DNA of 64,000 nt, from the NCBI GenBank assembly GCA_905478665.1, contig CAJQJL010000008.1, positions 62,001 to 126,000 of the forward strand, read 5' to 3'. Below, piece after piece: positions 1 to 64,000 of this stretch. The position numbers and the translations under genes were made by a program. This DNA comes from an uncultured Flavobacteriales bacterium (lineage in GTDB: Bacteria; Bacteroidota; Bacteroidia; Flavobacteriales_D; Crocinitomicaceae). The notes beneath the pieces are model-generated. The model saw only the letters and a list, made by a program, of their open reading frames with translations, searched no databases and was not told the DNA's origin. Position 1 is the first letter of the stretch. Each line of letters starts with the position of its first letter.

Positions 1-1
1 T

Positions 2-946
2 GAGTTTAACATTGAGGATGTCGAAGGTGTTGATCGTGTCATCATCTCGGATGCATTCGGAAAAACCTTTGAAGTGATCAAGGGAGACAAAGGAATTTGG
101 ACAGACAAAAATGGTGGATGCATTGCTCAGGAGCCTGTTGGCTTTATGTTAGAGGCGATTAAGAACATCGAGTTCAAAGGATACTTGCCAGACAATTCGC
201 ATGCGCATTACACAAAGATGATGTCTACCCAGCACACGAAGGTTGAAATATTCGAGAATGGTGAATGGGCAAAAACATGGTACATGGGACCTGCCGCACA
301 AGATCATTACGGACAAATTATGCTACTGGATGACAAGGTCTACGGAAAGAGTACAACGCCTGTCATGATGAAAATTAAAGGCCTCAACGGCATCATTGAA
401 CCACGCTTTTTCGCTGATGCACGTAAATGGATGTGTACAAACATTTTTAGCGTTCCAATCAGTAAAATCTCAAAGGTAGACATCAAGTTCAACGAGGAAA
501 AAGAAAGAAGCTTTACTGTTGTGAAAGACGGAAGCAAAATGAATGTATATCAGCAAGGGAAGGTCCTCAACAATGTTGATACAGCAATGATCTTTAGATA
601 CTTGAACAATTATCAAAAGATTCACTTCGAAAAACCAAATTACACGCTCAATGACAAACAAATTGACAGTGTAAAAGCGACAAGACCCTTTTGCGTATTG
701 ACCTTGAAGGAAACATCTGGAAAGACAACGAAGCTGAGATGTTTCAGAACAAAACGAAAGGAAGTGTCACAACAAGGTGTTATTGAATATAAGAACAATG
801 ATCACGACCGCTTTTGGTGCCAATTGCCAAACGGTGAACTTGTACACTGTCAGTACTTCGTTTTCAATCCTCTCTTTCTAGGTCACATCTATTTCCCAAT
901 GGATGTTTCTATGCTTGAGACAGCCGATGGCATCCCTGAAGAGTAG
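2..946 (+). CDS. Partial gene: DUF4340-like protein (5' end outside the window)
   Basis: The frame is open from base 2 with no stop or convincing start (the first possible start is a GTG at 74), so this is the 3' part of a longer gene. The visible 314 residues have no membrane segment. The phrase VDRVIISDAFGKTFEVIKGD followed by W-T-D resembles the repeated units of DUF4340-type proteins (a beta-rich unit asking 'is this residual value applied to X'), which are common in Bacteroidota. That assignment is tentative. It lies 99 bases upstream of dnaN on the same strand, but dnaN has its own promoter element, so co-transcription is not required. No function is proposed. Confidence 0.6.
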   Translation, partial: EFNIEDVEGVDRVIISDAFGKTFEVIKGDKGIWTDKNGGCIAQEPVGFMLEAIKNIEFKGYLPDNSHAHYTKMMSTQHTKVEIFENGEWAKTWYMGPAAQDHYGQIMLLDDKVYGKSTTPVMMKIKGLNGIIEPRFFADARKWMCTNIFSVPISKISKVDIKFNEEKERSFTVVKDGSKMNVYQQGKVLNNVDTAMIFRYLNNYQKIHFEKPNYTLNDKQIDSVKATRPFCVLTLKETSGKTTKLRCFRTKRKEVSQQGVIEYKNNDHDRFWCQLPNGELVHCQYFVFNPLFLGHIYFPMDVSMLETADGIPEE

Positions 947-1014
947 CTAACAATTTGTTGATAACTCGTTGAAACCTCAGCGATTTTAGGTCATTCATAT
1001 TGACCCGAAATTGA

Positions 1015-1022
1015 TAGCTTTG
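1015..1022 (+). promoter_or_regulatory. Bacteroidota -7 element for dnaN
   Basis: TAGCTTTG matches the TAnnTTTG consensus exactly and lies 23 bases before the dnaN ATG at 1046. No good -33 TTG at the usual 17-23 base spacing is visible. Confidence 0.5.
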
Positions 1023-1045
1023 GGGTACAAATACAATTGTTTGAA

Positions 1046-2161
1046 ATGAATTTTGTAATCTCTAGTGCTTCACTGTTAAAGCACCTTCAAGGAATCTCTG
1101 GTGTACTTAGTACCAGTAATACATTGCCGATACTGGATAACTTCCTTTTTGAAATAAATGACGGTCGCCTAACAGTTTCTGCTTCCGATCTTGAAACAAC
1201 AATGCGTACTTCAATGAATATTGAAGCAAAGGAAGAAGGCAAGATTGCCATTCCAGCAAAGTTACTTCTCGACGTATTGAAGAATCTTCCAGATCAACCG
1301 TGTACGTTCACTGTTAGTATGGACAATTTCTCTATTGAGATTGCCTACGACAATGGAAAATCAAAAATGGTTGGATACAACGGTGAAGATTTCCCAAGAA
1401 CGCCAGGGCTGGAGAATGCCAATTCTATTCGTATTTCAGGAAGTATTCTTGGAAATGCGATCAACAAGACTTTATTCGCGACAGGTGTTGATGATTTGAG
1501 ACCTGTAATGAGCGGTGTGTTCTGTGAGTTCTCTCCAGAAAGTATCACCTTCGTTGCAACAGACGCGCACAAATTAGTACGTTACACACGAACAGATTCA
1601 CAAGCTTCAGGTAGCTCTTCTTTTATTCTACCTAAAAAACCTTTAAATCTTTTGAAGACGAACTTGTCGGGTGACGAAGAAGTACAATTGGAATACAACG
1701 ATTCAAACGCGGTATTTACATTTAATGACATTGTACTTATTTGCCGATTGATTGATGGTAAATATCCAAATTATGAGGCTGTGATTCCGAAAGAGAATCC
1801 GAATGTCCTTACAATTGATAGACTTCAGTTTTTAAGTTCAATTAAGCGTGTTTCGATCTTCGCGAACAAGACAACGCATCAGATCAAATTGAAACTTGCT
1901 GGATCAGAGCTTTCACTTTCTGCTGAGGATATTGATTTCTCAAACGAAGCCAACGAACGATTGACATGTAATTACTCGGGTGAAGACATGGAAATAGGGT
2001 TTAACTCGCGCTTCCTTATGGAAATGCTAAACAATCTTGATACCGCGGAGGTGAGATTGGAAATGAGTGAGCCAAGCAGAGCGGGATTGTTAATGCCATC
2101 TGAGAAAAATGAAAATGAAGACATTCTCATGCTGGTTATGCCAGTAATGTTGAATAGATAA
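1046..2161 (+). CDS. dnaN: DNA polymerase III subunit beta (sliding clamp)
   Basis: Encodes the ring-shaped processivity clamp that tethers the replicative polymerase to DNA. The protein (371 residues from the ATG at 1046) has the usual three-domain clamp length. Hallmarks are the N-terminal LLKHLQGISGVLSTSNTLPI stretch, ATDAHKLVRY in the middle domain, a YPNYEAVIP motif, and the C-terminal end LMLVMPVMLNR that forms the partner-binding pocket. A TTG three codons upstream would also be open, but ATG at 1046 gives the family's typical start MNFVISSASLL and fits the -7 box at 1015-1022. It ends at a hairpin terminator and converges on the DUF5916 gene. Confidence 0.97.
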   Translation: MNFVISSASLLKHLQGISGVLSTSNTLPILDNFLFEINDGRLTVSASDLETTMRTSMNIEAKEEGKIAIPAKLLLDVLKNLPDQPCTFTVSMDNFSIEIAYDNGKSKMVGYNGEDFPRTPGLENANSIRISGSILGNAINKTLFATGVDDLRPVMSGVFCEFSPESITFVATDAHKLVRYTRTDSQASGSSSFILPKKPLNLLKTNLSGDEEVQLEYNDSNAVFTFNDIVLICRLIDGKYPNYEAVIPKENPNVLTIDRLQFLSSIKRVSIFANKTTHQIKLKLAGSELSLSAEDIDFSNEANERLTCNYSGEDMEIGFNSRFLMEMLNNLDTAEVRLEMSEPSRAGLLMPSEKNENEDILMLVMPVMLNR

Positions 2162-2186
2162 GTGTAAACACTTCTACTTATGAACT

Positions 2187-2217
2187 AAAATCTACTTGGC
2201 AACAGGTAGATTTTTTT
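2187..2217 (+). terminator. Intrinsic terminator of dnaN
   Basis: Inverted repeat ATCTAC / GTAGAT flanked by an A-run and followed by seven T's. It sits between dnaN and the convergent DUF5916 gene, whose stop codon lies in the T-run. The A-run on the other side could make it work in both directions. Confidence 0.75.
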
Positions 2218-4708
2218 ATTGAATCATTTGTGCTTGTGCGTTTCGCTTTTTCTTTCCTCTAAAATACAGCGCATCAATAAAGAAAAGTACCCTCAGCGAA
2301 ACACTATTGATTCGTGGCTGTTGGAATAAGCTCCCGAAAGTGTCAAAATAATTCACGTCTAAATTATTCTTTGAGTGAAAAATATTGTTCTTGTAAACAA
2401 CTCTCAACTCACTTCCTGGCAAGAATACCCAACGGTAGTTAAAGTCGACAGTAAAAGCGTTGTAACTCGTATTATGCGACGATTCCCCATCCTCTTCCAA
2501 AGGACTGTAGTCATTGTCGATCATCACACCTTCATCCAGTAAAGTCAAGAATTCCTCGTAATGAACTTCTTGCCAATAATGTCTGACTCGCATGTCAATC
2601 CCCATACGTTTCGTAAAAATAAACTCAGTAACAAGCGTATTCTCCACAATTGTTCTGTCACGAACACCCAACAAAATGAGGTCATCATAATCCTCATCCA
2701 AACTCGCTACATATCCATAATCATTCTCAATGAAATTAACTGAGGCTTCCATTCTCACATTAATTCGATCCGAAATTCGTACACGAGGAGACAATGAAAT
2801 ACTTGATCCATTTCTACTTTCACCAAAAAACGATTGATAAGAGAAAACACCGTCCAGCGCAAAGACCTTACTGTAGTCAGTAGTAAAGAACCATCGGATG
2901 TTTGCATTCGGTTGATTAATCACTTCTTTTCCAAATTGCCGCGACTCAAAATGGTCCACTCCACCAACTGGATTAATATTGAGATTTAGGTTTGTGTACA
3001 CTTGTTTTTTGTGCAAACCACCAACGTTCAAGGAAATATAATTATAGCTTGTTAACTGAGGCTTGTACAGTTCTTCGTGTCCAATATAAAGATTGACAGA
3101 TCTGCGAAAAAACCGTTTGGTCGGTGTATAACTATTCCAACTCAAGTTTGCTCCGTATTCTCTCGAGTTATTGTTATACAAGAATCCCAGATCGTTCGGA
3201 TCATATGTTTCACTTTCTTCTGAATAGTTAAATCGATATTGCCAGACCCCTCCTACTTTACCAATAGAAGCATAGAGTGCATGTCCAAACTCCATTTCAG
3301 CACCAACTTCTTTAATGGCAGACAAATTAACACGCGTTGATACCCGGTACTTCCCGTCTGCCGAATAGATGTTCGCATCTGCCGAGCTAACGTTAGCATC
3401 TCTTGCTCCTCCCTCACGCAGCACGTTGGTGTTCACAAAAGAAACTGTACTGTTATTCTTAAGGTTTTGAGACAAGACAAATACATTGTAATTGGTTAGC
3501 GGGTTAGTCGCGAACCTTCGCTCATTTCCCAAGCTATCAATAATAATCGCCTCCGATTTCCCCTCAACGGCATTGAACACACCAATTCCCAACCCTCCTT
3601 TTGTTCGACCTGAAACTTTAGTCCCATTAATCATCGGTGCCGCATTTGGGTTGTTGACAACCTCCTCGCCGATACTCTCATCTACATCATCATACGCATC
3701 ATAAAAATAATATGGTGTTGCAGCTATTCTCCGCGAATAAAAGATGCCGCCTGTTCTAAACAAATCTGTCCCCTCCAAAAAGAACGGTCTATTTTCATTG
3801 AACTGCACCTCAAAAGGACCAAGGTTTAATACTTGACGATCGGATGTCGTTTGACCGAAATCGGGAATTAAAGTCATATCAAGTGTAAACGCATCGTTCA
3901 GCCCAAATTTCAAATCCATTCCTCCCGTTACCTTGCGTTTCCATGTTTGAGCGTCCAACTCCTCATCGTATGAGTTCTCCAGATATCCCGTTGCGTATGG
4001 CGTAAAGGACAATCGAAGGGGTGATTTAATATTTTCGATTCCTATGATCTTCCCCGATTGTGTAATTTCCCCAAAAACTTGCGGGTTCACAGGGTTCCAT
4101 GTTGAGTTCTCTCTTCGTCTTCGCACAGAACGCCAAAAATTGACATTCCATTCTTGAATATTTTGATTGGGAAAGCGCAGTGCCGAATAAGGAATTTTCA
4201 TTTCGAATGACCAACCATATTCTGTTCGCTTGGTTGCACTTCGCCAAACAGCATTCCAAGAAAAATCAAGATTGGTAACGCCTTCAATCGCATCCAGTTC
4301 AACACCAGCTGCTGTGATCATAAAATTAAAGGCATTCACGCTTTTGCCATAGGTATCAATATTTAGGGCAAACCAATCAGCATTCCCAAAATCATCTCTG
4401 GGCGATAAACTATAGCTCACTGAATCAGGATTCGGATCGTACATCTCACCGCTTACGTATAACGCATTGTTGTCATACATCATTCTAATCTTCGAAACAA
4501 ATTCTGATGTGCCACCAAAAACAGGGTCTTTTACCGTGAAGTCCGTTGCAATTTCTGCTTTCTTCCAAACTTCCTCAGTTGGAGCACCATCAATTATTGG
4601 AGGAGTTTCAGTTACGCCGATCCTGTACTCACGCTGGGCATGAGCAATCGTTCCTAAACAAATTAAGAAAACAGTAAATAAAACAGATACTCCTCGGTTC
4701 ATGCACAT
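2216..4708 (-). CDS. DUF5916 / CBM9-like outer-membrane protein
   Basis: An 830-residue protein starting with a signal peptide (cleavage probably after AHA, about residue 24). Residues ~28-215 form a carbohydrate-binding-module-9-like domain with the typical opening 'TPPIIDGAPTEEVWKKAE', and residues ~220-830 match the DUF5916 region with alternating beta strands, aromatic residues and LNLGPFEVQFNENRPFFLEG, a phrase I associate with this family. The C-terminal part is likely an outer-membrane beta barrel. Substrate and role are unknown. ATG at 4702 (third residue) is an alternative start. It is a stand-alone gene, 107 bases downstream of comEC on the same strand. Confidence 0.85.
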   Translation of the reverse strand: MCMNRGVSVLFTVFLICLGTIAHAQREYRIGVTETPPIIDGAPTEEVWKKAEIATDFTVKDPVFGGTSEFVSKIRMMYDNNALYVSGEMYDPNPDSVSYSLSPRDDFGNADWFALNIDTYGKSVNAFNFMITAAGVELDAIEGVTNLDFSWNAVWRSATKRTEYGWSFEMKIPYSALRFPNQNIQEWNVNFWRSVRRRRENSTWNPVNPQVFGEITQSGKIIGIENIKSPLRLSFTPYATGYLENSYDEELDAQTWKRKVTGGMDLKFGLNDAFTLDMTLIPDFGQTTSDRQVLNLGPFEVQFNENRPFFLEGTDLFRTGGIFYSRRIAATPYYFYDAYDDVDESIGEEVVNNPNAAPMINGTKVSGRTKGGLGIGVFNAVEGKSEAIIIDSLGNERRFATNPLTNYNVFVLSQNLKNNSTVSFVNTNVLREGGARDANVSSADANIYSADGKYRVSTRVNLSAIKEVGAEMEFGHALYASIGKVGGVWQYRFNYSEESETYDPNDLGFLYNNNSREYGANLSWNSYTPTKRFFRRSVNLYIGHEELYKPQLTSYNYISLNVGGLHKKQVYTNLNLNINPVGGVDHFESRQFGKEVINQPNANIRWFFTTDYSKVFALDGVFSYQSFFGESRNGSSISLSPRVRISDRINVRMEASVNFIENDYGYVASLDEDYDDLILLGVRDRTIVENTLVTEFIFTKRMGIDMRVRHYWQEVHYEEFLTLLDEGVMIDNDYSPLEEDGESSHNTSYNAFTVDFNYRWVFLPGSELRVVYKNNIFHSKNNLDVNYFDTFGSLFQQPRINSVSLRVLFFIDALYFRGKKKRNAQAQMIQ

Positions 4709-4815
4709 TATAATGACAGGCGCTAAAAATAACCATTCGGAGAGTATGGACTATGTATTTTATGGAGCTTTAACAGTTTTTCAATGACGAAATAGGACTT
4801 TAGCGGTTTAAGCGG

Positions 4816-6768
4816 CTAAAGCGACCTTATAAACGCCCCCGAACTCAAGTTATAATGATCTTCTTGTTGGTTCATGTACGGCATATCGACGATTTGAATA
4901 TCCCTTGGAGGATCTCCTTTATAGGAAGTACGGACGAACCATTTTTCACCTCCGTTAACAATCTCTACTCCACCTTCATCAGAGATAAGTGTAAGCTCTC
5001 CTGAATTCAACTTTAGCACTGTTCTACCATTAATCAATTCCATGTAGCGCAATGTCCCTGGATTTACCTTCTGGTATGCGTTCAACATATACTCAAGCTT
5101 ATCTCGATCTTTTTGACCTTTCGAAAACAGGCATATTAGCTGATTTCGAGTTTTTACAACTACCGCCAATTGGTTTGCATTAAATATGACGATTTCGTCT
5201 TTTGCATAATTTTCATAGCGGACGTATTGTGTATACCCGAATATAGAGATCAACGAAAAGACAAGTACCCACTTACCCCTTCTTTCCAATTCAATGAAGA
5301 GTAAGAAGAAAAGACAGAAATAGATTAGCATCAACACGCTCTCCGAAAACTCAAATCCACGCGCCACTGAACCTGGAATACTTTCTATATATTGAATTGC
5401 GAACAACATTACAGAAAGTAAAGAACTCAACAAGACACCAAATAATTGGGTCATAAATCCAATTTTATGAAAGAAAAACAGCAATAATCCTGTTCCCAAA
5501 ATTACTCCCGCAGAAAGCATTACTATCAAATTACTTAACGCGAAATAATTCGGGAACTGATGAAAATAATAGAGGGAAAGCGGAACCGTTACAAGTTGTG
5601 CAGCGATCCCTACCGCTGTGCCTTCCCAAATTTTTCGAAGCCATTTGTTCTTAATCCAAAAAGCATTGGCGATGGGCTTGTATAAAGTAAAAATCCCTAT
5701 CATGGCTAGGTACGACAACTGAAAACCAATATTGTAAATCAGTAGAGGATTTAAGATAAGAAGCACAAAGGCAGAGAAGAACAGAATATTGAGTCCATCA
5801 GTTCGTCTCCCCATAAGTTGCCCCAAAACAAGCAAGGAGAACATGAAACTTGCACGAAGTACTGATGGAGAGAATCCAGTTACGCCAGCATACACCCAAA
5901 TTATTAAGAGCGCAAAGAGCGATGCGTTGTTTTTGGAAATGTAGCGCGGTAATTGCTTGAATAGAAAAATGAGTAGATAAAGAACAATGCCAACGTGCAG
6001 TCCAGAAACAGCCAACACGTGCATCGCACCAGCATTACTAAAACTGCTTCTATCCTCTTTGCTCAATAGACTCTTATCTCCTAGAATGAGTGCTTGGGCG
6101 ATCGCTAAATCGGAGCCTTCCAAATGTGCCTCCAAAATTGAAGAAAGATATTCCCTGAGATGCTCGAACGAGTCAGTAATCCCTCTGGAGTCATCGTTCT
6201 TAATGAACTGAATATCTTCATCGCTAACAAAGCCAATTGTATAAATATTCTGATTATTCCAATAGGCTTTTGTGTCAAATTCTCCAGGATTATTCTTGTT
6301 GTCAATGCGATTCAAATCACTGTGAATCATCAAAACATCTCCCTTGATGATATTCTGCGCTTTCAATATTAGAAGTACTTGCTCTTCGTGAGGAACAAAT
6401 GCACCGTCTTCCGATCTCGCATGTATAGTACACACACTTTTTCGCCACTCAGAATCGTCTCCATCTATTTCATCTACATGAATCAAGTAGCTCGTAGCTC
6501 CCGAATAGGAATCGCGTGAGAAATAATCTCCCCGATATAATTGAACAGAAGCCGCTCCGAGAAAAACGAAAGACACAAGCAGTAATGCGCTTAAAAACTC
6601 CTTCCCTTTGTTCAACACCAAGAATAGAAGTACAATGAAAAAACTGATAAAAAAGAAAGCAAGAATAAAAAGCTTATCCAATTGTAACGTGTCCTGTGCC
6701 ACGATCCCAAAACACAGCATTGGCGCAATTAATAGAAAAGGTCTGCGAGCAAAACTCATAAATGTCAT
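4816..6768 (-). CDS. comEC: ComEC/Rec2-family DNA uptake channel
   Basis: Inner-membrane channel protein for transport of single-stranded DNA during natural transformation. About 650 residues, with N-terminal hydrophobic helices, a DUF4131-like soluble segment containing NPGEFD (~160-165), the family hallmark HVLAVSGLHVG (~250-260), and then the multi-helix competence domain (~235-500). The C-terminal beta-lactamase-like domain of the longer ComEC proteins is not recognisable; only ~130 non-membrane residues follow the helices. The open frame extends upstream to a TTG at 6819, but ATG at 6768 (or 6759) directly precedes the hydrophobic start MSFARRPFLLIAP and is preferred. A 7-bp inverted repeat (4798-4821) overlaps the stop codon. 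Confidence 0.9.
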   Translation of the reverse strand: MTFMSFARRPFLLIAPMLCFGIVAQDTLQLDKLFILAFFFISFFIVLLFLVLNKGKEFLSALLLVSFVFLGAASVQLYRGDYFSRDSYSGATSYLIHVDEIDGDDSEWRKSVCTIHARSEDGAFVPHEEQVLLILKAQNIIKGDVLMIHSDLNRIDNKNNPGEFDTKAYWNNQNIYTIGFVSDEDIQFIKNDDSRGITDSFEHLREYLSSILEAHLEGSDLAIAQALILGDKSLLSKEDRSSFSNAGAMHVLAVSGLHVGIVLYLLIFLFKQLPRYISKNNASLFALLIIWVYAGVTGFSPSVLRASFMFSLLVLGQLMGRRTDGLNILFFSAFVLLILNPLLIYNIGFQLSYLAMIGIFTLYKPIANAFWIKNKWLRKIWEGTAVGIAAQLVTVPLSLYYFHQFPNYFALSNLIVMLSAGVILGTGLLLFFFHKIGFMTQLFGVLLSSLLSVMLFAIQYIESIPGSVARGFEFSESVLMLIYFCLFFLLFIELERRGKWVLVFSLISIFGYTQYVRYENYAKDEIVIFNANQLAVVVKTRNQLICLFSKGQKDRDKLEYMLNAYQKVNPGTLRYMELINGRTVLKLNSGELTLISDEGGVEIVNGGEKWFVRTSYKGDPPRDIQIVDMPYMNQQEDHYNLSSGAFIRSL

Positions 6769-6889
6769 TGTTGATTGACATTGAAATGTCAAATCTCCAT
6801 TATGAGTAGCAGCATCCAAAAATTACAAATAATTGATGAAATACAAAATTTTCTGAGCCAAATCTGAATATTAACCCAGTCAAAATCAT

Positions 6890-6897
6890 TATCTTTA
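6890..6897 (+). promoter_or_regulatory. Possible -7 element (TATCTTTA)
   Basis: One mismatch to TAnnTTTG, 24 bases before the ATG at 6922 and within the region divergent from comEC. No convincing -33 element. Confidence 0.3.
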
Positions 6898-6921
6898 TTG
6901 TTCATTGAAAGACACATAATT

Positions 6922-7713
6922 ATGACAACCAAAGCAAGTACTACAACCACTTTTTTTCTGACGCTATTTTTTCTAATCAGTGGTTTTTCACTTGATGCAC
7001 AGGTAATCGACCAGCCGAAAGCTTCATTAACCATTGAATTTTCTCAAAGTAGCGGAACCAATGCAAGTGGAATGACTTACGACCCAAAAAGGGAATTATA
7101 CTATACCTTAATTGCGGGCAATGAAACCTTTCCGATGGAGGTGTTTGATGCTCAAGGAAATAATGTCTATACGACAGACGCTGGAAGCGATATGCGCGGA
7201 ATTTGGTGGAACAAGAAAACCAAGTCAGTGGAAGGAAACTGCTACAGCGATGGAGGTATCGTTGGAATGGAGTTGAACGAAAAGGGGTATCCAAGCATGG
7301 GGAGTAAGACACTCTTTAGTGGAAGTCACCAACCTAGCTCTAATGTATGTGGAGTATTTGATGGAAAAAAGAACATCTACTATTTCGATGGTGAACGCGT
7401 TTCCATTTATAGTCGAAAATCTGGAGAGAAAGTTAGTACGCTTGATGTAAATCTTGATAATTCCAAGATGGGATCCTTGAATTATACGTCAATGATTTAC
7501 ACAGGAATGAAAAAAATGGAAATAGGCTTGCTGGACTTCGCGAACAATAAGATCTATCTCATAAATAAAAAGGATGGAAGCTTGACGTCAACAGTTACTC
7601 TGCCGAGCAGTGTTAAAGCACACGAGTCTTTCCGATTTGGATACGCGAACAAATTCGCCTTTATCTATAGCACAACAACACGTAGCTGGACTGGGTATCG
7701 TATTTTTGAATAG
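6922..7713 (+). CDS. Secreted protein of unknown function, beta-propeller-like
   Basis: A 263-residue protein with a signal peptide (MTTKASTTTTFFLTLFFLIS, cleavage after about LDAQ). The mature part alternates short strands with phrases such as GMTYDPKRELYYTLIAGN, MRGIWWNKKTKSVEGNCY and NKIYLINKKDGSLTSTV, which look like blades of a beta-propeller. I cannot name the family. ATG at 6922 is chosen because the upstream extension to a TTG at 6898 adds residues in front of a good signal peptide and would overlap the possible -7 box. Divergent from comEC. It has no sorting domain at the C-terminus, so it is likely periplasmic. Confidence 0.8.
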   Translation: MTTKASTTTTFFLTLFFLISGFSLDAQVIDQPKASLTIEFSQSSGTNASGMTYDPKRELYYTLIAGNETFPMEVFDAQGNNVYTTDAGSDMRGIWWNKKTKSVEGNCYSDGGIVGMELNEKGYPSMGSKTLFSGSHQPSSNVCGVFDGKKNIYYFDGERVSIYSRKSGEKVSTLDVNLDNSKMGSLNYTSMIYTGMKKMEIGLLDFANNKIYLINKKDGSLTSTVTLPSSVKAHESFRFGYANKFAFIYSTTTRSWTGYRIFE

Positions 7714-7810
7714 AAACGACACTTTCCACATCTGAATAGCAACTCAACGAACTTCAATTCTTCCACAGTTCGTGTTTTAAGTATTGATCGAGTTTCGTTA
7801 GAATAAACGT

Positions 7811-7839
7811 TTTAGTTAGCGCAAATCTTGTTATTTTAG
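7811..7839 (+). promoter_or_regulatory. Possible promoter for the histidine kinase operon
   Basis: TTTAG at 7811 and TATTTTAG at 7832-7839 (one mismatch to TAnnTTTG), separated by about 17 bases. It lies 21 bases before the proposed TTG start. Confidence 0.35.
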
Positions 7840-7860
7840 CGTTGAACTAACACAACAATT

Positions 7861-9864
7861 TTGCCCTACTACAAGTTAACAACACTGGTTGTATTCTTAC
7901 TATTGTCTTTCCTTTCGACGGGTCAACTTTACAAAGGCATCCCCGAAATTGCGCCTTATGAGGAGAAGCTATCCTTGGTAGATGGATACCTCAGTCTTTC
8001 TCCGAATAAAGGAAAAGTCCTAATCAACGAGCTTTACAAAATTGCTGACAAGAAGAAAAACGAGCACCTTAAAACCGTGCTGCACATTTACCAAGGAACC
8101 TTTCTTTATTATACGGGGCAAAGCGATAGTGCCATTGTCTATTTCGATAAAGCTGTTATTCTAGCCAATAAAATCGAAAGCGTTCAACTGAGATCTACTG
8201 CTTCAATTCGTAAACTATTTGTTCTGCAAGGAAACAACAATTCAAAACCCATCTTGACATTGATGGAAGACGAATATGAAATAGCAAAAAAACATGGTGA
8301 TACACTGAACATGATCTATAGCCTTAATGGTCAGGCCATGTGTCATGAAATTCTTGACAACACAGAAAAGTGCATTGACGTGTACATGAATGCTATAGAA
8401 TTGGCCAAGGAAAATGATAATGAATATGAATATGGCTTCCTACTGAACAACCTTGGATTATTAAAGCTCCGTCTAAACTCGCCAGATGAAGCGATTGAAG
8501 ATTTTAAAATCGGTCTAGACATCGCTCGACGATTAAAAAACACACGACTTGAAGTTACCTTACGCGAGAACGTTGGCTACTACTACCTAACTATCGATTC
8601 AGTTGATCTAGCCATTCAGGAGTACGAGGAATCGTATGAATTAGCTAAAAACCGGAAATTCTCTCACCTAGCTTTTAATTCTTTGGTAAACCTAGGTGTA
8701 ATTGAGCGCCAAACAGGAAACTATGCCAAATGTGATTCTCTTTTAGACCTTGCTCTTAACATGGGACAAGCTGAAAAACTCTATTACGCCCTCTCCCCCA
8801 TTTTCTTAACCATGGCGCAATTAGAATTGTACGCCGAACGGTATACCAATATCCAACCTTTATTGGATAGTGCCTTGTTTTATTCCAAATACACCTCAAA
8901 AAACGAAATCCAAGAAGGCGTCTATCAAATCACCTATGAAATGTTGGAAAAGCAAGGGGATTTTGAAGAAGCTCTGGAATTTTACAAGCGTCTGTCCAAA
9001 TTCAGAGATTCACTGGACAAGACTGGGCACATGCAAATGATTACTGAGCTACAACTGAAATACGATGTTGAGCGAAAAGAAAAACAGCACGCCGAAGACA
9101 AGATAGCCTATGAACACGAACTCTCACAAAATGAGCTACAGACGGAGCGTTTAAAACAAAATATTGGCTTGGGAATCATTGTTTTCATCCTTGCCATCGG
9201 TGGATTCATCATTTATTACTTCAAAGAAAAGCACAAAAGGGAAGCTCAATTTAGTTCGGCACTGGTCAATAAGTTGGAGGAAGAACGCGGTAGGATTGCA
9301 CGGGATTTACATGATGGTCTTGGACAAAGTCTTGTAATCCTTAAAAACAAATTCAATAACTACGATTCTTCCAATGTAGAATCTGCAAATCAGATAAATG
9401 AGAATTTTACTGAAACCATCGAAGAAGTCAGGAATATTTCGCGCTCATTGATTCCACCAGAACTGAGAAGGCTTGGACTGCAAAAATCGATCAACAAAAT
9501 GCTTCGAGACATTGAAGAATCAAGTCAGATTATCACAACTTCGGATTTGGACGTACTAAATGACATAAATCTAGATCCTGGATCTGAAATTAGAATTTAC
9601 AGGATCATTCAAGAGCTTGCAAATAACACGATCAAACATTCACAAGCAAGCTCATTAAAAGTAGATTTCGAATTGCAAAACGGTCGATTACTAATTGTTT
9701 ATCAGGACAACGGAAAGGGAATTGACGTGGAAAGCATGTCGACCGAAAAATCTATTGGACTACGAAGCATTGAACAACGCCTCAAGTTTCTCAATGGAAC
9801 CATCAAAGTTGAAAAACCTGCGAAAGGTTTCAGAGCTGTCATACGTATCAAACTAAAGTCATAA
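7861..9864 (+). CDS. TPR-containing sensor histidine kinase (NarL/HisKA_3 type)
   Basis: Sensor kinase of a two-component system. In order: signal sequence (~1-22), a long periplasmic region of tetratricopeptide repeats (~30-385), a coiled coil (~395-430), one membrane helix (IGLGIIVFILAIGGFIIYYF, ~437-456), the HisKA_3 dimerisation box GRIARDLHDGLGQ with phosphoacceptor His484, and a HATPase domain with ELANNTIKHS (N box) and QDNGKGID (G1 box). The frame has no ATG before residue ~138, so translation must start at TTG 7861 or a neighbouring non-ATG codon; this keeps the signal sequence intact. The stop overlaps the next gene's ATG by one base (TAATG), implying translational coupling to its response regulator. 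Confidence 0.9.
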   Translation: MPYYKLTTLVVFLLLSFLSTGQLYKGIPEIAPYEEKLSLVDGYLSLSPNKGKVLINELYKIADKKKNEHLKTVLHIYQGTFLYYTGQSDSAIVYFDKAVILANKIESVQLRSTASIRKLFVLQGNNNSKPILTLMEDEYEIAKKHGDTLNMIYSLNGQAMCHEILDNTEKCIDVYMNAIELAKENDNEYEYGFLLNNLGLLKLRLNSPDEAIEDFKIGLDIARRLKNTRLEVTLRENVGYYYLTIDSVDLAIQEYEESYELAKNRKFSHLAFNSLVNLGVIERQTGNYAKCDSLLDLALNMGQAEKLYYALSPIFLTMAQLELYAERYTNIQPLLDSALFYSKYTSKNEIQEGVYQITYEMLEKQGDFEEALEFYKRLSKFRDSLDKTGHMQMITELQLKYDVERKEKQHAEDKIAYEHELSQNELQTERLKQNIGLGIIVFILAIGGFIIYYFKEKHKREAQFSSALVNKLEEERGRIARDLHDGLGQSLVILKNKFNNYDSSNVESANQINENFTETIEEVRNISRSLIPPELRRLGLQKSINKMLRDIEESSQIITTSDLDVLNDINLDPGSEIRIYRIIQELANNTIKHSQASSLKVDFELQNGRLLIVYQDNGKGIDVESMSTEKSIGLRSIEQRLKFLNGTIKVEKPAKGFRAVIRIKLKS

Positions 9865-10529
9865 TGCAATTATTACTCGCAGACGATCATCCGATATTTC
9901 GAAAGGGCCTCAAAGCACTTATTCTAGACCATTTCAAACACTTTTCTATTACTGAAGTAGATAATGGAGCCGATGCTATTGATCAACTGGGAAAAGAGGA
10001 TTTCGCGATTGCCATATTGGATATTGATATGCCAAAAAAATCAGGGATTGACGTTTTGAAGTTCGTTAAAGAAAAGGAAATCAATACTAAGTCGGTCGTT
10101 TTAACAATGCACAACGATGAACTATTTTTCAATGAGTCATTTAATCAAGGTGCGCTGGGCTTTCTTTTGAAAGAAGACTCCAGTTTAGAAATTGTAGAAT
10201 GCCTAGAAAGTATCCTGGCAGGAACTCCGTTTGTTAGCACGAAGATGGCTCCATTATTAAAGAATCGAAAAAGCTTTACGTCAAAAATGAACGCAATCAA
10301 GAATTCAATTGATTCGCTCTCAAATTCGGAATACAATACGCTTCGATTAGTAACGCTAAACAAGACTTCCAAAGAAATTGCGGAGTTATTGTTTGTTACT
10401 GAAAAGTCCGTTGAAAACTATCGAAGTAGAATTTGTAAAAAACTTAATTTAACTGGAGGCAGCAACACCTTGTACAAATGGTGTGTGGAAAATAGAGACA
10501 TTATTATCCAGAATCAGCCAACCCAATGA
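9864..10529 (+). CDS. Response regulator, NarL/LuxR family
   Basis: A 221-residue transcription factor and cognate partner of the preceding kinase. The receiver domain (~1-120) has the acidic pair D7/D8, phosphoacceptor D53 in AILDIDMP, Thr in VLTMHND, and the conserved Lys in FLLKED. The LuxR-type helix-turn-helix (~150-212) shows LSNSEYNTLRLVTLNKTSKEIAELL followed by VTEKSVENYRSRICKKL (described in two pieces). It overlaps the kinase stop by one base. Targets are unknown. The next gene, thrS, has its own -7 element and is probably separate. Confidence 0.93.
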   Translation: MQLLLADDHPIFRKGLKALILDHFKHFSITEVDNGADAIDQLGKEDFAIAILDIDMPKKSGIDVLKFVKEKEINTKSVVLTMHNDELFFNESFNQGALGFLLKEDSSLEIVECLESILAGTPFVSTKMAPLLKNRKSFTSKMNAIKNSIDSLSNSEYNTLRLVTLNKTSKEIAELLFVTEKSVENYRSRICKKLNLTGGSNTLYKWCVENRDIIIQNQPTQ

Positions 10530-10584
10530 TGTTTTTCAGATAAATTGCTTTGATTCGGATCGCTCAATTAATGATATGATTCAT

Positions 10585-10592
10585 TATCTTTG
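10585..10592 (+). promoter_or_regulatory. -7 element of the thrS-infC-rpmI-rplT operon
   Basis: TATCTTTG is an exact TAnnTTTG match located 22 bases before the thrS ATG. A TTTG at 10549-10552 is too far away to be a standard -33 element. Confidence 0.5.
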
Positions 10593-10614
10593 CACTCTAA
10601 ATTTAGCGTGACAA

Positions 10615-12558
10615 ATGATAAATATTACACTACCAGATGGTACAGTAAAGCAAGTTGAGCAGGGAACTTCAGCAATGGATATTGCAAAAAGCATCTCTGA
10701 AGGACTGGCACGAAATGTACTTGCTGCCGAGATCAACGAAGAAGTAGTTGATGCCGATCGCCCTATTAATGAAGACGCAAGCTTGCGTTTGTTAACCTGG
10801 AACGATAAGGAAGGTAAGTCGACCATGTGGCATTCATCTGCACACTTAATGGCTGAAGCATTGGAGTTCTTTTTCCCTGGAATTAAGCTCGCGATTGGTC
10901 CTCCAATCAAAAATGGGTTTTACTACGATGTCGACTTCATGGACTATACAATTTCTGAGCAAGACTTGGAAAAAGTAGAGCAAAAAATGAAAGAGCTTGC
11001 GAAACAGAAGCTCACTTTTGATCGTCAGGAAATTTCTAAGGAAGATGCCATTACTTATTTTACGGATAAAGACGACGAATACAAACTGGAATTGATTGAT
11101 GGACTGGAAGACGGTTCCATCACATTCTATACACAAGGAAATTTTACAGACCTCTGTCGTGGACCTCACATTCCACACACAGGATTCATAAAAGCTATTA
11201 AGCTTACATCTATTGCTGGTGCATATTGGCGCGGTGATGAGACGAGAAAGCAACTCACACGAATTTATGGAATTACATTCCCAAAGAATGCTGAATTAAC
11301 AGATTATCTTGAGAAGGTAGAGCTTGCAAAAGCGAGAGATCACCGTAAGCTGGGTAAGGAATTGGATCTATTTACTTTCTCTCAGCGTGTTGGTCAAGGA
11401 CTTCCATTGTGGCTTCCAAAAGGAGCAGCTTTGCGTGAGCGTTTGGAAAACTTCTTAAAGAAGGCTCAAAAGGAATCGGGCTATGATCAAGTCATTACTC
11501 CACACATTGGAAGTAAAGAGTTGTACGTTTGTTCAGGACACTATGCAAAATATGGAAAGGACTCTTTCCAACCAATTAATACGCCTGATGAAGACGAGGA
11601 GTTCTTGTTAAAACCAATGAACTGTCCACACCATTGTGAAATTTTCAAATCACGACCTCACTCTTATAAAGATTTGCCTATTCGCTATGCTGAATTTGGT
11701 ACAGTGTACCGTTACGAGCAGTCTGGTGAATTACATGGATTGACGCGCGTTCGCGGATTTACGCAAGATGATGCACATATTTTCTGTACATCAGATCAGG
11801 TGAAAGGAGAATTTGTGAAGGTGATCGACCTTGTGTTGTACATCTTCAAAACACTTAAATTTGAAAACTTCAAAGCACAAATTTCATTGCGTGATCCTGA
11901 AGATCCTGATAAGTACATCGGTAGTGATGAAAATTGGGAGAAAGCGGAAAGCGCAATTATTGAAGCTACAAGTGAGCGCGATCTCGATACGGTAATTGAA
12001 TATGGTGAAGCGGCCTTCTACGGTCCTAAGCTTGATTTCATGGTCGAAGACGCACTAGGTCGTGAATGGCAATTGGGAACAATTCAGGTTGATTATAACC
12101 TACCCGAGCGATTCGAACTCGAATACACAGGTTCGGATAATCAAAAGCACAGACCTGTTATGATTCACCGTGCGCCATTTGGATCTATGGAACGCTTCGT
12201 GGCGGTTTTGTTGGAACACTGCGCTGGAGATTTCCCACTTTGGTTAACAACAGATCAAATTGCAATTTTACCGATCAGCGAGAAATACAATGAATACGCG
12301 GAAAACCTTTTGCAATTGCTAAATAATTACGATATTCGCGGATTCGTTGACGATCGTAACGAAAAGATAGGTAAGAAAATACGTGAATCGGAACTTGGTA
12401 AGATTCCTTTCATGTTGATTATCGGAGAAAAGGAAGCAGATAACAACCAAATCTCCGTAAGACAACGTGGAGTTGGTGATTTAGGAACGATGAGCGTAGA
12501 AGAATTTTCCAGTCTTGTAAATACAGCGATTGAAAATGAATTAGCTTTAAATGATTAA
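10615..12558 (+). CDS. thrS: Threonine--tRNA ligase
   Basis: Charges tRNA-Thr with threonine. At 647 residues it is full length. It carries the N-terminal TGS domain ([16 protein letters not shown]), the N2 editing domain with [10 protein letters not shown] and the later Cys-containing [11 protein letters not shown], the class II core with [10 protein letters not shown] (zinc Cys and His), [20 protein letters not shown] (motif 2) and [17 protein letters not shown] (motif 3), and a C-terminal anticodon-binding domain. It begins the classical thrS-infC-rpmI-rplT cluster; infC follows after seven bases. Confidence 0.98.
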
Positions 12559-12565
12559 CTACTGA

Positions 12566-13117
12566 ATGAGAAGACCGAATAACAGAAGAAAGTTTGTAAA
12601 AAGAGAAGAAACTGCAAAGCATAAAATCAATGAAAAGATTTTCGCGCGTCAGATTCGACTTATTAGAGAAGGGGCTGAGCCAATCGTTATGGCAACACCT
12701 GATGCCCTTAAACAGGCAGAGGAAGCAGGTCTTGACTTAGTAGAAATTTCACCTAAAGCAGATCCGCCGGTGTGTAAGATTTTGGACTATCGAAAGTTCT
12801 TATACAACCAGAAGAAGAAGGAGAAAGAAATGAAAGCTAAGCAGAGCAAGGTTGTTCTGAAGGAAATTAGGTTCGGTCCAAACACGGATGATCATGATTT
12901 CAACTTCAAACTTGTTCACGCTAGAAAGTTTTTAGAAGAAGGAAATAAAGTGAAGGCGTATGTGTTCTTTAGAGGGCGTACAATTGTGTTTAAGGACAGA
13001 GGAGAAATACTTCTCTTGAGATTGGCGACAGAACTTGAAGATGTTGGATTGATTGAGCAAATGCCGAAACTAGAAGGGAAAAGAATGATCATGATGATCA
13101 ACCCTAAAAAGAAATAG
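12566..13117 (+). CDS. infC: Translation initiation factor IF-3
   Basis: A 183-residue initiation factor that keeps ribosomal subunits apart and checks start-codon/initiator-tRNA pairing. N-terminal domain with [13 protein letters not shown] and [17 protein letters not shown], the linker helix [11 protein letters not shown], and a C-terminal domain with [14 protein letters not shown] and [11 protein letters not shown]. The start is ATG; the rare AUU-type start found in enteric bacteria is not used here, so that form of autoregulation is not indicated. Co-transcribed with thrS. Confidence 0.98.
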
Positions 13118-13176
13118 CGAAAGCTATTGATTGGGAGCAGGAAGTGACCGACCCCAAATTTGAATTGAATAAAACG

Positions 13177-13204
13177 CACTTCGAGAGCTTCAGAGCTCAG
13201 AGTG
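13177..13204 (+). promoter_or_regulatory. Hairpin upstream of rpmI, possible ribosomal-protein leader
   Basis: In the 129-base infC-rpmI spacer, GAGCT-TCAG-AGCTC forms a 5-bp stem, extended outside an internal loop by CACT / AGTG. It ends 42 bases before the rpmI ATG. In other bacteria L20 represses this operon by binding mRNA in this region; that this hairpin does so here is inference. Confidence 0.35.
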
Positions 13205-13246
13205 TAAGAAAGAAGCTATATAGAGGTAACTTAAAATTGAAGAGAG

Positions 13247-13444
13247 ATGCCAAAAATGAAAACTAAATCTAGTGCTAAGAAGAGATTCAAGGTAACTGGA
13301 AGCGGTAAAATTAAAAGAAAGCATGCTTTTAAGAGTCACATCTTAACAAAGAAGACTAAAAAGCAGAAGCGTAACTTGACGCACGCAGGACTTGTTCACA
13401 AATCGGACGAGGCAAATATCAAGCAGCAATTGTGCATGAAATAG
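13247..13444 (+). CDS. rpmI: 50S ribosomal protein L35
   Basis: A 65-residue, very basic protein of the large ribosomal subunit. Typical L35 signature: [20 protein letters not shown], then [14 protein letters not shown]. Length equals the family norm. It sits between infC and rplT as in most bacteria. Confidence 0.98.
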
Positions 13445-13536
13445 TCATGTACTGGTTTTATACAATAAGTTAACCAAGTAACGAGTAACCAAGCCATCTG
13501 CGATAGTGATGCACTCTTTATTAAAAACGAAAAATT

Positions 13537-13884
13537 ATGCCAAGATCGGTAAATCATGTTGCTTCAAAAGCTCGCCGTAAAAAAGTGATGAAGCACGCCA
13601 AAGGTTACTTTGGAAGAAGAAAGAATGTCTGGACAGTAGCAAAGAACGCCGTTGAAAAAGGGTGGTTATATGCTTATGAAGGGCGAAAACAAAAGAAAAG
13701 AAACTTCCGTTCATTGTGGATTACGCGTATTAACGCAGGTGCACGTCAGCACGGAATGAGCTATTCTCAATTCATGGGACTTGTTAACAAGAGTGACATG
13801 GAACTAAATCGTAAGGTTCTTGCAGATTTAGCGATGAATCACCCAGACGCTTTTAAAGCAGTCGTTGACGCAGTCAAAAAGTAA
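13537..13884 (+). CDS. rplT: 50S ribosomal protein L20
   Basis: A 115-residue large-subunit assembly protein. Characteristic residues are [27 protein letters not shown], and [20 protein letters not shown]. In several phyla it autoregulates the infC-rpmI-rplT operon by binding the mRNA. The 92-base spacer from rpmI contains a direct repeat TAACCAAG (13471-13478 and 13486-13493) of unknown meaning. Last gene of the operon, followed by a strong terminator. Confidence 0.98.
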
Positions 13885-13910
13885 ATTAACCCATTTCTAT
13901 ATAGCAAAAA

Positions 13911-13938
13911 GCCTCATGAATTTCATGAGGCTTTTTTT
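13911..13938 (+). terminator. Intrinsic terminator of the rplT operon
   Basis: Nine-base-pair stem GCCTCATGA / TCATGAGGC with a three-base loop, followed by seven T's and preceded by an A-run. Confidence 0.92.
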
Positions 13939-13970
13939 AGGCCCCTTATTTGCTAAGAATTCTGCAAAAG

Positions 13971-14004
13971 AAAAGCGCCCGATCTTTCGATGGGCGCTTT
14001 TTTT
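13971..14004. terminator. Second terminator, bidirectional
   Basis: Stem GCGCCC / GGGCGC, extended by ATC / GAT around a one-base bulge, flanked by T-rich tracts on both strands. On the plus strand it backs up the rplT terminator; on the minus strand it ends the T9SS gene that stops at 14067. Confidence 0.85.
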
Positions 14005-14066
14005 GAATAGGATTGTGAAAATGTAAAAACATTTTACGCTAACTAAACTATAAACTATACTCTCTC

Positions 14067-15635
14067 CTATTCAACTACTACTCTAAGAGTAACATCCCCT
14101 CTACCTGATGCTACCTTGACAATATAAACGCCAGGAAGAACATTCGTTACGAGTTCTAACTTTTGTCCGCTCATATTTTCTTGCTTGTATACAACCCGAC
14201 CTGACATATCGTTCATTGTGATTGTCATATTTTCTACAAATTCAGAAAAGTCAAGGGTGAAATTTCCATTCGATGGATTTGGATAAAGCGAAATTGATTC
14301 TGCATTCAACTCATCAACTCCAACATTTGAACCATAACAATCAGCAAGCATTGTGTTGTCATAATAATCCTGAACAAAGTCTGTCACCTGATACAATTCA
14401 TCTACGCTTTGCAAATTATCTGTTCCTTCTGCAAACACCACAGCAAAACTCATCTCGTATTCTTGAAATGCGTTAAGAGTACCTAAGTCAACTGACATTA
14501 ACATTCGGCGATCTCCCGGTACACTGGCCGGAAATCCAAGCGAGTTAACTTCTGACCATTGATTCGAATCATTTGGATCTCCAGGAAAAACAAACGTTGT
14601 TGGTTGACCATTGTTATCCAACAAGTCAGATCCATCGGTTGCTTTTCCACGCATAAGGTTATAATGACCGACTGCTGTGATTGGTGAAGCAAGCCCACCA
14701 TTCGAATAGTATCCTGTTGAACTGATATCGTGACTCAAACAAACAACGCCTACTGCTGGCGGAAGCGAATCATATCCCAAACTACCATTTGAGTTTTCAT
14801 CAAAACCATCTGCATTATAGGTGAACATTAAATTTCGAGTTGAATCGCATCCTACAAAATCATCCATTGCACCTCCCAAATCTCCATCTGCGAAGAAGGA
14901 TGTTGAAAAGTCGTTTAAGGTTTGCGTACCTCTGTTTATCACGTGTGCATCTAGAAAAGTGATTTCATTCAATCCAGGAACCGAACTATATTGATAGAAC
15001 ATGTAATGAATTTCTATACCAATTGGATCTCCTCCTGAATCATGGATATTCCCTTTGTCATTAATGATCGTGTATACTGCCTTATCTCCTTTAATACATG
15101 GATAATCACCTACTGTCGGGTCGTAAACCCCATCATTGTCAACATCTACAAATGGTGCCAAATTGAAAGCTTGTCCAAGTGCGACGTCTCCATGTGCTGG
15201 CCAAAGTGCTATGTCATTTGGTATCACATAGCCTGCATTCTGATAATTCAAGATATGATCGTTAATCTCATTTTTGGTTACTGCCCACAAGGTCTGTAAA
15301 AGGGGATTTGTTGCTGGTAATTCTGCTGCCCCATCAGCTGTCAAAGCTCCAGGCCAGAAATCCTGCTCTGGGAAAAATTGCTGTGCTGCCAGTTTCAGTT
15401 GACCGTTGACATCTTTTCCTCCAAACCACATGGATGCGGAGTAAATACTATGCCTTCCGCTTCCAGAAGGTACCTCGTAACCAGGAGAACTGGTTGTTGG
15501 GTTATTAAAAAAATGTCCAACATCCATGATCATTGCTGAACAGTCATTTTCGTCTAATACGGTGAACGCAGCCTGAGCATTTGCGCTCATTGCACTTAGC
15601 GTAGTAAAAATTGAGAGTGTAATTATTTTCTTCAT
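14067..15635 (-). CDS. T9SS type A sorting-domain protein (secreted)
   Basis: A 522-residue secreted protein. Signal peptide MKKIITLSIFTTLSAMSANA, a large body with a calcium-binding-like DVDNDGVYDPTVGDYPCI stretch (~165-182) and no recognisable catalytic motif, and a C-terminal T9SS type A domain (ISLYPNPSNGNFTLDFS, then MNDMSGRVVY, PGVYIVKVASG). The last domain directs export through the type IX machinery and attachment to the outer surface. ATG at 15635 is chosen over 15674 because it begins directly at the signal peptide. The body resembles cargo proteins often found in marine Flavobacteriales, whose function is unknown to me. Confidence 0.88.
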   Translation of the reverse strand: MKKIITLSIFTTLSAMSANAQAAFTVLDENDCSAMIMDVGHFFNNPTTSSPGYEVPSGSGRHSIYSASMWFGGKDVNGQLKLAAQQFFPEQDFWPGALTADGAAELPATNPLLQTLWAVTKNEINDHILNYQNAGYVIPNDIALWPAHGDVALGQAFNLAPFVDVDNDGVYDPTVGDYPCIKGDKAVYTIINDKGNIHDSGGDPIGIEIHYMFYQYSSVPGLNEITFLDAHVINRGTQTLNDFSTSFFADGDLGGAMDDFVGCDSTRNLMFTYNADGFDENSNGSLGYDSLPPAVGVVCLSHDISSTGYYSNGGLASPITAVGHYNLMRGKATDGSDLLDNNGQPTTFVFPGDPNDSNQWSEVNSLGFPASVPGDRRMLMSVDLGTLNAFQEYEMSFAVVFAEGTDNLQSVDELYQVTDFVQDYYDNTMLADCYGSNVGVDELNAESISLYPNPSNGNFTLDFSEFVENMTITMNDMSGRVVYKQENMSGQKLELVTNVLPGVYIVKVASGRGDVTLRVVVE

Positions 15636-15826
15636 AAGCAATCGGTTTTCAACGAATATAGCTATTGAAATCACCGATATACTTCCACTTTAAACAAAGC
15701 TTTCAGGCTTCTTTACCTTTCAAATTATCGCTCCACACCAGATAAATTGAATTTATGCGCAGATAAAAACCTAGATATTACCGTTTACAAAATTTTGCGC
15801 CGAAGCAATTCTACACTTCAAACAAT

Positions 15827-16324
15827 CTATTCGTAGGTCTTTTTTAATTCCCAGTGAAATGAAGTGTCATTATCCTCCATTTGCCCTTCATCCTGCCACC
15901 CTGCGTAAACCTCAATTGTATTACGCGCATTTCGAATAACGTAAAAATAATCTCCACCACCTGCCCACCATCCGCCACATGCGGAAAGCGCGTCTTTCGG
16001 AATGTCGTATTTGGAAAAATCTTCTTCTGTAATCGTTTGACACGCTAAGCAACTTGACACCTTTTCTTTGTGATCGCCGAATTCAATAAAAACATCACTA
16101 TGTGGAACATCGTATTCATCCATTCCCTTGTCGACGCATTGTAGTTTGGCCGATAACATAATCTCTTCAACGGATTCAGTTGCTTCAGGTTCATTGTTCG
16201 CTGGAGTCATCGCTACCGAATCAGATGTTGGAGTAACTACACTCTCTTCTGATGATTCTGCCGTTTGATTTGCTGAACACGCTACTAGAAATCCAACTGT
16301 GACAATTGCGAATAGTTTCTTCAT
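15827..16324 (-). CDS. Lipoprotein of unknown function
   Basis: A 165-residue protein with a lipoprotein signal peptide; the lipobox is LVAC with Cys16. A low-complexity acidic Ser/Thr/Glu linker (~17-53) follows. The C-terminal domain contains paired cysteines (SSCLACQTITEE) and CGGWWAGGGDYFYVIRNARN, then VYAGWQDEGQ. I do not recognise the family. It follows dnaK on the same strand but is separated from it by a terminator, so it is transcribed independently. Confidence 0.8.
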   Translation of the reverse strand: MKKLFAIVTVGFLVACSANQTAESSEESVVTPTSDSVAMTPANNEPEATESVEEIMLSAKLQCVDKGMDEYDVPHSDVFIEFGDHKEKVSSCLACQTITEEDFSKYDIPKDALSACGGWWAGGGDYFYVIRNARNTIEVYAGWQDEGQMEDNDTSFHWELKKTYE

Positions 16325-16349
16325 GGCATAATATATTTATCAATAATAC

Positions 16350-16376
16350 AAAAAAAGGGCAACCAATTGGCTGCCC
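16350..16376 (-). terminator. Intrinsic terminator of dnaK
   Basis: On the minus strand, GGGCA and TGCCC flank the self-complementary CCAATTGG, giving a long stem that is followed by seven T's. It lies between the dnaK stop and the start of the next lipoprotein gene. Confidence 0.9.
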
Positions 16377-16442
16377 CTTCTCATAACCTATAAATCTACT
16401 ATCTAATCGGGTCAGTTTCCGTTCCCAATAATAAGCTTTCGC

Positions 16443-18356
16443 TTACTCTTTTTGGTCTTCAACCTCCTCGAAGTCAACATCTGTCACCTCATCTTCAGGG
16501 TTACCTGCATCTTCTGCTCCAGCTCCTTCAGCTCCCGCTGCTCCGCCATCTGCATTCGCCGCATTGTACATTTCCTGAGATGCTGCTTGGAATACTTCGT
16601 TCAGTTTTTCCATTGCTGGCTCAAGGTTTTCCATATTCTTCGCCTCAAACTCCTTCTTCAATTCTGCCAAAGCATCTTCGATTGGTTGTTTCTTATCAGC
16701 AGGGATTTTATCTCCATACTCTTTCAACTGGCGTTCAGTTTGGAAAATCAATGAATCTACTTTATTCACCAATTCAACCTCTTCTCTCTTCTTCTTATCC
16801 GCATCAGCGTTTGCTTCTGCTTCTGCCTTCATCTTTTCGATTTCCTCATCAGACAATCCAGATGAAGCTTCAATCTTAATTGATTGTTCTTTTCCTGTTC
16901 CTTTATCCTTTGCAGAAATATTCATGATTCCGTTCGCATCAATATCGAAAGTCACCTCAATTTGAGGAACACCTCTTGGCGCTGGCGGAATATCAGTCAA
17001 TTGGAATCTTCCCAATGCTTTGTTGTCAGTTGCCATCGAACGCTCACCTTGCAATACGTGAATATCCACAGATGGTTGATTATCCGAAGCCGTTGAGAAT
17101 ACTTCTGACTTTTTCGTCGGAATCGTTGTGTTCGCATCAATCAATTTAGTGAATACTCCACCCATTGTTTCAATTCCCAATGACAATGGAATAACATCTA
17201 ACAAAAGAACGTCTTTTACTTCTCCTGTCAATACTCCACCTTGAATTGCAGCTCCAACAGCAACCACCTCATCTGGATTAACTCCTTTCGAAGCCTCTTT
17301 TCCAAAGAAGTTTTTAACTGCATCTTGAATAACTGGAATTCGCGTAGAACCACCAACTAAAATAACTTCGTCAATATCACTTGTCGACAATCCTGCATTT
17401 TTCATTGCTGAACGACATGGTGCAATCGTTCTTTCAACAATGTCCGAAATCAATTGCTCGAACTTAGAACGTTGTAATGTTCTAACCAAGTGTTTTGGCA
17501 CACCGTCTACTGGCATGATGTATGGCAAGTTAATTTCCGTTGAAGTCGTAGAAGAAAGCTCAATCTTCGCTTTCTCTGCAGCTTCCTTCAAACGCTGTAA
17601 AGCCATTGGATCTTTTCTTAAATCCAGACCTTCGTCTTTTTTGAATTCATCTGCCAACCATTGGATGATTGTCTCATCAACATCATCACCTCCTAAGTGT
17701 GTATCTCCATCAGTAGATAATACTTCAAATACTCCATCTCCCAATTCAAGGATAGAAACATCATGTGTACCTCCACCGAAGTCAAATACTACTATTTTTT
17801 GATCTACACCTTTCTTGTCCAAACCGTACGCCAATGCCGCAGCTGTTGGCTCATTGATAATTCGCTTGATTGTCAATCCAGCAATCTCTCCTGCTTCTTT
17901 TGTCGCCTGACGTTGAGAATCATTAAAGTATGCTGGTACAGTTACAACCGCTTCTGAAACTTCATGTCCCAAATAATCTTCTGCTGTCTTCTTCATTTTT
18001 TGAAGAATCATTGCAGAAATTTCTTGCGGTGTATATTTTCTATCGTCGATTAATACACGCGGTGTATTATTATCTCCTTTTACTACCTTATAAGGCACTC
18101 TTCCCACTTCCAACTTGCAGTCATCAAATGTAGAACCCATAAAACGCTTAATCGAATAAACCGTCTTCGTTGGATTTGTAATTGCCTGACGCTTAGCAGG
18201 ATCTCCCACCTTACGCTCACCACCCTCAACAAATGCTACGATTGATGGCGTTGTTCTTTTTCCTTCAGAGTTTGCTATTACTACTGGCTCATTACCTTCC
18301 ATTACAGAAACACATGAATTGGTAGTCCCTAAATCTATTCCTATTATTTTTCCCAT
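16443..18356 (-). CDS. dnaK: Molecular chaperone DnaK (Hsp70)
   Basis: A 637-residue ATP-driven chaperone of the cytoplasm that works with DnaJ and GrpE, both encoded at 40.1-41.8 kb. The nucleotide-binding domain has [34 protein letters not shown] and [18 protein letters not shown]. The substrate domain has [12 protein letters not shown], and the C-terminus ends in an acidic EEVEDQKE tail. Monocistronic, with its own terminator. The 201-base upstream region is rich in TGACA/TGTCA inverted repeats. Confidence 0.99.
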
Positions 18357-18411
18357 AACTGTTCTTTTCTTTATTTTCAGTTTTTGAACTGTGAACCACT
18401 AGTCAATCATT

Positions 18412-18528
18412 ATGCCATGGCATTTTTCGTCAGAAATTCTGACAAATTTGTCATTTTAGACCAGAATTTCAGAAAATTAGGTGTCGATTTGACAGTCAAT
18501 ATGTCATGATTTCAATATTACGCTGTCA
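18412..18528 (-). promoter_or_regulatory. dnaK upstream region: palindromes and -7-like box
   Basis: Contains the 12-bp palindrome ATGCCATGGCAT (18412-18423), the inverted repeat GTCAGAAATTCTGAC (18429-18443), the perfect 14-bp palindrome TGACAAATTTGTCA (18440-18453), a -7-like box TAATTTTC on the minus strand (18472-18479), and TGACA...TGTCA (18490-18506), with a further CTGTCAG at 18523-18529. No CIRCE element (HrcA operator) is present. The upstream pair sits where a -33 element would be; the others fall in the presumed 5' leader. Confidence 0.55.
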
Positions 18529-18557
18529 GGAAATGCTGTGCAGATTGAACTAGAAGA

Positions 18558-19529
18558 CTAATCCATCGCTTTGTGAGAGTTCTCACTCATTTCGAGTAAT
18601 TGCTCGTATTGATCTGGAGTAAGGTCAGAATGATAATACCCAATCGGGTTCACTTTTGTACCATTCTTAATGACTTCATAATGCAAATGAGGCCCCGTAG
18701 ACTTTCCTGTGGAACCAATAAGACCAATCAATTCACCACGCTTTATTTTTTGTCCTTGCTTTACTTCGAATGCGCTTAAATGTGCGTACAAGGTCTTGTA
18801 GCCAAATCCGTGATTGATAATAATGCTCTTTCCGTATCCCCAACGTTTGTTCTCTACAAGTTCCACTACTCCATCTCCTGTTGCATAAACCTCAGTTCCT
18901 CTATCTGCCGTGAAATCCATTCCCGTATGCATCTGTCGTGTCTTGTAAATGGGGTCAATTCGATATCCAAAACCAGAAACACGTCTTTTTAATTCAGAAT
19001 TTCGCACGGGCTGTATTGCAGGGATGCATGCTAACATTTTCTCCTTATCCTTTGCCAATTTTAACAACTCACGAAACGAGATACTTTGCGCATTGAGACG
19101 CCCCTCCAACTTATCCATCTCCATTGATGCTTGCTTCAAGAGATCGGCATTTGTCATTCCTGTTAAGTAATCGTACTTATCACTCCCCCCTGTTCCCATT
19201 TGTCGCAATTCTTCTGGAAATTCTTCTGCATAAAGCGCCGCACGGTATAAATCTTCATCTCGACTCTGAATGTCGTCTAATACACTGTTGTATAACTTGA
19301 GGTCATCCATCAATCGCTCAACTTCTTTTTTATCATTCTGCAATTCTGTCAATAACTCGCGTTCTTTTGGAGAATCAATCCTACGCGTAAAAAAGAATGC
19401 TAACACCAATCCAAAAACAATGCTTGGCGCCATCCACAGTAGCACACGTAAGACGCGTCTCCATGGTTTGATCTTTACTTCCTCATACGATAAGGACTCA
19501 GGATTGTATTTGTACTGCTGTTTTGCCAC
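18558..19529 (-). CDS. M23-family metallopeptidase (LytM-type)
   Basis: A 323-residue cell-wall peptidase. A cytoplasmic N-terminus is followed by one membrane helix (~27-48), a coiled coil (~53-90, ~130-165) and the M23 domain (~195-300). Zinc and catalytic residues are visible: H201 and D205 in HTGMD, H250 in TLYAHL, and H281/H283 in GPHLHYE. Probably cleaves peptidoglycan cross-bridges or activates amidases. In many Bacteroidota this gene is divergent from alaS; here an mscS gene lies between them. Confidence 0.93.
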   Translation of the reverse strand: MAKQQYKYNPESLSYEEVKIKPWRRVLRVLLWMAPSIVFGLVLAFFFTRRIDSPKERELLTELQNDKKEVERLMDDLKLYNSVLDDIQSRDEDLYRAALYAEEFPEELRQMGTGGSDKYDYLTGMTNADLLKQASMEMDKLEGRLNAQSISFRELLKLAKDKEKMLACIPAIQPVRNSELKRRVSGFGYRIDPIYKTRQMHTGMDFTADRGTEVYATGDGVVELVENKRWGYGKSIIINHGFGYKTLYAHLSAFEVKQGQKIKRGELIGLIGSTGKSTGPHLHYEVIKNGTKVNPIGYYHSDLTPDQYEQLLEMSENSHKAMD

Positions 19530-19655
19530 AACGCGAATTTAAGGAGAATTCAGGCATTTGAATGTTAAGATTCTCTAAATGTAACTTTTGAGCTTCCAAA
19601 GCTGCTATTCTATCACCAAGATTCGTTTATGTATGGATTCTTGAAAAGATACCCT

Positions 19656-19663
19656 TATCTTCG
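19656..19663 (+). promoter_or_regulatory. Possible -7 element for mscS
   Basis: TATCTTCG has one mismatch to TAnnTTTG and lies 26 bases before the ATG. The same octamer occurs ahead of lpdA (51719). Confidence 0.3.
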
Positions 19664-19689
19664 CATTTGGATTTTTCAAATCAACAATT

Positions 19690-20814
19690 ATGAATATACT
19701 TTTAACTGTTAGTGCGACCGAATTAGACAAAGTTTCTAAATGGGCTCAAGACTGGGCTCCTCAATGGATGATGGACAAATGGGGGCAGAATACCCTTATT
19801 AGTATCATCGCTTCTGTTTTCATCCTAGTTGGCGCCATATTTTTAGGGAAATTATTGTACTGGACTATCGGGAAATTCGTCAAGACGATGGCGGCTAAAA
19901 CAAAGTCAGGATTGGATGATATTTTAGTCGATAAACTGGAAGAACCTGTCGTTTATGGAATTGTAATTCTCGGATTTTATTGGGGGTTCAATCGTTTACA
20001 TTTCACTGAACGCGTTGATGCATTCTTCGCCAATGTATTTATGATCATCTTCATATTGAACGTCACGTGGCTTATCGTCCGTGTTATTGATTCCCTAATT
20101 GAAGAATATGTCGTTCCTATTGTAGATAAATCGGACAGTGACCTTGACGACCAATTATTACCGATTCTTCGAAAAATGATTAAAGCTGTTCTTTGGACTT
20201 TTGGTATCGTTATCGCCTTAAGTAACTCTGGGTTCGACGTGGCAGCGCTAATAGCTGGACTTGGAATTGGTGGACTGGCATTGGCGTTGGCTGCTCAAGA
20301 TACTGTAAAGAACGTTTTCGGAGGAATTATGGTTTTCATAGATAAACCATTTAAAATTAATGAACGTATCAAGGTCAACGGAATGGATGGATTTGTTGAA
20401 GAGATTGGGGTACGTAGCACCCGTATTCGGACGCTTGAAGGTCGAATAATTACCGTTCCCAATGGTCAATTTGCTGATCATGCCGTTGAGAATGTATCGC
20501 TTGAACCTACGCGAAAAGTTAATATTAGCCTCGGGCTGACTTACGATACAACTCCTGATCAAATGGAGGAAGCCATGAATATCTTAAAGGATATCATTGT
20601 TGGTAACCCTTTGGTAGAAGACGATGTTCTAATCTCTTTCAATTCATGGGGGGATTTTTCAATGGGAATTCAGGTCATCTATTTTATAACGGAAGGTGAC
20701 AACATTTTCTCTGCTCAATCTGAAATCAACTTAGAGATTTTAAAACGATTCAATGCGGCAGGGCTAGAATTTGCCTACCCTACTCAAACCGTTTACAAAA
20801 AGGAGCTTAATTAA
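19690..20814 (+). CDS. Small-conductance mechanosensitive channel, MscS family
   Basis: A 374-residue inner-membrane channel that releases solutes on hypo-osmotic shock. Four hydrophobic segments (~35-60, ~85-100, ~112-130, ~170-210), with the pore-lining helix rich in Gly/Ala (ALIAGLGIGGLALALAAQDT), followed by the typical beta domain NVFGGIMVFIDKPFKINERI and RIITVPNGQF. It is larger than E. coli MscS because of an extra N-terminal region. Probably not co-transcribed with alaS, since the 123-base gap contains a palindrome. Confidence 0.93.
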   Translation: MNILLTVSATELDKVSKWAQDWAPQWMMDKWGQNTLISIIASVFILVGAIFLGKLLYWTIGKFVKTMAAKTKSGLDDILVDKLEEPVVYGIVILGFYWGFNRLHFTERVDAFFANVFMIIFILNVTWLIVRVIDSLIEEYVVPIVDKSDSDLDDQLLPILRKMIKAVLWTFGIVIALSNSGFDVAALIAGLGIGGLALALAAQDTVKNVFGGIMVFIDKPFKINERIKVNGMDGFVEEIGVRSTRIRTLEGRIITVPNGQFADHAVENVSLEPTRKVNISLGLTYDTTPDQMEEAMNILKDIIVGNPLVEDDVLISFNSWGDFSMGIQVIYFITEGDNIFSAQSEINLEILKRFNAAGLEFAYPTQTVYKKELN

Positions 20815-20828
20815 AACTCCTGATGGGG

Positions 20829-20846
20829 TTCCGATAGTTATCGGAA
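20829..20846. repeat. Palindrome TTCCGATA-GT-TATCGGAA
   Basis: Eight-base arms around two bases in the mscS-alaS spacer. An A-run follows on the plus strand, so it is not a typical plus-strand terminator. GATAnnTATC-type palindromes are, from memory, frequent in Bacteroidota intergenic DNA; I cannot count copies here. Confidence 0.4.
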
Positions 20847-20937
20847 AAAAAGTGACCAAATATGATTGATTTACATAAAGTGATTCAACAAAGGAAAGAA
20901 CCAATACGATTATAAAAATATTACATAGCAGTTTAAA

Positions 20938-23550
20938 ATGACAGTTGCTGAAATAAGAAAACAGTTTTTCGATTACTTCGAATCCAAAGGACATGATATC
21001 GTAGCGAGTGCACCGATGGTTGTCAAAAACGATCCAACCTTGATGTTTATCAATGCTGGGATGAACCAGTTTAAGGATTACTTTCTGGGGGACAGTATTC
21101 CCAAGAATAGACGGATTGCCAATACTCAGAAATGCTTGCGCGTTTCTGGAAAGCACAATGACCTTGAAGAAGTAGGTGTCGATACATACCACCATACAAT
21201 GTTCGAAATGTTGGGGAATTGGTCCTTTGGTGACTATTTCAAAGAAGAAGCAATCGAATGGGCTTGGGAGTTATTGATTGATGTATATAAAATTCCTGCG
21301 GATCGTTTGTATGTTACTGTTTTCGAAGGGGATGAAAAGGACGGCGTTCCATTAGATCAAGAAAGTGTGGACATTTGGAAGAAATACATTTCCGAAGATC
21401 GAATTATTTTGGCTTCTAAAAAGGATAATTTCTGGGAAATGGGTGACACTGGACCGTGTGGACCATGCTCAGAAATCCATATTGATTTACGGTCTGAACA
21501 AGATCGTAAAAAAGTAGATGGTAAATCGTTGGTTAATGAAGACCATCCTCAAGTAATTGAAATATGGAACAATGTTTTCATGCAATACAACCGAAAGGCA
21601 AACGGTGACCTTGAACCACTTCCTGAGACGCATGTTGATACGGGAATGGGATTGGAGCGTTTGGCAATGGCTCTCCAGGGAAAACAATCAAATTACGATA
21701 CCGATTTATTTCAGGGACTTATTTCACACATGGAAAAAGTCTCTGGTGTTAAGTATGGTGCAGCTGAGGAAACAGATATTGCACTTCGCGTTATTGCAGA
21801 TCACGTTCGCGCCATTGCATTTTCAATTGCTGACGGTCAACTTCCATCAAATACGGGAGCAGGATATGTGATCCGAAGAATTCTTCGAAGAGCTGTTCGG
21901 TATGGCTATCAGACATTAGGCTTAAAAGAACCGTTTCTTGCGGACCTTTCAACTGTATTATCGAAGCTCATGGGTGATCCATTTGAGGAATTGATTAAAC
22001 AAAGTGGACTTATTCATAAGGTTATCAATGAAGAGGAACTGAGTTTCTTCAGAACACTTGCTCAGGGTTTACGCAGAATTGACGGTGTAATTGAACAAAC
22101 AAAATCTAGCGGAAGTAAAGTCATTGACGGGGTTACAGCCTTTGAATTATTTGACACGTTTGGCTTTCCTTTAGACCTTACAACTTTGATCGCAAGAGAG
22201 AAAGGATTAAACGTAGATCACGATGGATTCGTTGCAAGAATGGAGCAACAAAGAACTGACGGAAGAGAGGCTACTGCTATTCAAACAGGTGATTGGATTG
22301 AAATTCGCGAAGATAATGTTGAGGAATTTGTTGGATACGATCTTTTGTCTACACATGTCAAGATTGTAAAATACCGTAAGGTCTCACAAAAACAAAAAGA
22401 GTTTTATCAAGTCGTATTCAACTTAACTCCTTTCTATCCAGAAGGTGGTGGACAGGTTGGTGACACTGGTTATATTGAAGACGAAGGCGTGAAGACTTCT
22501 GTTTTTGACACGAAAAAAGAGAACAACCTAATTGTGCATCTCCTCAAGGAAATGCCAAAAGATATTCACGCAACGTTTAATGCTGTAGTTAGTAAGAAAA
22601 AGAGACTTGCGTCAGCAAACAATCATTCTGCTACGCACTTGTTACATCATGCGCTTAGATCAGTATTGGGTGAACATGTTGAACAAAAAGGCTCACTTGT
22701 AAATGCAGACTACCTGCGTTTTGATTTCTCGCACTTTTCTAAAGTTACAGATGAGGAATTGCAACAAGTTCAGGACATAGTTTCTTCAAATATTCGTCTA
22801 AACCTTCCGCTTGAAGAAAAGCGAAACACGCCAATGGAACTTGCACAAGAGATGGGTGCAATGGCTCTTTTTGGAGAAAAATATGGAGATACTGTTCGGG
22901 TGATTAAATTTGGAGAATCTGTTGAATTATGTGGAGGAACACACGTACAAGCTACGGGTGAAATAGGATTATTTAAAATCACAACAGAAACAGCTGTGGC
23001 TGCTGGAGTGCGAAGAATTGAGGCGATCACTTCAGATAAGGCAGAGGAATACTACATCAATAAGGCATCAAAATTAGATCAATTGGCTGCGGAATTGAAG
23101 AACCCAAAAGACATTGTGAAGGCCGTGAAGGATGTCCTCGTTAAAAATGCGAGCTTATACAAAGAATTGGAACAGCTCCAAAGAGAAAAAGCGAAATCCG
23201 TTAAAGGTGATTTAAAAAATAAGATTGAGGAACACAATGGTGTTAATCTTCTACACGAAATCATTGAACTTGACGGAGGATCAATCAAGGATATCCTTTT
23301 CCAACTAAAAGGTGAAGTAGACGACTTTGTTGGTGTAATTGGTGGTAAAGAAGGAGATAAGTGTACCTTGAGTATAATTGCCTCAGACAATATCGTGAAA
23401 GAGAAAGACATTCACGCTGGAAACATCATTCGTGAAGTTTCAAAGCTTATTCAAGGTGGCGGAGGCGGACAACCTTTCTTTGCTACTGCGGGCGGGAAAA
23501 ATCCGTCAGGACTGCAGCAAGCGATTGATGCTGTTGTGGAAAAAATATAA
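20938..23550 (+). CDS. alaS: Alanine--tRNA ligase
   Basis: An 870-residue enzyme that charges tRNA-Ala and edits mischarged products. The class II catalytic domain carries [19 protein letters not shown] and [14 protein letters not shown], with [13 protein letters not shown]. The editing domain has the zinc ligands [11 protein letters not shown] and [13 protein letters not shown]. The C-terminal C-Ala domain ends with [15 protein letters not shown]. Full length. The glycosyltransferase begins five bases after its stop. Confidence 0.98.
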
Positions 23551-23555
23551 TTGAA

Positions 23556-24830
23556 TTGGGTGCACCAAAAAATGTATTGCTCATCACGTATTACTGGCCT
23601 CCATCAGGAGGAGCAGGTGTTCAACGTTGGCTAAAATTCGTCAAATATTTTAACGAGTTCAATGTACACTGTACAGTAATAACGGTCGATCCAAAGAAAG
23701 CTTCTTACGCTGTACTTGACGAATCGTTGAGTGAAGAAATTCCTGCAAATGTCGAGGTGCATTACACGAATACGCGTGAACCGTTCGCAATGTATAAACG
23801 GGTGTCAAACAAATCCTCCATTCCGCATGCGGGTTTTGCAAATGAAAACACTTCATTTTTAAAAAAGGTAGCCCGCTTCATACGTGGAAATTTTTTCATT
23901 CCCGATGCCAGAAAAGGATGGAACAAATTTGCTTATGCGAAAGCGAGTGAGTTAATTTCAACCAAAAATTTCGATGCTGTAATCGTTACAAGTCCACCGC
24001 ATTCAACACAGTTAGTTGGACTTAAATTAAAACGCAAATTCAACATACATTGGATTGCAGATTTGCGCGACCCATGGACAGACATCTATTATTATAAAAA
24101 GATGTTGCATACAACATGGGCGAAGCGCAAAGATCTTAGCTTGGAAAAACAAGTATTAGAAAAAGCTGACAAAATGTTGGTGGTAAGTGAAAGTATCAGG
24201 CAACTTTTCGGGGATAAAGTAAATCGTCATGATGCCATTCATGTTTTGCCAAATGGTTACGATCATACAGATTTCGAGCGAAAGGAAGTATCGACTAACG
24301 TTGGCAAAAAACTACACATTACGTATACAGGAACCATTTCATCTGATTATCCAATTGATAGTTTATTGGAATCCATGCGGAAAATTGGTACGGATCAATT
24401 CAGTCTTAATTTCGTTGGGACGCTTTCTCCAGAAATTAAAGAACAACTCAGTGAATTTGAAACAACTTTCCCTGGGTATGTAAAGCACAGTGAAAGCATT
24501 GATTTCCTATTGGCTTCAGATATCGTTCTTTTGATCATTCCGAACATTGAAAACAACGCTGGAATATTAACGGGAAAATTATTCGAATACATTGGCTCCC
24601 AAAAAGCAATTTTAGCCATCGGTCCTACGAATGGCGATGCTGCTAAAATAATCGATCAATGTGAAGCTGGAAAGGTCTTTGAATATGATGACGTTGATGG
24701 CATTACTAATTATCTCCAGAGCTTAATCGAAGTCAAAGCAGCCAATTCTCCGACCATTGGAACAGACAACACAGAGCGCAAAAAATTCTCAAGGCGGGAG
24801 CTCACAAAAACACTAGTCGAAATCATCTAA
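23556..24830 (+). CDS. Glycosyltransferase, GT4-like
   Basis: A 424-residue sugar transferase of the GT-B fold. N-terminal NVLLITYYWPPSGGAGVQRW is the glycine-rich acceptor-side loop of this type; IADLRDPWTD (~165) and a C-terminal donor-side region with GKLFEYIGSQKAILAIGP (~345) follow. The donor and acceptor sugars are unknown; it may act in surface polysaccharide synthesis. No ATG occurs before residue ~79, so the start is TTG at 23556, five bases after the alaS stop, suggesting co-translation. Confidence 0.87.
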   Translation: MGAPKNVLLITYYWPPSGGAGVQRWLKFVKYFNEFNVHCTVITVDPKKASYAVLDESLSEEIPANVEVHYTNTREPFAMYKRVSNKSSIPHAGFANENTSFLKKVARFIRGNFFIPDARKGWNKFAYAKASELISTKNFDAVIVTSPPHSTQLVGLKLKRKFNIHWIADLRDPWTDIYYYKKMLHTTWAKRKDLSLEKQVLEKADKMLVVSESIRQLFGDKVNRHDAIHVLPNGYDHTDFERKEVSTNVGKKLHITYTGTISSDYPIDSLLESMRKIGTDQFSLNFVGTLSPEIKEQLSEFETTFPGYVKHSESIDFLLASDIVLLIIPNIENNAGILTGKLFEYIGSQKAILAIGPTNGDAAKIIDQCEAGKVFEYDDVDGITNYLQSLIEVKAANSPTIGTDNTERKKFSRRELTKTLVEII

Positions 24831-24879
24831 TTCCGTTGAACGAAATGGCATGTTGATTGTAGTAAAGGCTAAACTCAAC

Positions 24880-25869
24880 ATGGAAAAACTATTTCTACTC
24901 ATTCTTTCGGCATTTTGCCTCTCTTGGTATTCAGGAGCTAAAGACATTCCTTCAGAAGAACGAGGACTTTTTCTCTCCTATCATAAAGTTAAATCAGAGA
25001 AAGACGAAACACTCAAAGCTAACGAAGCTGTGTTCACCTTCACATTTAATGGCATTATAGATGACAAAGCGAAACGCTCGATTTTGTACAGCATCGATGG
25101 TTTAGAATCCAAAAATGTACTGATAGACAACGATCACATAATCGTTGAGACGACGCCGGGCAAGCATATTTTTCAATTTTTCTACGACACAGATCATTTT
25201 GAAATCACGACCGATTCTCTCGAAATTCTTTCGCAATACCGCGACGATTACAATGTCTTCTTTGAGAACTCAAAATTTCCAGTGATCATCGACAAGCCTG
25301 TAATTTATCTTTACCCCGAAAAAGAAACTTCAATTCATCTTGAGGTTAAGTCCAAAGGGGAAATGACATTTATGTATCCCGCTTACACTGATGGTTGGGA
25401 TTTTAAAGCCGCGCCAAATGGAACGCTCCTTTTTGATGAGTCAGCATACAATTATCTCTTTTGGGAAGCTAAACAATTTCAACAATTAAATGCAGACGAA
25501 TTTCACAAAGGATTCATTGTTAAAAAGAATGAAGTCATTTCATTTCTGGAAGAAAAACTGACGACTGCAGGATTAACGTCAAAGGAACAGGCTGACTTCA
25601 TTACCTATTGGGGGCCGCGACTCCAACAAAATGAGCGGAGTTTTGTTCATTTCTTGATTAATGAAGAATGTGATCGCTTTGCATATTTGGACATTCAACC
25701 AAAGCCAGATCACATCTATCGAATTTACATTGTTTGGAATGAAATCGTTGATGAGCCTGAATATAAGCTTCTTGAACAAACAATTCCTCGATTTGAAAGA
25801 GACGGATTTACCGTACTTGAATGGGGAGGATATGAAATAAATGCACAAGAACAAATCAAATCACTATGA
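24880..25869 (+). CDS. Secreted protein, tandem paralog 1 (KPVIYLYP family)
   Basis: A 329-residue protein with a signal peptide (MEKLFLLILSAFCLSWYSGA). The N-terminal half (~35-135) is a beta-rich region with TPGKHIFQFFYDTDHFEITT. The C-terminal half (~140-325) has the ordered motifs KPVIYLYPE, MYPAYTDGW, YNYLFWEA, EQADFITYWGPRL, PDHIYRIYI and GFTVLEWGG. These motifs are shared with the next two genes. I recall similar uncharacterised proteins in many bacteria but know no function. An in-frame ATG at 24850 is possible, but 24880 starts directly at the signal peptide. First of four genes overlapping or nearly so. Confidence 0.85.
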   Translation: MEKLFLLILSAFCLSWYSGAKDIPSEERGLFLSYHKVKSEKDETLKANEAVFTFTFNGIIDDKAKRSILYSIDGLESKNVLIDNDHIIVETTPGKHIFQFFYDTDHFEITTDSLEILSQYRDDYNVFFENSKFPVIIDKPVIYLYPEKETSIHLEVKSKGEMTFMYPAYTDGWDFKAAPNGTLLFDESAYNYLFWEAKQFQQLNADEFHKGFIVKKNEVISFLEEKLTTAGLTSKEQADFITYWGPRLQQNERSFVHFLINEECDRFAYLDIQPKPDHIYRIYIVWNEIVDEPEYKLLEQTIPRFERDGFTVLEWGGYEINAQEQIKSL

Positions 25870-26813
25870 AAAATCAACTGCTGATCATTTTATTGGTTCT
25901 CTTTTCTTCGCTCGCCTATGGCAAAGAACTCTTGCCAGATTATATGCTTGAAAGCTCAGAGAAGGATGAATCACTTCAAGAGAACGAAGCTGTCTTTAAG
26001 TTTATATTCAATGGTATTTGGGATGATAATAAGGCCCGTACGATCGAATTCAGTATGAATGGGAAAATCTACAGTAAAAAGATGGTGAATAACACCTATG
26101 TGGAAATTAAAGCACGACCAGGCAAGCACATCTTTCAGTTTTTCTACGACAGTTATCACTATGAAATATTTACCGACTCCCTCTTGATCAAAACTCAATA
26201 CAGGGATGTTTATTCTATTCAATTTCAGAACTCGGAATACCCTGTTGAGGTCGAAAAGCCTGTGATTTACATCTATCCTGAGGTACCAACAGAAGTTGAA
26301 GTGAAAATGAATATAAAGGGAGAAAACGCATTTATGTACCCCGAATATATAGACAGCTGGAAGTTCACTGCGCATCCGAATGGAGATTTGGTATTTGGTG
26401 ATAAATCGTACAATTATCTTTTCTGGGAATCTACGCAGTACCAAAGAAACATATCCACTGAAACACAAGTTGGGTTCGTTGTAGAAGGAAAAAACGTTGT
26501 TGCCTTTTTTGAAGAAAAACTGACTGAAGCAGGTCTGTCATCAACAGAACAAGCTGATTTCATTACCTATTGGGGATCACGTCTACAAGTTAATGCCCTG
26601 AATTTTGTTCGTTTTGAATTTAATGAAAGTTGCAACCAATACGCCGAATTAGCTATTACTCCAAAACCAGATAATGTCTACCGAATTTATATGTCATGGG
26701 AATCCATTGACTCATTTATCAACTGCAAACCACAAGCAATTGTTCCGATGAATAGAAAAGGATTCACTGTTGTTGAATGGGGCGGGCAGGAATTGACAAA
26801 TCATTCACTTTAA
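25866..26813 (+). CDS. Secreted protein, tandem paralog 2 (KPVIYLYP family)
   Basis: A 315-residue protein overlapping paralog 1 by four bases (ATGA). Signal peptide MKNQLLIILLVLFSSLAYG. The same motif order is present: RPGKHIFQFFYDSYHYEIFT, KPVIYIYPE, MYPEYIDSW, YNYLFWES, EQADFITYWGSRL, PDNVYRIYM, GFTVVEWGG. It is the closest relative of paralog 1, judging by the nearly identical KHIFQFFYD and ADFITYWG stretches. No catalytic residues are evident; conserved Trp, Tyr and Asp suggest a binding surface. Confidence 0.85.
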   Translation: MKNQLLIILLVLFSSLAYGKELLPDYMLESSEKDESLQENEAVFKFIFNGIWDDNKARTIEFSMNGKIYSKKMVNNTYVEIKARPGKHIFQFFYDSYHYEIFTDSLLIKTQYRDVYSIQFQNSEYPVEVEKPVIYIYPEVPTEVEVKMNIKGENAFMYPEYIDSWKFTAHPNGDLVFGDKSYNYLFWESTQYQRNISTETQVGFVVEGKNVVAFFEEKLTEAGLSSTEQADFITYWGSRLQVNALNFVRFEFNESCNQYAELAITPKPDNVYRIYMSWESIDSFINCKPQAIVPMNRKGFTVVEWGGQELTNHSL

Positions 26814-26823
26814 GAAAAAAATT

Positions 26824-27801
26824 ATGCGCTTATTCGTTCTATTTACCTTGTTATTCACTGGTCTTCATGTGCGTGCAATCACGTTTGGTGAGAAACTCGA
26901 AATAGGAGCTGACTACACCGTTGAATCAAATACTTACGATTCTACTCTAACTGAAGATCAGGCAATATTCACTTTTATTCTTGATGCCAATTATTTAAGA
27001 ATGAGCAACGAACTTGTCTACTCAATTGGAAGCAAGATTGACACAATAATGTTGGATGAGTCTGAATCCTTCAAAATTGAAGTAAGCCCAGGGAAGTATG
27101 ATTTCCAATTCTACCTTACAAGTGATTACACTGAAATTAGCATAAAGGCTTTGGAGATTAAACCCGCTCATCGAATGGGGGTTCGCCTTATTTTTGGTTT
27201 AAACGTTCAACATCATCCAGTCAGAAAACCCGTAATCTATCTCTACCCAACGGAAGAAATGGATGTTGAAGTGCATGTCAACCCTACTGGAAAAATGGTG
27301 TTCACCTACCCTACCATCGATGATCATTGGAATGTTCACGCTCTACCCTCAGGTGAACTAATTGTAGATGATAAGTCATATAACTACCTCTTTTGGGAGT
27401 CGGAACAAGTTGAAATTAATATTGACTGGAATTCTGGTTTTGCAATCCCAGGAGAAGAAGTCACTGCCTTTTTAGAAGAAACGCTATCAAAATTTGGATT
27501 AACAACAAAAGAGCAAGCCGACTTTATTACTTTTTGGGCTCCAATGATGGTTTCGAATCCAGCCAATCTGATTCATTTTGAATTCAACGAAAACTGCAAT
27601 CAATTTGCTGACTTAACCGTTTTACCTAGCCCTGACAACGTCTACAGGATTTATATGATTTGGTCTCCCATTGACAATATTGATGATTTTAATTATCTTC
27701 GTCCTCAGAACATTCAATCAATCAACCGATTAGGTTTTACGGTTTTAGAATGGGGAGGCGCAAAAATAGAACGACTTCCATTAAAAAATAAAGCATTATG
27801 A
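26824..27801 (+). CDS. Secreted protein, tandem paralog 3 (KPVIYLYP family)
   Basis: A 325-residue protein, ten bases after paralog 2. Signal peptide MRLFVLFTLLFTGLHVRA. The N-terminal half has diverged more (SPGKYDFQFYLTSDYTEI), but the C-terminal half retains KPVIYLYPT, TYPTIDDHW, YNYLFWES, EQADFITFWAPMM, PDNVYRIYM and GFTVLEWGG. The pattern suggests the C-terminal domain is the constrained unit. Overlaps the next gene by four bases. Confidence 0.84.
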   Translation: MRLFVLFTLLFTGLHVRAITFGEKLEIGADYTVESNTYDSTLTEDQAIFTFILDANYLRMSNELVYSIGSKIDTIMLDESESFKIEVSPGKYDFQFYLTSDYTEISIKALEIKPAHRMGVRLIFGLNVQHHPVRKPVIYLYPTEEMDVEVHVNPTGKMVFTYPTIDDHWNVHALPSGELIVDDKSYNYLFWESEQVEINIDWNSGFAIPGEEVTAFLEETLSKFGLTTKEQADFITFWAPMMVSNPANLIHFEFNENCNQFADLTVLPSPDNVYRIYMIWSPIDNIDDFNYLRPQNIQSINRLGFTVLEWGGAKIERLPLKNKAL

Positions 27802-28280
27802 AGCTACGAATGCTATCCGTACTATCCATTGTTATTGCTCTTTTGATCAAGAGTGTGGATATCTCTGCACAAGATTATCACTACCTGCGTGTTCTGGCGC
27901 ATGCCGTTCCCGCAGACAGCCCAACGTTTCTTCCTTACCCAATGGAAACAGAGTTAGACAGTGCAATTTATCAATTGGCTCAGGCAAATGTTGTTATGGA
28001 GCGTTTTGTTGGACTCAACGATTCTATTACTCCTGAATTCGAAGCCTATGAAAAGTTGAAAATGTTAGCATCGGAGCAAGAATTAAACGACCTTTTGTTA
28101 CATACATCGCCAGTCGTAAAAGTTTATGCTCACAGGGCACTTGTTGTAAACGACATGAACATGAATTGTGACTACGAATTGGCTTTGTTCGAGGATACTA
28201 CATGCATTGACTGGTTCGCGGAAGACTTGTTGACAAATACAACAGTTGCAGAAATGGTGCAACAAGAATACTTTGAATAA
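27798..28280 (+). CDS. Secreted HEAT-like repeat protein
   Basis: A 160-residue protein with a signal peptide (cleavage near ISAQ, ~25). The central TSPVVKVYAHRALVV resembles a single HEAT-like alpha hairpin (P-V-V-x-x-Y-A-x-x-A-L), followed by DYELALFEDTTCIDWF and NTTVAEMVQQEYF. Proteins with this layout occur in Bacteroidota as short hypothetical proteins. It overlaps paralog 3 by four bases and ends the four-gene operon; a functional link with the triplet is inferred only from this coupling. Confidence 0.78.
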   Translation: MKLRMLSVLSIVIALLIKSVDISAQDYHYLRVLAHAVPADSPTFLPYPMETELDSAIYQLAQANVVMERFVGLNDSITPEFEAYEKLKMLASEQELNDLLLHTSPVVKVYAHRALVVNDMNMNCDYELALFEDTTCIDWFAEDLLTNTTVAEMVQQEYFE

Positions 28281-28320
28281 AAAAGTGCTTCCTCTCAAAT
28301 TACATTGAGAACGGAAGCAC
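28279..28320 (-). terminator. Intrinsic terminator of the doxX-like gene
   Basis: Arms GTGCTTCC (28285-28292) and GGAAGCAC (28313-28320), with inner CTCAA / TTGAG pairing. A T-run follows on the minus strand, directly next to the convergent HEAT-like gene's stop. Confidence 0.88.
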
Positions 28321-28340
28321 CTCGCCTAATTAACCACTAG

Positions 28341-28700
28341 TTAAGCTTCTTTCCAGGCCATTTTCCAAGTAATGTATGAGACTGCCCAAAATGCAAGCGG
28401 CATCAACACACCTGTAATAGATTCACCCACTGCGGCATGAGCGCCAATTGCAAGTAAAAGATTGAATAGAAACCCTGCATAGGCCCATTCAACTATAAAC
28501 TTTTTAAACTTTGTTAAAATTGCAACGACTCCCAAAATCTTGGCTGTCGCCATTGGGTAGATCAACCATGTTGGGAATCCCAGTGCTGCAAAATTGAGTT
28601 CCATCTCTTCGTGCTTCATTATGTACATTGAAGCACCCATTAGCAGCATAATTGAAAATAGCCCTGTGAAGATCCAATGTATTATTTTGATTCTTTTCAT
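28341..28700 (-). CDS. DoxX-like small membrane protein
   Basis: A 119-residue protein with four hydrophobic helices (~7-25, ~45-63, ~70-90, ~95-112). The stretch FPTWLIYPMATAKILGVVAI is typical of the DoxX-like (DoxX_2) family, which is often linked to thiosulfate or redox stress proteins without a clear molecular role. Monocistronic, with its own terminator. A perfect-armed palindrome 23 bases upstream suggests that a repressor controls it. Confidence 0.85.
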   Translation of the reverse strand: MKRIKIIHWIFTGLFSIMLLMGASMYIMKHEEMELNFAALGFPTWLIYPMATAKILGVVAILTKFKKFIVEWAYAGFLFNLLLAIGAHAAVGESITGVLMPLAFWAVSYITWKMAWKEA

Positions 28701-28722
28701 TCTTTCTTAATTACCTTGTTTT

Positions 28723-28740
28723 TATTTACCGAGGTAAATA
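28723..28740 (-). promoter_or_regulatory. Putative operator of the doxX-like gene
   Basis: TATTTACC-GA-GGTAAATA has 8-bp arms and a 2-bp centre. On the minus strand it overlaps the -7-like box TATATTTA. The layout fits a dimeric repressor (TetR, MarR or HxlR class); no regulator gene is adjacent. Confidence 0.6.
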
Positions 28741-28781
28741 TAATGTTAAATGAATTGATCTTCCAAAGAATATTCAAAAAA

Positions 28782-29960
28782 TTAATCTGTTGTTACTCGT
28801 GGATTCGCAAACATTTTCACCTCTTCCGCACTGATAACGTCACCTCCAAGGATTATTAAACGTTCAATAATGTTACGCAATTCGCGAATGTTTCCAGACC
28901 AATCTGTCTTTTGCAATTGATCCAGTGCCTTATCATCAAATGACTTACGCGCAATTCCATGTTCAGCGCATACCATAGTCATAAAATGATCTGCCAGTAA
29001 AGGAATGTCATCTCTCCTATCATTCAATGATGGAACGTGTAAGAGAATAACCGCCAATCTGTGGTAAAGGTCTTCTCTAAAATTTCCTTCTTCGATTTCC
29101 TTTCTTAGATTTTTGTTTGTTGCAGCAACAACGCGGGCATTCACTTTGATGTCTTTCTCACCACCAACACGTTGAATAACATTCTCCTGCAATGCTCTAA
29201 GTACTTTTGCTTGCGCACTCGCTGACATATCCCCTATCTCATCTAGAAATAATGTTCCACCAGAAGCAAGTTCAAATTTCCCTTTCTTTTGCTTGATAGC
29301 TGAAGTAAAAGCTCCTTTCTCGTGTCCAAATAATTCACTTTCAATTAATTCTGAAGGAATCGCCGCGCAATTCACCTCAACGAAAGGCATACTCCTGCGA
29401 TCGCTTAAATCGTGCAATGAACGTGCAACGAGTTCTTTTCCCGTTCCGTTCTCACCTGTAACTAGCACTCTTGCATCTGATGGAGCTACCTTCTCAATCA
29501 TTTCTTTGATCTTCAGGATTCCATCTGTTTCACCAATAATAGAAGAACCTTTGAATCGCTTCACGGTTTTCTTCAGTACCTTCTTTTCCTCAATTAATAC
29601 AGTCTTGTCTTTTGCGTTTCGGATTGTAACTAAAATACGGTTCAAATCCAGTGGCTTTTCAATGAAATCAAACGCTCCTTTCTTTATTGCTTGAACGGCC
29701 GTTTCAATGTTTCCGTGCCCACTAATCATAATGACTGGTGTTTCAATTTTTGCCTTTAAAACACCTTCAAGAACTTCCATTCCATCCATTTCTGGCATTT
29801 TAATATCACAAAAAATAATGTCGTAATCAACAGCTTTTGCTTTCTCCAACCCTTCTTTTCCATTCTCCGCTTCATCTACCTCAAACTCCTCAAATTCAAG
29901 GATCTCACGCAGTGCTCTTCGAATAGCTCTCTCGTCGTCAATGACTAGTATTTTACTCAT
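28782..29960 (-). CDS. NtrC-type response regulator lacking a DNA-binding domain
   Basis: A 392-residue protein. The receiver domain (~1-120) has D8/D9, phosphoacceptor D52 and K102. The AAA+ domain (~140-375) has Walker A GENGTGKE (169-176), Walker B GGTLFLDE (234-241), arginine-finger region FREDLYHRL and sensor II GNIREL. The sigma-54-contacting loop reads GAFTSA (216-221) rather than GAFTGA. Typical NtrC proteins are ~450-480 residues with a C-terminal Fis helix-turn-helix; this one ends about 15 residues after the AAA+ fold. Follows ppx after 33 bases, so it is likely in the same operon as the ABC genes. Confidence 0.92.
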   Translation of the reverse strand: MSKILVIDDERAIRRALREILEFEEFEVDEAENGKEGLEKAKAVDYDIIFCDIKMPEMDGMEVLEGVLKAKIETPVIMISGHGNIETAVQAIKKGAFDFIEKPLDLNRILVTIRNAKDKTVLIEEKKVLKKTVKRFKGSSIIGETDGILKIKEMIEKVAPSDARVLVTGENGTGKELVARSLHDLSDRRSMPFVEVNCAAIPSELIESELFGHEKGAFTSAIKQKKGKFELASGGTLFLDEIGDMSASAQAKVLRALQENVIQRVGGEKDIKVNARVVAATNKNLRKEIEEGNFREDLYHRLAVILLHVPSLNDRRDDIPLLADHFMTMVCAEHGIARKSFDDKALDQLQKTDWSGNIRELRNIIERLIILGGDVISAEEVKMFANPRVTTD

Positions 29961-29993
29961 GGATTCGTATTTTTGATAAATATACTAAGAGAT

Positions 29994-30905
29994 TTAGATT
30001 TCTCTTGTAAAAACACCCTCTTTCAGTGAATACGGAGAGACGCAAACCTGCTCAACTCCAAGCTGTTCAATTACCCATTTTGCTTTTACAGCTGCAATTG
30101 GCAACATCTTCTTTCGAATGGGGATAATCCAATTATTATCCATCCGTTCTTTCAGACTCGATTTTATCCCCCAATCAAGTGCACTTACTAGTCGTTTAAA
30201 AGGAATACTTACGACTTTATTAGTAGCTGGAAATTCTGATAAAAAGACCATTTCATACAGCGTCTCAAAGCTCCCCGAAGCTCCAATCAATAAACCTGAT
30301 TGACGCTCCCTAAAATAAGCCCCTCCTTTTTCGTCCAGGAAGGCACGAATTTTTTGAATATGTTCTACTGTGAACTCTTCTGGCTGGTCTAACTGTTGGA
30401 AAATTCTAGAAACACCTATATTCAAACTCTTTGCCCATTGAACACCAGAGTTGTCTGCTCCAATGAACTCAGTTGATCCGCCTCCAATATCCATGATTAC
30501 CCCAGGCTTTGAGAAAGAATATGAGAGCTTAACGCCTTTGTAAATCAACTCTGCTTCCCGTTCTCCAGAAACAATTTCAATTGTAAAATCCAACTCTCGC
30601 TTTGCGTAATCAACCAATTCTTGGGCATTTGAAGCAGCTCGTAATGCCGATGTACCGACACCAGTTATGGACACCACATTGTATTCTTTACACGAATTGC
30701 AAAATCGTTGCAGCGCATCCTTTGCTCTTTCCATAGCTGCCTTTACAATAATTCCCTGATTGATTCCTCCCATGCCAAGGAGCACGGGTAATTTATCGTT
30801 GTATATACAATTCAACTCGCCGTCGTTTACCTCAGCGATTAATAAATTAAAAGTGTTTGTTCCAAGATCAATGACGGCTTCACGTCTTAGGTTTTCCTGA
30901 GCCAT
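29994..30905 (-). CDS. Ppx/GppA phosphatase family protein
   Basis: A 303-residue enzyme of the exopolyphosphatase/guanosine pentaphosphate phosphatase family (actin-like ATPase fold). Motifs: VIDLGTNTFNLLIAEV, TSALRAASNAQELV, SGEREAELIYKGV and the phosphate-binding MDIGGGSTEFIG. It is the short form (two N-terminal domains only), common in Bacteroidota. Likely role: polyphosphate or (p)ppGpp turnover. Its ATG lies 19 bases inside the 3' end of the upstream permease gene. Confidence 0.92.
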   Translation of the reverse strand: MAQENLRREAVIDLGTNTFNLLIAEVNDGELNCIYNDKLPVLLGMGGINQGIIVKAAMERAKDALQRFCNSCKEYNVVSITGVGTSALRAASNAQELVDYAKRELDFTIEIVSGEREAELIYKGVKLSYSFSKPGVIMDIGGGSTEFIGADNSGVQWAKSLNIGVSRIFQQLDQPEEFTVEHIQKIRAFLDEKGGAYFRERQSGLLIGASGSFETLYEMVFLSEFPATNKVVSIPFKRLVSALDWGIKSSLKERMDNNWIIPIRKKMLPIAAVKAKWVIEQLGVEQVCVSPYSLKEGVFTREI

Positions 30906-32218
30906 TTGAAGATATGCTTGATTCTTACACGATGTCCAAACTGCAGGATTCCATTCTTATATAAGCGCGATGCCACAGCCAGCATTGCAAAAGCAGAAAT
31001 AAACAAAATCAGCAAGGACACATAAATTTCATAGCCGTGCTCATAACCTTGCGCCAATTTGACCATTACAACCACAGGGGAGGTAAAAGGTAAATATTGA
31101 AGAAAGCCAGCCATTGGACTTTCTGGATAGTTTAGAACGTAATACCCGGAGTATAAAGCCAGAATGAGCATAATAATAATTGGTAGTACAAACTGCTGAC
31201 CATCACTTTCCGATCCCATTGTAGCACCAACAGACGCAAATAAAGCACCGTAGAAAAAGTATCCACCTATAAAAAACAGTAGGAAGAACGGAAGGATTAC
31301 GCTAAAGCGAACTCTGTTGTATACCAATTCAACAAATTGATTGTATTCTCGTGCGCTAAAATATTGCTCGCCATACGACTGATTAGCTGCTTCAATCCCT
31401 AAATCCTGAACATTTAAATTTGCTGCATTGAGCATATCAGGAAACAAGGTCTCACGCATAAGGAACAAGCCCGCGCCAATGATTACCGCCCAAATAAGGA
31501 ACTGAACAAGTGCAGAAAGTCCAATTCCTATGATCTTTCCTAACATTAATTGGTTGGGTGAAACGGATGCCAGCAGCACTTCAACTATTCTGTTGCTCTT
31601 CTCACGAGAAACACTTCTTAAAATCGTCATTCCGAAGAGGAAGACAAAAACAAAAATAATAATGCCATAAAAGAAGCCAACCCAACCCTCTAAATCAGAC
31701 TTTTGCCCTTCAGGGTCATATACATCGCGAAATCCAAGGTTCAAGGGTTGCTTAATTTTCAGGTATTCCTGTATGGAGAAATCTGCAAACCTGTCAACCA
31801 TCACCTCCTCCAAGCGTCGCTCAATATGATATTGCACGCTTTTCTCCATCTGAGCCGAGGGTTTTTGTCGATAAAAGACATGACTCACTTTGGTATAGAG
31901 AATCTGCTCGTTGATCTCCAACATAGCATCGAAGCCTTGGAATTTTTTGGCATCGCGGAACTCCTCCGATTTAATATAGTTATCAGCAAAGGAATAGCTG
32001 ATATTTTGATCATCGTCATTCAAAACTCGATCCTTCAATATCCCCGTAGGATCTGCAATCAGTACATTCCAATGTTGTTTTGATTCTCCACCAAACACAA
32101 AAAGCATGTAGATTAGCGCAAGAACAACCATGGGACCTAGTACAGAAAACAGTAAGAATGAGCGAGAACCTACACGTTCCTTCCATTCACGAATTGCTAT
32201 CAAAAGACTGTTTTTCAT
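30887..32218 (-). CDS. ABC transporter permease (ABC-2/NatB type)
   Basis: A 443-residue membrane protein. One N-terminal helix (~22-43), a large extracytoplasmic domain (~45-185), then about five or six helices (~188-425). The phrase REKSNRIVEVLLASVSPNQL before the second membrane block is characteristic of NatB-like exporters. Pairs with the ATPase upstream (one-base gap). The substrate is unknown; sodium or peptide/drug export is typical of the class. Confidence 0.93.
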   Translation of the reverse strand: MKNSLLIAIREWKERVGSRSFLLFSVLGPMVVLALIYMLFVFGGESKQHWNVLIADPTGILKDRVLNDDDQNISYSFADNYIKSEEFRDAKKFQGFDAMLEINEQILYTKVSHVFYRQKPSAQMEKSVQYHIERRLEEVMVDRFADFSIQEYLKIKQPLNLGFRDVYDPEGQKSDLEGWVGFFYGIIIFVFVFLFGMTILRSVSREKSNRIVEVLLASVSPNQLMLGKIIGIGLSALVQFLIWAVIIGAGLFLMRETLFPDMLNAANLNVQDLGIEAANQSYGEQYFSAREYNQFVELVYNRVRFSVILPFFLLFFIGGYFFYGALFASVGATMGSESDGQQFVLPIIIMLILALYSGYYVLNYPESPMAGFLQYLPFTSPVVVMVKLAQGYEHGYEIYVSLLILFISAFAMLAVASRLYKNGILQFGHRVRIKHIFKWLRKT

Positions 32219-32219
32219 C

Positions 32220-33137
32220 CTATTTTGCTACTGGTTGAACAATATCAATAAATACATCTTGCATAGATGGCATCACCTCCCACGCAGCTTCAATTTGCAC
32301 CTCACCAATAAGCACTTTCAATAAATCCTCAAAAGAACTTTCTCCTCGCATCTTCACACGTACTACAAATCTGTCTTCGCTTAATATATCTTTATCCACT
32401 ACTTCGAAACCAGTCCAAAGCGCATTTACAAAGGCAATCATGTTCCCTCTAAATCGCACTGCATAAAGTCCCATTTTTCGCTCAGCCTGTAAATTGGAAA
32501 TTTTATCTTCCGCTACCTTACGAGCTTCATGGATTAGTGCAACTCGGTCACAAATCTCTTCCACACTTTTCATATTGTGGGTCGAAAGAATGACGGTCTT
32601 TCCTGCGGCGCGCATCTGAATTAACTCCTGCTTTATAAGTTCAACGTTTAACGGATCGAATCCACTGAACGGTTCATCGAGAATTAACAACTTAGGCTCA
32701 TGAAGCACCGTACAAATGAACTGGACTTTCTGTGCCATCCCCTTTGATAGTTCTTCAATTCTCTTCTTTCGCCAATCGTTGATATTAAAGCGATCGAACC
32801 AATAATCAATTTTTGTTTTTACATCTTTTTTCGACAATCCTCTCAACCTTCCAAGAAAGATGGCATGTCCTTCAACGGTCATATTTCTGTACAACCCTCG
32901 CTCTTCAGGCAAGTAACCAATTCTTCCTAAGTCTGCATCCGTCATGAGATCTCCATCAAAACGAACAGAACCATGATCTGGTTCTACAATCCTGTTGATT
33001 ACGCGAATAAGTGTCGTCTTTCCCGCCCCATTAGGTCCGAGCAACCCAAAAATTTCTCCTTTATTCACAGTCAAGGAAACATCATGCAATGCTTCTGCGC
33101 GATAAAAGGATTTGCTAATATTTCGGACTTCGAGCAT
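32220..33137 (-). CDS. ABC transporter ATP-binding protein (NatA type)
   Basis: A 305-residue ATPase. Walker A GPNGAGKTT (~34-42), signature LSKGMAQKVQ (~134), Walker B LLILDEPFSGFDPLN (~152) and the switch His in VILSTHNM. A C-terminal ~90-residue extension resembles the DUF4162 region found in this exporter class. First gene of a minus-strand operon with the permease, ppx and the NtrC-type regulator. Confidence 0.95.
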   Translation of the reverse strand: MLEVRNISKSFYRAEALHDVSLTVNKGEIFGLLGPNGAGKTTLIRVINRIVEPDHGSVRFDGDLMTDADLGRIGYLPEERGLYRNMTVEGHAIFLGRLRGLSKKDVKTKIDYWFDRFNINDWRKKRIEELSKGMAQKVQFICTVLHEPKLLILDEPFSGFDPLNVELIKQELIQMRAAGKTVILSTHNMKSVEEICDRVALIHEARKVAEDKISNLQAERKMGLYAVRFRGNMIAFVNALWTGFEVVDKDILSEDRFVVRVKMRGESSFEDLLKVLIGEVQIEAAWEVMPSMQDVFIDIVQPVAK

Positions 33138-33393
33138 AGTGTGAAGTTAGGAAATTTGAATGATGTCTTAAAGCTTGGTAAAATGAGTTATGAATGATGA
33201 CTTGTGAGTTATTATAGACACGTCAAATATTCAACAAGTTTTACGAAGAAACGTTATTCTCTAATGATTGGTATATTACCTGTGTAAACACCTGCTTTAT
33301 AAATGCTTCTTCTTAATTAAGGGTGATCTGGTATTATTATTGCTAAAGGTCTGACTATAAAAAAACTAACTATATTTAAGCAAAACTAATCAA

Positions 33394-33732
33394 ATGAAAA
33401 AGTTATTACTAACAGCACTTACCGTTATTGGAATGACATTCGCGTTAAATGCGCAGAAAGTTTACACTGTAGATTATGAATCGCAAGCAGACGTAAAAGT
33501 CTTTGTTGTGGGCTACGAATCACAAGCTGATTTATTGGTTTACAAAGTTGGATATGAATCACAAGCAAGTGGAAATGACGGATCATGGTTTTTTGTAGAC
33601 TATGAGTCAAAAGCAGACAAGACAGTATATTTTGTGAATTATGAATCACAAGCTGATTTGAAAATTTACTTTGTAGATTATGAATCGCAAGCTGGCTGGA
33701 AGAATTCTTCCAAAAAGTCGTTGATGTACTAG
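33394..33732 (+). CDS. Secreted YESQAD-repeat protein (DUF6150-like)
   Basis: A 112-residue protein with a signal peptide (MKKLLLTALTVIGMTFALNA) and a mature region made almost wholly of a 13-residue repeat with core V-x-Y-E-S-Q-A-D. YESQA/YESKA begins at residues 28, 41, 54, 70, 83 and 96: a 13-residue period with one 3-residue insertion between copies 3 and 4. Alternating aliphatic/aromatic residues (KVFVVG, TVYFVN, KIYFVD) imply a beta-strand per repeat. I believe this is the DUF6150 type. Function unknown. A TATATTTA box lies at 33371-33378, and a strong terminator follows. Confidence 0.88.
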   Translation: MKKLLLTALTVIGMTFALNAQKVYTVDYESQADVKVFVVGYESQADLLVYKVGYESQASGNDGSWFFVDYESKADKTVYFVNYESQADLKIYFVDYESQAGWKNSSKKSLMY

Positions 33733-33752
33733 AAAATAAAATCGGAATTCTG

Positions 33753-33795
33753 AAGCCCTTCTATCCTGACATCAATCAGGTGAAGGGCTTTTTTT
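33753..33795 (+). terminator. Intrinsic terminator of the YESQAD gene
   Basis: Arms AAGCCCTTC and GAAGGGCTT, with inner CCTGA / TCAGG pairing, followed by a run of T's. Lies before the convergent AraC gene. Confidence 0.88.
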
Positions 33796-33811
33796 ATGAG
33801 AAAGAGAACCG

Positions 33812-34651
33812 TCAACTATCTCTATAATCACTTGGAGCTAGTCCGTATTCACTCTGAAACGATTTCGAAAAATGTGCTAGATCATTAAAGCCAGAATCGA
33901 AGGCTACGTCAGTGATTCTCAACTCTGTATTCTTTAGCAGCTTTGTCGCTTTCTCAAGTTTACGTCGCTTGATGTATTTGGCAGGTGAACTGGAAAAGTG
34001 TTTTTCAAATTCTCGCTTGAACGAACTGAGACTTAAATTCGTCAATTCAGCCAAGTCCTGAACAGAAAGGTTATTGTAAATGTTCGCTTCTATGACTTCT
34101 TTAAAATTGATCTCGAGTGGATCGAACATTCCAGCTAACAGCGTTTTTATTATCCCAACATTGTCCGTTTTTGAAAGCAACAAAAGCAATTCCTTTATTT
34201 TAAGTTTTAATAATTCATCACTCACCAGTGACGGATTACTGAAATAGAATTCGAGACTTTGGATATAATTCTCCAATAAACTAGTCGACTCTACGCGTTC
34301 AAACCCTGCTGATTCTACAGTTTGTATGTTCGTTAAAAAATCAGGAAACTCATTATCATATACCAAGCGTAGAACCTCCGGAAAAAGATGCACAGCAATG
34401 CTTTCACAGTAGTCAATTTCTTCTGAAGCAATGTAATTATTGATGTATTTTCCACATTGTAAAACAACCCCTTCGTTGGCAACCAATTCAATCTTTTCCG
34501 TCGCTGAATACATGCGCCTTTTCCCAGTCTTCACGAAATAGAAGCACGCTTCATCATACATATCGGTCATCATCTTAAAAGGTGGTTCTAAAACCGCCTT
34601 AACAAAAGTTGTCTTTCCTTGAAAATCGAATCGTTGTATCTCCTTTATCAT
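33812..34651 (-). CDS. AraC-family transcriptional regulator
   Basis: A 279-residue regulator. The N-terminal ~165 residues form a cupin-like effector domain. The C-terminal ~100 residues carry two helix-turn-helix motifs: LSVQDLAELTNLSLSSFKRE and ITDVAFDSGFNDLAHFSKSF, with the typical ending EYGLAPSDYR. It is 23 bases downstream of the SRPBCC gene on the same strand and probably co-transcribed with it. Targets unknown; control of its own operon is common for such pairs. Confidence 0.92.
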   Translation of the reverse strand: MIKEIQRFDFQGKTTFVKAVLEPPFKMMTDMYDEACFYFVKTGKRRMYSATEKIELVANEGVVLQCGKYINNYIASEEIDYCESIAVHLFPEVLRLVYDNEFPDFLTNIQTVESAGFERVESTSLLENYIQSLEFYFSNPSLVSDELLKLKIKELLLLLSKTDNVGIIKTLLAGMFDPLEINFKEVIEANIYNNLSVQDLAELTNLSLSSFKREFEKHFSSSPAKYIKRRKLEKATKLLKNTELRITDVAFDSGFNDLAHFSKSFQSEYGLAPSDYRDS

Positions 34652-34674
34652 AATTGAACTACTAAAATAGGTAT

Positions 34675-35127
34675 TTAAGCCATTGAAACTGTGTGCTCTT
34701 CCTTGTACAAGTCTTCCAACCCTTTCAGTATTGCTGGTCCCATTTTATAGCGAAACATAAAATACATCATCGGTTGCATCAATTTGTTCTTTGGTGTCAC
34801 TTCCATGTGCATGTAGGCTTCAGTCTCATTAGTGCTCAATTTGTTCAATCCCATGGTGGCTTTAGATTCTATCATCGGCATTGACGTATCGTAAATTTCC
34901 ACAGAATAATGAGAACCTTCTTTCCAATCTATGATTCTCTCTTTAACATGGTTTCCGTCCTTCATTTCGCATTGACGTGTACTGCCAATTTCGCAGGTCT
35001 CCGTTCCCTCAATGAATTCAGACTTCTTCAAAAGTGGGTTAAATCGATTAATATTTGAGTAGTCCGCCAGGTAGCTCCATAAAACATTCGAAGGAGCATT
35101 GATTCTTCTTTTTACTTTAACTTTCAT
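34675..35127 (-). CDS. SRPBCC-family protein (START-like fold)
   Basis: A 150-residue soluble protein. The N-terminal KVKVKRRINAPSNVLWSYLA followed by NINRFNPLL is the usual opening of polyketide cyclase/SRPBCC proteins, and GSTRQCEM and a long C-terminal helix (MMYFMFRYKMGPAILKGLED) complete the fold. These proteins bind hydrophobic ligands; the ligand is not predictable. A possible -7 box TAACTTTA lies on the minus strand at 35151-35158. First gene of the pair with the AraC regulator. Confidence 0.87.
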   Translation of the reverse strand: MKVKVKRRINAPSNVLWSYLADYSNINRFNPLLKKSEFIEGTETCEIGSTRQCEMKDGNHVKERIIDWKEGSHYSVEIYDTSMPMIESKATMGLNKLSTNETEAYMHMEVTPKNKLMQPMMYFMFRYKMGPAILKGLEDLYKEEHTVSMA

Positions 35128-35272
35128 AGTCTCTTAGTTCTTGTTTACCCTAAAGTTACAGTGTTAACATACCATGACTTTTCCGCTTTCGTTCAAAAGC
35201 TTGTCATTTTAGTTCAAGACATTTTCGTTGAAAACTCAATAATGCCATTTGCAACAAATACCTATTGAAAAC

Positions 35273-35304
35273 TTGGAATTCCTCAAGTGATAATCGTAAT
35301 TTTG
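35273..35304 (+). promoter_or_regulatory. Promoter of the T9SS gene at 35332
   Basis: TTG at 35273-35275 and TAATTTTG (exact TAnnTTTG match) at 35297-35304, separated by 21 bases. The -7 box lies inside the longer open frame, which supports the downstream ATG at 35332 as the true start. Confidence 0.6.
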
Positions 35305-35331
35305 CAAAAACTAATTAATAACCGAATCACT

Positions 35332-37017
35332 ATGAGATCAAAAATTACATTTCTGTGTTTGTTTTCTTTCCTCTTCGCAGGAGTAGCAAATGCACAACAG
35401 ACAAATCAAAATCTACAGAATTCAGTTGATTCTGACAGTCCAGCCTATTATGTAGCGCCGAGCAAACCTTCTACAATAGAGAGCAACAATGATTGCCCAT
35501 CATGCGCAATGAAAGTTCTTGGAGCAACTGGTACTATAGCGCCATGCGATGGAGGAATTGACACTTTAGTTGCTTCTGGAGGCTGCGGTGGTTACATTTG
35601 GTCTTCGGACTCATTAGGTGTTAATGTCATTTCGACCACTGACACACTAATTACAGGGCCACTAACAAATGACACAACCTTTTACCTTTCTGGGGTTACA
35701 GCTGACTTAGACAGTCTCATGCCATTACCTCCACATGGTTCTGTTTTCACTGGAAATGTACGTGGATACTACTTCACTGCTCCTGCTGATTTTTTAATTA
35801 CTGGACTTCGTGTTCCAACAGAAGCAAGTACGGGTTCTCAGAATATTGAAATTCTTCGATTCGACAATCAAACCCCTCCACCATTGTTTAGTGGAACCAC
35901 AAATGCTTTTACTTCTTTGGGATACTGGAATAACTACACTGGACCAGACACAATTGAAGTGTGTATCGCAGTTACTGCTGGAGATGTAATCGGTATCTAC
36001 GGAAATCGTGCAGATGCTAATTCTTATGCTGGGGCCCCTTACCAATCAATGATTGCTGGTATACCAACGACTTTGACTAGATCTGGAATGCAACTGCCTT
36101 TAAGTTCTAACCAAATGTCTAACGTTTTTTCTGAGGCAGCTGGTAGTATTTCAAGAGTTGAAATGTTCTATGATGTAACACCTTCTCCATCTCCAGTTAT
36201 TGATCCAATTAATGTTACTGTTCCAACATCTTACAACGGAAGTGTAAACTCAACATTATGTCAAGGTGATAGTGTTTACCTTCAAGGAGCTTACCAATCG
36301 ACAGCTGGAACATATTACGATACGTTGTTCAGCATTTATGGTTGCGATAGTATTACAGCCAATACGGTTTCAATGGCACCAATCTACGACCTTACCAATA
36401 CTACAAACCTTTGTGTTGGAGACAGCATTTTTGTTGGAGGAGCATATCAAACGGCTGCAGGTATCTTTGTTGACTACTTACAAGCTACAAGTGGATGTGA
36501 CAGTACAGTTACAACAATTTTGAATATGGCACAGCTTCCAACAGTTACATTTATTGGAGACACAATGTGTACTCAAAGTGGTTCGGTTCCTCTAGCAGGA
36601 GGAAGTCCAGCTGGTGGAGTTTACAGTGGGACGAATGTTTCTGCAAACAACTTTGACGCGGCAACTGCTGGTGCTGGTACTTACACTGTTGTTTACACAT
36701 ACACAGACACAGTTGGTTGTATAAACACAGCAAATGCTGATGTTACTGTTCTTGATTGCGCGTCAATTGGTGAGAATACACTTTCTGGAGTTTCTGTTTA
36801 TCCGAACCCAGCGACAACGCAACTATTCGTTAGTTTACCTGAGCACTTGAGCGGTGTGAATACGGCATTGTTTGATGCGAGTGGTAAACTCATCAATACT
36901 TGGGCTGTAAATTCAAGCACATTTGAAATTAGCTTAGATGGTTTGAGCAAAGGAATGTATGTTCTAGAAGTTCAAGCTGGAGAAGAAATGGCTCGCTACA
37001 AATTGATTAAAGAGTAG
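35332..37017 (+). CDS. T9SS type A sorting-domain protein with CxGDS repeats
   Basis: A 561-residue surface protein. Signal peptide MRSKITFLCLFSFLFAGVANA. The first half has Cys-rich segments (NDCPSCAMKV, GGCGGYIW). Residues ~300-390 hold two copies of a repeat with C-x-G-D-S, V/L-x-G-A-Y-Q, T/A-A-G and Y-G/S-G-C-D-S, a unit common in flavobacterial adhesin-like proteins. Then comes an Ig-like segment rich in Gly/Thr, and the type A sorting domain (VSVYPNPATTQLFVSLP, ALFDASGKLIN, GMYVLEVQAG). The extension to a GTG at 35287 is rejected because the promoter lies within it. Likely adhesion or structural role. Confidence 0.88.
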   Translation: MRSKITFLCLFSFLFAGVANAQQTNQNLQNSVDSDSPAYYVAPSKPSTIESNNDCPSCAMKVLGATGTIAPCDGGIDTLVASGGCGGYIWSSDSLGVNVISTTDTLITGPLTNDTTFYLSGVTADLDSLMPLPPHGSVFTGNVRGYYFTAPADFLITGLRVPTEASTGSQNIEILRFDNQTPPPLFSGTTNAFTSLGYWNNYTGPDTIEVCIAVTAGDVIGIYGNRADANSYAGAPYQSMIAGIPTTLTRSGMQLPLSSNQMSNVFSEAAGSISRVEMFYDVTPSPSPVIDPINVTVPTSYNGSVNSTLCQGDSVYLQGAYQSTAGTYYDTLFSIYGCDSITANTVSMAPIYDLTNTTNLCVGDSIFVGGAYQTAAGIFVDYLQATSGCDSTVTTILNMAQLPTVTFIGDTMCTQSGSVPLAGGSPAGGVYSGTNVSANNFDAATAGAGTYTVVYTYTDTVGCINTANADVTVLDCASIGENTLSGVSVYPNPATTQLFVSLPEHLSGVNTALFDASGKLINTWAVNSSTFEISLDGLSKGMYVLEVQAGEEMARYKLIKE

Positions 37018-37030
37018 AATTATTAAACCA

Positions 37031-37067
37031 TAAAAAACCGGAGTGCAATGCGCTCCGGTTTTTTTAT
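37031..37067. terminator. Bidirectional terminator between T9SS gene and arsM
   Basis: Arms ACCGGAG / CTCCGGT with A-run before and T-run after, so both strands carry a hairpin followed by T's. It separates two convergent genes. Confidence 0.9.
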
Positions 37068-37083
37068 TTCCTTTTTTTTAATG

Positions 37084-38055
37084 CTAACAGCATCCACCGC
37101 CATCATAAAAATATGTCGATTCTGATATGTAAATATCATCTCTTTTCAACAGAGCTAATGCGCCAGCTGTTTTATCGCAAATTGCCAAAGGTGAATTCGG
37201 TGTTAAAAGGTGTCCGTTATGATCATCAAAATATTCGTCATCTCCATAATATATTGCTGTTTTGCCAGTAAAAACACATGGTCCATCAGCTGGCATCGGA
37301 TCTTTAATCGCGCACACCTCTACACTTTCTAAATAAATCAATTTTTCTGTGTCATAGTGTTTTGGATCAAGAACTCTATAGGGACGTTTCGCACGTACTT
37401 CTATTGTACCAAATCCTGCGTCCGTCAACATTTTTATGTACTCTTCTAGTGGAAGTGAGCCACTCAAACAAAGTGCTCTCAATTTTTCGTCATTCTTTAA
37501 AGACTCTGGCATTGGGTCTTCTGTAACAGGATCCGAAAGAACTAAACGTCCATTGGGTTTCAAAACACGGTACATTTCAGCAATCGCCTTTTTAAGATCT
37601 TCTTTGTCAAAAATATTGAAGAGACAATTTTGTGCTGCCACATCAATGGAGTTATCCTCAACAGGTAAGTTCAGAGCGTCTCCTTTTCGAATATCGACAA
37701 ACTCCGAATCGAACCAATCATTTGTCAGTTCAGCTACTTTCAAGTTTTCCTTACAGGCATCAATCATCTCATCGACTACATCAATACCTATTACTCCTTG
37801 TTTCTTCCGACTGAAATATGAAAACTGAAACACTTCCATTCCACCACCTACACCAACATACAATACAGTTGGAGAATTTACCAAATCACGTGGATTCACC
37901 GTACTTCCGCATCCATAATTCATTTCGAGCATAATTCCAGGCATGTTTAACTCTGGTAAAGCCCAAACAGGTGTCGTTGTGCAACACAATCCGACGTCAG
38001 GAGTAAGCGCAGCTTCTCTGTACACGTCAACTGTAGTATCTAAATATGATTTCAT
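37084..38055 (-). CDS. arsM: Arsenosugar-type arsenite methyltransferase ArsM
   Basis: A 323-residue SAM-dependent enzyme that methylates arsenite, the first step toward arsenosugars. Features: GLCCTTTPVWALPEL (Cys24/Cys25), MNYGCGSTV (Cys49), a SAM-binding loop VLYVGVGGGMEVFQF, Cys149-region AAQNCLFNIF, and a C-terminal GGGCC. The C-terminal extension beyond the methyltransferase fold (~245-323) is typical of the form found with arsS. It lies 82 bases downstream of arsS on the same strand; a palindromic site occupies the gap. Confidence 0.9.
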   Translation of the reverse strand: MKSYLDTTVDVYREAALTPDVGLCCTTTPVWALPELNMPGIMLEMNYGCGSTVNPRDLVNSPTVLYVGVGGGMEVFQFSYFSRKKQGVIGIDVVDEMIDACKENLKVAELTNDWFDSEFVDIRKGDALNLPVEDNSIDVAAQNCLFNIFDKEDLKKAIAEMYRVLKPNGRLVLSDPVTEDPMPESLKNDEKLRALCLSGSLPLEEYIKMLTDAGFGTIEVRAKRPYRVLDPKHYDTEKLIYLESVEVCAIKDPMPADGPCVFTGKTAIYYGDDEYFDDHNGHLLTPNSPLAICDKTAGALALLKRDDIYISESTYFYDGGGCC

Positions 38056-38087
38056 TATTTGTTCGATTTTGGCTTATTACTATTTAT

Positions 38088-38128
38088 CAATATGTCGTTA
38101 ATTCTATATCGACATATTGCGATATAGA
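38088..38128 (-). promoter_or_regulatory. Putative ArsR-type operator upstream of arsM
   Basis: Two interleaved inverted repeats: CAATATGTCG (38088-38097) with CGACATATTG (38110-38119), and TCTATATCG (38103-38111) with CGATATAGA (38120-38128). The second is a 26-bp imperfect palindrome, 22 of 26 bases identical to the one at 59514-59539. Position before arsM fits a metalloid-responsive repressor; the regulator gene is not in the window. Confidence 0.6.
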
Positions 38129-38137
38129 TTCAACTAA

Positions 38138-39184
38138 TCAAGCTGTCACCCCACCACAACTTGACCCTGCACCTGCAGTGCAACCGTAGCAGTGTTGATT
38201 GACAATGATATTTCTATCGTTTAATTCGTCTATGTTAAATTCTGACAGATGTTTTCCCTTTGCTGCTACTTTCAATTCGAGCATTTGGTTAAAGTCACAA
38301 TCGTAAATGAACCCGTCCCAACCTATGGAAATGGTATTTCGACACATAACATTCTCCGCAGCAGAAGGATTGAAGGCATTGACTAATTTTTCCATGTAAG
38401 CGTGGTAATTATCACTTGCCACTAAGTATTGCAAATACCGACTAATTGGAAGATTAGTGATTGTAAATAAATTATTGAATTCTATATTGAATTGCTCCTT
38501 CAACTCACGTTTGTAATCAACTTCCAAGGCTGTTTGATCACCAGGTAAATTTGGACCCGACGGATTGAACACAAGATTCAACACCAAACCGCTACCGGGC
38601 ATACCATAACCCACTTCGTTTAGCATTTGAAGTGCCTTTATACTCTGATTAAACACACCATTTCCTCTTTGGGAATCTGTATTCTCTAGTGTATAACATG
38701 GAAGTGAAGAGATCACTTCAATATTGTGCTTCTTATAAAACTCTGGTAGTGAATTGTATTTTTTATTCGCAACAATAATAGTCAGGTTGCATCGAACAAT
38801 AACCTTCTTTCCCAGAAGTGACAATTGCTCTACAAACCATTCAAAATCAGGATTCATTTCTGGAGCTCCACCTGTAAGATCAACTGTTTTACAATTCGAT
38901 TTTTCGATTGCGTCCAAACAAAGCTTCATAGTATCACGGGTCATGATCTCCTTACGATCTGGACCAGCATCAACATGGCAATGGTTGCACACTTGATTGC
39001 ACATCTTACCCATATTCACTTGGAAAGTATCTAACTCCACTGTAGTTAATGGATAGAGTCCAATTTGATCCAAATTATCACTAAAACGCGTTAAACCGCT
39101 ACGGTCAATTAGTTCCAATTGTCGCTCACTTTCTGAAAGTACATGCTTCTGTGCAGCGAGAGATTTATGTGTCAATACGCTCAT
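38138..39184 (-). CDS. arsS: Arsenosugar biosynthesis radical SAM protein ArsS
   Basis: A 348-residue radical SAM enzyme that joins the SAM-derived 5'-deoxyadenosyl group to methylated arsenic to give the arsenosugar precursor. The cluster-binding motif is C62-x3-C66-x2-C69 (MCNQVCNHCHVDAGP), followed by LTGGAPEMNPDF. The C-terminus carries the diagnostic CYGCTAGAGSSCGG. A possible -7 box TAATTTTG (minus strand, 39252-39259) lies 68 bases upstream. Confidence 0.93.
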   Translation of the reverse strand: MSVLTHKSLAAQKHVLSESERQLELIDRSGLTRFSDNLDQIGLYPLTTVELDTFQVNMGKMCNQVCNHCHVDAGPDRKEIMTRDTMKLCLDAIEKSNCKTVDLTGGAPEMNPDFEWFVEQLSLLGKKVIVRCNLTIIVANKKYNSLPEFYKKHNIEVISSLPCYTLENTDSQRGNGVFNQSIKALQMLNEVGYGMPGSGLVLNLVFNPSGPNLPGDQTALEVDYKRELKEQFNIEFNNLFTITNLPISRYLQYLVASDNYHAYMEKLVNAFNPSAAENVMCRNTISIGWDGFIYDCDFNQMLELKVAAKGKHLSEFNIDELNDRNIIVNQHCYGCTAGAGSSCGGVTA

Positions 39185-39251
39185 AAATAATTTTTGTGAC
39201 TAACCACTTCTATCTACAAGACGAGGAGTAAATTTAAAACTTACACGCCGT

Positions 39252-39259
39252 CAAAATTA
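39252..39259 (-). promoter_or_regulatory. Possible -7 element for arsS
   Basis: TAATTTTG on the minus strand matches TAnnTTTG exactly. It overlaps the stop codon of the upstream CPBP gene and is 68 bases from the arsS ATG. Confidence 0.35.
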
Positions 39260-40141
39260 ATTTAGTAATTTTTCTTTCCAATTCTTCCATTTATAGATTT
39301 TGGAAAACAAAAACAGTAAAAAAGGCTGCAACACCAATATCGTCAATATTGGCTCCCAACCAAAGGTTGGTGGTGTTTTATCCACTAGTAAAGCGTCTGT
39401 AGTAAAGGCTTGCCAGTTGTTAGTAACAATAAGTGAAGCAAAAATATTATTGACCGCATGATATCCCATGCTTAGCTCAAGTCCGTCATCCATCTGCGCG
39501 ATAATGCCTAGAAAAACCCCAGTGCCAATATAAAATACTAAAAGAATATCACCAATTTTAGCTACTTCAGGATTTGCCCAGTGAAGCAGTCCGAACAAAA
39601 CACCCGTGATCAAAATACTGATCCATCCTTTTTTAAAGAATTTACCGAACCCTTGAAATAAAAAGCCTCTGAACAAAGCATCCTCCGCACTTGTCTGAAT
39701 TGGAAGAATAAAAAGAGAAACCAACAATAGCCCAATAAAAGTAGAGGAATTGTAATTCCACTCAATTGCTGCACCGTTGGCAATGCTTATCAATAAATAA
39801 ATGCCCATGATTAATCCCCAGACTCCAAAACCAACGAAGAAGCGCTTCCAGTCGAATGCTGCGCGCGCAGTAAACAACGAGAGAATGGCGCGTTTATGTA
39901 AATACTTGATGCATAAAACCAAGGTCGCTAGAAGAAATACAAACGGCAATAATAAAAGGGATAGTACCGCATTTTTGTCGGCACTATCTGGTAGATGTTG
40001 CAAGGAAAATCCAAGTATTTTTATGGATAACATTTCTGCAACGGCACTACCAATAACAATAGAAAAGAGTACTAAAGCGATAGTTAGCACAAATGTACCG
40101 ACTCCCGCCTCACTTTTGTTCGCTTGCTCAAGAAATTTCAT
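39257..40141 (-). CDS. CPBP-family intramembrane protease homolog
   Basis: A 294-residue integral membrane protein of the CAAX protease/bacteriocin-processing (CPBP, Abi) family with about seven helices. The catalytic region reads SAEDALFRGFLFQG (E153, D154, R158) in place of the usual E-E-x-x-x-R, and HWAN supplies His187. Whether the Glu-to-Asp change keeps activity is unknown. It begins one base after dnaJ ends, so it is probably transcribed with grpE-dnaJ. Confidence 0.87.
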   Translation of the reverse strand: MKFLEQANKSEAGVGTFVLTIALVLFSIVIGSAVAEMLSIKILGFSLQHLPDSADKNAVLSLLLLPFVFLLATLVLCIKYLHKRAILSLFTARAAFDWKRFFVGFGVWGLIMGIYLLISIANGAAIEWNYNSSTFIGLLLVSLFILPIQTSAEDALFRGFLFQGFGKFFKKGWISILITGVLFGLLHWANPEVAKIGDILLVFYIGTGVFLGIIAQMDDGLELSMGYHAVNNIFASLIVTNNWQAFTTDALLVDKTPPTFGWEPILTILVLQPFLLFLFSKIYKWKNWKEKLLN

Positions 40142-40142
40142 C

Positions 40143-41267
40143 TTATTGAAACATGTCCTTCATTCTTTGAAAGAAGCCCTTATCGTGATGATCTGGACTA
40201 GGAATGAAATTTTCGCTTTCACGCAGTTTTTCCAAAAGCTCTTTTTCCTCTTTGCTTACTTTCTTTGGTGTCCAGACATTGATATGGACAAATAAATCTC
40301 CACTGCCATAGCCCTGCAAAATCGGAAGTCCTTTTCCTTTGAGGCGCAGAACCTTTCCACTCTGTGTACCTGGTTCTACTTTTATTTTTGCCTTACCTGT
40401 AACCGTTGGGATTTCCATTGAATGACCAAGTACCGCGTCAACGAAGTTTATATAAGCATCGAAATGCAAATGTTCTTCATCTCTTCTCAATTCCTCGCTT
40501 TCAATCTCTTCAATAACTACGATCAAATCACCAGCGATACCATCCATCGGACCAGCATTTCCTTTTCCAGAAACACTGAGTTGCATTCCCTCCATAACTC
40601 CAGCAGGAATGTCAATTTCGATTTCTTCTTCTTTTCGAACTAAACCATTTGCATCAGCTCCAGATGGCTTTTTATCAATCATTCTTCCAGCACCATGACA
40701 AACATTACACGTTGTCTGCGTCTGCATAGCTCCAAGGAACGTTTGTGAAACACGCGTTAGTCTTCCCGTACCATTGCACGTCGTACAATCTTTGAAAGTT
40801 ACTCCATCCGCGTTTACTAATTTATTGACCTTGATCTTTTTCTTAACTCCTTCGGCAATTTCCTGAAGATTAAGTTTCATCTTCACACGAAGATTTGTAC
40901 CTCGAACAACCCGTGTACGACCTCTGCTTCCGCCGAATCCGCCACCACCTCCACCTCCGAAGGCTCCACCGAAAATATCACCAAATTGAGAAAAGATGTC
41001 GTTCATATCCATTCCACCACCGCCGAATCCGCCAGCTCCACTCATCCCTGCATGACCGAACTGGTCATACCTTCCTTTCTTCTCAGCATTACTTAATACT
41101 TCATACGCCTCTGCAGCTTCCTTAAACTTATCCTCAGCTGCTGTATCACCTTCATTTTTATCAGGATGATATTTAAGCGCTAGTTTGCGGTATGCTTTCT
41201 TAATTTCAGAAGCATCTGCTCCTTTTGACACACCTAGTACTTCGTAATAATCTCTCTTTTGGCTCAT
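40143..41267 (-). CDS. dnaJ: Chaperone DnaJ (Hsp40) with a reduced zinc domain
   Basis: A 374-residue co-chaperone that delivers substrates to DnaK and stimulates its ATPase. J domain with HPD at 34-36, a Gly/Phe-rich linker (~72-115), then a zinc domain with only two C-x-x-C-x-G-x-G motifs, CTTCNGTG (161-168) and CNVCHGAG (187-194). Standard DnaJ has four. The missing ones are the first and last (the last replaced by [12 protein letters not shown]), which together build one zinc site, so a single site would remain. C-terminal substrate domains [20 protein letters not shown] onward are intact. Operon with grpE. Confidence 0.96.
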
Positions 41268-41288
41268 CTTTATCTTTTCAAACCTGCG

Positions 41289-41831
41289 TTATTGTCCAAC
41301 TACAACCTTTGCAAAACGAATGACTTTATCGTTCAGGTAATATCCTTTTTCTACACTATCAACGACTTTACCTTTGTCCTTTTTATTCGGAGCAGGCACA
41401 TTGGCAATCGCTTCATGAATCTCCACATCAAAAGGTTCTCCGATAGAATTCATTGGCTTCAATCCTTTGTTTTCCAACGTCGTTTTAAACTTATTGTAAA
41501 TCAAATTGAATCCTTCTTTCACACCGTTTATGTCATCTGCGGTTTCATTATTTTGAATCGCTCGTTCAAAATCATCCATCACTTCCAACAAATCTTTCAA
41601 CATTCCAGCATTCGCCGTACTAATGATGTCTAACTTCTCTCTGTTCGTTCGTTTTCTATAGTTGTCAAACTCCGCATGAATACGGATATACTTGTCATTC
41701 AACTCAGCGAATCGCTCTTCTGCAGTTGGGATTTTCACTTCTTCTTGTTCTTCCACATTTGATTCTGCTTCTTGTTGCTCGTTCACTGTTTGTTCTTGTT
41801 CGTCGTTATTCAAGTCTTTTTCCTCAGACAT
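41289..41831 (-). CDS. grpE: Nucleotide exchange factor GrpE
   Basis: A 180-residue protein that releases ADP from DnaK. Acidic Glu/Gln-rich N-terminus (~1-38), a long coiled coil (ERFAELNDKYIRIHAEFDNY then RKRTNRE), and a C-terminal beta domain with EPFDVEIHEAIANVPAP and KGYYLNDKVIRFAKVVVG. First gene of grpE-dnaJ-CPBP. It has an exact -7 box and an upstream inverted repeat resembling that of dnaK. Confidence 0.97.
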   Translation of the reverse strand: MSEEKDLNNDEQEQTVNEQQEAESNVEEQEEVKIPTAEERFAELNDKYIRIHAEFDNYRKRTNREKLDIISTANAGMLKDLLEVMDDFERAIQNNETADDINGVKEGFNLIYNKFKTTLENKGLKPMNSIGEPFDVEIHEAIANVPAPNKKDKGKVVDSVEKGYYLNDKVIRFAKVVVGQ

Positions 41832-41863
41832 AGCACTATTTTTTTTTGATGTTTTTCAGCAGG

Positions 41864-41905
41864 CAAAGATACTGCCAATCGACGAAATAGGACAGACTGT
41901 CATGA
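41864..41905 (-). promoter_or_regulatory. grpE promoter with heat-shock-like inverted repeat
   Basis: On the minus strand TATCTTTG (41864-41871) is an exact TAnnTTTG match, 33 bases from the ATG. Nineteen bases further upstream is the inverted repeat GACAG-A-CTGTC (41891-41901), which runs into TGTCATGA (41898-41905, plus-strand reading). The same octamer in the same orientation to the gene occurs upstream of dnaK at 18502-18509. Confidence 0.55.
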
Positions 41906-41965
41906 GAATTTTTAAAAAATGTGTAAAGTTGGCAGATTCCCCCTGACACCTTCAAGTTTGGATGT

Positions 41966-44900
41966 CTACAGCTCGATGGGATTGCCGTTTCTGTGAAAGT
42001 AGAATATTTCACCTTGCTTAACCCCTTGAATCAGGTCCTCCTTCAAAAAGTTAATCTGTTGAAACTCTACTGGGAGAAGCACATTTCCGTGGGAATCAAA
42101 CAGACCGTAAACCGCTTGTTTTTTTGTTGAAAAGAGGTTGTTACCAAGTGGCTCTATTTGATCAAATGCGGGCAATGATTTGGGATATCCTCTGCGATCA
42201 ATTATCGTCCACCCTTCAACGCCCTTCACTGATGCATAACCATTATTGAAAGGCATTGCTGCGCTGTAAATTCGTCCGAACTCATTCTCTAAGTTTACAT
42301 CGAGAAATGAACTCTCCACCCCGTCCTTGACCAATATGAGGCCATCATTAAAAGTTCCCTGAACATAAAATCTATGCCTTGACCATTTCACCTTAGCATC
42401 AGAAAAAAGCACCATTCCCTTCTCAGATCTTGCCATCACATATCCTTCCCCAACATAATTCACTCTGTCCAATAAAGAATCTGGCAACAATTTCTTCAAG
42501 CCTGCTGTATACACATGAAAATGACGATCTCTATCTTCGATAAGAAATCCATGACCGTCCATTACTTCAATGTTCTTAATTGTGTAACTTACTTCTATCC
42601 CTTCACCATGAATGTTCTCTATCGTCTTTCCGCTTCCTTTAGCAACCAATACACCTCCATGAAAAACTTCAGGTTTAAAATTAGCATACTTCTTTAAAGT
42701 TTTTCCCTGTGGATTTATTACCGAGCATTTCCCTTCGTTGTAGATAGCTATGTTACCTGATGTTACGTCGACCAAAATGTTAGAAGTCTTAACTTTCTTA
42801 ATCGCCGACATTTGAGCATCATATATGGTAAAGACACTGCCGTCACCTGCCAAAATGTACGGTCCATATTCATCAATTAGCTTATAAGAAAAAGGAAGAA
42901 TTGTATCGCCTAAAAAATCAAGGAGCCCGAATCGACTATGCGACTTCATCAAAATGAATTGTTCATTAAGCACCTTATCAGGCTTTCCTCTGCATGTTGC
43001 GACATTTATTCCAAAAGCGTCATAAATTAAGAATTCCTTGTTGCTTCGCGTATAAAAGAACCCATTTCCCATCCATTTCTGTGCTTTTGAGTCACCTGAA
43101 ACCACTCGATAATCGCTGTCAATGATTTTTTTCGTTTTCCCAGTCTGAATTTGAAACGCGTCGCCACTTCTTTTCATCACTTTGGTAATATCGCTCAATT
43201 CTTTAGTCAGGGTATCGAGATAACGCGTGCCATTAGGGATACTCTTTACGATGAACAGTGTATCAGAAAAATCAGTTGCTCGCTCAATATGATGATAACG
43301 ACTTTTAATCACCATTGAATCTTCGCTAACAACCCCAAAACGTCCATTTCTCTTAACAATCGCCGTTTGTCTATGAAACTGTTCAGCAAACTCAAAAGGG
43401 TTTTCGAACATTACATTTCCAGCTGTATCTAGGTAGTTCCATTCTGCATCCTCAAACACTATATGTGAAAAGTTCTTTGAACCTATCCGATAATCGATCT
43501 TAATTGCTGGATCATCATTCAAGTCAATATTTGGCAAACGAACTGCTCTTGAATCCCCTTTATCTGCAGGACTTACTTTTTTATTTTTTGCCTTGCAAAA
43601 ACGCACAAACTCAGAATCATACCCGTCAATGAAATCGACATAAAAGACTTTTCCTTGTTCTTTCAATATCCCTGGACCTTTGCCCCCAACAAAACGCGAA
43701 TAGTTTCGTGTCATCAAATCCATCGTATCTATTGAATAAATAGCATCAGTAAGGAGCATTTTTCCTGAAGTGAAGTCGATTACAGTAGAAGCATTAATTT
43801 CCACACTTAGTCCTGCATACTGCGTCTTCATCTTTTTTCGAGGCACCAGACTAAACTCTGCATTCGGAATAAATTTTGGCTGCAGATGCCGCGCTTTCAA
43901 TATGATAGAATCATTCGCCCCCTTTAATCCCCACTTGTGAATTTCTCCTACTTTAAATCCTAGTGAATCAAAGCGAGGAATTGTTTCAGTGTACCATCCT
44001 AATGAAAAAAGGCGTTCATCTATTTGCTCCTGTCGCTTGGACGAATGTCGTGTATGCAAGGTTATCGCATTTGCAAGCGTTAGCGTGTGAATAATCGCAT
44101 GGTTCTTATCAATTTCAAAAATACGTAGCTTGTCGCCCGACCATGCTCTAATTTTATTATCTCGGATATCTATCCGATCATAGGCGCAGTCAATCAAAAG
44201 TCGATTAGTCTTACGAGAGTATATCCCCTGAAAACCTAATTCAGAAGTAACATTAAAAAACGCTGGCGACGCCTTTACGGACCTGTAGACACAAGGTACA
44301 ATCTCGTTTCCAGATTTATCCATGGCGCCCGTACCACCGCTTTGGTAGACAGTGTAATGCGTTCTGCTATCCGTGATGAAATTGTATTTTGGTGGACAAA
44401 TCACAGTTCCGTCTGCACGAACAATTCCCACCTTGTTGTTTTTGTAAGCAAGAAAATAGCCGATTCCAAAACGAGTTATATTATCGTAATCTGCAGAAAA
44501 AATCTCTTCACCAGTAACAGTATTGACAATGTACGACCGCCCATCACTTGAATAGATTAGCTCATCTTCAACTATCTTAACATATCTAGCATCATGAGGA
44601 AGGTCAAACTGCCGATCGTTAAAGACCAAAACCCTTCCATCGATTGTTGTAATATCTAAGTGAAATTTGGAAAATCTAGGATAGTTTCCATCCATCTGCA
44701 CTGTATCTCCTGCTGGCGAATAAAGCCTATTCTTCGCACCTAATCTCACATAAATGTGATCGAAACCATAATTTAGAAGGGTATCTCCTTCTTTAAAATT
44801 AACACGCGCTCCATTCTTGATGTTAAACAAATAGTGCTCCTTTTCCATTTCAACAAATCGCCATGACTTGGTCAGTTTTGTTGCATTTTTGCACAAAAAT

Positions 44901-45229
44901 CCATTTGGGGAACTTTGGGTAAAATCGACAATAGTCTGCCCCTGCTCATCAACACAGAGATATATTCCTCCTCCAAGTTGGTTAATTGAATAGTAGCTTG
45001 GCGGTGCAACAACTGCCCCTGATGCGTTTAGAATTCCATATTTTCCATGCTCTCCGAAACTGGTTAGGTTTCGGTTATCGAAATTGCCCACTTCATAGAA
45101 CGAGTTTGGCAATGTGATCTTCTCCTTTCCAGAATAAATTATCCATTGACCACCTTTGTTTCCAACGAGGACCTCTTGTCCATAACACAATGAACTTACA
45201 CACAGTATGAAGAGCCATATTAACCTCAA
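41966..45229 (-). CDS. Large WG-repeat protein
   Basis: A 1087-residue secreted or periplasmic protein with a signal peptide (MRLIWLFILCVSSLCYGQ). It contains many degenerate WG repeats spread over the whole length, for example KYGILNASGAVVAPPSYYSI, KVGIVRADGTVICPPKYNFI, GRFGVVSEDSMVIKSRYHHI, SRFGLLDFLGDTILPFSYKL and AVYGLFDSHGNVLLPVEFQQ. Each unit is W/Y/F-G-[ILV] followed by a turn and a P-x-x-Y/F strand. No sorting domain is seen. Five bases downstream of the lipoprotein gene, so probably one operon. Function unknown. Confidence 0.88.
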   Translation of the reverse strand: MRLIWLFILCVSSLCYGQEVLVGNKGGQWIIYSGKEKITLPNSFYEVGNFDNRNLTSFGEHGKYGILNASGAVVAPPSYYSINQLGGGIYLCVDEQGQTIVDFTQSSPNGFLCKNATKLTKSWRFVEMEKEHYLFNIKNGARVNFKEGDTLLNYGFDHIYVRLGAKNRLYSPAGDTVQMDGNYPRFSKFHLDITTIDGRVLVFNDRQFDLPHDARYVKIVEDELIYSSDGRSYIVNTVTGEEIFSADYDNITRFGIGYFLAYKNNKVGIVRADGTVICPPKYNFITDSRTHYTVYQSGGTGAMDKSGNEIVPCVYRSVKASPAFFNVTSELGFQGIYSRKTNRLLIDCAYDRIDIRDNKIRAWSGDKLRIFEIDKNHAIIHTLTLANAITLHTRHSSKRQEQIDERLFSLGWYTETIPRFDSLGFKVGEIHKWGLKGANDSIILKARHLQPKFIPNAEFSLVPRKKMKTQYAGLSVEINASTVIDFTSGKMLLTDAIYSIDTMDLMTRNYSRFVGGKGPGILKEQGKVFYVDFIDGYDSEFVRFCKAKNKKVSPADKGDSRAVRLPNIDLNDDPAIKIDYRIGSKNFSHIVFEDAEWNYLDTAGNVMFENPFEFAEQFHRQTAIVKRNGRFGVVSEDSMVIKSRYHHIERATDFSDTLFIVKSIPNGTRYLDTLTKELSDITKVMKRSGDAFQIQTGKTKKIIDSDYRVVSGDSKAQKWMGNGFFYTRSNKEFLIYDAFGINVATCRGKPDKVLNEQFILMKSHSRFGLLDFLGDTILPFSYKLIDEYGPYILAGDGSVFTIYDAQMSAIKKVKTSNILVDVTSGNIAIYNEGKCSVINPQGKTLKKYANFKPEVFHGGVLVAKGSGKTIENIHGEGIEVSYTIKNIEVMDGHGFLIEDRDRHFHVYTAGLKKLLPDSLLDRVNYVGEGYVMARSEKGMVLFSDAKVKWSRHRFYVQGTFNDGLILVKDGVESSFLDVNLENEFGRIYSAAMPFNNGYASVKGVEGWTIIDRRGYPKSLPAFDQIEPLGNNLFSTKKQAVYGLFDSHGNVLLPVEFQQINFLKEDLIQGVKQGEIFYFHRNGNPIEL

Positions 45230-45234
45230 TCGAA

Positions 45235-46527
45235 TTATATCAAGGCATTTATGTGACTCATAATATCATTGGGAGATTTCAGCTTGATGTTGGTCTTTTC
45301 GAAGTTAAACGTACACGACGAACCGCCTGTCAAGCTTCTTGCCTTATTAAATCCTTTGTCAGATACGGACATTAAACTATTGTCTGGCATAATGGCGATC
45401 AAACAATTTGAAAGATTTGGGTCAAATGAGAATTGTGCGGCTCCCGTAGCATCGTACTTAACCACTGCATTCTCATCTGGAGAGATCAAGAAAAGTGAAA
45501 CCATACGTGGATCTACTTTTCCAGGGAAATCAAAATTCGCAAAGAGCGGTAAGGAATTTTCACGTTTGTTAATGATGTCCCAATTGTAGGTTCCAAATCC
45601 ATCTATTTCAATCGACCGTATTACTTTGCCAGAAGCCAAATTCCTTTGATACTCAACAAGAGCTTCCATTTCTTTCTCCAAAAGTGCTGAGTTCTTCTTT
45701 GAATCTGCTAATGCTTCGTCCATTAAGTATGGTTCAACATCATACTTTCTTGTCCCGTCAGCTGTTTTCACTTCAATCAAATACCACCCTTCAGTCTCTG
45801 ATTCAAATAGACGTGCATTGGAATAATTAGCGGTTAACCATCTTTTATCTCCTTTACTGATCGGAATCCGCGTTTTCCAACCTACGATATCAAGGTTGCG
45901 AAGGTCAATAAATTTCCGCGTATCCAGCTCAACGTCTATTATGCTATTGGCTGCCGCACTTTCATCTGCTACTTCCTCCTCTTTCTCCACGACTTCACCA
46001 GACTTGGTTGTTTGGTATGCCCAATCACCTGATTTTTCATCCAGCTCATAGAAATTGTAACAAGGCGTATCTTGTAAAGAAACCATATTTACCGTAGCGC
46101 TCTTTCCTTCCGCAATTTCAACAGGTTTCTGATTCTGTGAAGCACTAATCGTAAACATCCCACCAGAAACCAGATCAAAAGCAACTCCTGCAGAATCGTA
46201 TTTCATTGGTATTCCAGAAGCGATAATATCACCAAGTGTGTGGAATTCTTCCCAGCTAACATCAACTTCTCCTTTAATTGGTTTTCCGTCGGAATCAACG
46301 AAGGAATTTTCCTCAAAAATGATGCTTCCACCGTTCGAAAGAAAAATTGTATCTCTTTTTATGCCATCAACCTTGAATTGCTGAATGGAGTTTTCTAACC
46401 CTGCAATTGGTTGGATAACCGACGCTACCTCTTCAACGACTTGATCTGTTTCACTTATAATTTCTTGATTTGCATTGCACCCGATAAATAGAAGTGCACT
46501 TAATGGTAAAATCCAACTAGCTTTCAT
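45235..46527 (-). CDS. Lipoprotein of unknown function
   Basis: A 430-residue lipoprotein. Start at 46527 gives MKASWILPLSALLFIGC with the lipobox ending at Cys17; the extension to 46572 would bury this signal. The N-terminal third has GGSIIFEENSFVDSDGKPIKG and LVSGGMFTISASQNQKPVEI, a beta-sandwich type seen in other Bacteroidota surface lipoproteins with 'element that may not be trivially changed' wording unknown to me; I assign no family. The middle has an acidic linker (EEEVADESAA), and the C-terminal part is beta-rich. Upstream partner of the WG-repeat gene. Confidence 0.8.
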   Translation of the reverse strand: MKASWILPLSALLFIGCNANQEIISETDQVVEEVASVIQPIAGLENSIQQFKVDGIKRDTIFLSNGGSIIFEENSFVDSDGKPIKGEVDVSWEEFHTLGDIIASGIPMKYDSAGVAFDLVSGGMFTISASQNQKPVEIAEGKSATVNMVSLQDTPCYNFYELDEKSGDWAYQTTKSGEVVEKEEEVADESAAANSIIDVELDTRKFIDLRNLDIVGWKTRIPISKGDKRWLTANYSNARLFESETEGWYLIEVKTADGTRKYDVEPYLMDEALADSKKNSALLEKEMEALVEYQRNLASGKVIRSIEIDGFGTYNWDIINKRENSLPLFANFDFPGKVDPRMVSLFLISPDENAVVKYDATGAAQFSFDPNLSNCLIAIMPDNSLMSVSDKGFNKARSLTGGSSCTFNFEKTNIKLKSPNDIMSHINALI

Positions 46528-46725
46528 AATGGAATGTTTAGAATGTTCTATAGTATAATGTCGAGATTTCAAAAAGGTAACGCCTGCTCAAATTTAAGAC
46601 AGTCTATCACACTTGTCCAATTCAAGACAAAAAACTACAAAAAAATGAATCTATTAATTGAAGAACCTGTTGACAATCTTTGCTAACACCAAAAAGGATA
46701 ACCTTCTATAAATGTGCGAAATGCG

Positions 46726-47226
46726 CTAATCTGCTAGCAAGTTATCCAAAGCAATATGCAAGCCCAAACCTCTCAGTTCTGCACCCGAAGCTACAACCTT
46801 TCCATCTCCGTCAATTAGGTAAGCCGTAGGAATTGTTCGCACACCATACATTATAGAAACTACATTGTCTTTATCCCAACCATGGTTCTTCCAAATGAGA
46901 CCGTCGTCTTTAATCGCTTTCACCCATGCTTCTTCTGCTCGATCTAAAGACACACTGACAACTTCAAAGCCTTTTCCGTTCTTGAATTTGGCTTTGTTGT
47001 ATTTGTTGTAGACTTCCACAACATTTGGGTTTTCAGCTCGACAAGGTCTGCACCAAGATGCCCAAAAATCAATAAGGACTACTTTACCTCTCAGCTTTGA
47101 TAATTTGATCTTTTTCCCGCTTGGACTTGCCAACTCAAAATCAGGAGCCTGTTGTCCTTTGATCGGAGCATTGGGCACTCCAAAACCGAACAGAATAAAC
47201 GCTATGATTGCAAAAGCCAAGCGCAT
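46726..47226 (-). CDS. TlpA-like thiol-disulfide oxidoreductase
   Basis: A 166-residue periplasmic thioredoxin-fold protein. Signal peptide ~1-20, then VVLIDFWASWCRPCRAENPN with the redox pair C59/C62 (WCRPC) and the cis-proline loop TIPTAYLIDGDG. Its ATG overlaps the murA stop by one base (TAATG), so it is translated from the murA operon. Likely role: reduction of periplasmic disulfides. Confidence 0.94.
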   Translation of the reverse strand: MRLAFAIIAFILFGFGVPNAPIKGQQAPDFELASPSGKKIKLSKLRGKVVLIDFWASWCRPCRAENPNVVEVYNKYNKAKFKNGKGFEVVSVSLDRAEEAWVKAIKDDGLIWKNHGWDKDNVVSIMYGVRTIPTAYLIDGDGKVVASGAELRGLGLHIALDNLLAD

Positions 47227-48533
47227 TAACCTATTCTTCGAATATCAGCACCTAAGTTGTTCAATCGAATATCGATGTCTTGATACCCTCTGTCGATTTG
47301 TTCTATGTTATGAATTGTGCTTTTGCCGTCCGCTGAAAGCGCCGCAATCAATAAAGATACTCCTGCGCGAATATCAGGCGAAGTCATCTGAATTCCTCTC
47401 AAGGCCGTTTTCCGATCCAAACCAATAACCGTAGCTCTATGTGGATCACATAATATGATTTGCGCGCCCATGTCAATTAGCTTATCGACAAAGAATAAAC
47501 GCGACTCAAACATCTTTTGGTGAATCAATACACTTCCTTGTGCTTGGGTAGCAATTACAAGAACGATGGACAATAAATCAGGTGTAAACCCAGGCCATGG
47601 TGCATCTGCAATCGTCATGATGGAACCGTCAATAAACGATTCTATTGTATAGCTATCCTGTTTAGGAATGAACATATCATCTCCTTTCTTCTCTATCTTA
47701 ATTCCAAGACGTCGAAAGATTGTTGGAATGATACCCAAATTCTCCCAACTCACATCTTTTATTGTGATTTCCGAATTGGTCATCGCAGCCAATCCAATGA
47801 ATGATCCAATTTCGATCATATCTGGAAGGATTCTGTGATAACATCCTCCCAATTTTTTCACGCCTTTAATCGTAAGCATATTGGAGCTGATGCCAGAGAT
47901 CTTCGCCCCCATGCTATTCAGCATTTTGCACAACTGCTGTAAATAAGGCTCACAAGCCGCATTATATATCGTAGTTGTTCCTTCGGCCATCACTGCAGCC
48001 ATTACAATATTCGCTGTTCCTGTTACCGAAGCTTCATCCATGTGGATGTATGCTCCTTTTAATTTTTTTCCTTCAACTGCGTAGAAATGTTCGCCAGCGT
48101 CATAATTGAATTTCGCTCCAAGCTGAATCATTCCAGCAAAATGTGTATCCAATCTACGGCGACCAATTTTATCACCTCCAGGCTTGGGCAAATACCCTAC
48201 TCCGAAACGTGCCAACAATGGTCCAACAATCATTACAGAACCACGTAGAGACCCAGCACGTTTCTTGAAATCTTCTGTTTGTAAATACTCAAGATCAACA
48301 TCTTTCGCTTGAAAAATATACGTTCCCTTCTCAACCTTTTCAATTTTCACCCCCATTGCCTGAAGCAAGCCAATTAGCTTGTTCACATCTACAATGTCAG
48401 GAATATTTGAAATGGTTACTTTCTCAGAAGTTAAAAGGGGTGCACAAAGCACTTGTAGCGCCTCGTTTTTTGCTCCCTGTGGTATTAATTCACCCTTTAG
48501 CGGTTTACCACCATGAATTTCGAACGAAGCCAT
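47226..48533 (-). CDS. murA: UDP-N-acetylglucosamine 1-carboxyvinyltransferase
   Basis: A 435-residue cytoplasmic enzyme that adds enolpyruvate from PEP to UDP-GlcNAc, the first committed step of peptidoglycan synthesis. Typical start FEIHGGKPLKGELIPQGAKN; core RGSVMIVGPLLARFG; C-terminal DIRAGVSLLIAALSADG and GYQDIDIRLNNLGADI. In the active-site loop the usual GGC-x-IG reads GGDKIG, so the catalytic Cys (Cys115 in E. coli) is Asp121. Natural Cys-to-Asp MurA enzymes are active and insensitive to fosfomycin. Four bases after the DUF4290 gene. Confidence 0.97.
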   Translation of the reverse strand: MASFEIHGGKPLKGELIPQGAKNEALQVLCAPLLTSEKVTISNIPDIVDVNKLIGLLQAMGVKIEKVEKGTYIFQAKDVDLEYLQTEDFKKRAGSLRGSVMIVGPLLARFGVGYLPKPGGDKIGRRRLDTHFAGMIQLGAKFNYDAGEHFYAVEGKKLKGAYIHMDEASVTGTANIVMAAVMAEGTTTIYNAACEPYLQQLCKMLNSMGAKISGISSNMLTIKGVKKLGGCYHRILPDMIEIGSFIGLAAMTNSEITIKDVSWENLGIIPTIFRRLGIKIEKKGDDMFIPKQDSYTIESFIDGSIMTIADAPWPGFTPDLLSIVLVIATQAQGSVLIHQKMFESRLFFVDKLIDMGAQIILCDPHRATVIGLDRKTALRGIQMTSPDIRAGVSLLIAALSADGKSTIHNIEQIDRGYQDIDIRLNNLGADIRRIG

Positions 48534-48537
48534 TGAT

Positions 48538-49194
48538 CTACTTTTTATATTTCTTTTTGTATTGTTGTTTCTTGCGGTTGCTATTACTGCTCTGCTTGCG
48601 GTTATTACTGTTCACATTTTGCTGCAGACCCAATGTTTTTAGCAACTGATTTGTACTTGTCAGATTTTCATCAGGATTTTCAAGTTTCAATGTTCCTTTT
48701 GAAAGTTCGCTAAGCTGTTCAGCAATCACTGTATTCTCGACAGCTGTGTTGTTATGTCGCAAGAATTGCTTTTTCATGAAATTACCCATTGCTTTCGTCA
48801 GATAAGCTCTTTCCTTCTCATCTTTGACACCTTCAATCGCCTCTTCCAAAATCTTCTGAGAGTATTGTCCGTAGTGTCCAAAGCGAATTTTGCTTTTAGG
48901 ATAATCCATTCGCTCAGGCTTTTCAGCCAAGCTTTCCTTCTCAGGGATTTCATACGGTGAATCTACCTCAAGCTGAAAGTCAGACATGATAAATAGATGT
49001 GCCCATAATTTGTGTCGGTAATCGTCAACATCACGAAGGTGTGGATTCAACTGCCCCATCACCTCAATAATTGCCTGTGCGGCACGATTTCTCTCTTCTC
49101 TTTCGGGAATCTCCATCGCATGTGAAATCATGTTCTGGACGTTCCTTCCGTATTCAGGAAGTAACAGTTTTACCCGTGACGTATTGTATTCCAT
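48538..49194 (-). CDS. DUF4290-family protein
   Basis: A 218-residue cytoplasmic protein of a family restricted, as far as I know, to Bacteroidota and usually found next to murA, as here. Visible features: MEYNTSRVKLLLPEYGRNVQ, an alpha-helical body with HLRDVDDYRHKLWAHLF and SKIRFGHYGQYS, and a basic, Asn/Ser/Lys-rich C-terminal tail (~195-218), which could bind nucleic acid. Function unknown. Lies between purL (26-base gap) and murA (4-base gap). Confidence 0.88.
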   Translation of the reverse strand: MEYNTSRVKLLLPEYGRNVQNMISHAMEIPEREERNRAAQAIIEVMGQLNPHLRDVDDYRHKLWAHLFIMSDFQLEVDSPYEIPEKESLAEKPERMDYPKSKIRFGHYGQYSQKILEEAIEGVKDEKERAYLTKAMGNFMKKQFLRHNNTAVENTVIAEQLSELSKGTLKLENPDENLTSTNQLLKTLGLQQNVNSNNRKQSSNSNRKKQQYKKKYKK

Positions 49195-49220
49195 TCGTGC
49201 TTATTAAGTGTCGTAATCTA

Positions 49221-51461
49221 CTAATTTTCCATGTGCTTCGCAAGCGCATCGTTGAAGAGTGCCTTCGCCTCTCCAATAAATCCGAAGTGCTCATCATCAA
49301 TCATCATCTTTCCTTTTGTCACATGTCCAAGTAGTGTAAAACTCACATTGGATTGCATCATATGCTCAAGAAAATCATCTTCCTGATCTTCATTTACCGT
49401 TACCAAAACTCTACCTTGAGACTCTCCGAAAAGAAATGCATCCTCACGTACTTCTGAATCTGTAACGATATCAAATCCAAGTTCTCTAGGAATAGCCATT
49501 TCTGTTAAACTGACAAACAAACCTCCGTCAGCAACATCATGTGCAGCGTTGATTAGTCCATTCTGAATCAGTGTTTTTACCGTTTGTTGCATCGCAAACT
49601 CCTCTTCCAAATTGAAATACGGTGCTGGCGAAGCTTTGACTCCGTGGTAAGACACAAGATATTCTGAAGATGAAATGTCATCATGAGAAGCTCCAATGAC
49701 AAAAATAAGATCTCCCTTATCCTTGAAGTCCAATGTCATAATCTTGTCCTTGTCTTCGATAATTCCAATCATACCAATTGTTGGCGTTGGGAAGACAGGT
49801 ACCTCTACACCGTCCGTTACTGTTTGATTGTAGAAGGATACATTTCCACCAGTTACTGGAGTTTCGAACTTCAAACAAGCGGCAGACATTCCTTTAATCG
49901 CACCAACAAATTGCCAGAATGACTCAGGGTTGTATGGGTTTCCGAAATTCAAGCAATTTGTAATTGCACTTGGATTTCCACCTGCGCATGTAATATTTCT
50001 CGCTGCTTCTGAAACGGCAATCATTGTACCTATTTCGGGATCAGCATTAACGTATCTTGAATTACAGTCTACGGACATTGCAAGCGCCTTGTTCGTACCC
50101 TTAATATTAGAAATACCCGCATCCGATGGACGATTTGTTGTCATCGTACGCGTGCCAACCATTGAATCATATTGTTCAGTCACCCAATTCTTCGAAGCGA
50201 TATTAGGATTCTGAAGTAAAGTAAATGCTACTTCTTTTAAGTTTTCTGGTTGTTCAATAGAATTAATATCGAATTTTTTGAACTCCTGATAATATGCAGG
50301 CTCTTTATATTCTCTTTCGTAAACAGGGGCTCCACCACCAAGAACCAAAGACTCAGCAGGCACATCACCTACGATTTCTCCATTCATAAAATAGCGAACA
50401 CGTCCACCTTTTGTTACCACACCAATTTCCTCGGCGTGTAAATCCCACTTATCAAAAATATCGTGAACAACTTGCTCTTTTCCTTTTTGTACAACAACCA
50501 ACATTCGCTCTTGTGACTCTGAAAGCAAAATCTCGTATGGAAGCATATTGTCTTGTCTGGTTGGTACCAAATCAAGGTTGATGTCCATTCCAACATTATC
50601 TCCTGCAGCGCTCATCTCACATGAAGAACACGTGATACCAGCAGCACCCATGTCTTGCATTCCGACAATCGCATCTGTATCAGCCAATTCCATCGTCGCC
50701 TCCAAAAGTAGTTTCTCCATGAATGGATCTCCCACCTGAACTGAAGGCAAATCATCTGCCGATTCTTCCGTTATATCTTTTGATGCAAAAGCTGCACCCG
50801 CAATTCCGTCTTTACCCGTTGATGAACCAACAATAAAGACTGGGTTTCCTTCTCCCGCTGATGTAGCAGAAATAACCTTTGTTGGATCCATAATTCCCGC
50901 AGAGAATGCATTTACCAATGGGTTTGTATTGTATGAATCATCAAAGAACACTTCTCCTCCAACGATTGGAATACCAAAGGCATTTCCGTAATCGCCAATT
51001 CCTTTCACCACACCTTTAACGAGCCACTTTGTTCGATCTTTCTCAATATTTCCAAAGCGCAACGAATTCATTTGTGCAATTGGACGCGCTCCCATCGTAA
51101 AGATATCACGGTTGATACCTCCAACTCCAGTCGCTGCTCCTTGATAAGGCTCCAACGCACTTGGGTGGTTGTGCGATTCAATCTTAAAGACGCATCCCAA
51201 TCCATCACCTATATCTACAAGACCTGCGTTTTCTTCACCAGCTTTCACCAACATGTGCGGACCATCCTTTGGCAGTTGTTTCAACCAATAAATGGAGTTC
51301 TTATACGAACAATGTTCCGACCACATCACTGAGTAAACAGCGGTCTCTGTAAAATTTGGGGTTCTTCCTAGAATCCCTTTAATCATTTCAAACTCTTCCG
51401 GGAGAAGTCCAAGCTCTACTGCTTGCTCAACCGTTGCTTCTTGACTAATTGTGCTTTCCAT
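49221..51461 (-). CDS. purL: Phosphoribosylformylglycinamidine synthase, small-type PurL
   Basis: A 746-residue enzyme of purine synthesis that converts FGAR to FGAM with ATP and ammonia. Motifs: [45 protein letters not shown], and the second half [20 protein letters not shown]. The length shows the small form, which needs separate PurS and PurQ subunits (not in the window), unlike the ~1200-residue fused form. First gene of purL-DUF4290-murA-tlpA. A -7 box lies 19 bases upstream. Confidence 0.97.
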
Positions 51462-51479
51462 ATACTAATAATGATGGTG

Positions 51480-51487
51480 CAAAAGTA
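51480..51487 (-). promoter_or_regulatory. -7 element for purL
   Basis: On the minus strand TACTTTTG matches TAnnTTTG exactly, 19 bases from the purL ATG, implying a short leader. The rest of the 287-base purL-lpdA gap holds a small GC-rich inverted repeat (CCTCC / GGAGG near 51658-51675) and no convincing gene. Confidence 0.45.
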
Positions 51488-51718
51488 GGTATAATAATGC
51501 AGGGATTCAGTATGAGCAGCAGGGATTTATTAAGGTTTTTTGAACAAAGTAATTGTGTTGAATTGGAAGAACTATTGTGTCTTCCTAAAGAACCAAGCAC
51601 CGAAACATTGTATTTAGACGGAAAGCGAAAGAACACTTAAAATTCCTCTCCCTCAATCCTCCTTGAATGGAGGAAGGAAAATCAAATAAATGAATACCGC
51701 AATATTTCAAGAAATGAT

Positions 51719-51726
51719 TATCTTCG
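51719..51726 (+). promoter_or_regulatory. Possible -7 element for lpdA
   Basis: TATCTTCG, one mismatch to TAnnTTTG, 22 bases before the lpdA ATG at 51749. Confidence 0.3.
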
Positions 51727-51748
51727 CGCTGATCAAATATTGAATAGT

Positions 51749-53140
51749 ATGAGTTACGATATAATTGTTGTTGGAAGTGGACCTGGAGGATATGTTACTG
51801 CGATTCGCGCGTCACAATTGGGATTAAAAACTGCCGTTGTGGAAAGAGAATCATTAGGTGGTATTTGTCTTAACTGGGGATGTATTCCTACAAAAGCGCT
51901 ATTAAAGAGTGCAAATGTATTTGAATACCTATCTCACGCAGAAGATTATGGAATCACTGTAAAAGATGCGAAAGCCGATTTCGGAGCGATGGTTGAAAGA
52001 AGCCGTGGCGTTGCGAGTGGAATGAGTAAAGGCGTTCAGTTCTTAATGAAAAAGAACAAGATAGACGTATTGAATGGAACTGGTGTTATTAAGGCTGGCA
52101 AGAAGGTCGCCGTAACGGATAAAGACGGCAAAACGACTGACTACGAAGCAGGTAAAGCAGTAATCATTGCAACTGGTGCTCGTTCTCGTCAATTGCCAAA
52201 TCTTCCACAAGACGGAAAGAAGGTGATTGGATATAGAGAGGCAATGACCTTAAAAACGCAGCCTAAGAAAATGGTTGTTGTTGGTTCTGGAGCAATTGGT
52301 GTTGAGTTTGCGTACTTCTACAATGCGATTGGCACAGAAGTAACGGTTGTTGAATACCTTCCGAACATTGTTCCCATTGAGGATAAAGATGTTTCAAAAG
52401 AACTGACGAAATCCTTTAAGAAATCTGGAATTAAGATTAAGACCGATTCATCTGTTGAGTCAGTTGACACTTCTGGAAAAGGATGTGTTGTTACGATGAA
52501 AACGAAGAAGGGAGAAGAAAAAATAGAATGTGACATCGTTCTTTCTGCCGTTGGTATTGAAGCGAACATTGAGAACATAGGACTTGAAGATTTAGGAATT
52601 GTTACCGACCGTGGTAGAATTCTTGTCAATGATTATTACCAAACAAATATCCCTGGATATTATGCTATTGGCGATGTTATTCCTGGCCCCGCATTAGCAC
52701 ACGTTGCTTCGGCAGAAGGGATTATTTGCGTTGAGAAAATTGCAGGTCACAACCCAGACACTTTAGATTACGGTAACATCCCAGGTTGTACTTACTGTTC
52801 TCCAGAGGTAGCATCTGTTGGTATGACTGAAGAAGCTGCAAAGGAAGCTGGACACGAATTGAAGATTGGTAAGTTCCCATTCTCTGCATCAGGAAAGGCA
52901 AGCGCTGCTGGAGCAAAGGAAGGTTTCGTAAAATTAATCTTCGATGCGAAATACGGTGAACTACTTGGCGGACACATGATTGGTGCAAACGTAACCGAAA
53001 TGGTTGCCGAGCTTGTCGCTTTGCGGAAGTTGGAAACTACGGGACATGAATTGATAAAAACGGTTCACCCTCACCCAACAATGTCGGAAGCAATTATGGA
53101 AGCGGCCGCTGCAGCTTACGACGAGGTAATCCACCTTTAA
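51749..53140 (+). CDS. lpdA: Dihydrolipoyl dehydrogenase (E3)
   Basis: A 463-residue flavoenzyme that reoxidises lipoamide in the 2-oxoacid dehydrogenase and glycine cleavage complexes. FAD-binding IIVVGSGPGGYVTAIRASQ, redox-active Cys40/Cys45 in GGICLNWGCIPTKALL, NAD-binding VVVGSGAIGVEFAYFY, GYYAIGDVIPGPALAHVA, and the C-terminal HPHPTMSEAIMEAA with the catalytic His. ATG at 51749 gives the standard start MSYDIIVVG; an upstream TTG is less likely. Monocistronic with a strong terminator. Confidence 0.97.
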   Translation: MSYDIIVVGSGPGGYVTAIRASQLGLKTAVVERESLGGICLNWGCIPTKALLKSANVFEYLSHAEDYGITVKDAKADFGAMVERSRGVASGMSKGVQFLMKKNKIDVLNGTGVIKAGKKVAVTDKDGKTTDYEAGKAVIIATGARSRQLPNLPQDGKKVIGYREAMTLKTQPKKMVVVGSGAIGVEFAYFYNAIGTEVTVVEYLPNIVPIEDKDVSKELTKSFKKSGIKIKTDSSVESVDTSGKGCVVTMKTKKGEEKIECDIVLSAVGIEANIENIGLEDLGIVTDRGRILVNDYYQTNIPGYYAIGDVIPGPALAHVASAEGIICVEKIAGHNPDTLDYGNIPGCTYCSPEVASVGMTEEAAKEAGHELKIGKFPFSASGKASAAGAKEGFVKLIFDAKYGELLGGHMIGANVTEMVAELVALRKLETTGHELIKTVHPHPTMSEAIMEAAAAAYDEVIHL

Positions 53141-53198
53141 GAGTTAATAAATCTGAATGTTGAAATCTGAATTGATTCTTCATTCTTCAAATAAATTT

Positions 53199-53230
53199 AG
53201 CGCTGGTCTTTGGATCGGCGCTTTTTTTTT
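53199..53230 (+). terminator. Intrinsic terminator of lpdA
   Basis: Ten-pair stem AGCGCTGGTC / GATCGGCGCT (with G-T wobbles) and a TTTG loop, followed by nine T's. Confidence 0.92.
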
Positions 53231-53403
53231 CGGGGTCTAAACGTGCTCTTGGTAGTTGATACTAACAAATTTATGGTTTTCAGATGCTGTTTGTCCTGTG
53301 CTGTATGTATAAGTTGGTAGCAATAATCCTTGGTAGATCTGCGCACTTTATATAAAATGAAGTCCCAAGTACAATTCAATAATTCAATAATTAAAAAACA
53401 AGA

Positions 53404-53913
53404 ATGACGGAAAGCGAATTGAAAACCCTTCTCATTGCTTTACAATCGAGAAAAGATACGAGCAAACCGAGTCATGAAATTATCATTAGCTTCGAAAGTC
53501 AGGTGGAAGATCTTAATGATATAGATCGATTCGTAACTGCTACACAAACTCGACTAGATAAAATAAATGCTGGAACACTTGACATATTTGGTGTTGATGA
53601 TGACGGAAGCAGTGGTGAGTTTCTAATACGCTGCAATGAACCAATGAATGTTGAAGATGTTTATCATGAAATCCGCCCGATTCTCGACGATTATAATTTC
53701 TTTGATTACAGCTATGTCGTATTGAGGATACACAATAGCGACGGTGAGTACAAGCCTAAATTTGAATACATAAAAGAAGTCAATATCCCCGAAGATAATG
53801 ACCCAGAGCTACCAATTCCAGCAGGAGTTAACTTGACGGAATCAACAGGGTGCCTAGGGCAAGTTGCACTTCTATTGTCAATTGGGTTTATCCTAATTGG
53901 ATACTACTATTGA
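53404..53913 (+). CDS. Putative tail-anchored protein of unknown function
   Basis: A 169-residue protein with no N-terminal signal. Residues ~1-145 are soluble and acidic (HEIIISFESQVEDLNDIDRF, DIFGVDDDGSSGEFLIRC), which reads as an alpha/beta fold. The last ~20 residues (QVALLLSIGFILIGYYY) form a single hydrophobic segment ending at the C-terminus. This is the layout of a tail-anchored membrane protein with the main domain in the cytoplasm. I do not recognise the family. It stands alone, 263 bases after lpdA and past its terminator. Confidence 0.75.
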   Translation: MTESELKTLLIALQSRKDTSKPSHEIIISFESQVEDLNDIDRFVTATQTRLDKINAGTLDIFGVDDDGSSGEFLIRCNEPMNVEDVYHEIRPILDDYNFFDYSYVVLRIHNSDGEYKPKFEYIKEVNIPEDNDPELPIPAGVNLTESTGCLGQVALLLSIGFILIGYYY

Positions 53914-54117
53914 ACTATACCCGTTTTATACGTCACACTTCGTCGGACTCAGAAACCACATCAACGAAAGCACGGATTTAGGATTCGAGGAATCAACTTT
54001 TGTCGCATATACATGTACAGCTGCCAAGCACCGCATCCTATGCAATAAAACGTCTTCCAACACTTCTAAAATAAATGGATTAAATGTATCTTGCCGCCCT
54101 ATCTAAAGGTGAAAATT

Positions 54118-55962
54118 ATGCAGGCAAGTAAAAAGCTAGATTATGTAAAAGATGTATTGGAGAATATGCCAACTGATTGGTTGAGCCTAACAACGCATCG
54201 ACTAGATATTTATGATGAAAAATTGGCTAAAAGCCAATTCACCGAACAGTTTGAGAAATTATTCAACGACAATAATTTTCAATCATCAGCACTTAACGAA
54301 TTACCAACGGCTTATGACTATATTCGATTAGGTCACCCATTATCTTGTGTGTTGGAATGGTTAATTGCTGGCTTAAATGATCTGAAACCAGAAAATGTAA
54401 TCAGCTTTTCATCAAAGACGATTCCTATCTTGGCCGTTCTGAGAAAAAATTTATTAGACAATAAAAAAACTCAAATTGTTTATTCGGATGACCTGCCTGA
54501 TTTCTTTGACGCGGAAGCACTTAGAAACGTTTACGGGTATAAATTTGAGCTGAAGAAAGTAGAGAAAGCAGCAGCCATTTCTGAATTTGACGGAAGTACA
54601 ATTTTTGTTTCACATCAAGATGAAATGAATTCTTTGGAACTCACTCCCGCTATTGATTTTTATGTTGGTTTTCATTCTCACCTAGGAAGTATTCTATTGG
54701 TAAATGGAGAACAGAATGAAAGTTACGTTTCGGAAATTCAACATGTCCGTAGAAGAGAGACGATTGCAATGACGCCAGCCAATTCGCTTGATGCCTTAAA
54801 GTTATTAATCAATAAATCTTCTGTTCATACAATTAAAAGTGATGTCAAAGGGAATAAAATTAGTGTCTTAGATTCGATTAAAACCATCACAGGAAGCAAT
54901 ACAAAACCACTCGAAGCTTCTAGCGGACTATCAATGCAATATGCGATTATGATGGGACTAATTGACCATGCGCAAGAAAATCATCAAGGAAAAGCAATCA
55001 AATTTGTTGTTCCTCCGAATTGTTATGGTGGAACCAATGACCAAGCAAGACGAGTTGCTGCTTGCCTAGATAATGTAGAAGTAATGGATTTGCCAGTGGA
55101 TGGTGATCACGATATGGTTCAAAGTGTTGATCTCGTTTTAGATCAAATTGCAAAGCAAGATGCTATCCCTTATATCATCGCTGAGATCCCAACAAACCCT
55201 AGAGTTGAAGTCCCAGATCTAATAAAATTAAAAGAGGCTTTAAGCGTAGAACGTAAAACGGCAACCGGTGAAACTGCCATCGATCCCGTTTTTATTTTAG
55301 ATCAAACATTTTGTCCCAATGTTCACTTTTTGGGTGAAGGCGAAATACTTTCTACAGTTAGGACAATTTCATATGTTAGTGGATCGAAATTTCCAAGTGG
55401 AGGGAAGTGCACTGCTGGTTACTGCGTAGGAAATACAAAAACGGAAGCTTTGATGGAAAAAATAGAAAAGCATCTGATACTTTGCGACAATCAGGCTAGA
55501 AATCTTCAAATGGAAATATTAGCCAAACAATTGCCCTCCATGAATCAAAGGATTGAAGATGCTTATAAGAACACACGTGATTTTGTAAACTTCATCAACG
55601 AGACCTTGCCTACGGCGAAGATCAACTTTGTTTCAGAAGAATTGGCAGAACAAGGATTTACCCCATCCGTTTTTTCATTAGATCTTCCAACCAAAGGAAA
55701 TACAGATGAAGAACGTGAGGCGTATAAAAGAGACTTAAACCATAAATTGATCAATTTAATGATTACGAAAATCCCGAATGAGAGTAAGTACTGTGTGAGC
55801 TACGGACAGTTAAAAGGATGTTACTGGACGATACCCGCAACTTCTACTCAAGGGACAACTAAAGAAGGTGACAAAGATTACATTGCCCGCGTTGCAATTT
55901 CTCCGAATCTAGACCTTGAACTTCATAAAAAAGTCTTTACGGATTTTGTTGCATCAATTTGA
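54118..55962 (+). CDS. PLP-dependent enzyme, Cys/Met-metabolism type, enlarged
   Basis: A 614-residue protein with the hallmarks of the cystathionine gamma-synthase family: a Ser/Gly loop SSGLSMQYAIMMGL (~269), EIPTNPRVEVPDL (~356), VFILDQTF (~391, PLP-contacting Asp) and the probable Schiff-base Lys424 in SYVSGSKFPSGG. The usual family length is ~380-400. The extra ~230 N-terminal residues lack recognisable motifs, and the C-terminal end (SKYCVSYGQLKGCYWTIPAT) also differs. Reaction unknown; a sulfur amino-acid lyase or transferase is plausible. ATG at 54118 is preferred to a TTG at 54091. Confidence 0.8.
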   Translation: MQASKKLDYVKDVLENMPTDWLSLTTHRLDIYDEKLAKSQFTEQFEKLFNDNNFQSSALNELPTAYDYIRLGHPLSCVLEWLIAGLNDLKPENVISFSSKTIPILAVLRKNLLDNKKTQIVYSDDLPDFFDAEALRNVYGYKFELKKVEKAAAISEFDGSTIFVSHQDEMNSLELTPAIDFYVGFHSHLGSILLVNGEQNESYVSEIQHVRRRETIAMTPANSLDALKLLINKSSVHTIKSDVKGNKISVLDSIKTITGSNTKPLEASSGLSMQYAIMMGLIDHAQENHQGKAIKFVVPPNCYGGTNDQARRVAACLDNVEVMDLPVDGDHDMVQSVDLVLDQIAKQDAIPYIIAEIPTNPRVEVPDLIKLKEALSVERKTATGETAIDPVFILDQTFCPNVHFLGEGEILSTVRTISYVSGSKFPSGGKCTAGYCVGNTKTEALMEKIEKHLILCDNQARNLQMEILAKQLPSMNQRIEDAYKNTRDFVNFINETLPTAKINFVSEELAEQGFTPSVFSLDLPTKGNTDEEREAYKRDLNHKLINLMITKIPNESKYCVSYGQLKGCYWTIPATSTQGTTKEGDKDYIARVAISPNLDLELHKKVFTDFVASI

Positions 55963-56022
55963 TGATGATGGAAATGTAAACGACTCCCAACTTAAACCTA
56001 TTAAATAACGCTTGTATAAATT

Positions 56023-56931
56023 ATGTGGAAAACTGTACTTTTTTTACTTGCGACATTGATTGCGGTCCCAGTATTTGCTTATCTGTATGACACTCCGCCA
56101 AACTTGGAACAATTGCGCGTTATGTGGCCAGTCATTTATACATATGTTGGCTTATCAGCCGCATGTTTCATCGTTAGTAGCATTACAGATAATTACAGTC
56201 AAGTTGACAAACTGTGGAGTATAGCACCTCTAATTTATGCATGGGAAGTAGTCTACCTAACGCACTGGGATGAACGTATGCTATTGATCGCAAGTGTAAT
56301 AAGTATTTGGGGTATCCGACTTACGTATAATTTCGGACGCAGAGGTGGCTATTCATGGAAGTTTTGGACTGGTGATGAAGATTATCGATGGGCTATTTTG
56401 CGTGCGAAACCAGAATTTCAAGCCAAATGGAAATGGATCTTATTCAATCTCTTTTTCATCTCTTTCTACCAAATGGGCTTGGTCATGCTTATCATGTTCC
56501 CAATGATTAAGGGTGTTAATGGCACTGAACTCTTTTGGGCAGATTACCTATTGGCTTTTCTTGTCATCGGATTTGTGATTATGGAGTACGTTGCTGATCA
56601 CCAACAATACAAATTTCAAACAGAAAAATACAGAAGAATTAATGCCAAAGAAGACTTAGGCGAGTACGCGCATGGATTTGTAAACACTGGTTTATGGGGC
56701 ATTATGCGCCACCCTAATTATGCAGCTGAACAAAGTGTCTGGATTGTGATCTATTTCTTTTCTGTTACCGCTACTGGTGTATGGATCAATTGGTCTGTTG
56801 CTGGCGCTGTTTTATTGGTCTTATTGTTTATTGGAAGCTCGAATTTTAGCGAGGAAATTTCGGCGTCAAAGTATCCTAAGTACAAGGAGTATCAGAAAAA
56901 AGTCGCGCGATTTATTCCGTTTCTTAAATAG
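56023..56931 (+). CDS. DUF1295-family membrane protein
   Basis: A 302-residue integral membrane protein with about seven helices. Family markers are SQVDKLWSIAPLIYAWEVVY, GRRGGYSWKFWTGDEDYRWA and the C-terminal GLWGIMRHPNYAAEQSVW, which resembles the steroid 5-alpha-reductase/isoprenylcysteine methyltransferase NADPH- or SAM-binding region. The function is unknown; lipid reduction or methylation is the usual inference. 60 bases after the PLP enzyme on the same strand. Confidence 0.9.
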   Translation: MWKTVLFLLATLIAVPVFAYLYDTPPNLEQLRVMWPVIYTYVGLSAACFIVSSITDNYSQVDKLWSIAPLIYAWEVVYLTHWDERMLLIASVISIWGIRLTYNFGRRGGYSWKFWTGDEDYRWAILRAKPEFQAKWKWILFNLFFISFYQMGLVMLIMFPMIKGVNGTELFWADYLLAFLVIGFVIMEYVADHQQYKFQTEKYRRINAKEDLGEYAHGFVNTGLWGIMRHPNYAAEQSVWIVIYFFSVTATGVWINWSVAGAVLLVLLFIGSSNFSEEISASKYPKYKEYQKKVARFIPFLK

Positions 56932-56955
56932 TCAATTCAATACTATTACACTTTT

Positions 56956-58290
56956 TTATCGAACACGGATTCCACTGTTTAGTATTTCTAAAAATACCCT
57001 TCCAACAACTGAAACAACTTCTTCTACCCTCTCACCATCAATCGGTTTTCGTTCTCTACGGGCGACCTCCTTGTTATCTTCTTCTGGAATTTCACTTCGA
57101 TTCGAAGACAATTGATTTTTCGTCGAGTTGGTGTTCAATACACGCTCTGACAATTCAACTAATTCAGTTTCATCGACAGGAGACGTAAACTCTGGACGTA
57201 AACTTGGAGGAATAGAGAAATGTCCATAATCGTAAATGCTCCCCTCCAAATCGATTTCACTCACGCCAGCCTCCAAACAAACCTTACGTGCTTCAACCTC
57301 AGCTTGAGAATCGAGACGTGTAACTTTCTTTCTTTTATGATGTGACCTTGAATAATAAGCTGCCGTACGGTTTTGATTGTAACTAAATAGCGAAGTACTT
57401 TCCTCAATCCGTGCAGATGCATAAACCTCACTTTCGTCGCCAGTTGATTGAATAGTAGACAAACCTGTGTGATCTGATTCATTTTCAGCATTGATCTGAA
57501 TAGCTACGTTCAGGTATTTTTTATCCATGTAATTTTCAAATTCAATAATTGACGCTTCTCCACTCGCCCAGTTAACTGTATAAGCGCCATTAGAATAGCT
57601 AATTGTTCCTCCTTTGGGTAAATAATACGTAGGGTTGCTTATTAAAACAACCTCCCCATTAACGCGCAAGGCACTGTTTTGGATATCATCTGGTTTATCA
57701 CCTGCGTAAATAGCTACAATATCACCATTTACACTCATTGAAACCGCTGTTGTAAAAGAGGCATCTTCATTGATCGTTTCAAAGCGCGCCTGTATTTCAA
57801 AATCCGATGTCTTCGACTTAGCCAAAACGAACTCCCCTACTTGAAAATTTTGATGGTATGATTTGTCAAATGAAACAATATGTGGATCTCCAAAAGTCCA
57901 ACTTGATCGTATCGTAGTAGGTCTAGAAATCATGGACAACATTCTAACAATATTAATTCCACGTTCAAAATTGACTCCACTAGGTCGTACTTCAGAACGC
58001 TCTATGCTATCCATTAACTCAACGACTCTTGTCCGTGAATTTTCTGGTACAAAGGCAAAAAGTTGATATGGTGTTAACGGTTCAGGAAATGTACGATCAG
58101 GAATTGCTTCATCGTTTGCGATAGCTGCTAAGCTGGATGTTAACCAATCCCCTCTAATTTGATCCCAATTTGTTAGAATATTTCGAACAGGCGTGTAATC
58201 AGCGGTCGTATTTCGGCCTTGACCAAAACTAGCGAAGTTTACCAAAATAATTACGCCAACAATTAGTAGTGTATTTTTCATAAGTATCAT
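56956..58290 (-). CDS. Secreted protein with a von Willebrand factor type D-like domain
   Basis: A 444-residue secreted protein. Signal peptide with cleavage near SFGQ (~24); a helical region (~30-120); a VWD-like domain (~130-275) opening with WTFGDPHIVSFDKSYHQNFQ, then VGEFVLAKSKTSDFEIQARF and TAVSMSVNGDIVAIYAG. A short Cys-containing segment ARKVCLEAGVSEIDLEGSIY (~335-353) follows, like the region after VWD in other bacterial members. The C-terminus (~365-444) is low-complexity and charged. VWD domains are best known from animal mucins and clotting factor, with scattered bacterial occurrences. ATG at 58281 is an alternative start. Confidence 0.82.
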   Translation of the reverse strand: MILMKNTLLIVGVIILVNFASFGQGRNTTADYTPVRNILTNWDQIRGDWLTSSLAAIANDEAIPDRTFPEPLTPYQLFAFVPENSRTRVVELMDSIERSEVRPSGVNFERGINIVRMLSMISRPTTIRSSWTFGDPHIVSFDKSYHQNFQVGEFVLAKSKTSDFEIQARFETINEDASFTTAVSMSVNGDIVAIYAGDKPDDIQNSALRVNGEVVLISNPTYYLPKGGTISYSNGAYTVNWASGEASIIEFENYMDKKYLNVAIQINAENESDHTGLSTIQSTGDESEVYASARIEESTSLFSYNQNRTAAYYSRSHHKRKKVTRLDSQAEVEARKVCLEAGVSEIDLEGSIYDYGHFSIPPSLRPEFTSPVDETELVELSERVLNTNSTKNQLSSNRSEIPEEDNKEVARRERKPIDGERVEEVVSVVGRVFLEILNSGIRVR

Positions 58291-58333
58291 TTTTGAACGT
58301 CATGTTCGCTCTCGCATTTATCAATAATCACAC

Positions 58334-58362
58334 CAAAGGTAAATGGTTTCTAACCATGCAAA
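58334..58362 (-). promoter_or_regulatory. Promoter of the VWD-domain gene with internal inverted repeat
   Basis: On the minus strand TTTG (58359-58362), a 17-base spacer, and TACCTTTG (58334-58341), an exact -7 match. The spacer holds the inverted repeat ATGGTT-TCT-AACCAT (58343-58357), well placed for a repressor. Confidence 0.6.
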
Positions 58363-58509
58363 ACCCCAATACCTGCACCAAATTACGAAATAATGAACTA
58401 CGCACACATTTACAACTCTATTTATCAATCACTTAAACAAAGAATCTATTACGATTAACTAAGAAAATACAGCGTTTACTGCTCTCAATTCATCGAATCC
58501 ATATTTACA

Positions 58510-58517
58510 TATATTTG
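58510..58517 (+). promoter_or_regulatory. -7 element for the gene at 58561
   Basis: TATATTTG matches TAnnTTTG exactly, 43 bases before the ATG. Confidence 0.5.
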
Positions 58518-58560
58518 TACGGTGATTGAGTCTCTCTCTAAAAAATCACATGAGCGATAA

Positions 58561-59373
58561 ATGAGAAAAAAAAGAACGATACTTAAGTTTTTTATTCTGT
58601 CGGTGTTAATGCATGCTACATCTGCCTTTGGACAAACTTATGAGGACTGGTCTTCAGACAGTCTTACAAATTGGATTGACTTAAGAATAAAGAATATAAA
58701 TAAGAACATTCAAGAAATAGTTGAGATGCCTTTTGTCGTTCGCTCATTAGGCTGGGGATGCATGTGTCCAGATTACTACATTGGTGTTAGCCCTAATACT
58801 CAAGAAGGTCCTTGGATAAGTGTTATAGCTCCGGATGACTTTCCTGTTTCCGACACAAAAGGATATAGTTTAATTGTCACTGGGGTATTCACTGGCGATT
58901 CGGTGGAGGAAGATTTTCGGAATGAAGACGGTGAGCCTGAAGAATGGCTTTATAAGATGCCAGAGTTCAAAATTCATAACTGGAAAGAGAATCGAATGGA
59001 TTACGACGTTCCAGCACCGAAGGTTATTCTTAACAAGAGTCAGCCCGAAGGAACCAAAATACTAGGCAGTTGGAAACTAAACGATCTTTATGTCAATAGT
59101 GAGAAGAGAAACATTGACACCTCGCAATTGATAGTCTGGGACTTCACACCTGACAGAAAACTAACCAGTAGTATTACATCAAGTGAAGAACCGATGCGAT
59201 GGCACACTACAAAGGACAGTATTTTCATCACAGATTCAGAATTCCCAGATGAAAAAATTATTGGTACTTGGAAGGTCGAGGAGGTGCTGTTGACCTTAGA
59301 CTTGGTAATGAACGATAAAAGTAAACGACGTCTCATTTTTAGGCGCAAAACAGGTATTTTGGAGACGCAGTAA
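58561..59373 (+). CDS. Secreted protein with lipocalin-like C-terminal domain
   Basis: A 270-residue protein with a signal peptide (cleavage near SAFGQ, ~25). The N-terminal region has GWGCMCPDYYIGVSPNTQEG, with two close cysteines. The C-terminal half (~160-265) shows ILGSWKLNDLYVN, LIVWDFTPDRKLTSSI, SIFITDSEF and IIGTWKVEEVLLTLDLVM, the strand pattern of small lipocalin-like domains in Bacteroidota. The ligand is unknown. Its 3' region holds no clear terminator but lies next to the palindromes at 59514-59549. Confidence 0.78.
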   Translation: MRKKRTILKFFILSVLMHATSAFGQTYEDWSSDSLTNWIDLRIKNINKNIQEIVEMPFVVRSLGWGCMCPDYYIGVSPNTQEGPWISVIAPDDFPVSDTKGYSLIVTGVFTGDSVEEDFRNEDGEPEEWLYKMPEFKIHNWKENRMDYDVPAPKVILNKSQPEGTKILGSWKLNDLYVNSEKRNIDTSQLIVWDFTPDRKLTSSITSSEEPMRWHTTKDSIFITDSEFPDEKIIGTWKVEEVLLTLDLVMNDKSKRRLIFRRKTGILETQ

Positions 59374-59513
59374 AACACAGAATAGGACTGCATTGGTTTA
59401 GGTACAAAACTGGGTTAATGATTATGGGTACATTCGATTCAACAGTTGCGCAATGCTATGGAGATTTGGTGTTGATTTGTGTAGATGATTTTTCTGAGGA
59501 ATAATCCAATTTT

Positions 59514-59549
59514 TCAATATCGCAATATTGCGATATTGATTCTAGAATC
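59514..59549. promoter_or_regulatory. 26-bp perfect palindrome plus adjacent 12-bp palindrome
   Basis: Arms TCAATATCGCAAT and ATTGCGATATTGA (59514-59539) form a perfect palindrome, abutting GATTCTAGAATC (59538-59549), itself perfect. The first shares 22 of 26 positions with the arsM operator at 38103-38128. It lies between two convergent genes. No T-run follows on either strand, so it is not a standard terminator. Confidence 0.6.
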
Positions 59550-59595
59550 CGCCAATTAACAAACTCAATACAAGGCAACTCTTTTCCATTGACGA

Positions 59596-60039
59596 TCAAT
59601 TCCCTTCATACTTGTATGCTGATGCGCGATCAATCAAAGCACAATACAGAGCTCGAATCTCCCGCTCAACTTCTTCTTCATCAACTCCGACTTCAAAGCA
59701 TCGAAATTCAAAGGTTATTTTAACCTCTACAGAGCTAGGGTCTTTCTCCCACAAAATATTCCCACGTTGATGGTCTTTGAATGAGAAATAGATTCTCGGC
59801 CCATTATCGACTGTCATTTTCCAATCGCCTTCATGAATGAAATGATAAGTCAACATGTGCCCGCTCATGTCCGAAGAAATGTCAATGGTACTACTATCTC
59901 CTATTAAAGTAATATATCCCTTCACCACTTCAAAGTATGTAGGATCATCGCAATTATGGGCACCAGGAACATCAATCTCTACCACGTCATTGTACCCAAG
60001 CGCACCGAAAAACAACAATGACAATACTAGAATCTTCAT
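59596..60039 (-). CDS. Secreted protein of unknown function
   Basis: A 147-residue protein with a short signal peptide (MKILVLSLLFFGALG). The mature part is beta-rich (ITLIGDSSTIDISSDMSGHM, YHFIHEGDWKMTVDNGPRIY) with two cysteines (C29 in GAHNCDDP and one in EFRCFEVG) that could pair; the C-terminal ~35 residues are helical. I recognise no family. It begins eight bases after the metallophosphatase and is the fourth gene of the nuclease/nucleotidase operon. Confidence 0.75.
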   Translation of the reverse strand: MKILVLSLLFFGALGYNDVVEIDVPGAHNCDDPTYFEVVKGYITLIGDSSTIDISSDMSGHMLTYHFIHEGDWKMTVDNGPRIYFSFKDHQRGNILWEKDPSSVEVKITFEFRCFEVGVDEEEVEREIRALYCALIDRASAYKYEGN

Positions 60040-60047
60040 GGTTTAAT

Positions 60048-60953
60048 CTATTCAACAATCAACACATCCTTCTTCGCAAAGGCTTTCTTTTCAAATTGAA
60101 AATCAATTCGACCAACGTTGATTCCCGCCCAACCGACTTGATTCACCAATACAGTTTCTCCATCCAAATTCTTCTCCTCTGTTGGTTTCTCCAAAAAGGT
60201 GTGCGTGTGCCCTCCAATGATCAAATGAATGTTTCTCGTTTTTTGCGCAAAAACCCGATCGGATACTTTATCAGATCCATACTCATATCCGAGATGTGAG
60301 AGACAAATGATCAAATCACAGCCTTGTTTCTTTAGATCGCGTGCACGATCATTCGCAATATCAATTGGATCTATATAGACGGTTTCTTTGTATTTATCAT
60401 CTGGCACAAGTCCTTTTAATTCAACACCCACTCCGAAAATACCAACCTTGATATTTCCTTTCTGTACAATGAACGTATCATCTGTGTGACCATCAATAGC
60501 CGTATTCGTGAAATCGTAATTTGAACAGAGGAACGGAAATTTCGCATATTGCCGTGCTTTAACAAAACCATCAATACCCGCGTCAAAATCGTGATTTCCC
60601 ATTGTCGCGGCATCATACCCCAACTCTGACATTAAACGCATTTCGAGAACGCCGCCATACCTGTTAAAGTAAGGAGTTCCTTGAAAAATATCACCTGCAT
60701 CTAAAAGTAAAACATTCTCTTCTTCTGCACGTATTTTGTTGATGAGTTCAAATCGTCTTGCGACACCTCCTTTTCCCGGGTATCTTGAATGGTTTTCGGG
60801 AAATGGATCGATATTGGAATGTGTATCGTTGGTATGAAGAATGGTCAGGTGATTTTCTGAATTACTCGTCCCTTTAGCAAATAAAGAAGGTGCAACCAAC
60901 ACTCCTGCTGATACGACGACTGTATTTCTTAAAAAATCTCTTCTCTCCATCAT
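60048..60953 (-). CDS. Metallophosphatase, 5'-nucleotidase catalytic domain (split gene)
   Basis: A 301-residue protein equal to the N-terminal catalytic domain of 5'-nucleotidases. Metal-binding motifs: LHTNDTHSNIDP, LLLDAGDIFQGT, ATMGNHDFDAG, LICLSHLG and GGHTHTFLE. It starts with MERRDFLRNTVVVSAGVLVA; two adjacent arginines and the hydrophobic stretch suggest Tat-like or ordinary export. The substrate-binding C-terminal domain is encoded by the preceding gene, which overlaps it by four bases. Probably removes phosphate from nucleotides in the periplasm. Confidence 0.93.
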   Translation of the reverse strand: MMERRDFLRNTVVVSAGVLVAPSLFAKGTSNSENHLTILHTNDTHSNIDPFPENHSRYPGKGGVARRFELINKIRAEEENVLLLDAGDIFQGTPYFNRYGGVLEMRLMSELGYDAATMGNHDFDAGIDGFVKARQYAKFPFLCSNYDFTNTAIDGHTDDTFIVQKGNIKVGIFGVGVELKGLVPDDKYKETVYIDPIDIANDRARDLKKQGCDLIICLSHLGYEYGSDKVSDRVFAQKTRNIHLIIGGHTHTFLEKPTEEKNLDGETVLVNQVGWAGINVGRIDFQFEKKAFAKKDVLIVE

Positions 60954-61657
60954 TCGAAGGTTATTCTTTCTTCATTGTTGTAACGCAATACTTTTTGCAT
61001 TTTAACCTCTTCAAGAAAAACATCTCTCAATAACACGCCATCATTCTCAAAAGAAACTTTCTTTTCAAAGAAAGACATATTGTCGCCTCCATTCATTAAG
61101 TAATCGGACGTGATTATCCAAAAGGTTTTTGAATTACTAATCGGATCGAGAAAACGAATTTTTCCCTTTTCAATTTTAACCATTCCCACAGGCTCCCCTC
61201 CTCTCTTTCGCAAATAAGCTTCTATTTCAGGAAGTACTTCTATTGGCATTTCCACCCAAACAACGTTGTTGTCAAATGGCATTAGTTTAAATATATCCCC
61301 AACGGTAACATCTCCTTTGCTAATTGGATTCCGCAACCCTCCAACGTTTAACAATGACATCACTTGTCTTTGTCCTTTTGAAGTTCTTAGTTGATTGTCA
61401 AGAAGCGCATCCGTAGCCCAATTATTCAAGGTTCCGTTTGGTCTTCCCTTTGTGAAATCATGATCTGCATGTGCGATCACTTCCAACATCTCCTTTTCTA
61501 GATCTTTCTTGTAAGGCTGAACGATTGAGTCTATTCTATTTTCATGATCATATACACTATTCACTTCAACGCGTTCAGCGCTTGTATGAATAGTGGTAAC
61601 AGAAGAGCAGGCCAAAAGACCTGCTCCCATGCATATGTATATGAAATTCTTGAGCAT
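60950..61657 (-). CDS. 5'-nucleotidase C-terminal domain lipoprotein (split gene)
   Basis: A 235-residue lipoprotein (lipobox LLAC, Cys17). It corresponds to the C-terminal substrate-binding domain of 5'-nucleotidases: NGTLNNWATDALLD, SLLNVGGLRNPISKGDVTVG, DIFKLMPFDNNVVWVEM and the late ITSDYLMNGGDNMSFF. The catalytic domain is the next gene. The start codon overlaps the stop of the endonuclease gene by one base, and its own stop overlaps the metallophosphatase start by four. Confidence 0.93.
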   Translation of the reverse strand: MLKNFIYICMGAGLLACSSVTTIHTSAERVEVNSVYDHENRIDSIVQPYKKDLEKEMLEVIAHADHDFTKGRPNGTLNNWATDALLDNQLRTSKGQRQVMSLLNVGGLRNPISKGDVTVGDIFKLMPFDNNVVWVEMPIEVLPEIEAYLRKRGGEPVGMVKIEKGKIRFLDPISNSKTFWIITSDYLMNGGDNMSFFEKKVSFENDGVLLRDVFLEEVKMQKVLRYNNEERITFE

Positions 61658-63933
61658 TACTCAATGATCATTTTTCTATTCGCACTTCCGAATGGTGTAT
61701 CGACCATGATAAGATAAGTACCACTTCCAAGCTCTTTACCTGAAAGCTCTAATACTGGTACATTCAACCCTTCGACTGCCGAAACAACTCTTCCCTGCAT
61801 ATCAAAAACTTTGTAGGCTTGAATCTCTGTACCATTCACCTGAACATAAACCATATCGTTCGAAGGAACTGGGAATACGACCAAGTTGTTTTGTACTTTT
61901 TCTTCAATTGACAAATCACACCCAGAAGGGTTTGCAATGTGAATGTTATCATCAAAATCAATGAAACAAACATAATGCACAGAGTCAATAAATGGATTTC
62001 TATTCCCCTGTAAATCGTAGATATACTCGTTACGTGCTATTTCATAGTTATCTGGTAAATCAGCAAAATGCCAGTTCTTCAAGAGCTGCTCATCTTGTTT
62101 ATCTGAATCCAAATCTCCAGTCAAAGGAAAATTATAGGCAACAGCCATGTAGAAAATAGCACGTGCTGCATTTCCTTTATGACTATCTCTTGGTTCGTAA
62201 ACGATTTGAGAGCCTTGGTACCCCAATGTTCCTTCTAAGTAACTTTGCAAAACAGTCCCGTCAATCTCTCCCAAAGGCACGTTACTTCTTGGTTGATTCG
62301 CCTCCGATAAGTTTGCTGGAAATAAGTTATGCTGATCTGTGTATTCCGGTTCTTCTGGACTATCCGCTGGCCACGTTGGCATCCATGAATGCGCAAAGGT
62401 ATGTTCTCGGCTATACCCTGTAAGCGTCCAATCAAATGGATCATCAAAAATTTTCTTTTCTCCAGAATATACACATGTAACATACGACTGACCATTTGTC
62501 GTATCACGCACTTCAAATTCACTCATCATCGTTTGCTTGTACATGAAGTATGTAATCTGTGTATGCGGGTTAATCAACGTGTTTAAGTCCGACACCAAAG
62601 ATGTTGCACTTGAGGAAATCCCTGTGTAATAAGATCCAATATTCTCTCCAAGGGTTGTTACATTCCCTGTTGCTGGAGAAGTCGTAAGATAATTCTCAAA
62701 TCCACCTGAACCATTAAAGGCATATACTGCGAAATACAAGTCTTGATTCGCTATCACACCGCGCGGCGTGAATGATGTTCCTGCACCGACGTATGCCACT
62801 CTTGCATCACCTACAACGTCTCCTCGCATGTAAGTTGTTCCATCTGCTGGCACTCCTGTGATTGCGCTTCCGTGTTTCCAAAGAACCATGTAATTAGAAG
62901 CTCCAGTTCCTGCTGCATATTGTCCGCCAACCGTGTATGCTTCCAATAAAGGGAAGGTTAAACTTGTTGGATTTGCTGTTGGCTCCGTTGCCAAATTATC
63001 AGTACCTACGCCTTCAAAATTTATCGTGTACGGATTCTCATCTGCATCGTCTGATGAAATTTCAATAGCTGCAAAATGTGAACCCGTCGAAGACGGCGCG
63101 TAGTTAATCGTAAATGACTGAGAAGAAAGCGGGCCTATTGTTGTTGCTCCAATGTTTGATGAAAAGTCTCCTGCATCAACTCCCGTAAAAGTGCTACCTG
63201 AAATTGTCATTGTACTAACCCCTTGATTTTCTATAGTCACATTGATCACAGAACTATTTCCAACGAAATAGTTGGCATTGTTTAATACAGTTGAACCTTC
63301 CAATAATACATTGATTTCAATTCCTGGAGCAACGTAAGCGACAATGTCGTTTAAATCACGCGGTACGATTTGATAATTTGTATTGAACTGTCCAATTAAA
63401 CCAGTTATTGTAATTGGTCCTGAAGGAATTGCTGTTCCAACAAGATCAGTACCTGTATTCACACGTACATCAAGGTTATTTGCTCCGTCTGTAATTGTGT
63501 AAGTTGTGTTTCCTGAAAAGTTTCCTGTTTCAATGAAAGTTACGTTTTGAATTTCTGTCAATTGTGATTCCAACGACTCATTCGCCGACGTAATTGGGAT
63601 CTGTAATGGAATTGGCTGAATAACTGCTTGTCCATGATTAGTCCAACTAGTAACTGTCGAAATCTCCAACAACCCTGCAAATTCAATTAGCGGTCCAGTA
63701 ACAGTAATAGAGTCACCACGACTCACACCTGATACTGATCCACCATAACCAGCAATACCAGCGGTACCATCTTGCATGTATCGAATCGGTCCTAATTCAT
63801 CACCATTGGTTGCCACTGCCACGACGGTTACTGTTTGACCAATTCCATAAGTGCGTGCATCAGCTACGTCCGTCTGTGCATTTATCCCTAGCGTTAAAAA
63901 CACTGCTGATAAGAAAAGTACTAATTTCTTCAT
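61657..63933 (-). CDS. T9SS-exported endonuclease I with accessory domains
   Basis: A 758-residue secreted nuclease. In order: signal peptide (~1-19); an OB-fold/DUF5689-like domain (~20-190, YGIGQTVTVVAVATNGDELG); a choice-of-anchor-D/ASH-like Ig domain (~200-310, NVTIENQGVSTMTISG); a fibronectin-like linker (~315-425); the endonuclease I domain (~430-670) with YSREHTFAHSWMPTW, TDQHNLFPANLSEANQPRSN and a C-terminal half of the fold; and a type A sorting domain (VVFPVPSNDMVYVQV, GTYLIMVDTPFG). Degrades DNA outside the cell or at its surface. First gene of the four-gene operon. Confidence 0.92.
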   Translation of the reverse strand: MKKLVLFLSAVFLTLGINAQTDVADARTYGIGQTVTVVAVATNGDELGPIRYMQDGTAGIAGYGGSVSGVSRGDSITVTGPLIEFAGLLEISTVTSWTNHGQAVIQPIPLQIPITSANESLESQLTEIQNVTFIETGNFSGNTTYTITDGANNLDVRVNTGTDLVGTAIPSGPITITGLIGQFNTNYQIVPRDLNDIVAYVAPGIEINVLLEGSTVLNNANYFVGNSSVINVTIENQGVSTMTISGSTFTGVDAGDFSSNIGATTIGPLSSQSFTINYAPSSTGSHFAAIEISSDDADENPYTINFEGVGTDNLATEPTANPTSLTFPLLEAYTVGGQYAAGTGASNYMVLWKHGSAITGVPADGTTYMRGDVVGDARVAYVGAGTSFTPRGVIANQDLYFAVYAFNGSGGFENYLTTSPATGNVTTLGENIGSYYTGISSSATSLVSDLNTLINPHTQITYFMYKQTMMSEFEVRDTTNGQSYVTCVYSGEKKIFDDPFDWTLTGYSREHTFAHSWMPTWPADSPEEPEYTDQHNLFPANLSEANQPRSNVPLGEIDGTVLQSYLEGTLGYQGSQIVYEPRDSHKGNAARAIFYMAVAYNFPLTGDLDSDKQDEQLLKNWHFADLPDNYEIARNEYIYDLQGNRNPFIDSVHYVCFIDFDDNIHIANPSGCDLSIEEKVQNNLVVFPVPSNDMVYVQVNGTEIQAYKVFDMQGRVVSAVEGLNVPVLELSGKELGSGTYLIMVDTPFGSANRKMIIE

Positions 63934-64000
63934 TTTGTTTTCTATTTAGGAAGCTTGGAAGCTCCGGTTGTTTTTGTTTATTCTTTTAAAATTCAAATCC

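Follow-up and report, generated by a model that had tools for sequence, protein, structure and literature searches.

REP elements, which are accompanied by RAYT transposases, are short intergenic palindromes that are dispersed over a genome and occur in genome-specific variants, and a RAYT (Y1_Tnp) gene is expected in the genomes that carry them. NolR is a regulator with several targets. The described operator closest to the site reported here is that of ArArsR from Arsenicibacter rosenii SM-1, for which DNase I footprinting and EMSA show binding to TTTTATCGTAATATTGCGATCACAATC, located at −46 to −19 of arsR (PMC11868830). The As(III) response of ArArsR requires Cys41, Cys80 and Cys82, Cys43 being dispensable (PMC11868830). 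Intragenic PhoB sites of E. coli are an example of specific transcription-factor sites that lie away from promoters and may be inert or act by titration (PMC10294691).

The window, i.e. the whole stretch of 64,000 nucleotides that was analysed, contains at positions 59514-59539 a 26-bp sequence (TCAATATCGCAATATTGCGATATTGA) that is its own reverse complement and thus strandless; it is referred to below as the orphan site. A sequence-only reading of the window had called this palindrome perfect, and rightly so. No perfect palindrome in the window is longer, the second longest measuring 16 bp, and among 100 copies simulated with a dinucleotide-Markov model none reached 26 bp (simulated maximum 22 bp). 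A 12-bp palindrome (GATTCTAGAATC, 59538-59549, strandless), which the same reading had noticed next to it, is real and overlaps the 26-mer by two bases; its kind is found at chance level, the window having 20 perfect 12-bp palindromes and the simulated copies 19 on average. The orphan lies 3′ of both neighbours, likewise as claimed before: a 270-aa ORF on the + strand (58561-59373) ends 140 bp before it, and a convergent 147-aa ORF on the − strand (59596-60039) ends 56 bp from it. No Pfam or NCBIfam match to either ORF was obtained at E ≤ 0.001. One weak relative of the 147-aa ORF (26% identity) was found in G018, one of 39 other genomes, and no ortholog of the locus, as needed for a conservation comparison, was found in these 39. 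Next to the 147-aa ORF, a 5′-nucleotidase (60048-61657) is split across two adjacent ORFs, which hold the metallophosphatase part (60048-60953) and the C-terminal domain (60950-61657).

The 16-bp core of the orphan (ATCGCAATATTGCGAT, 59519-59534, strandless) differs from the footprinted ArArsR core (ATCGTAATATTGCGAT; PMC11868830) at 1 of 16 positions, the changed base making the orphan symmetric. ATCGTAATATTGCGAT was one of five strings searched in the literature and led to one ArsR paper, PMC11868830. A repressor of the cognate type, as expected for an ArArsR-type operator, is encoded in the genome from which the window comes: contig C144 carries an arsR-arsM-arsC operon (regions L278 1471-3217 and L317 5913-6566) with genes for arsenite methyltransferase and arsenate reductase, followed by an aquaporin-family (MIP) gene. 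In the numbering of PMC11868830, the cysteines of this ArsR are at positions 41, 43, 80 and 82, and the ArArsR core recurs exactly (16/16) at 15-30 bp before the C144 arsR start. The half-site ATATTGCGATAT is common to the orphan and the C144 operator, of which the orphan is the fully symmetric form. Over 26 bp, 5 of 13 position pairs are unpaired in this native ars operator and 0 to 3 in the five further sites of the same genome. The earlier view of the orphan as an ArsR-type operator sequence is thereby supported, one base separating it from a footprinted core and the same motif preceding the genome's own arsR. The two differ in place and symmetry: the published site lies at −46 to −19 of arsR, whereas the orphan is a perfect palindrome at convergent 3′ ends and not at the promoter of a regulated gene. 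The best PDB sequence match of the genome's own ArsR was the ArsR-fold regulator NolR (PDB 4omy) at 43 bits only, a likeness that concerns the protein sequence. We consider the orphan, with a probability of about 0.6, to be a putative ArsR-type binding site outside a promoter, close to ideal for a dimer of such a repressor, and one of a dispersed network of such sites.

A related 26-bp site (38103-38128, strandless) is located in the 82-bp gap between arsS (38138-39184, − strand; arsenosugar radical SAM protein, TIGR04167) and arsM (37084-38055, − strand; arsenosugar-type arsenite methyltransferase, NF038099). The sequence-only reading had reported a 22/26 match between both sites and had taken the orphan for the more perfect one; both statements agree with the four differing positions and with 2 of 13 unpaired position pairs in the arsM-side site. 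Its treatment of the latter as an established arsM operator did not hold. arsM was present in 23 of 40 genomes, and at the 23 other arsM loci (24 scanned, including the one in the window) the best match to the 26-bp pattern anywhere in the fetched region had at least six mismatches. In most of the upstream regions from relatives of the same genus, the sequence before arsM looks by eye like the end of arsS, leaving gaps of about 5 to 80 bp that hold no palindrome. One clear member of the wider family was located near arsM in G017, about 1.5 kb beyond the arsM end and not before the gene. Among the arsM loci scanned, a palindrome in the arsS-arsM gap was found in this genome only, where the site probably sits inside an operon; the label "arsM operator" for 38103-38128 is unproven and, for a site without conservation, not supported by the comparison.

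The genome of the window (3.90 Mb, 89% complete) was searched with a degenerate 26-mer consensus (TCWATATCGMMATATKKCGATATWGA) at up to 3 mismatches, with the reversed pattern as control, yielding five sites and no control match; a 20-bp pattern with one mismatch yielded 5 matches and 1 control match. The five sites are the orphan, the site in the arsS-arsM gap, one within the trpF reading frame, one located 77 bp before uvrC, with an OmpA-family gene on its other side, and one in the divergent gap between the bestrophin and phosphatidylserine-decarboxylase genes. Each shows 1 or 2 differences from the ArArsR core of PMC11868830. An arsenic gene adjoins one of the five copies and is missing beside four, in line with the option, raised before, that the orphan belongs to a dispersed set. 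The sequence-only reading had proposed such a genome-wide search, holding that many copies unrelated to metal genes would make both sites members of a repeat family and not operators. In location, the copies do correspond to this refuting condition, yet repeat versus operator is a false choice, the dispersed copies being operator-like sequences. A looser half-site search added a sixth place, the operator before arsR on contig C144. The sites at L014 3834 (contig C52 of this genome) and L233 3001 (G012) both follow a related OmpA-family gene (58% identity), the neighbour on the other side being different.

Copies across the genus were counted in 34 genomes using the pattern ATWTCGNNATATNNCGAWAT with one mismatch and a reversed-pattern control. 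At least one match was obtained in 16 of the 34 genomes, with 8 to 39 copies in eight relatives and 5 in the genome of the window; the control gave one match each in six genomes, including that of the window, and none in the eight rich ones. The sole match of G008, G009 and G021 is in each case the arsR operator. Some variants are genome-specific, such as ATTTCGCAATATTGCGAAAT in G028 and AAATCGGAATATTCCGATAT in G017 and G020. In a public genome collection, an exact 24-bp pattern was found in 29 stretches, 28 of them in MAGs titled Crocinitomicaceae, Fluviicola or Flavobacteriales. The remaining stretch belongs to a "Moraxellaceae" MAG (NORP69, contig L033); its contig name has an assembly label in common with the Fluviicola MAG NORP8, and it is possibly mis-binned. 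The exact 24-bp pattern was found in 0 stretches of a viral collection, and spread by viruses was rejected on this basis. No description of these dispersed sites was found in open-licence PMC texts.

Searching the 34 genus genomes with a profile of six ArsR sequences (E ≤ 1e-10) returned 49 genes in 31 genomes, which an unrooted tree divided with a support of 1.000 into 30 arsenic-type and 19 second-clade genes, one of the latter being broken and barely placed. Cys41 and Cys82 are kept in all 30 arsenic-type proteins, and the upstream motif is present before 30/30 of their genes at up to 3 mismatches, 28/30 at up to 2 and 23/30 at up to 1. Among second-clade proteins, none of 18 readable sequences retains Cys41 and none of 17 retains Cys80 or Cys82, but all 18 have Cys43; in 7 of 18 a cysteine stands at position 79, one residue off. 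From these losses the second clade may be blind to arsenite, subject to that nearby cysteine. A palindrome with up to 2 mismatches was located within 400 bp upstream of second-clade arsR in 10 of 10 cases (five species plus G030), and in 0 of 9 cases in G017, G020 and G025, where one gene is broken and one is cut by a contig end. Second-clade genes were found in 8 of 8 genomes with at least seven sites versus 1 of 26 others (Fisher p = 5e-7, kinship ignored), and the number of independent events behind this association may be small. Six of the 30 arsenic-type ArsR proteins (L298, L300, L301, L315, L316 and G030 C7:288332-288619) lack Cys43 and Cys80 and keep Cys41 and Cys82; by analogy to the C80S mutant of PMC11868830, they may sense methylarsenite only.

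The genomic context of the copies was recorded for nine genomes with five or more sites, using ORFs from a simple longest-ORF script and leaving out the contigs of NORP69 (L033) and ACE_NR_BACT17 (L040). The resulting 114 loci comprise 30 in convergent, 41 in tandem and 22 in divergent gaps, 16 in ORFs and 5 at edges; some of those 16 in "coding" sequence probably reflect spurious ORFs or matches by chance, mainly on the long G030 contigs. Further in-ORF sites are L040 2128 and G030 C7:54277. Convergent gaps are enriched, holding 30 of 93 intergenic loci versus 14.2 expected by number of gaps (p = 1.5e-5) and 11.4 by length (p = 2.4e-8), with base rates taken from 1.03 Mb of G030 and the genome's own sequence. 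Because a gene start lies within 200 bp at 52 of the 114 loci, many of the dispersed copies may be ordinary operators.

One rival to a protein-binding site is a neutral palindromic repeat, derived long ago from an ars operator and spread as DNA, so that the protein would be irrelevant at the copies; we regard it as unlikely. In its favour, intergenic loci make up 93 of the 109 classified, in sequence of which the same ORF script calls about 92% coding (1.03 Mb of G030 plus own sequence). After removal of copies with identical 40-mers within a genome, the copies of one genome share up to about 13-15 bp of flank (by eye), and in G022 an asymmetric variant (ATATCGTCATATTGCGAAAT) recurs at many loci; both indicate that copies have also been duplicated as DNA, something for which binding by a protein cannot account by itself. 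Palindromes also occur in tandem arrays of about 176 bp. Against a neutral repeat stand copies at matching places: with BLASTP hits at E ≤ 1e-12 required for both flanking ORFs, 17 locus pairs at ten places have both flanking genes related between two species, and among these places is the stretch before the second-clade arsR in four species. For 23 pairs, ungapped identity was 0.90 in the core (inflated, as the sites were chosen by the core) and fell in the flanks to 0.55 and then, at 21-60 bp, to 0.37. Here the likeness to the intragenic PhoB sites ends, since those are reported as non-conserved (PMC10294691), whereas several of the present copies recur at orthologous places and the majority are intergenic. 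Four coding copies speak against it as well. No palindrome-sized insertion was seen when the trpF copy was compared with 16 relatives, when a moaA-like gene with two sites was compared with solved MoaA (a single-residue gap lies near the second), or when a G022 gene with Mur-ligase domains, which we take to be folC-like, was compared with its site-less counterpart in G030. As the lengths are unchanged by anything of insertion size, the palindromes in these three genes (four sites) are indicated to have arisen by substitution or replacement. The same observation separates the copies from REP elements, which they resemble in being short palindromes dispersed between genes in genome-specific variants. 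RAYT genes (PF01797) were found in 3 of 7 strict carriers versus 10 of 27 other genus genomes and are absent from the genome of the window and from G022. At 20 RAYT loci (three from carriers, several cut by contig ends), no match with fewer than 3 mismatches was found within the fetched 1.5 kb. REP/RAYT repeats were rejected on these grounds.

The convergent enrichment (30 loci versus 11-14 expected) would also suit a terminator working in both directions, or another RNA hairpin, in such gaps. So would the pairing of positions 3 and 4, counted from the centre and left free by the search pattern: among 137 sites they pair in 64% and 58%, compared with 25-35% in distant flanks. These positions pair in only 11-43% of the G022 and G032 sites, though, and position 4 is unpaired in the native ars operator; a stem explains this pairing no better than a tolerant site for a dimeric protein does, and the pairing says no more than that. 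With copies inside trpF and the moaA-like and folC-like genes, and 0 terminator-like sites (G+C-rich stem plus T run) in 59300-59700, a terminator is very improbable. Pairing in the core as an argument for protein over hairpin was dropped, for the search pattern forces it. Equally small is the chance that the orphan serves as operator for a small RNA or peptide encoded by an unannotated gene, another option of the sequence-only reading, for which the 222-bp gap (59374-59595) offers seven short frames of 22-47 aa. It found no support: no Rfam match in the gap was obtained at E ≤ 1 (a single hit elsewhere was below gathering score), the Bacteroidota −7 element TAnnTTTG is absent from both strands of 59300-59700, and sigma-70-like hits (2) are at shuffle level (mean 1.2). 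If an arsenic gene or operon had been lost here and the orphan were what remains of it, this would account for a core with ars operator sequence; such an origin is likewise very improbable, as the trpF copy lies within an unrelated gene and the orphan exceeds the native operator in symmetry and is no decayed form. The repeat, terminator and small-RNA readings are all weaker than that of an ArsR-type binding site.

If the orphan is an ArsR-type binding site, its binder would likely be the genome's own As(III)-type repressor encoded on contig C144, dimers of which would hold the site without arsenite and leave it with arsenite. Since the site is at neither neighbour's promoter, any effect would be at most indirect, such as titration of repressor or a weak roadblock between the convergent genes; titration would draw on five extra sites, all of which surpass the single ars operator in symmetry. 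A decoy or titrating role and a role as transcription boundary are both guesses. The site set of this genome would be part of a dispersed network, which has more members in those relatives whose ArsR paralogs have no arsenic ligands. Counting against the ArsR reading, no second-clade gene was found at E ≤ 1e-10 in the genome of the window (89% complete), although such genes accompany dispersed sites elsewhere; G025 encodes two second-clade genes but gave no match to the searched pattern, and the paralogs of G017, G020 and G025 lack an upstream site at up to 2 mismatches. A wider proposal for the lineage is decidedly doubtful. There, an arsenic-sensing repressor would have been duplicated and, after loss of three arsenic ligands, have become a protein that binds across the genome at 8-39 sites. 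Many of these are at conserved places and in convergent gaps, and the protein would act on the boundaries of transcription or on how the chromosome is organised; in the genome of the window, the As(III)-sensing form would occupy a small site set and be released by arsenite everywhere at once. Should the sites be occupied, the operator of a local resistance repressor would have spread over a chromosome, with several copies kept at matching positions between species, and there would be a case for asking what repressor sites outside promoters do. As the number of sites goes with the presence of ArsR paralogs that have lost the arsenic ligands, this can be tested directly. Should they be unoccupied, operator-derived repeats would mislead motif-based annotation, the supposed arsM operator being an example.

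With regard to a clustering of sites linked to replication, GC skew in the window and along contig C7 of G030 is too weak to place origin or terminus; most sites of C7 lie toward its two ends, and the moaA-like gene with its sites lies in the middle. Inverted pairs or groups of palindromes 60-120 bp apart with unlike spacers occur in G030 at C7:15347-15468, C7:20335-20451 and C11:36942-37300. In a Fluviicola MAG, the tandem arrays (L045 5200-5575 and L055 2651-3028) consist of three units of about 176-178 bp with one palindrome per unit, and in G022 (L265 3365 and 4292) a palindrome stands shortly before each start codon of tandem duplicated genes.
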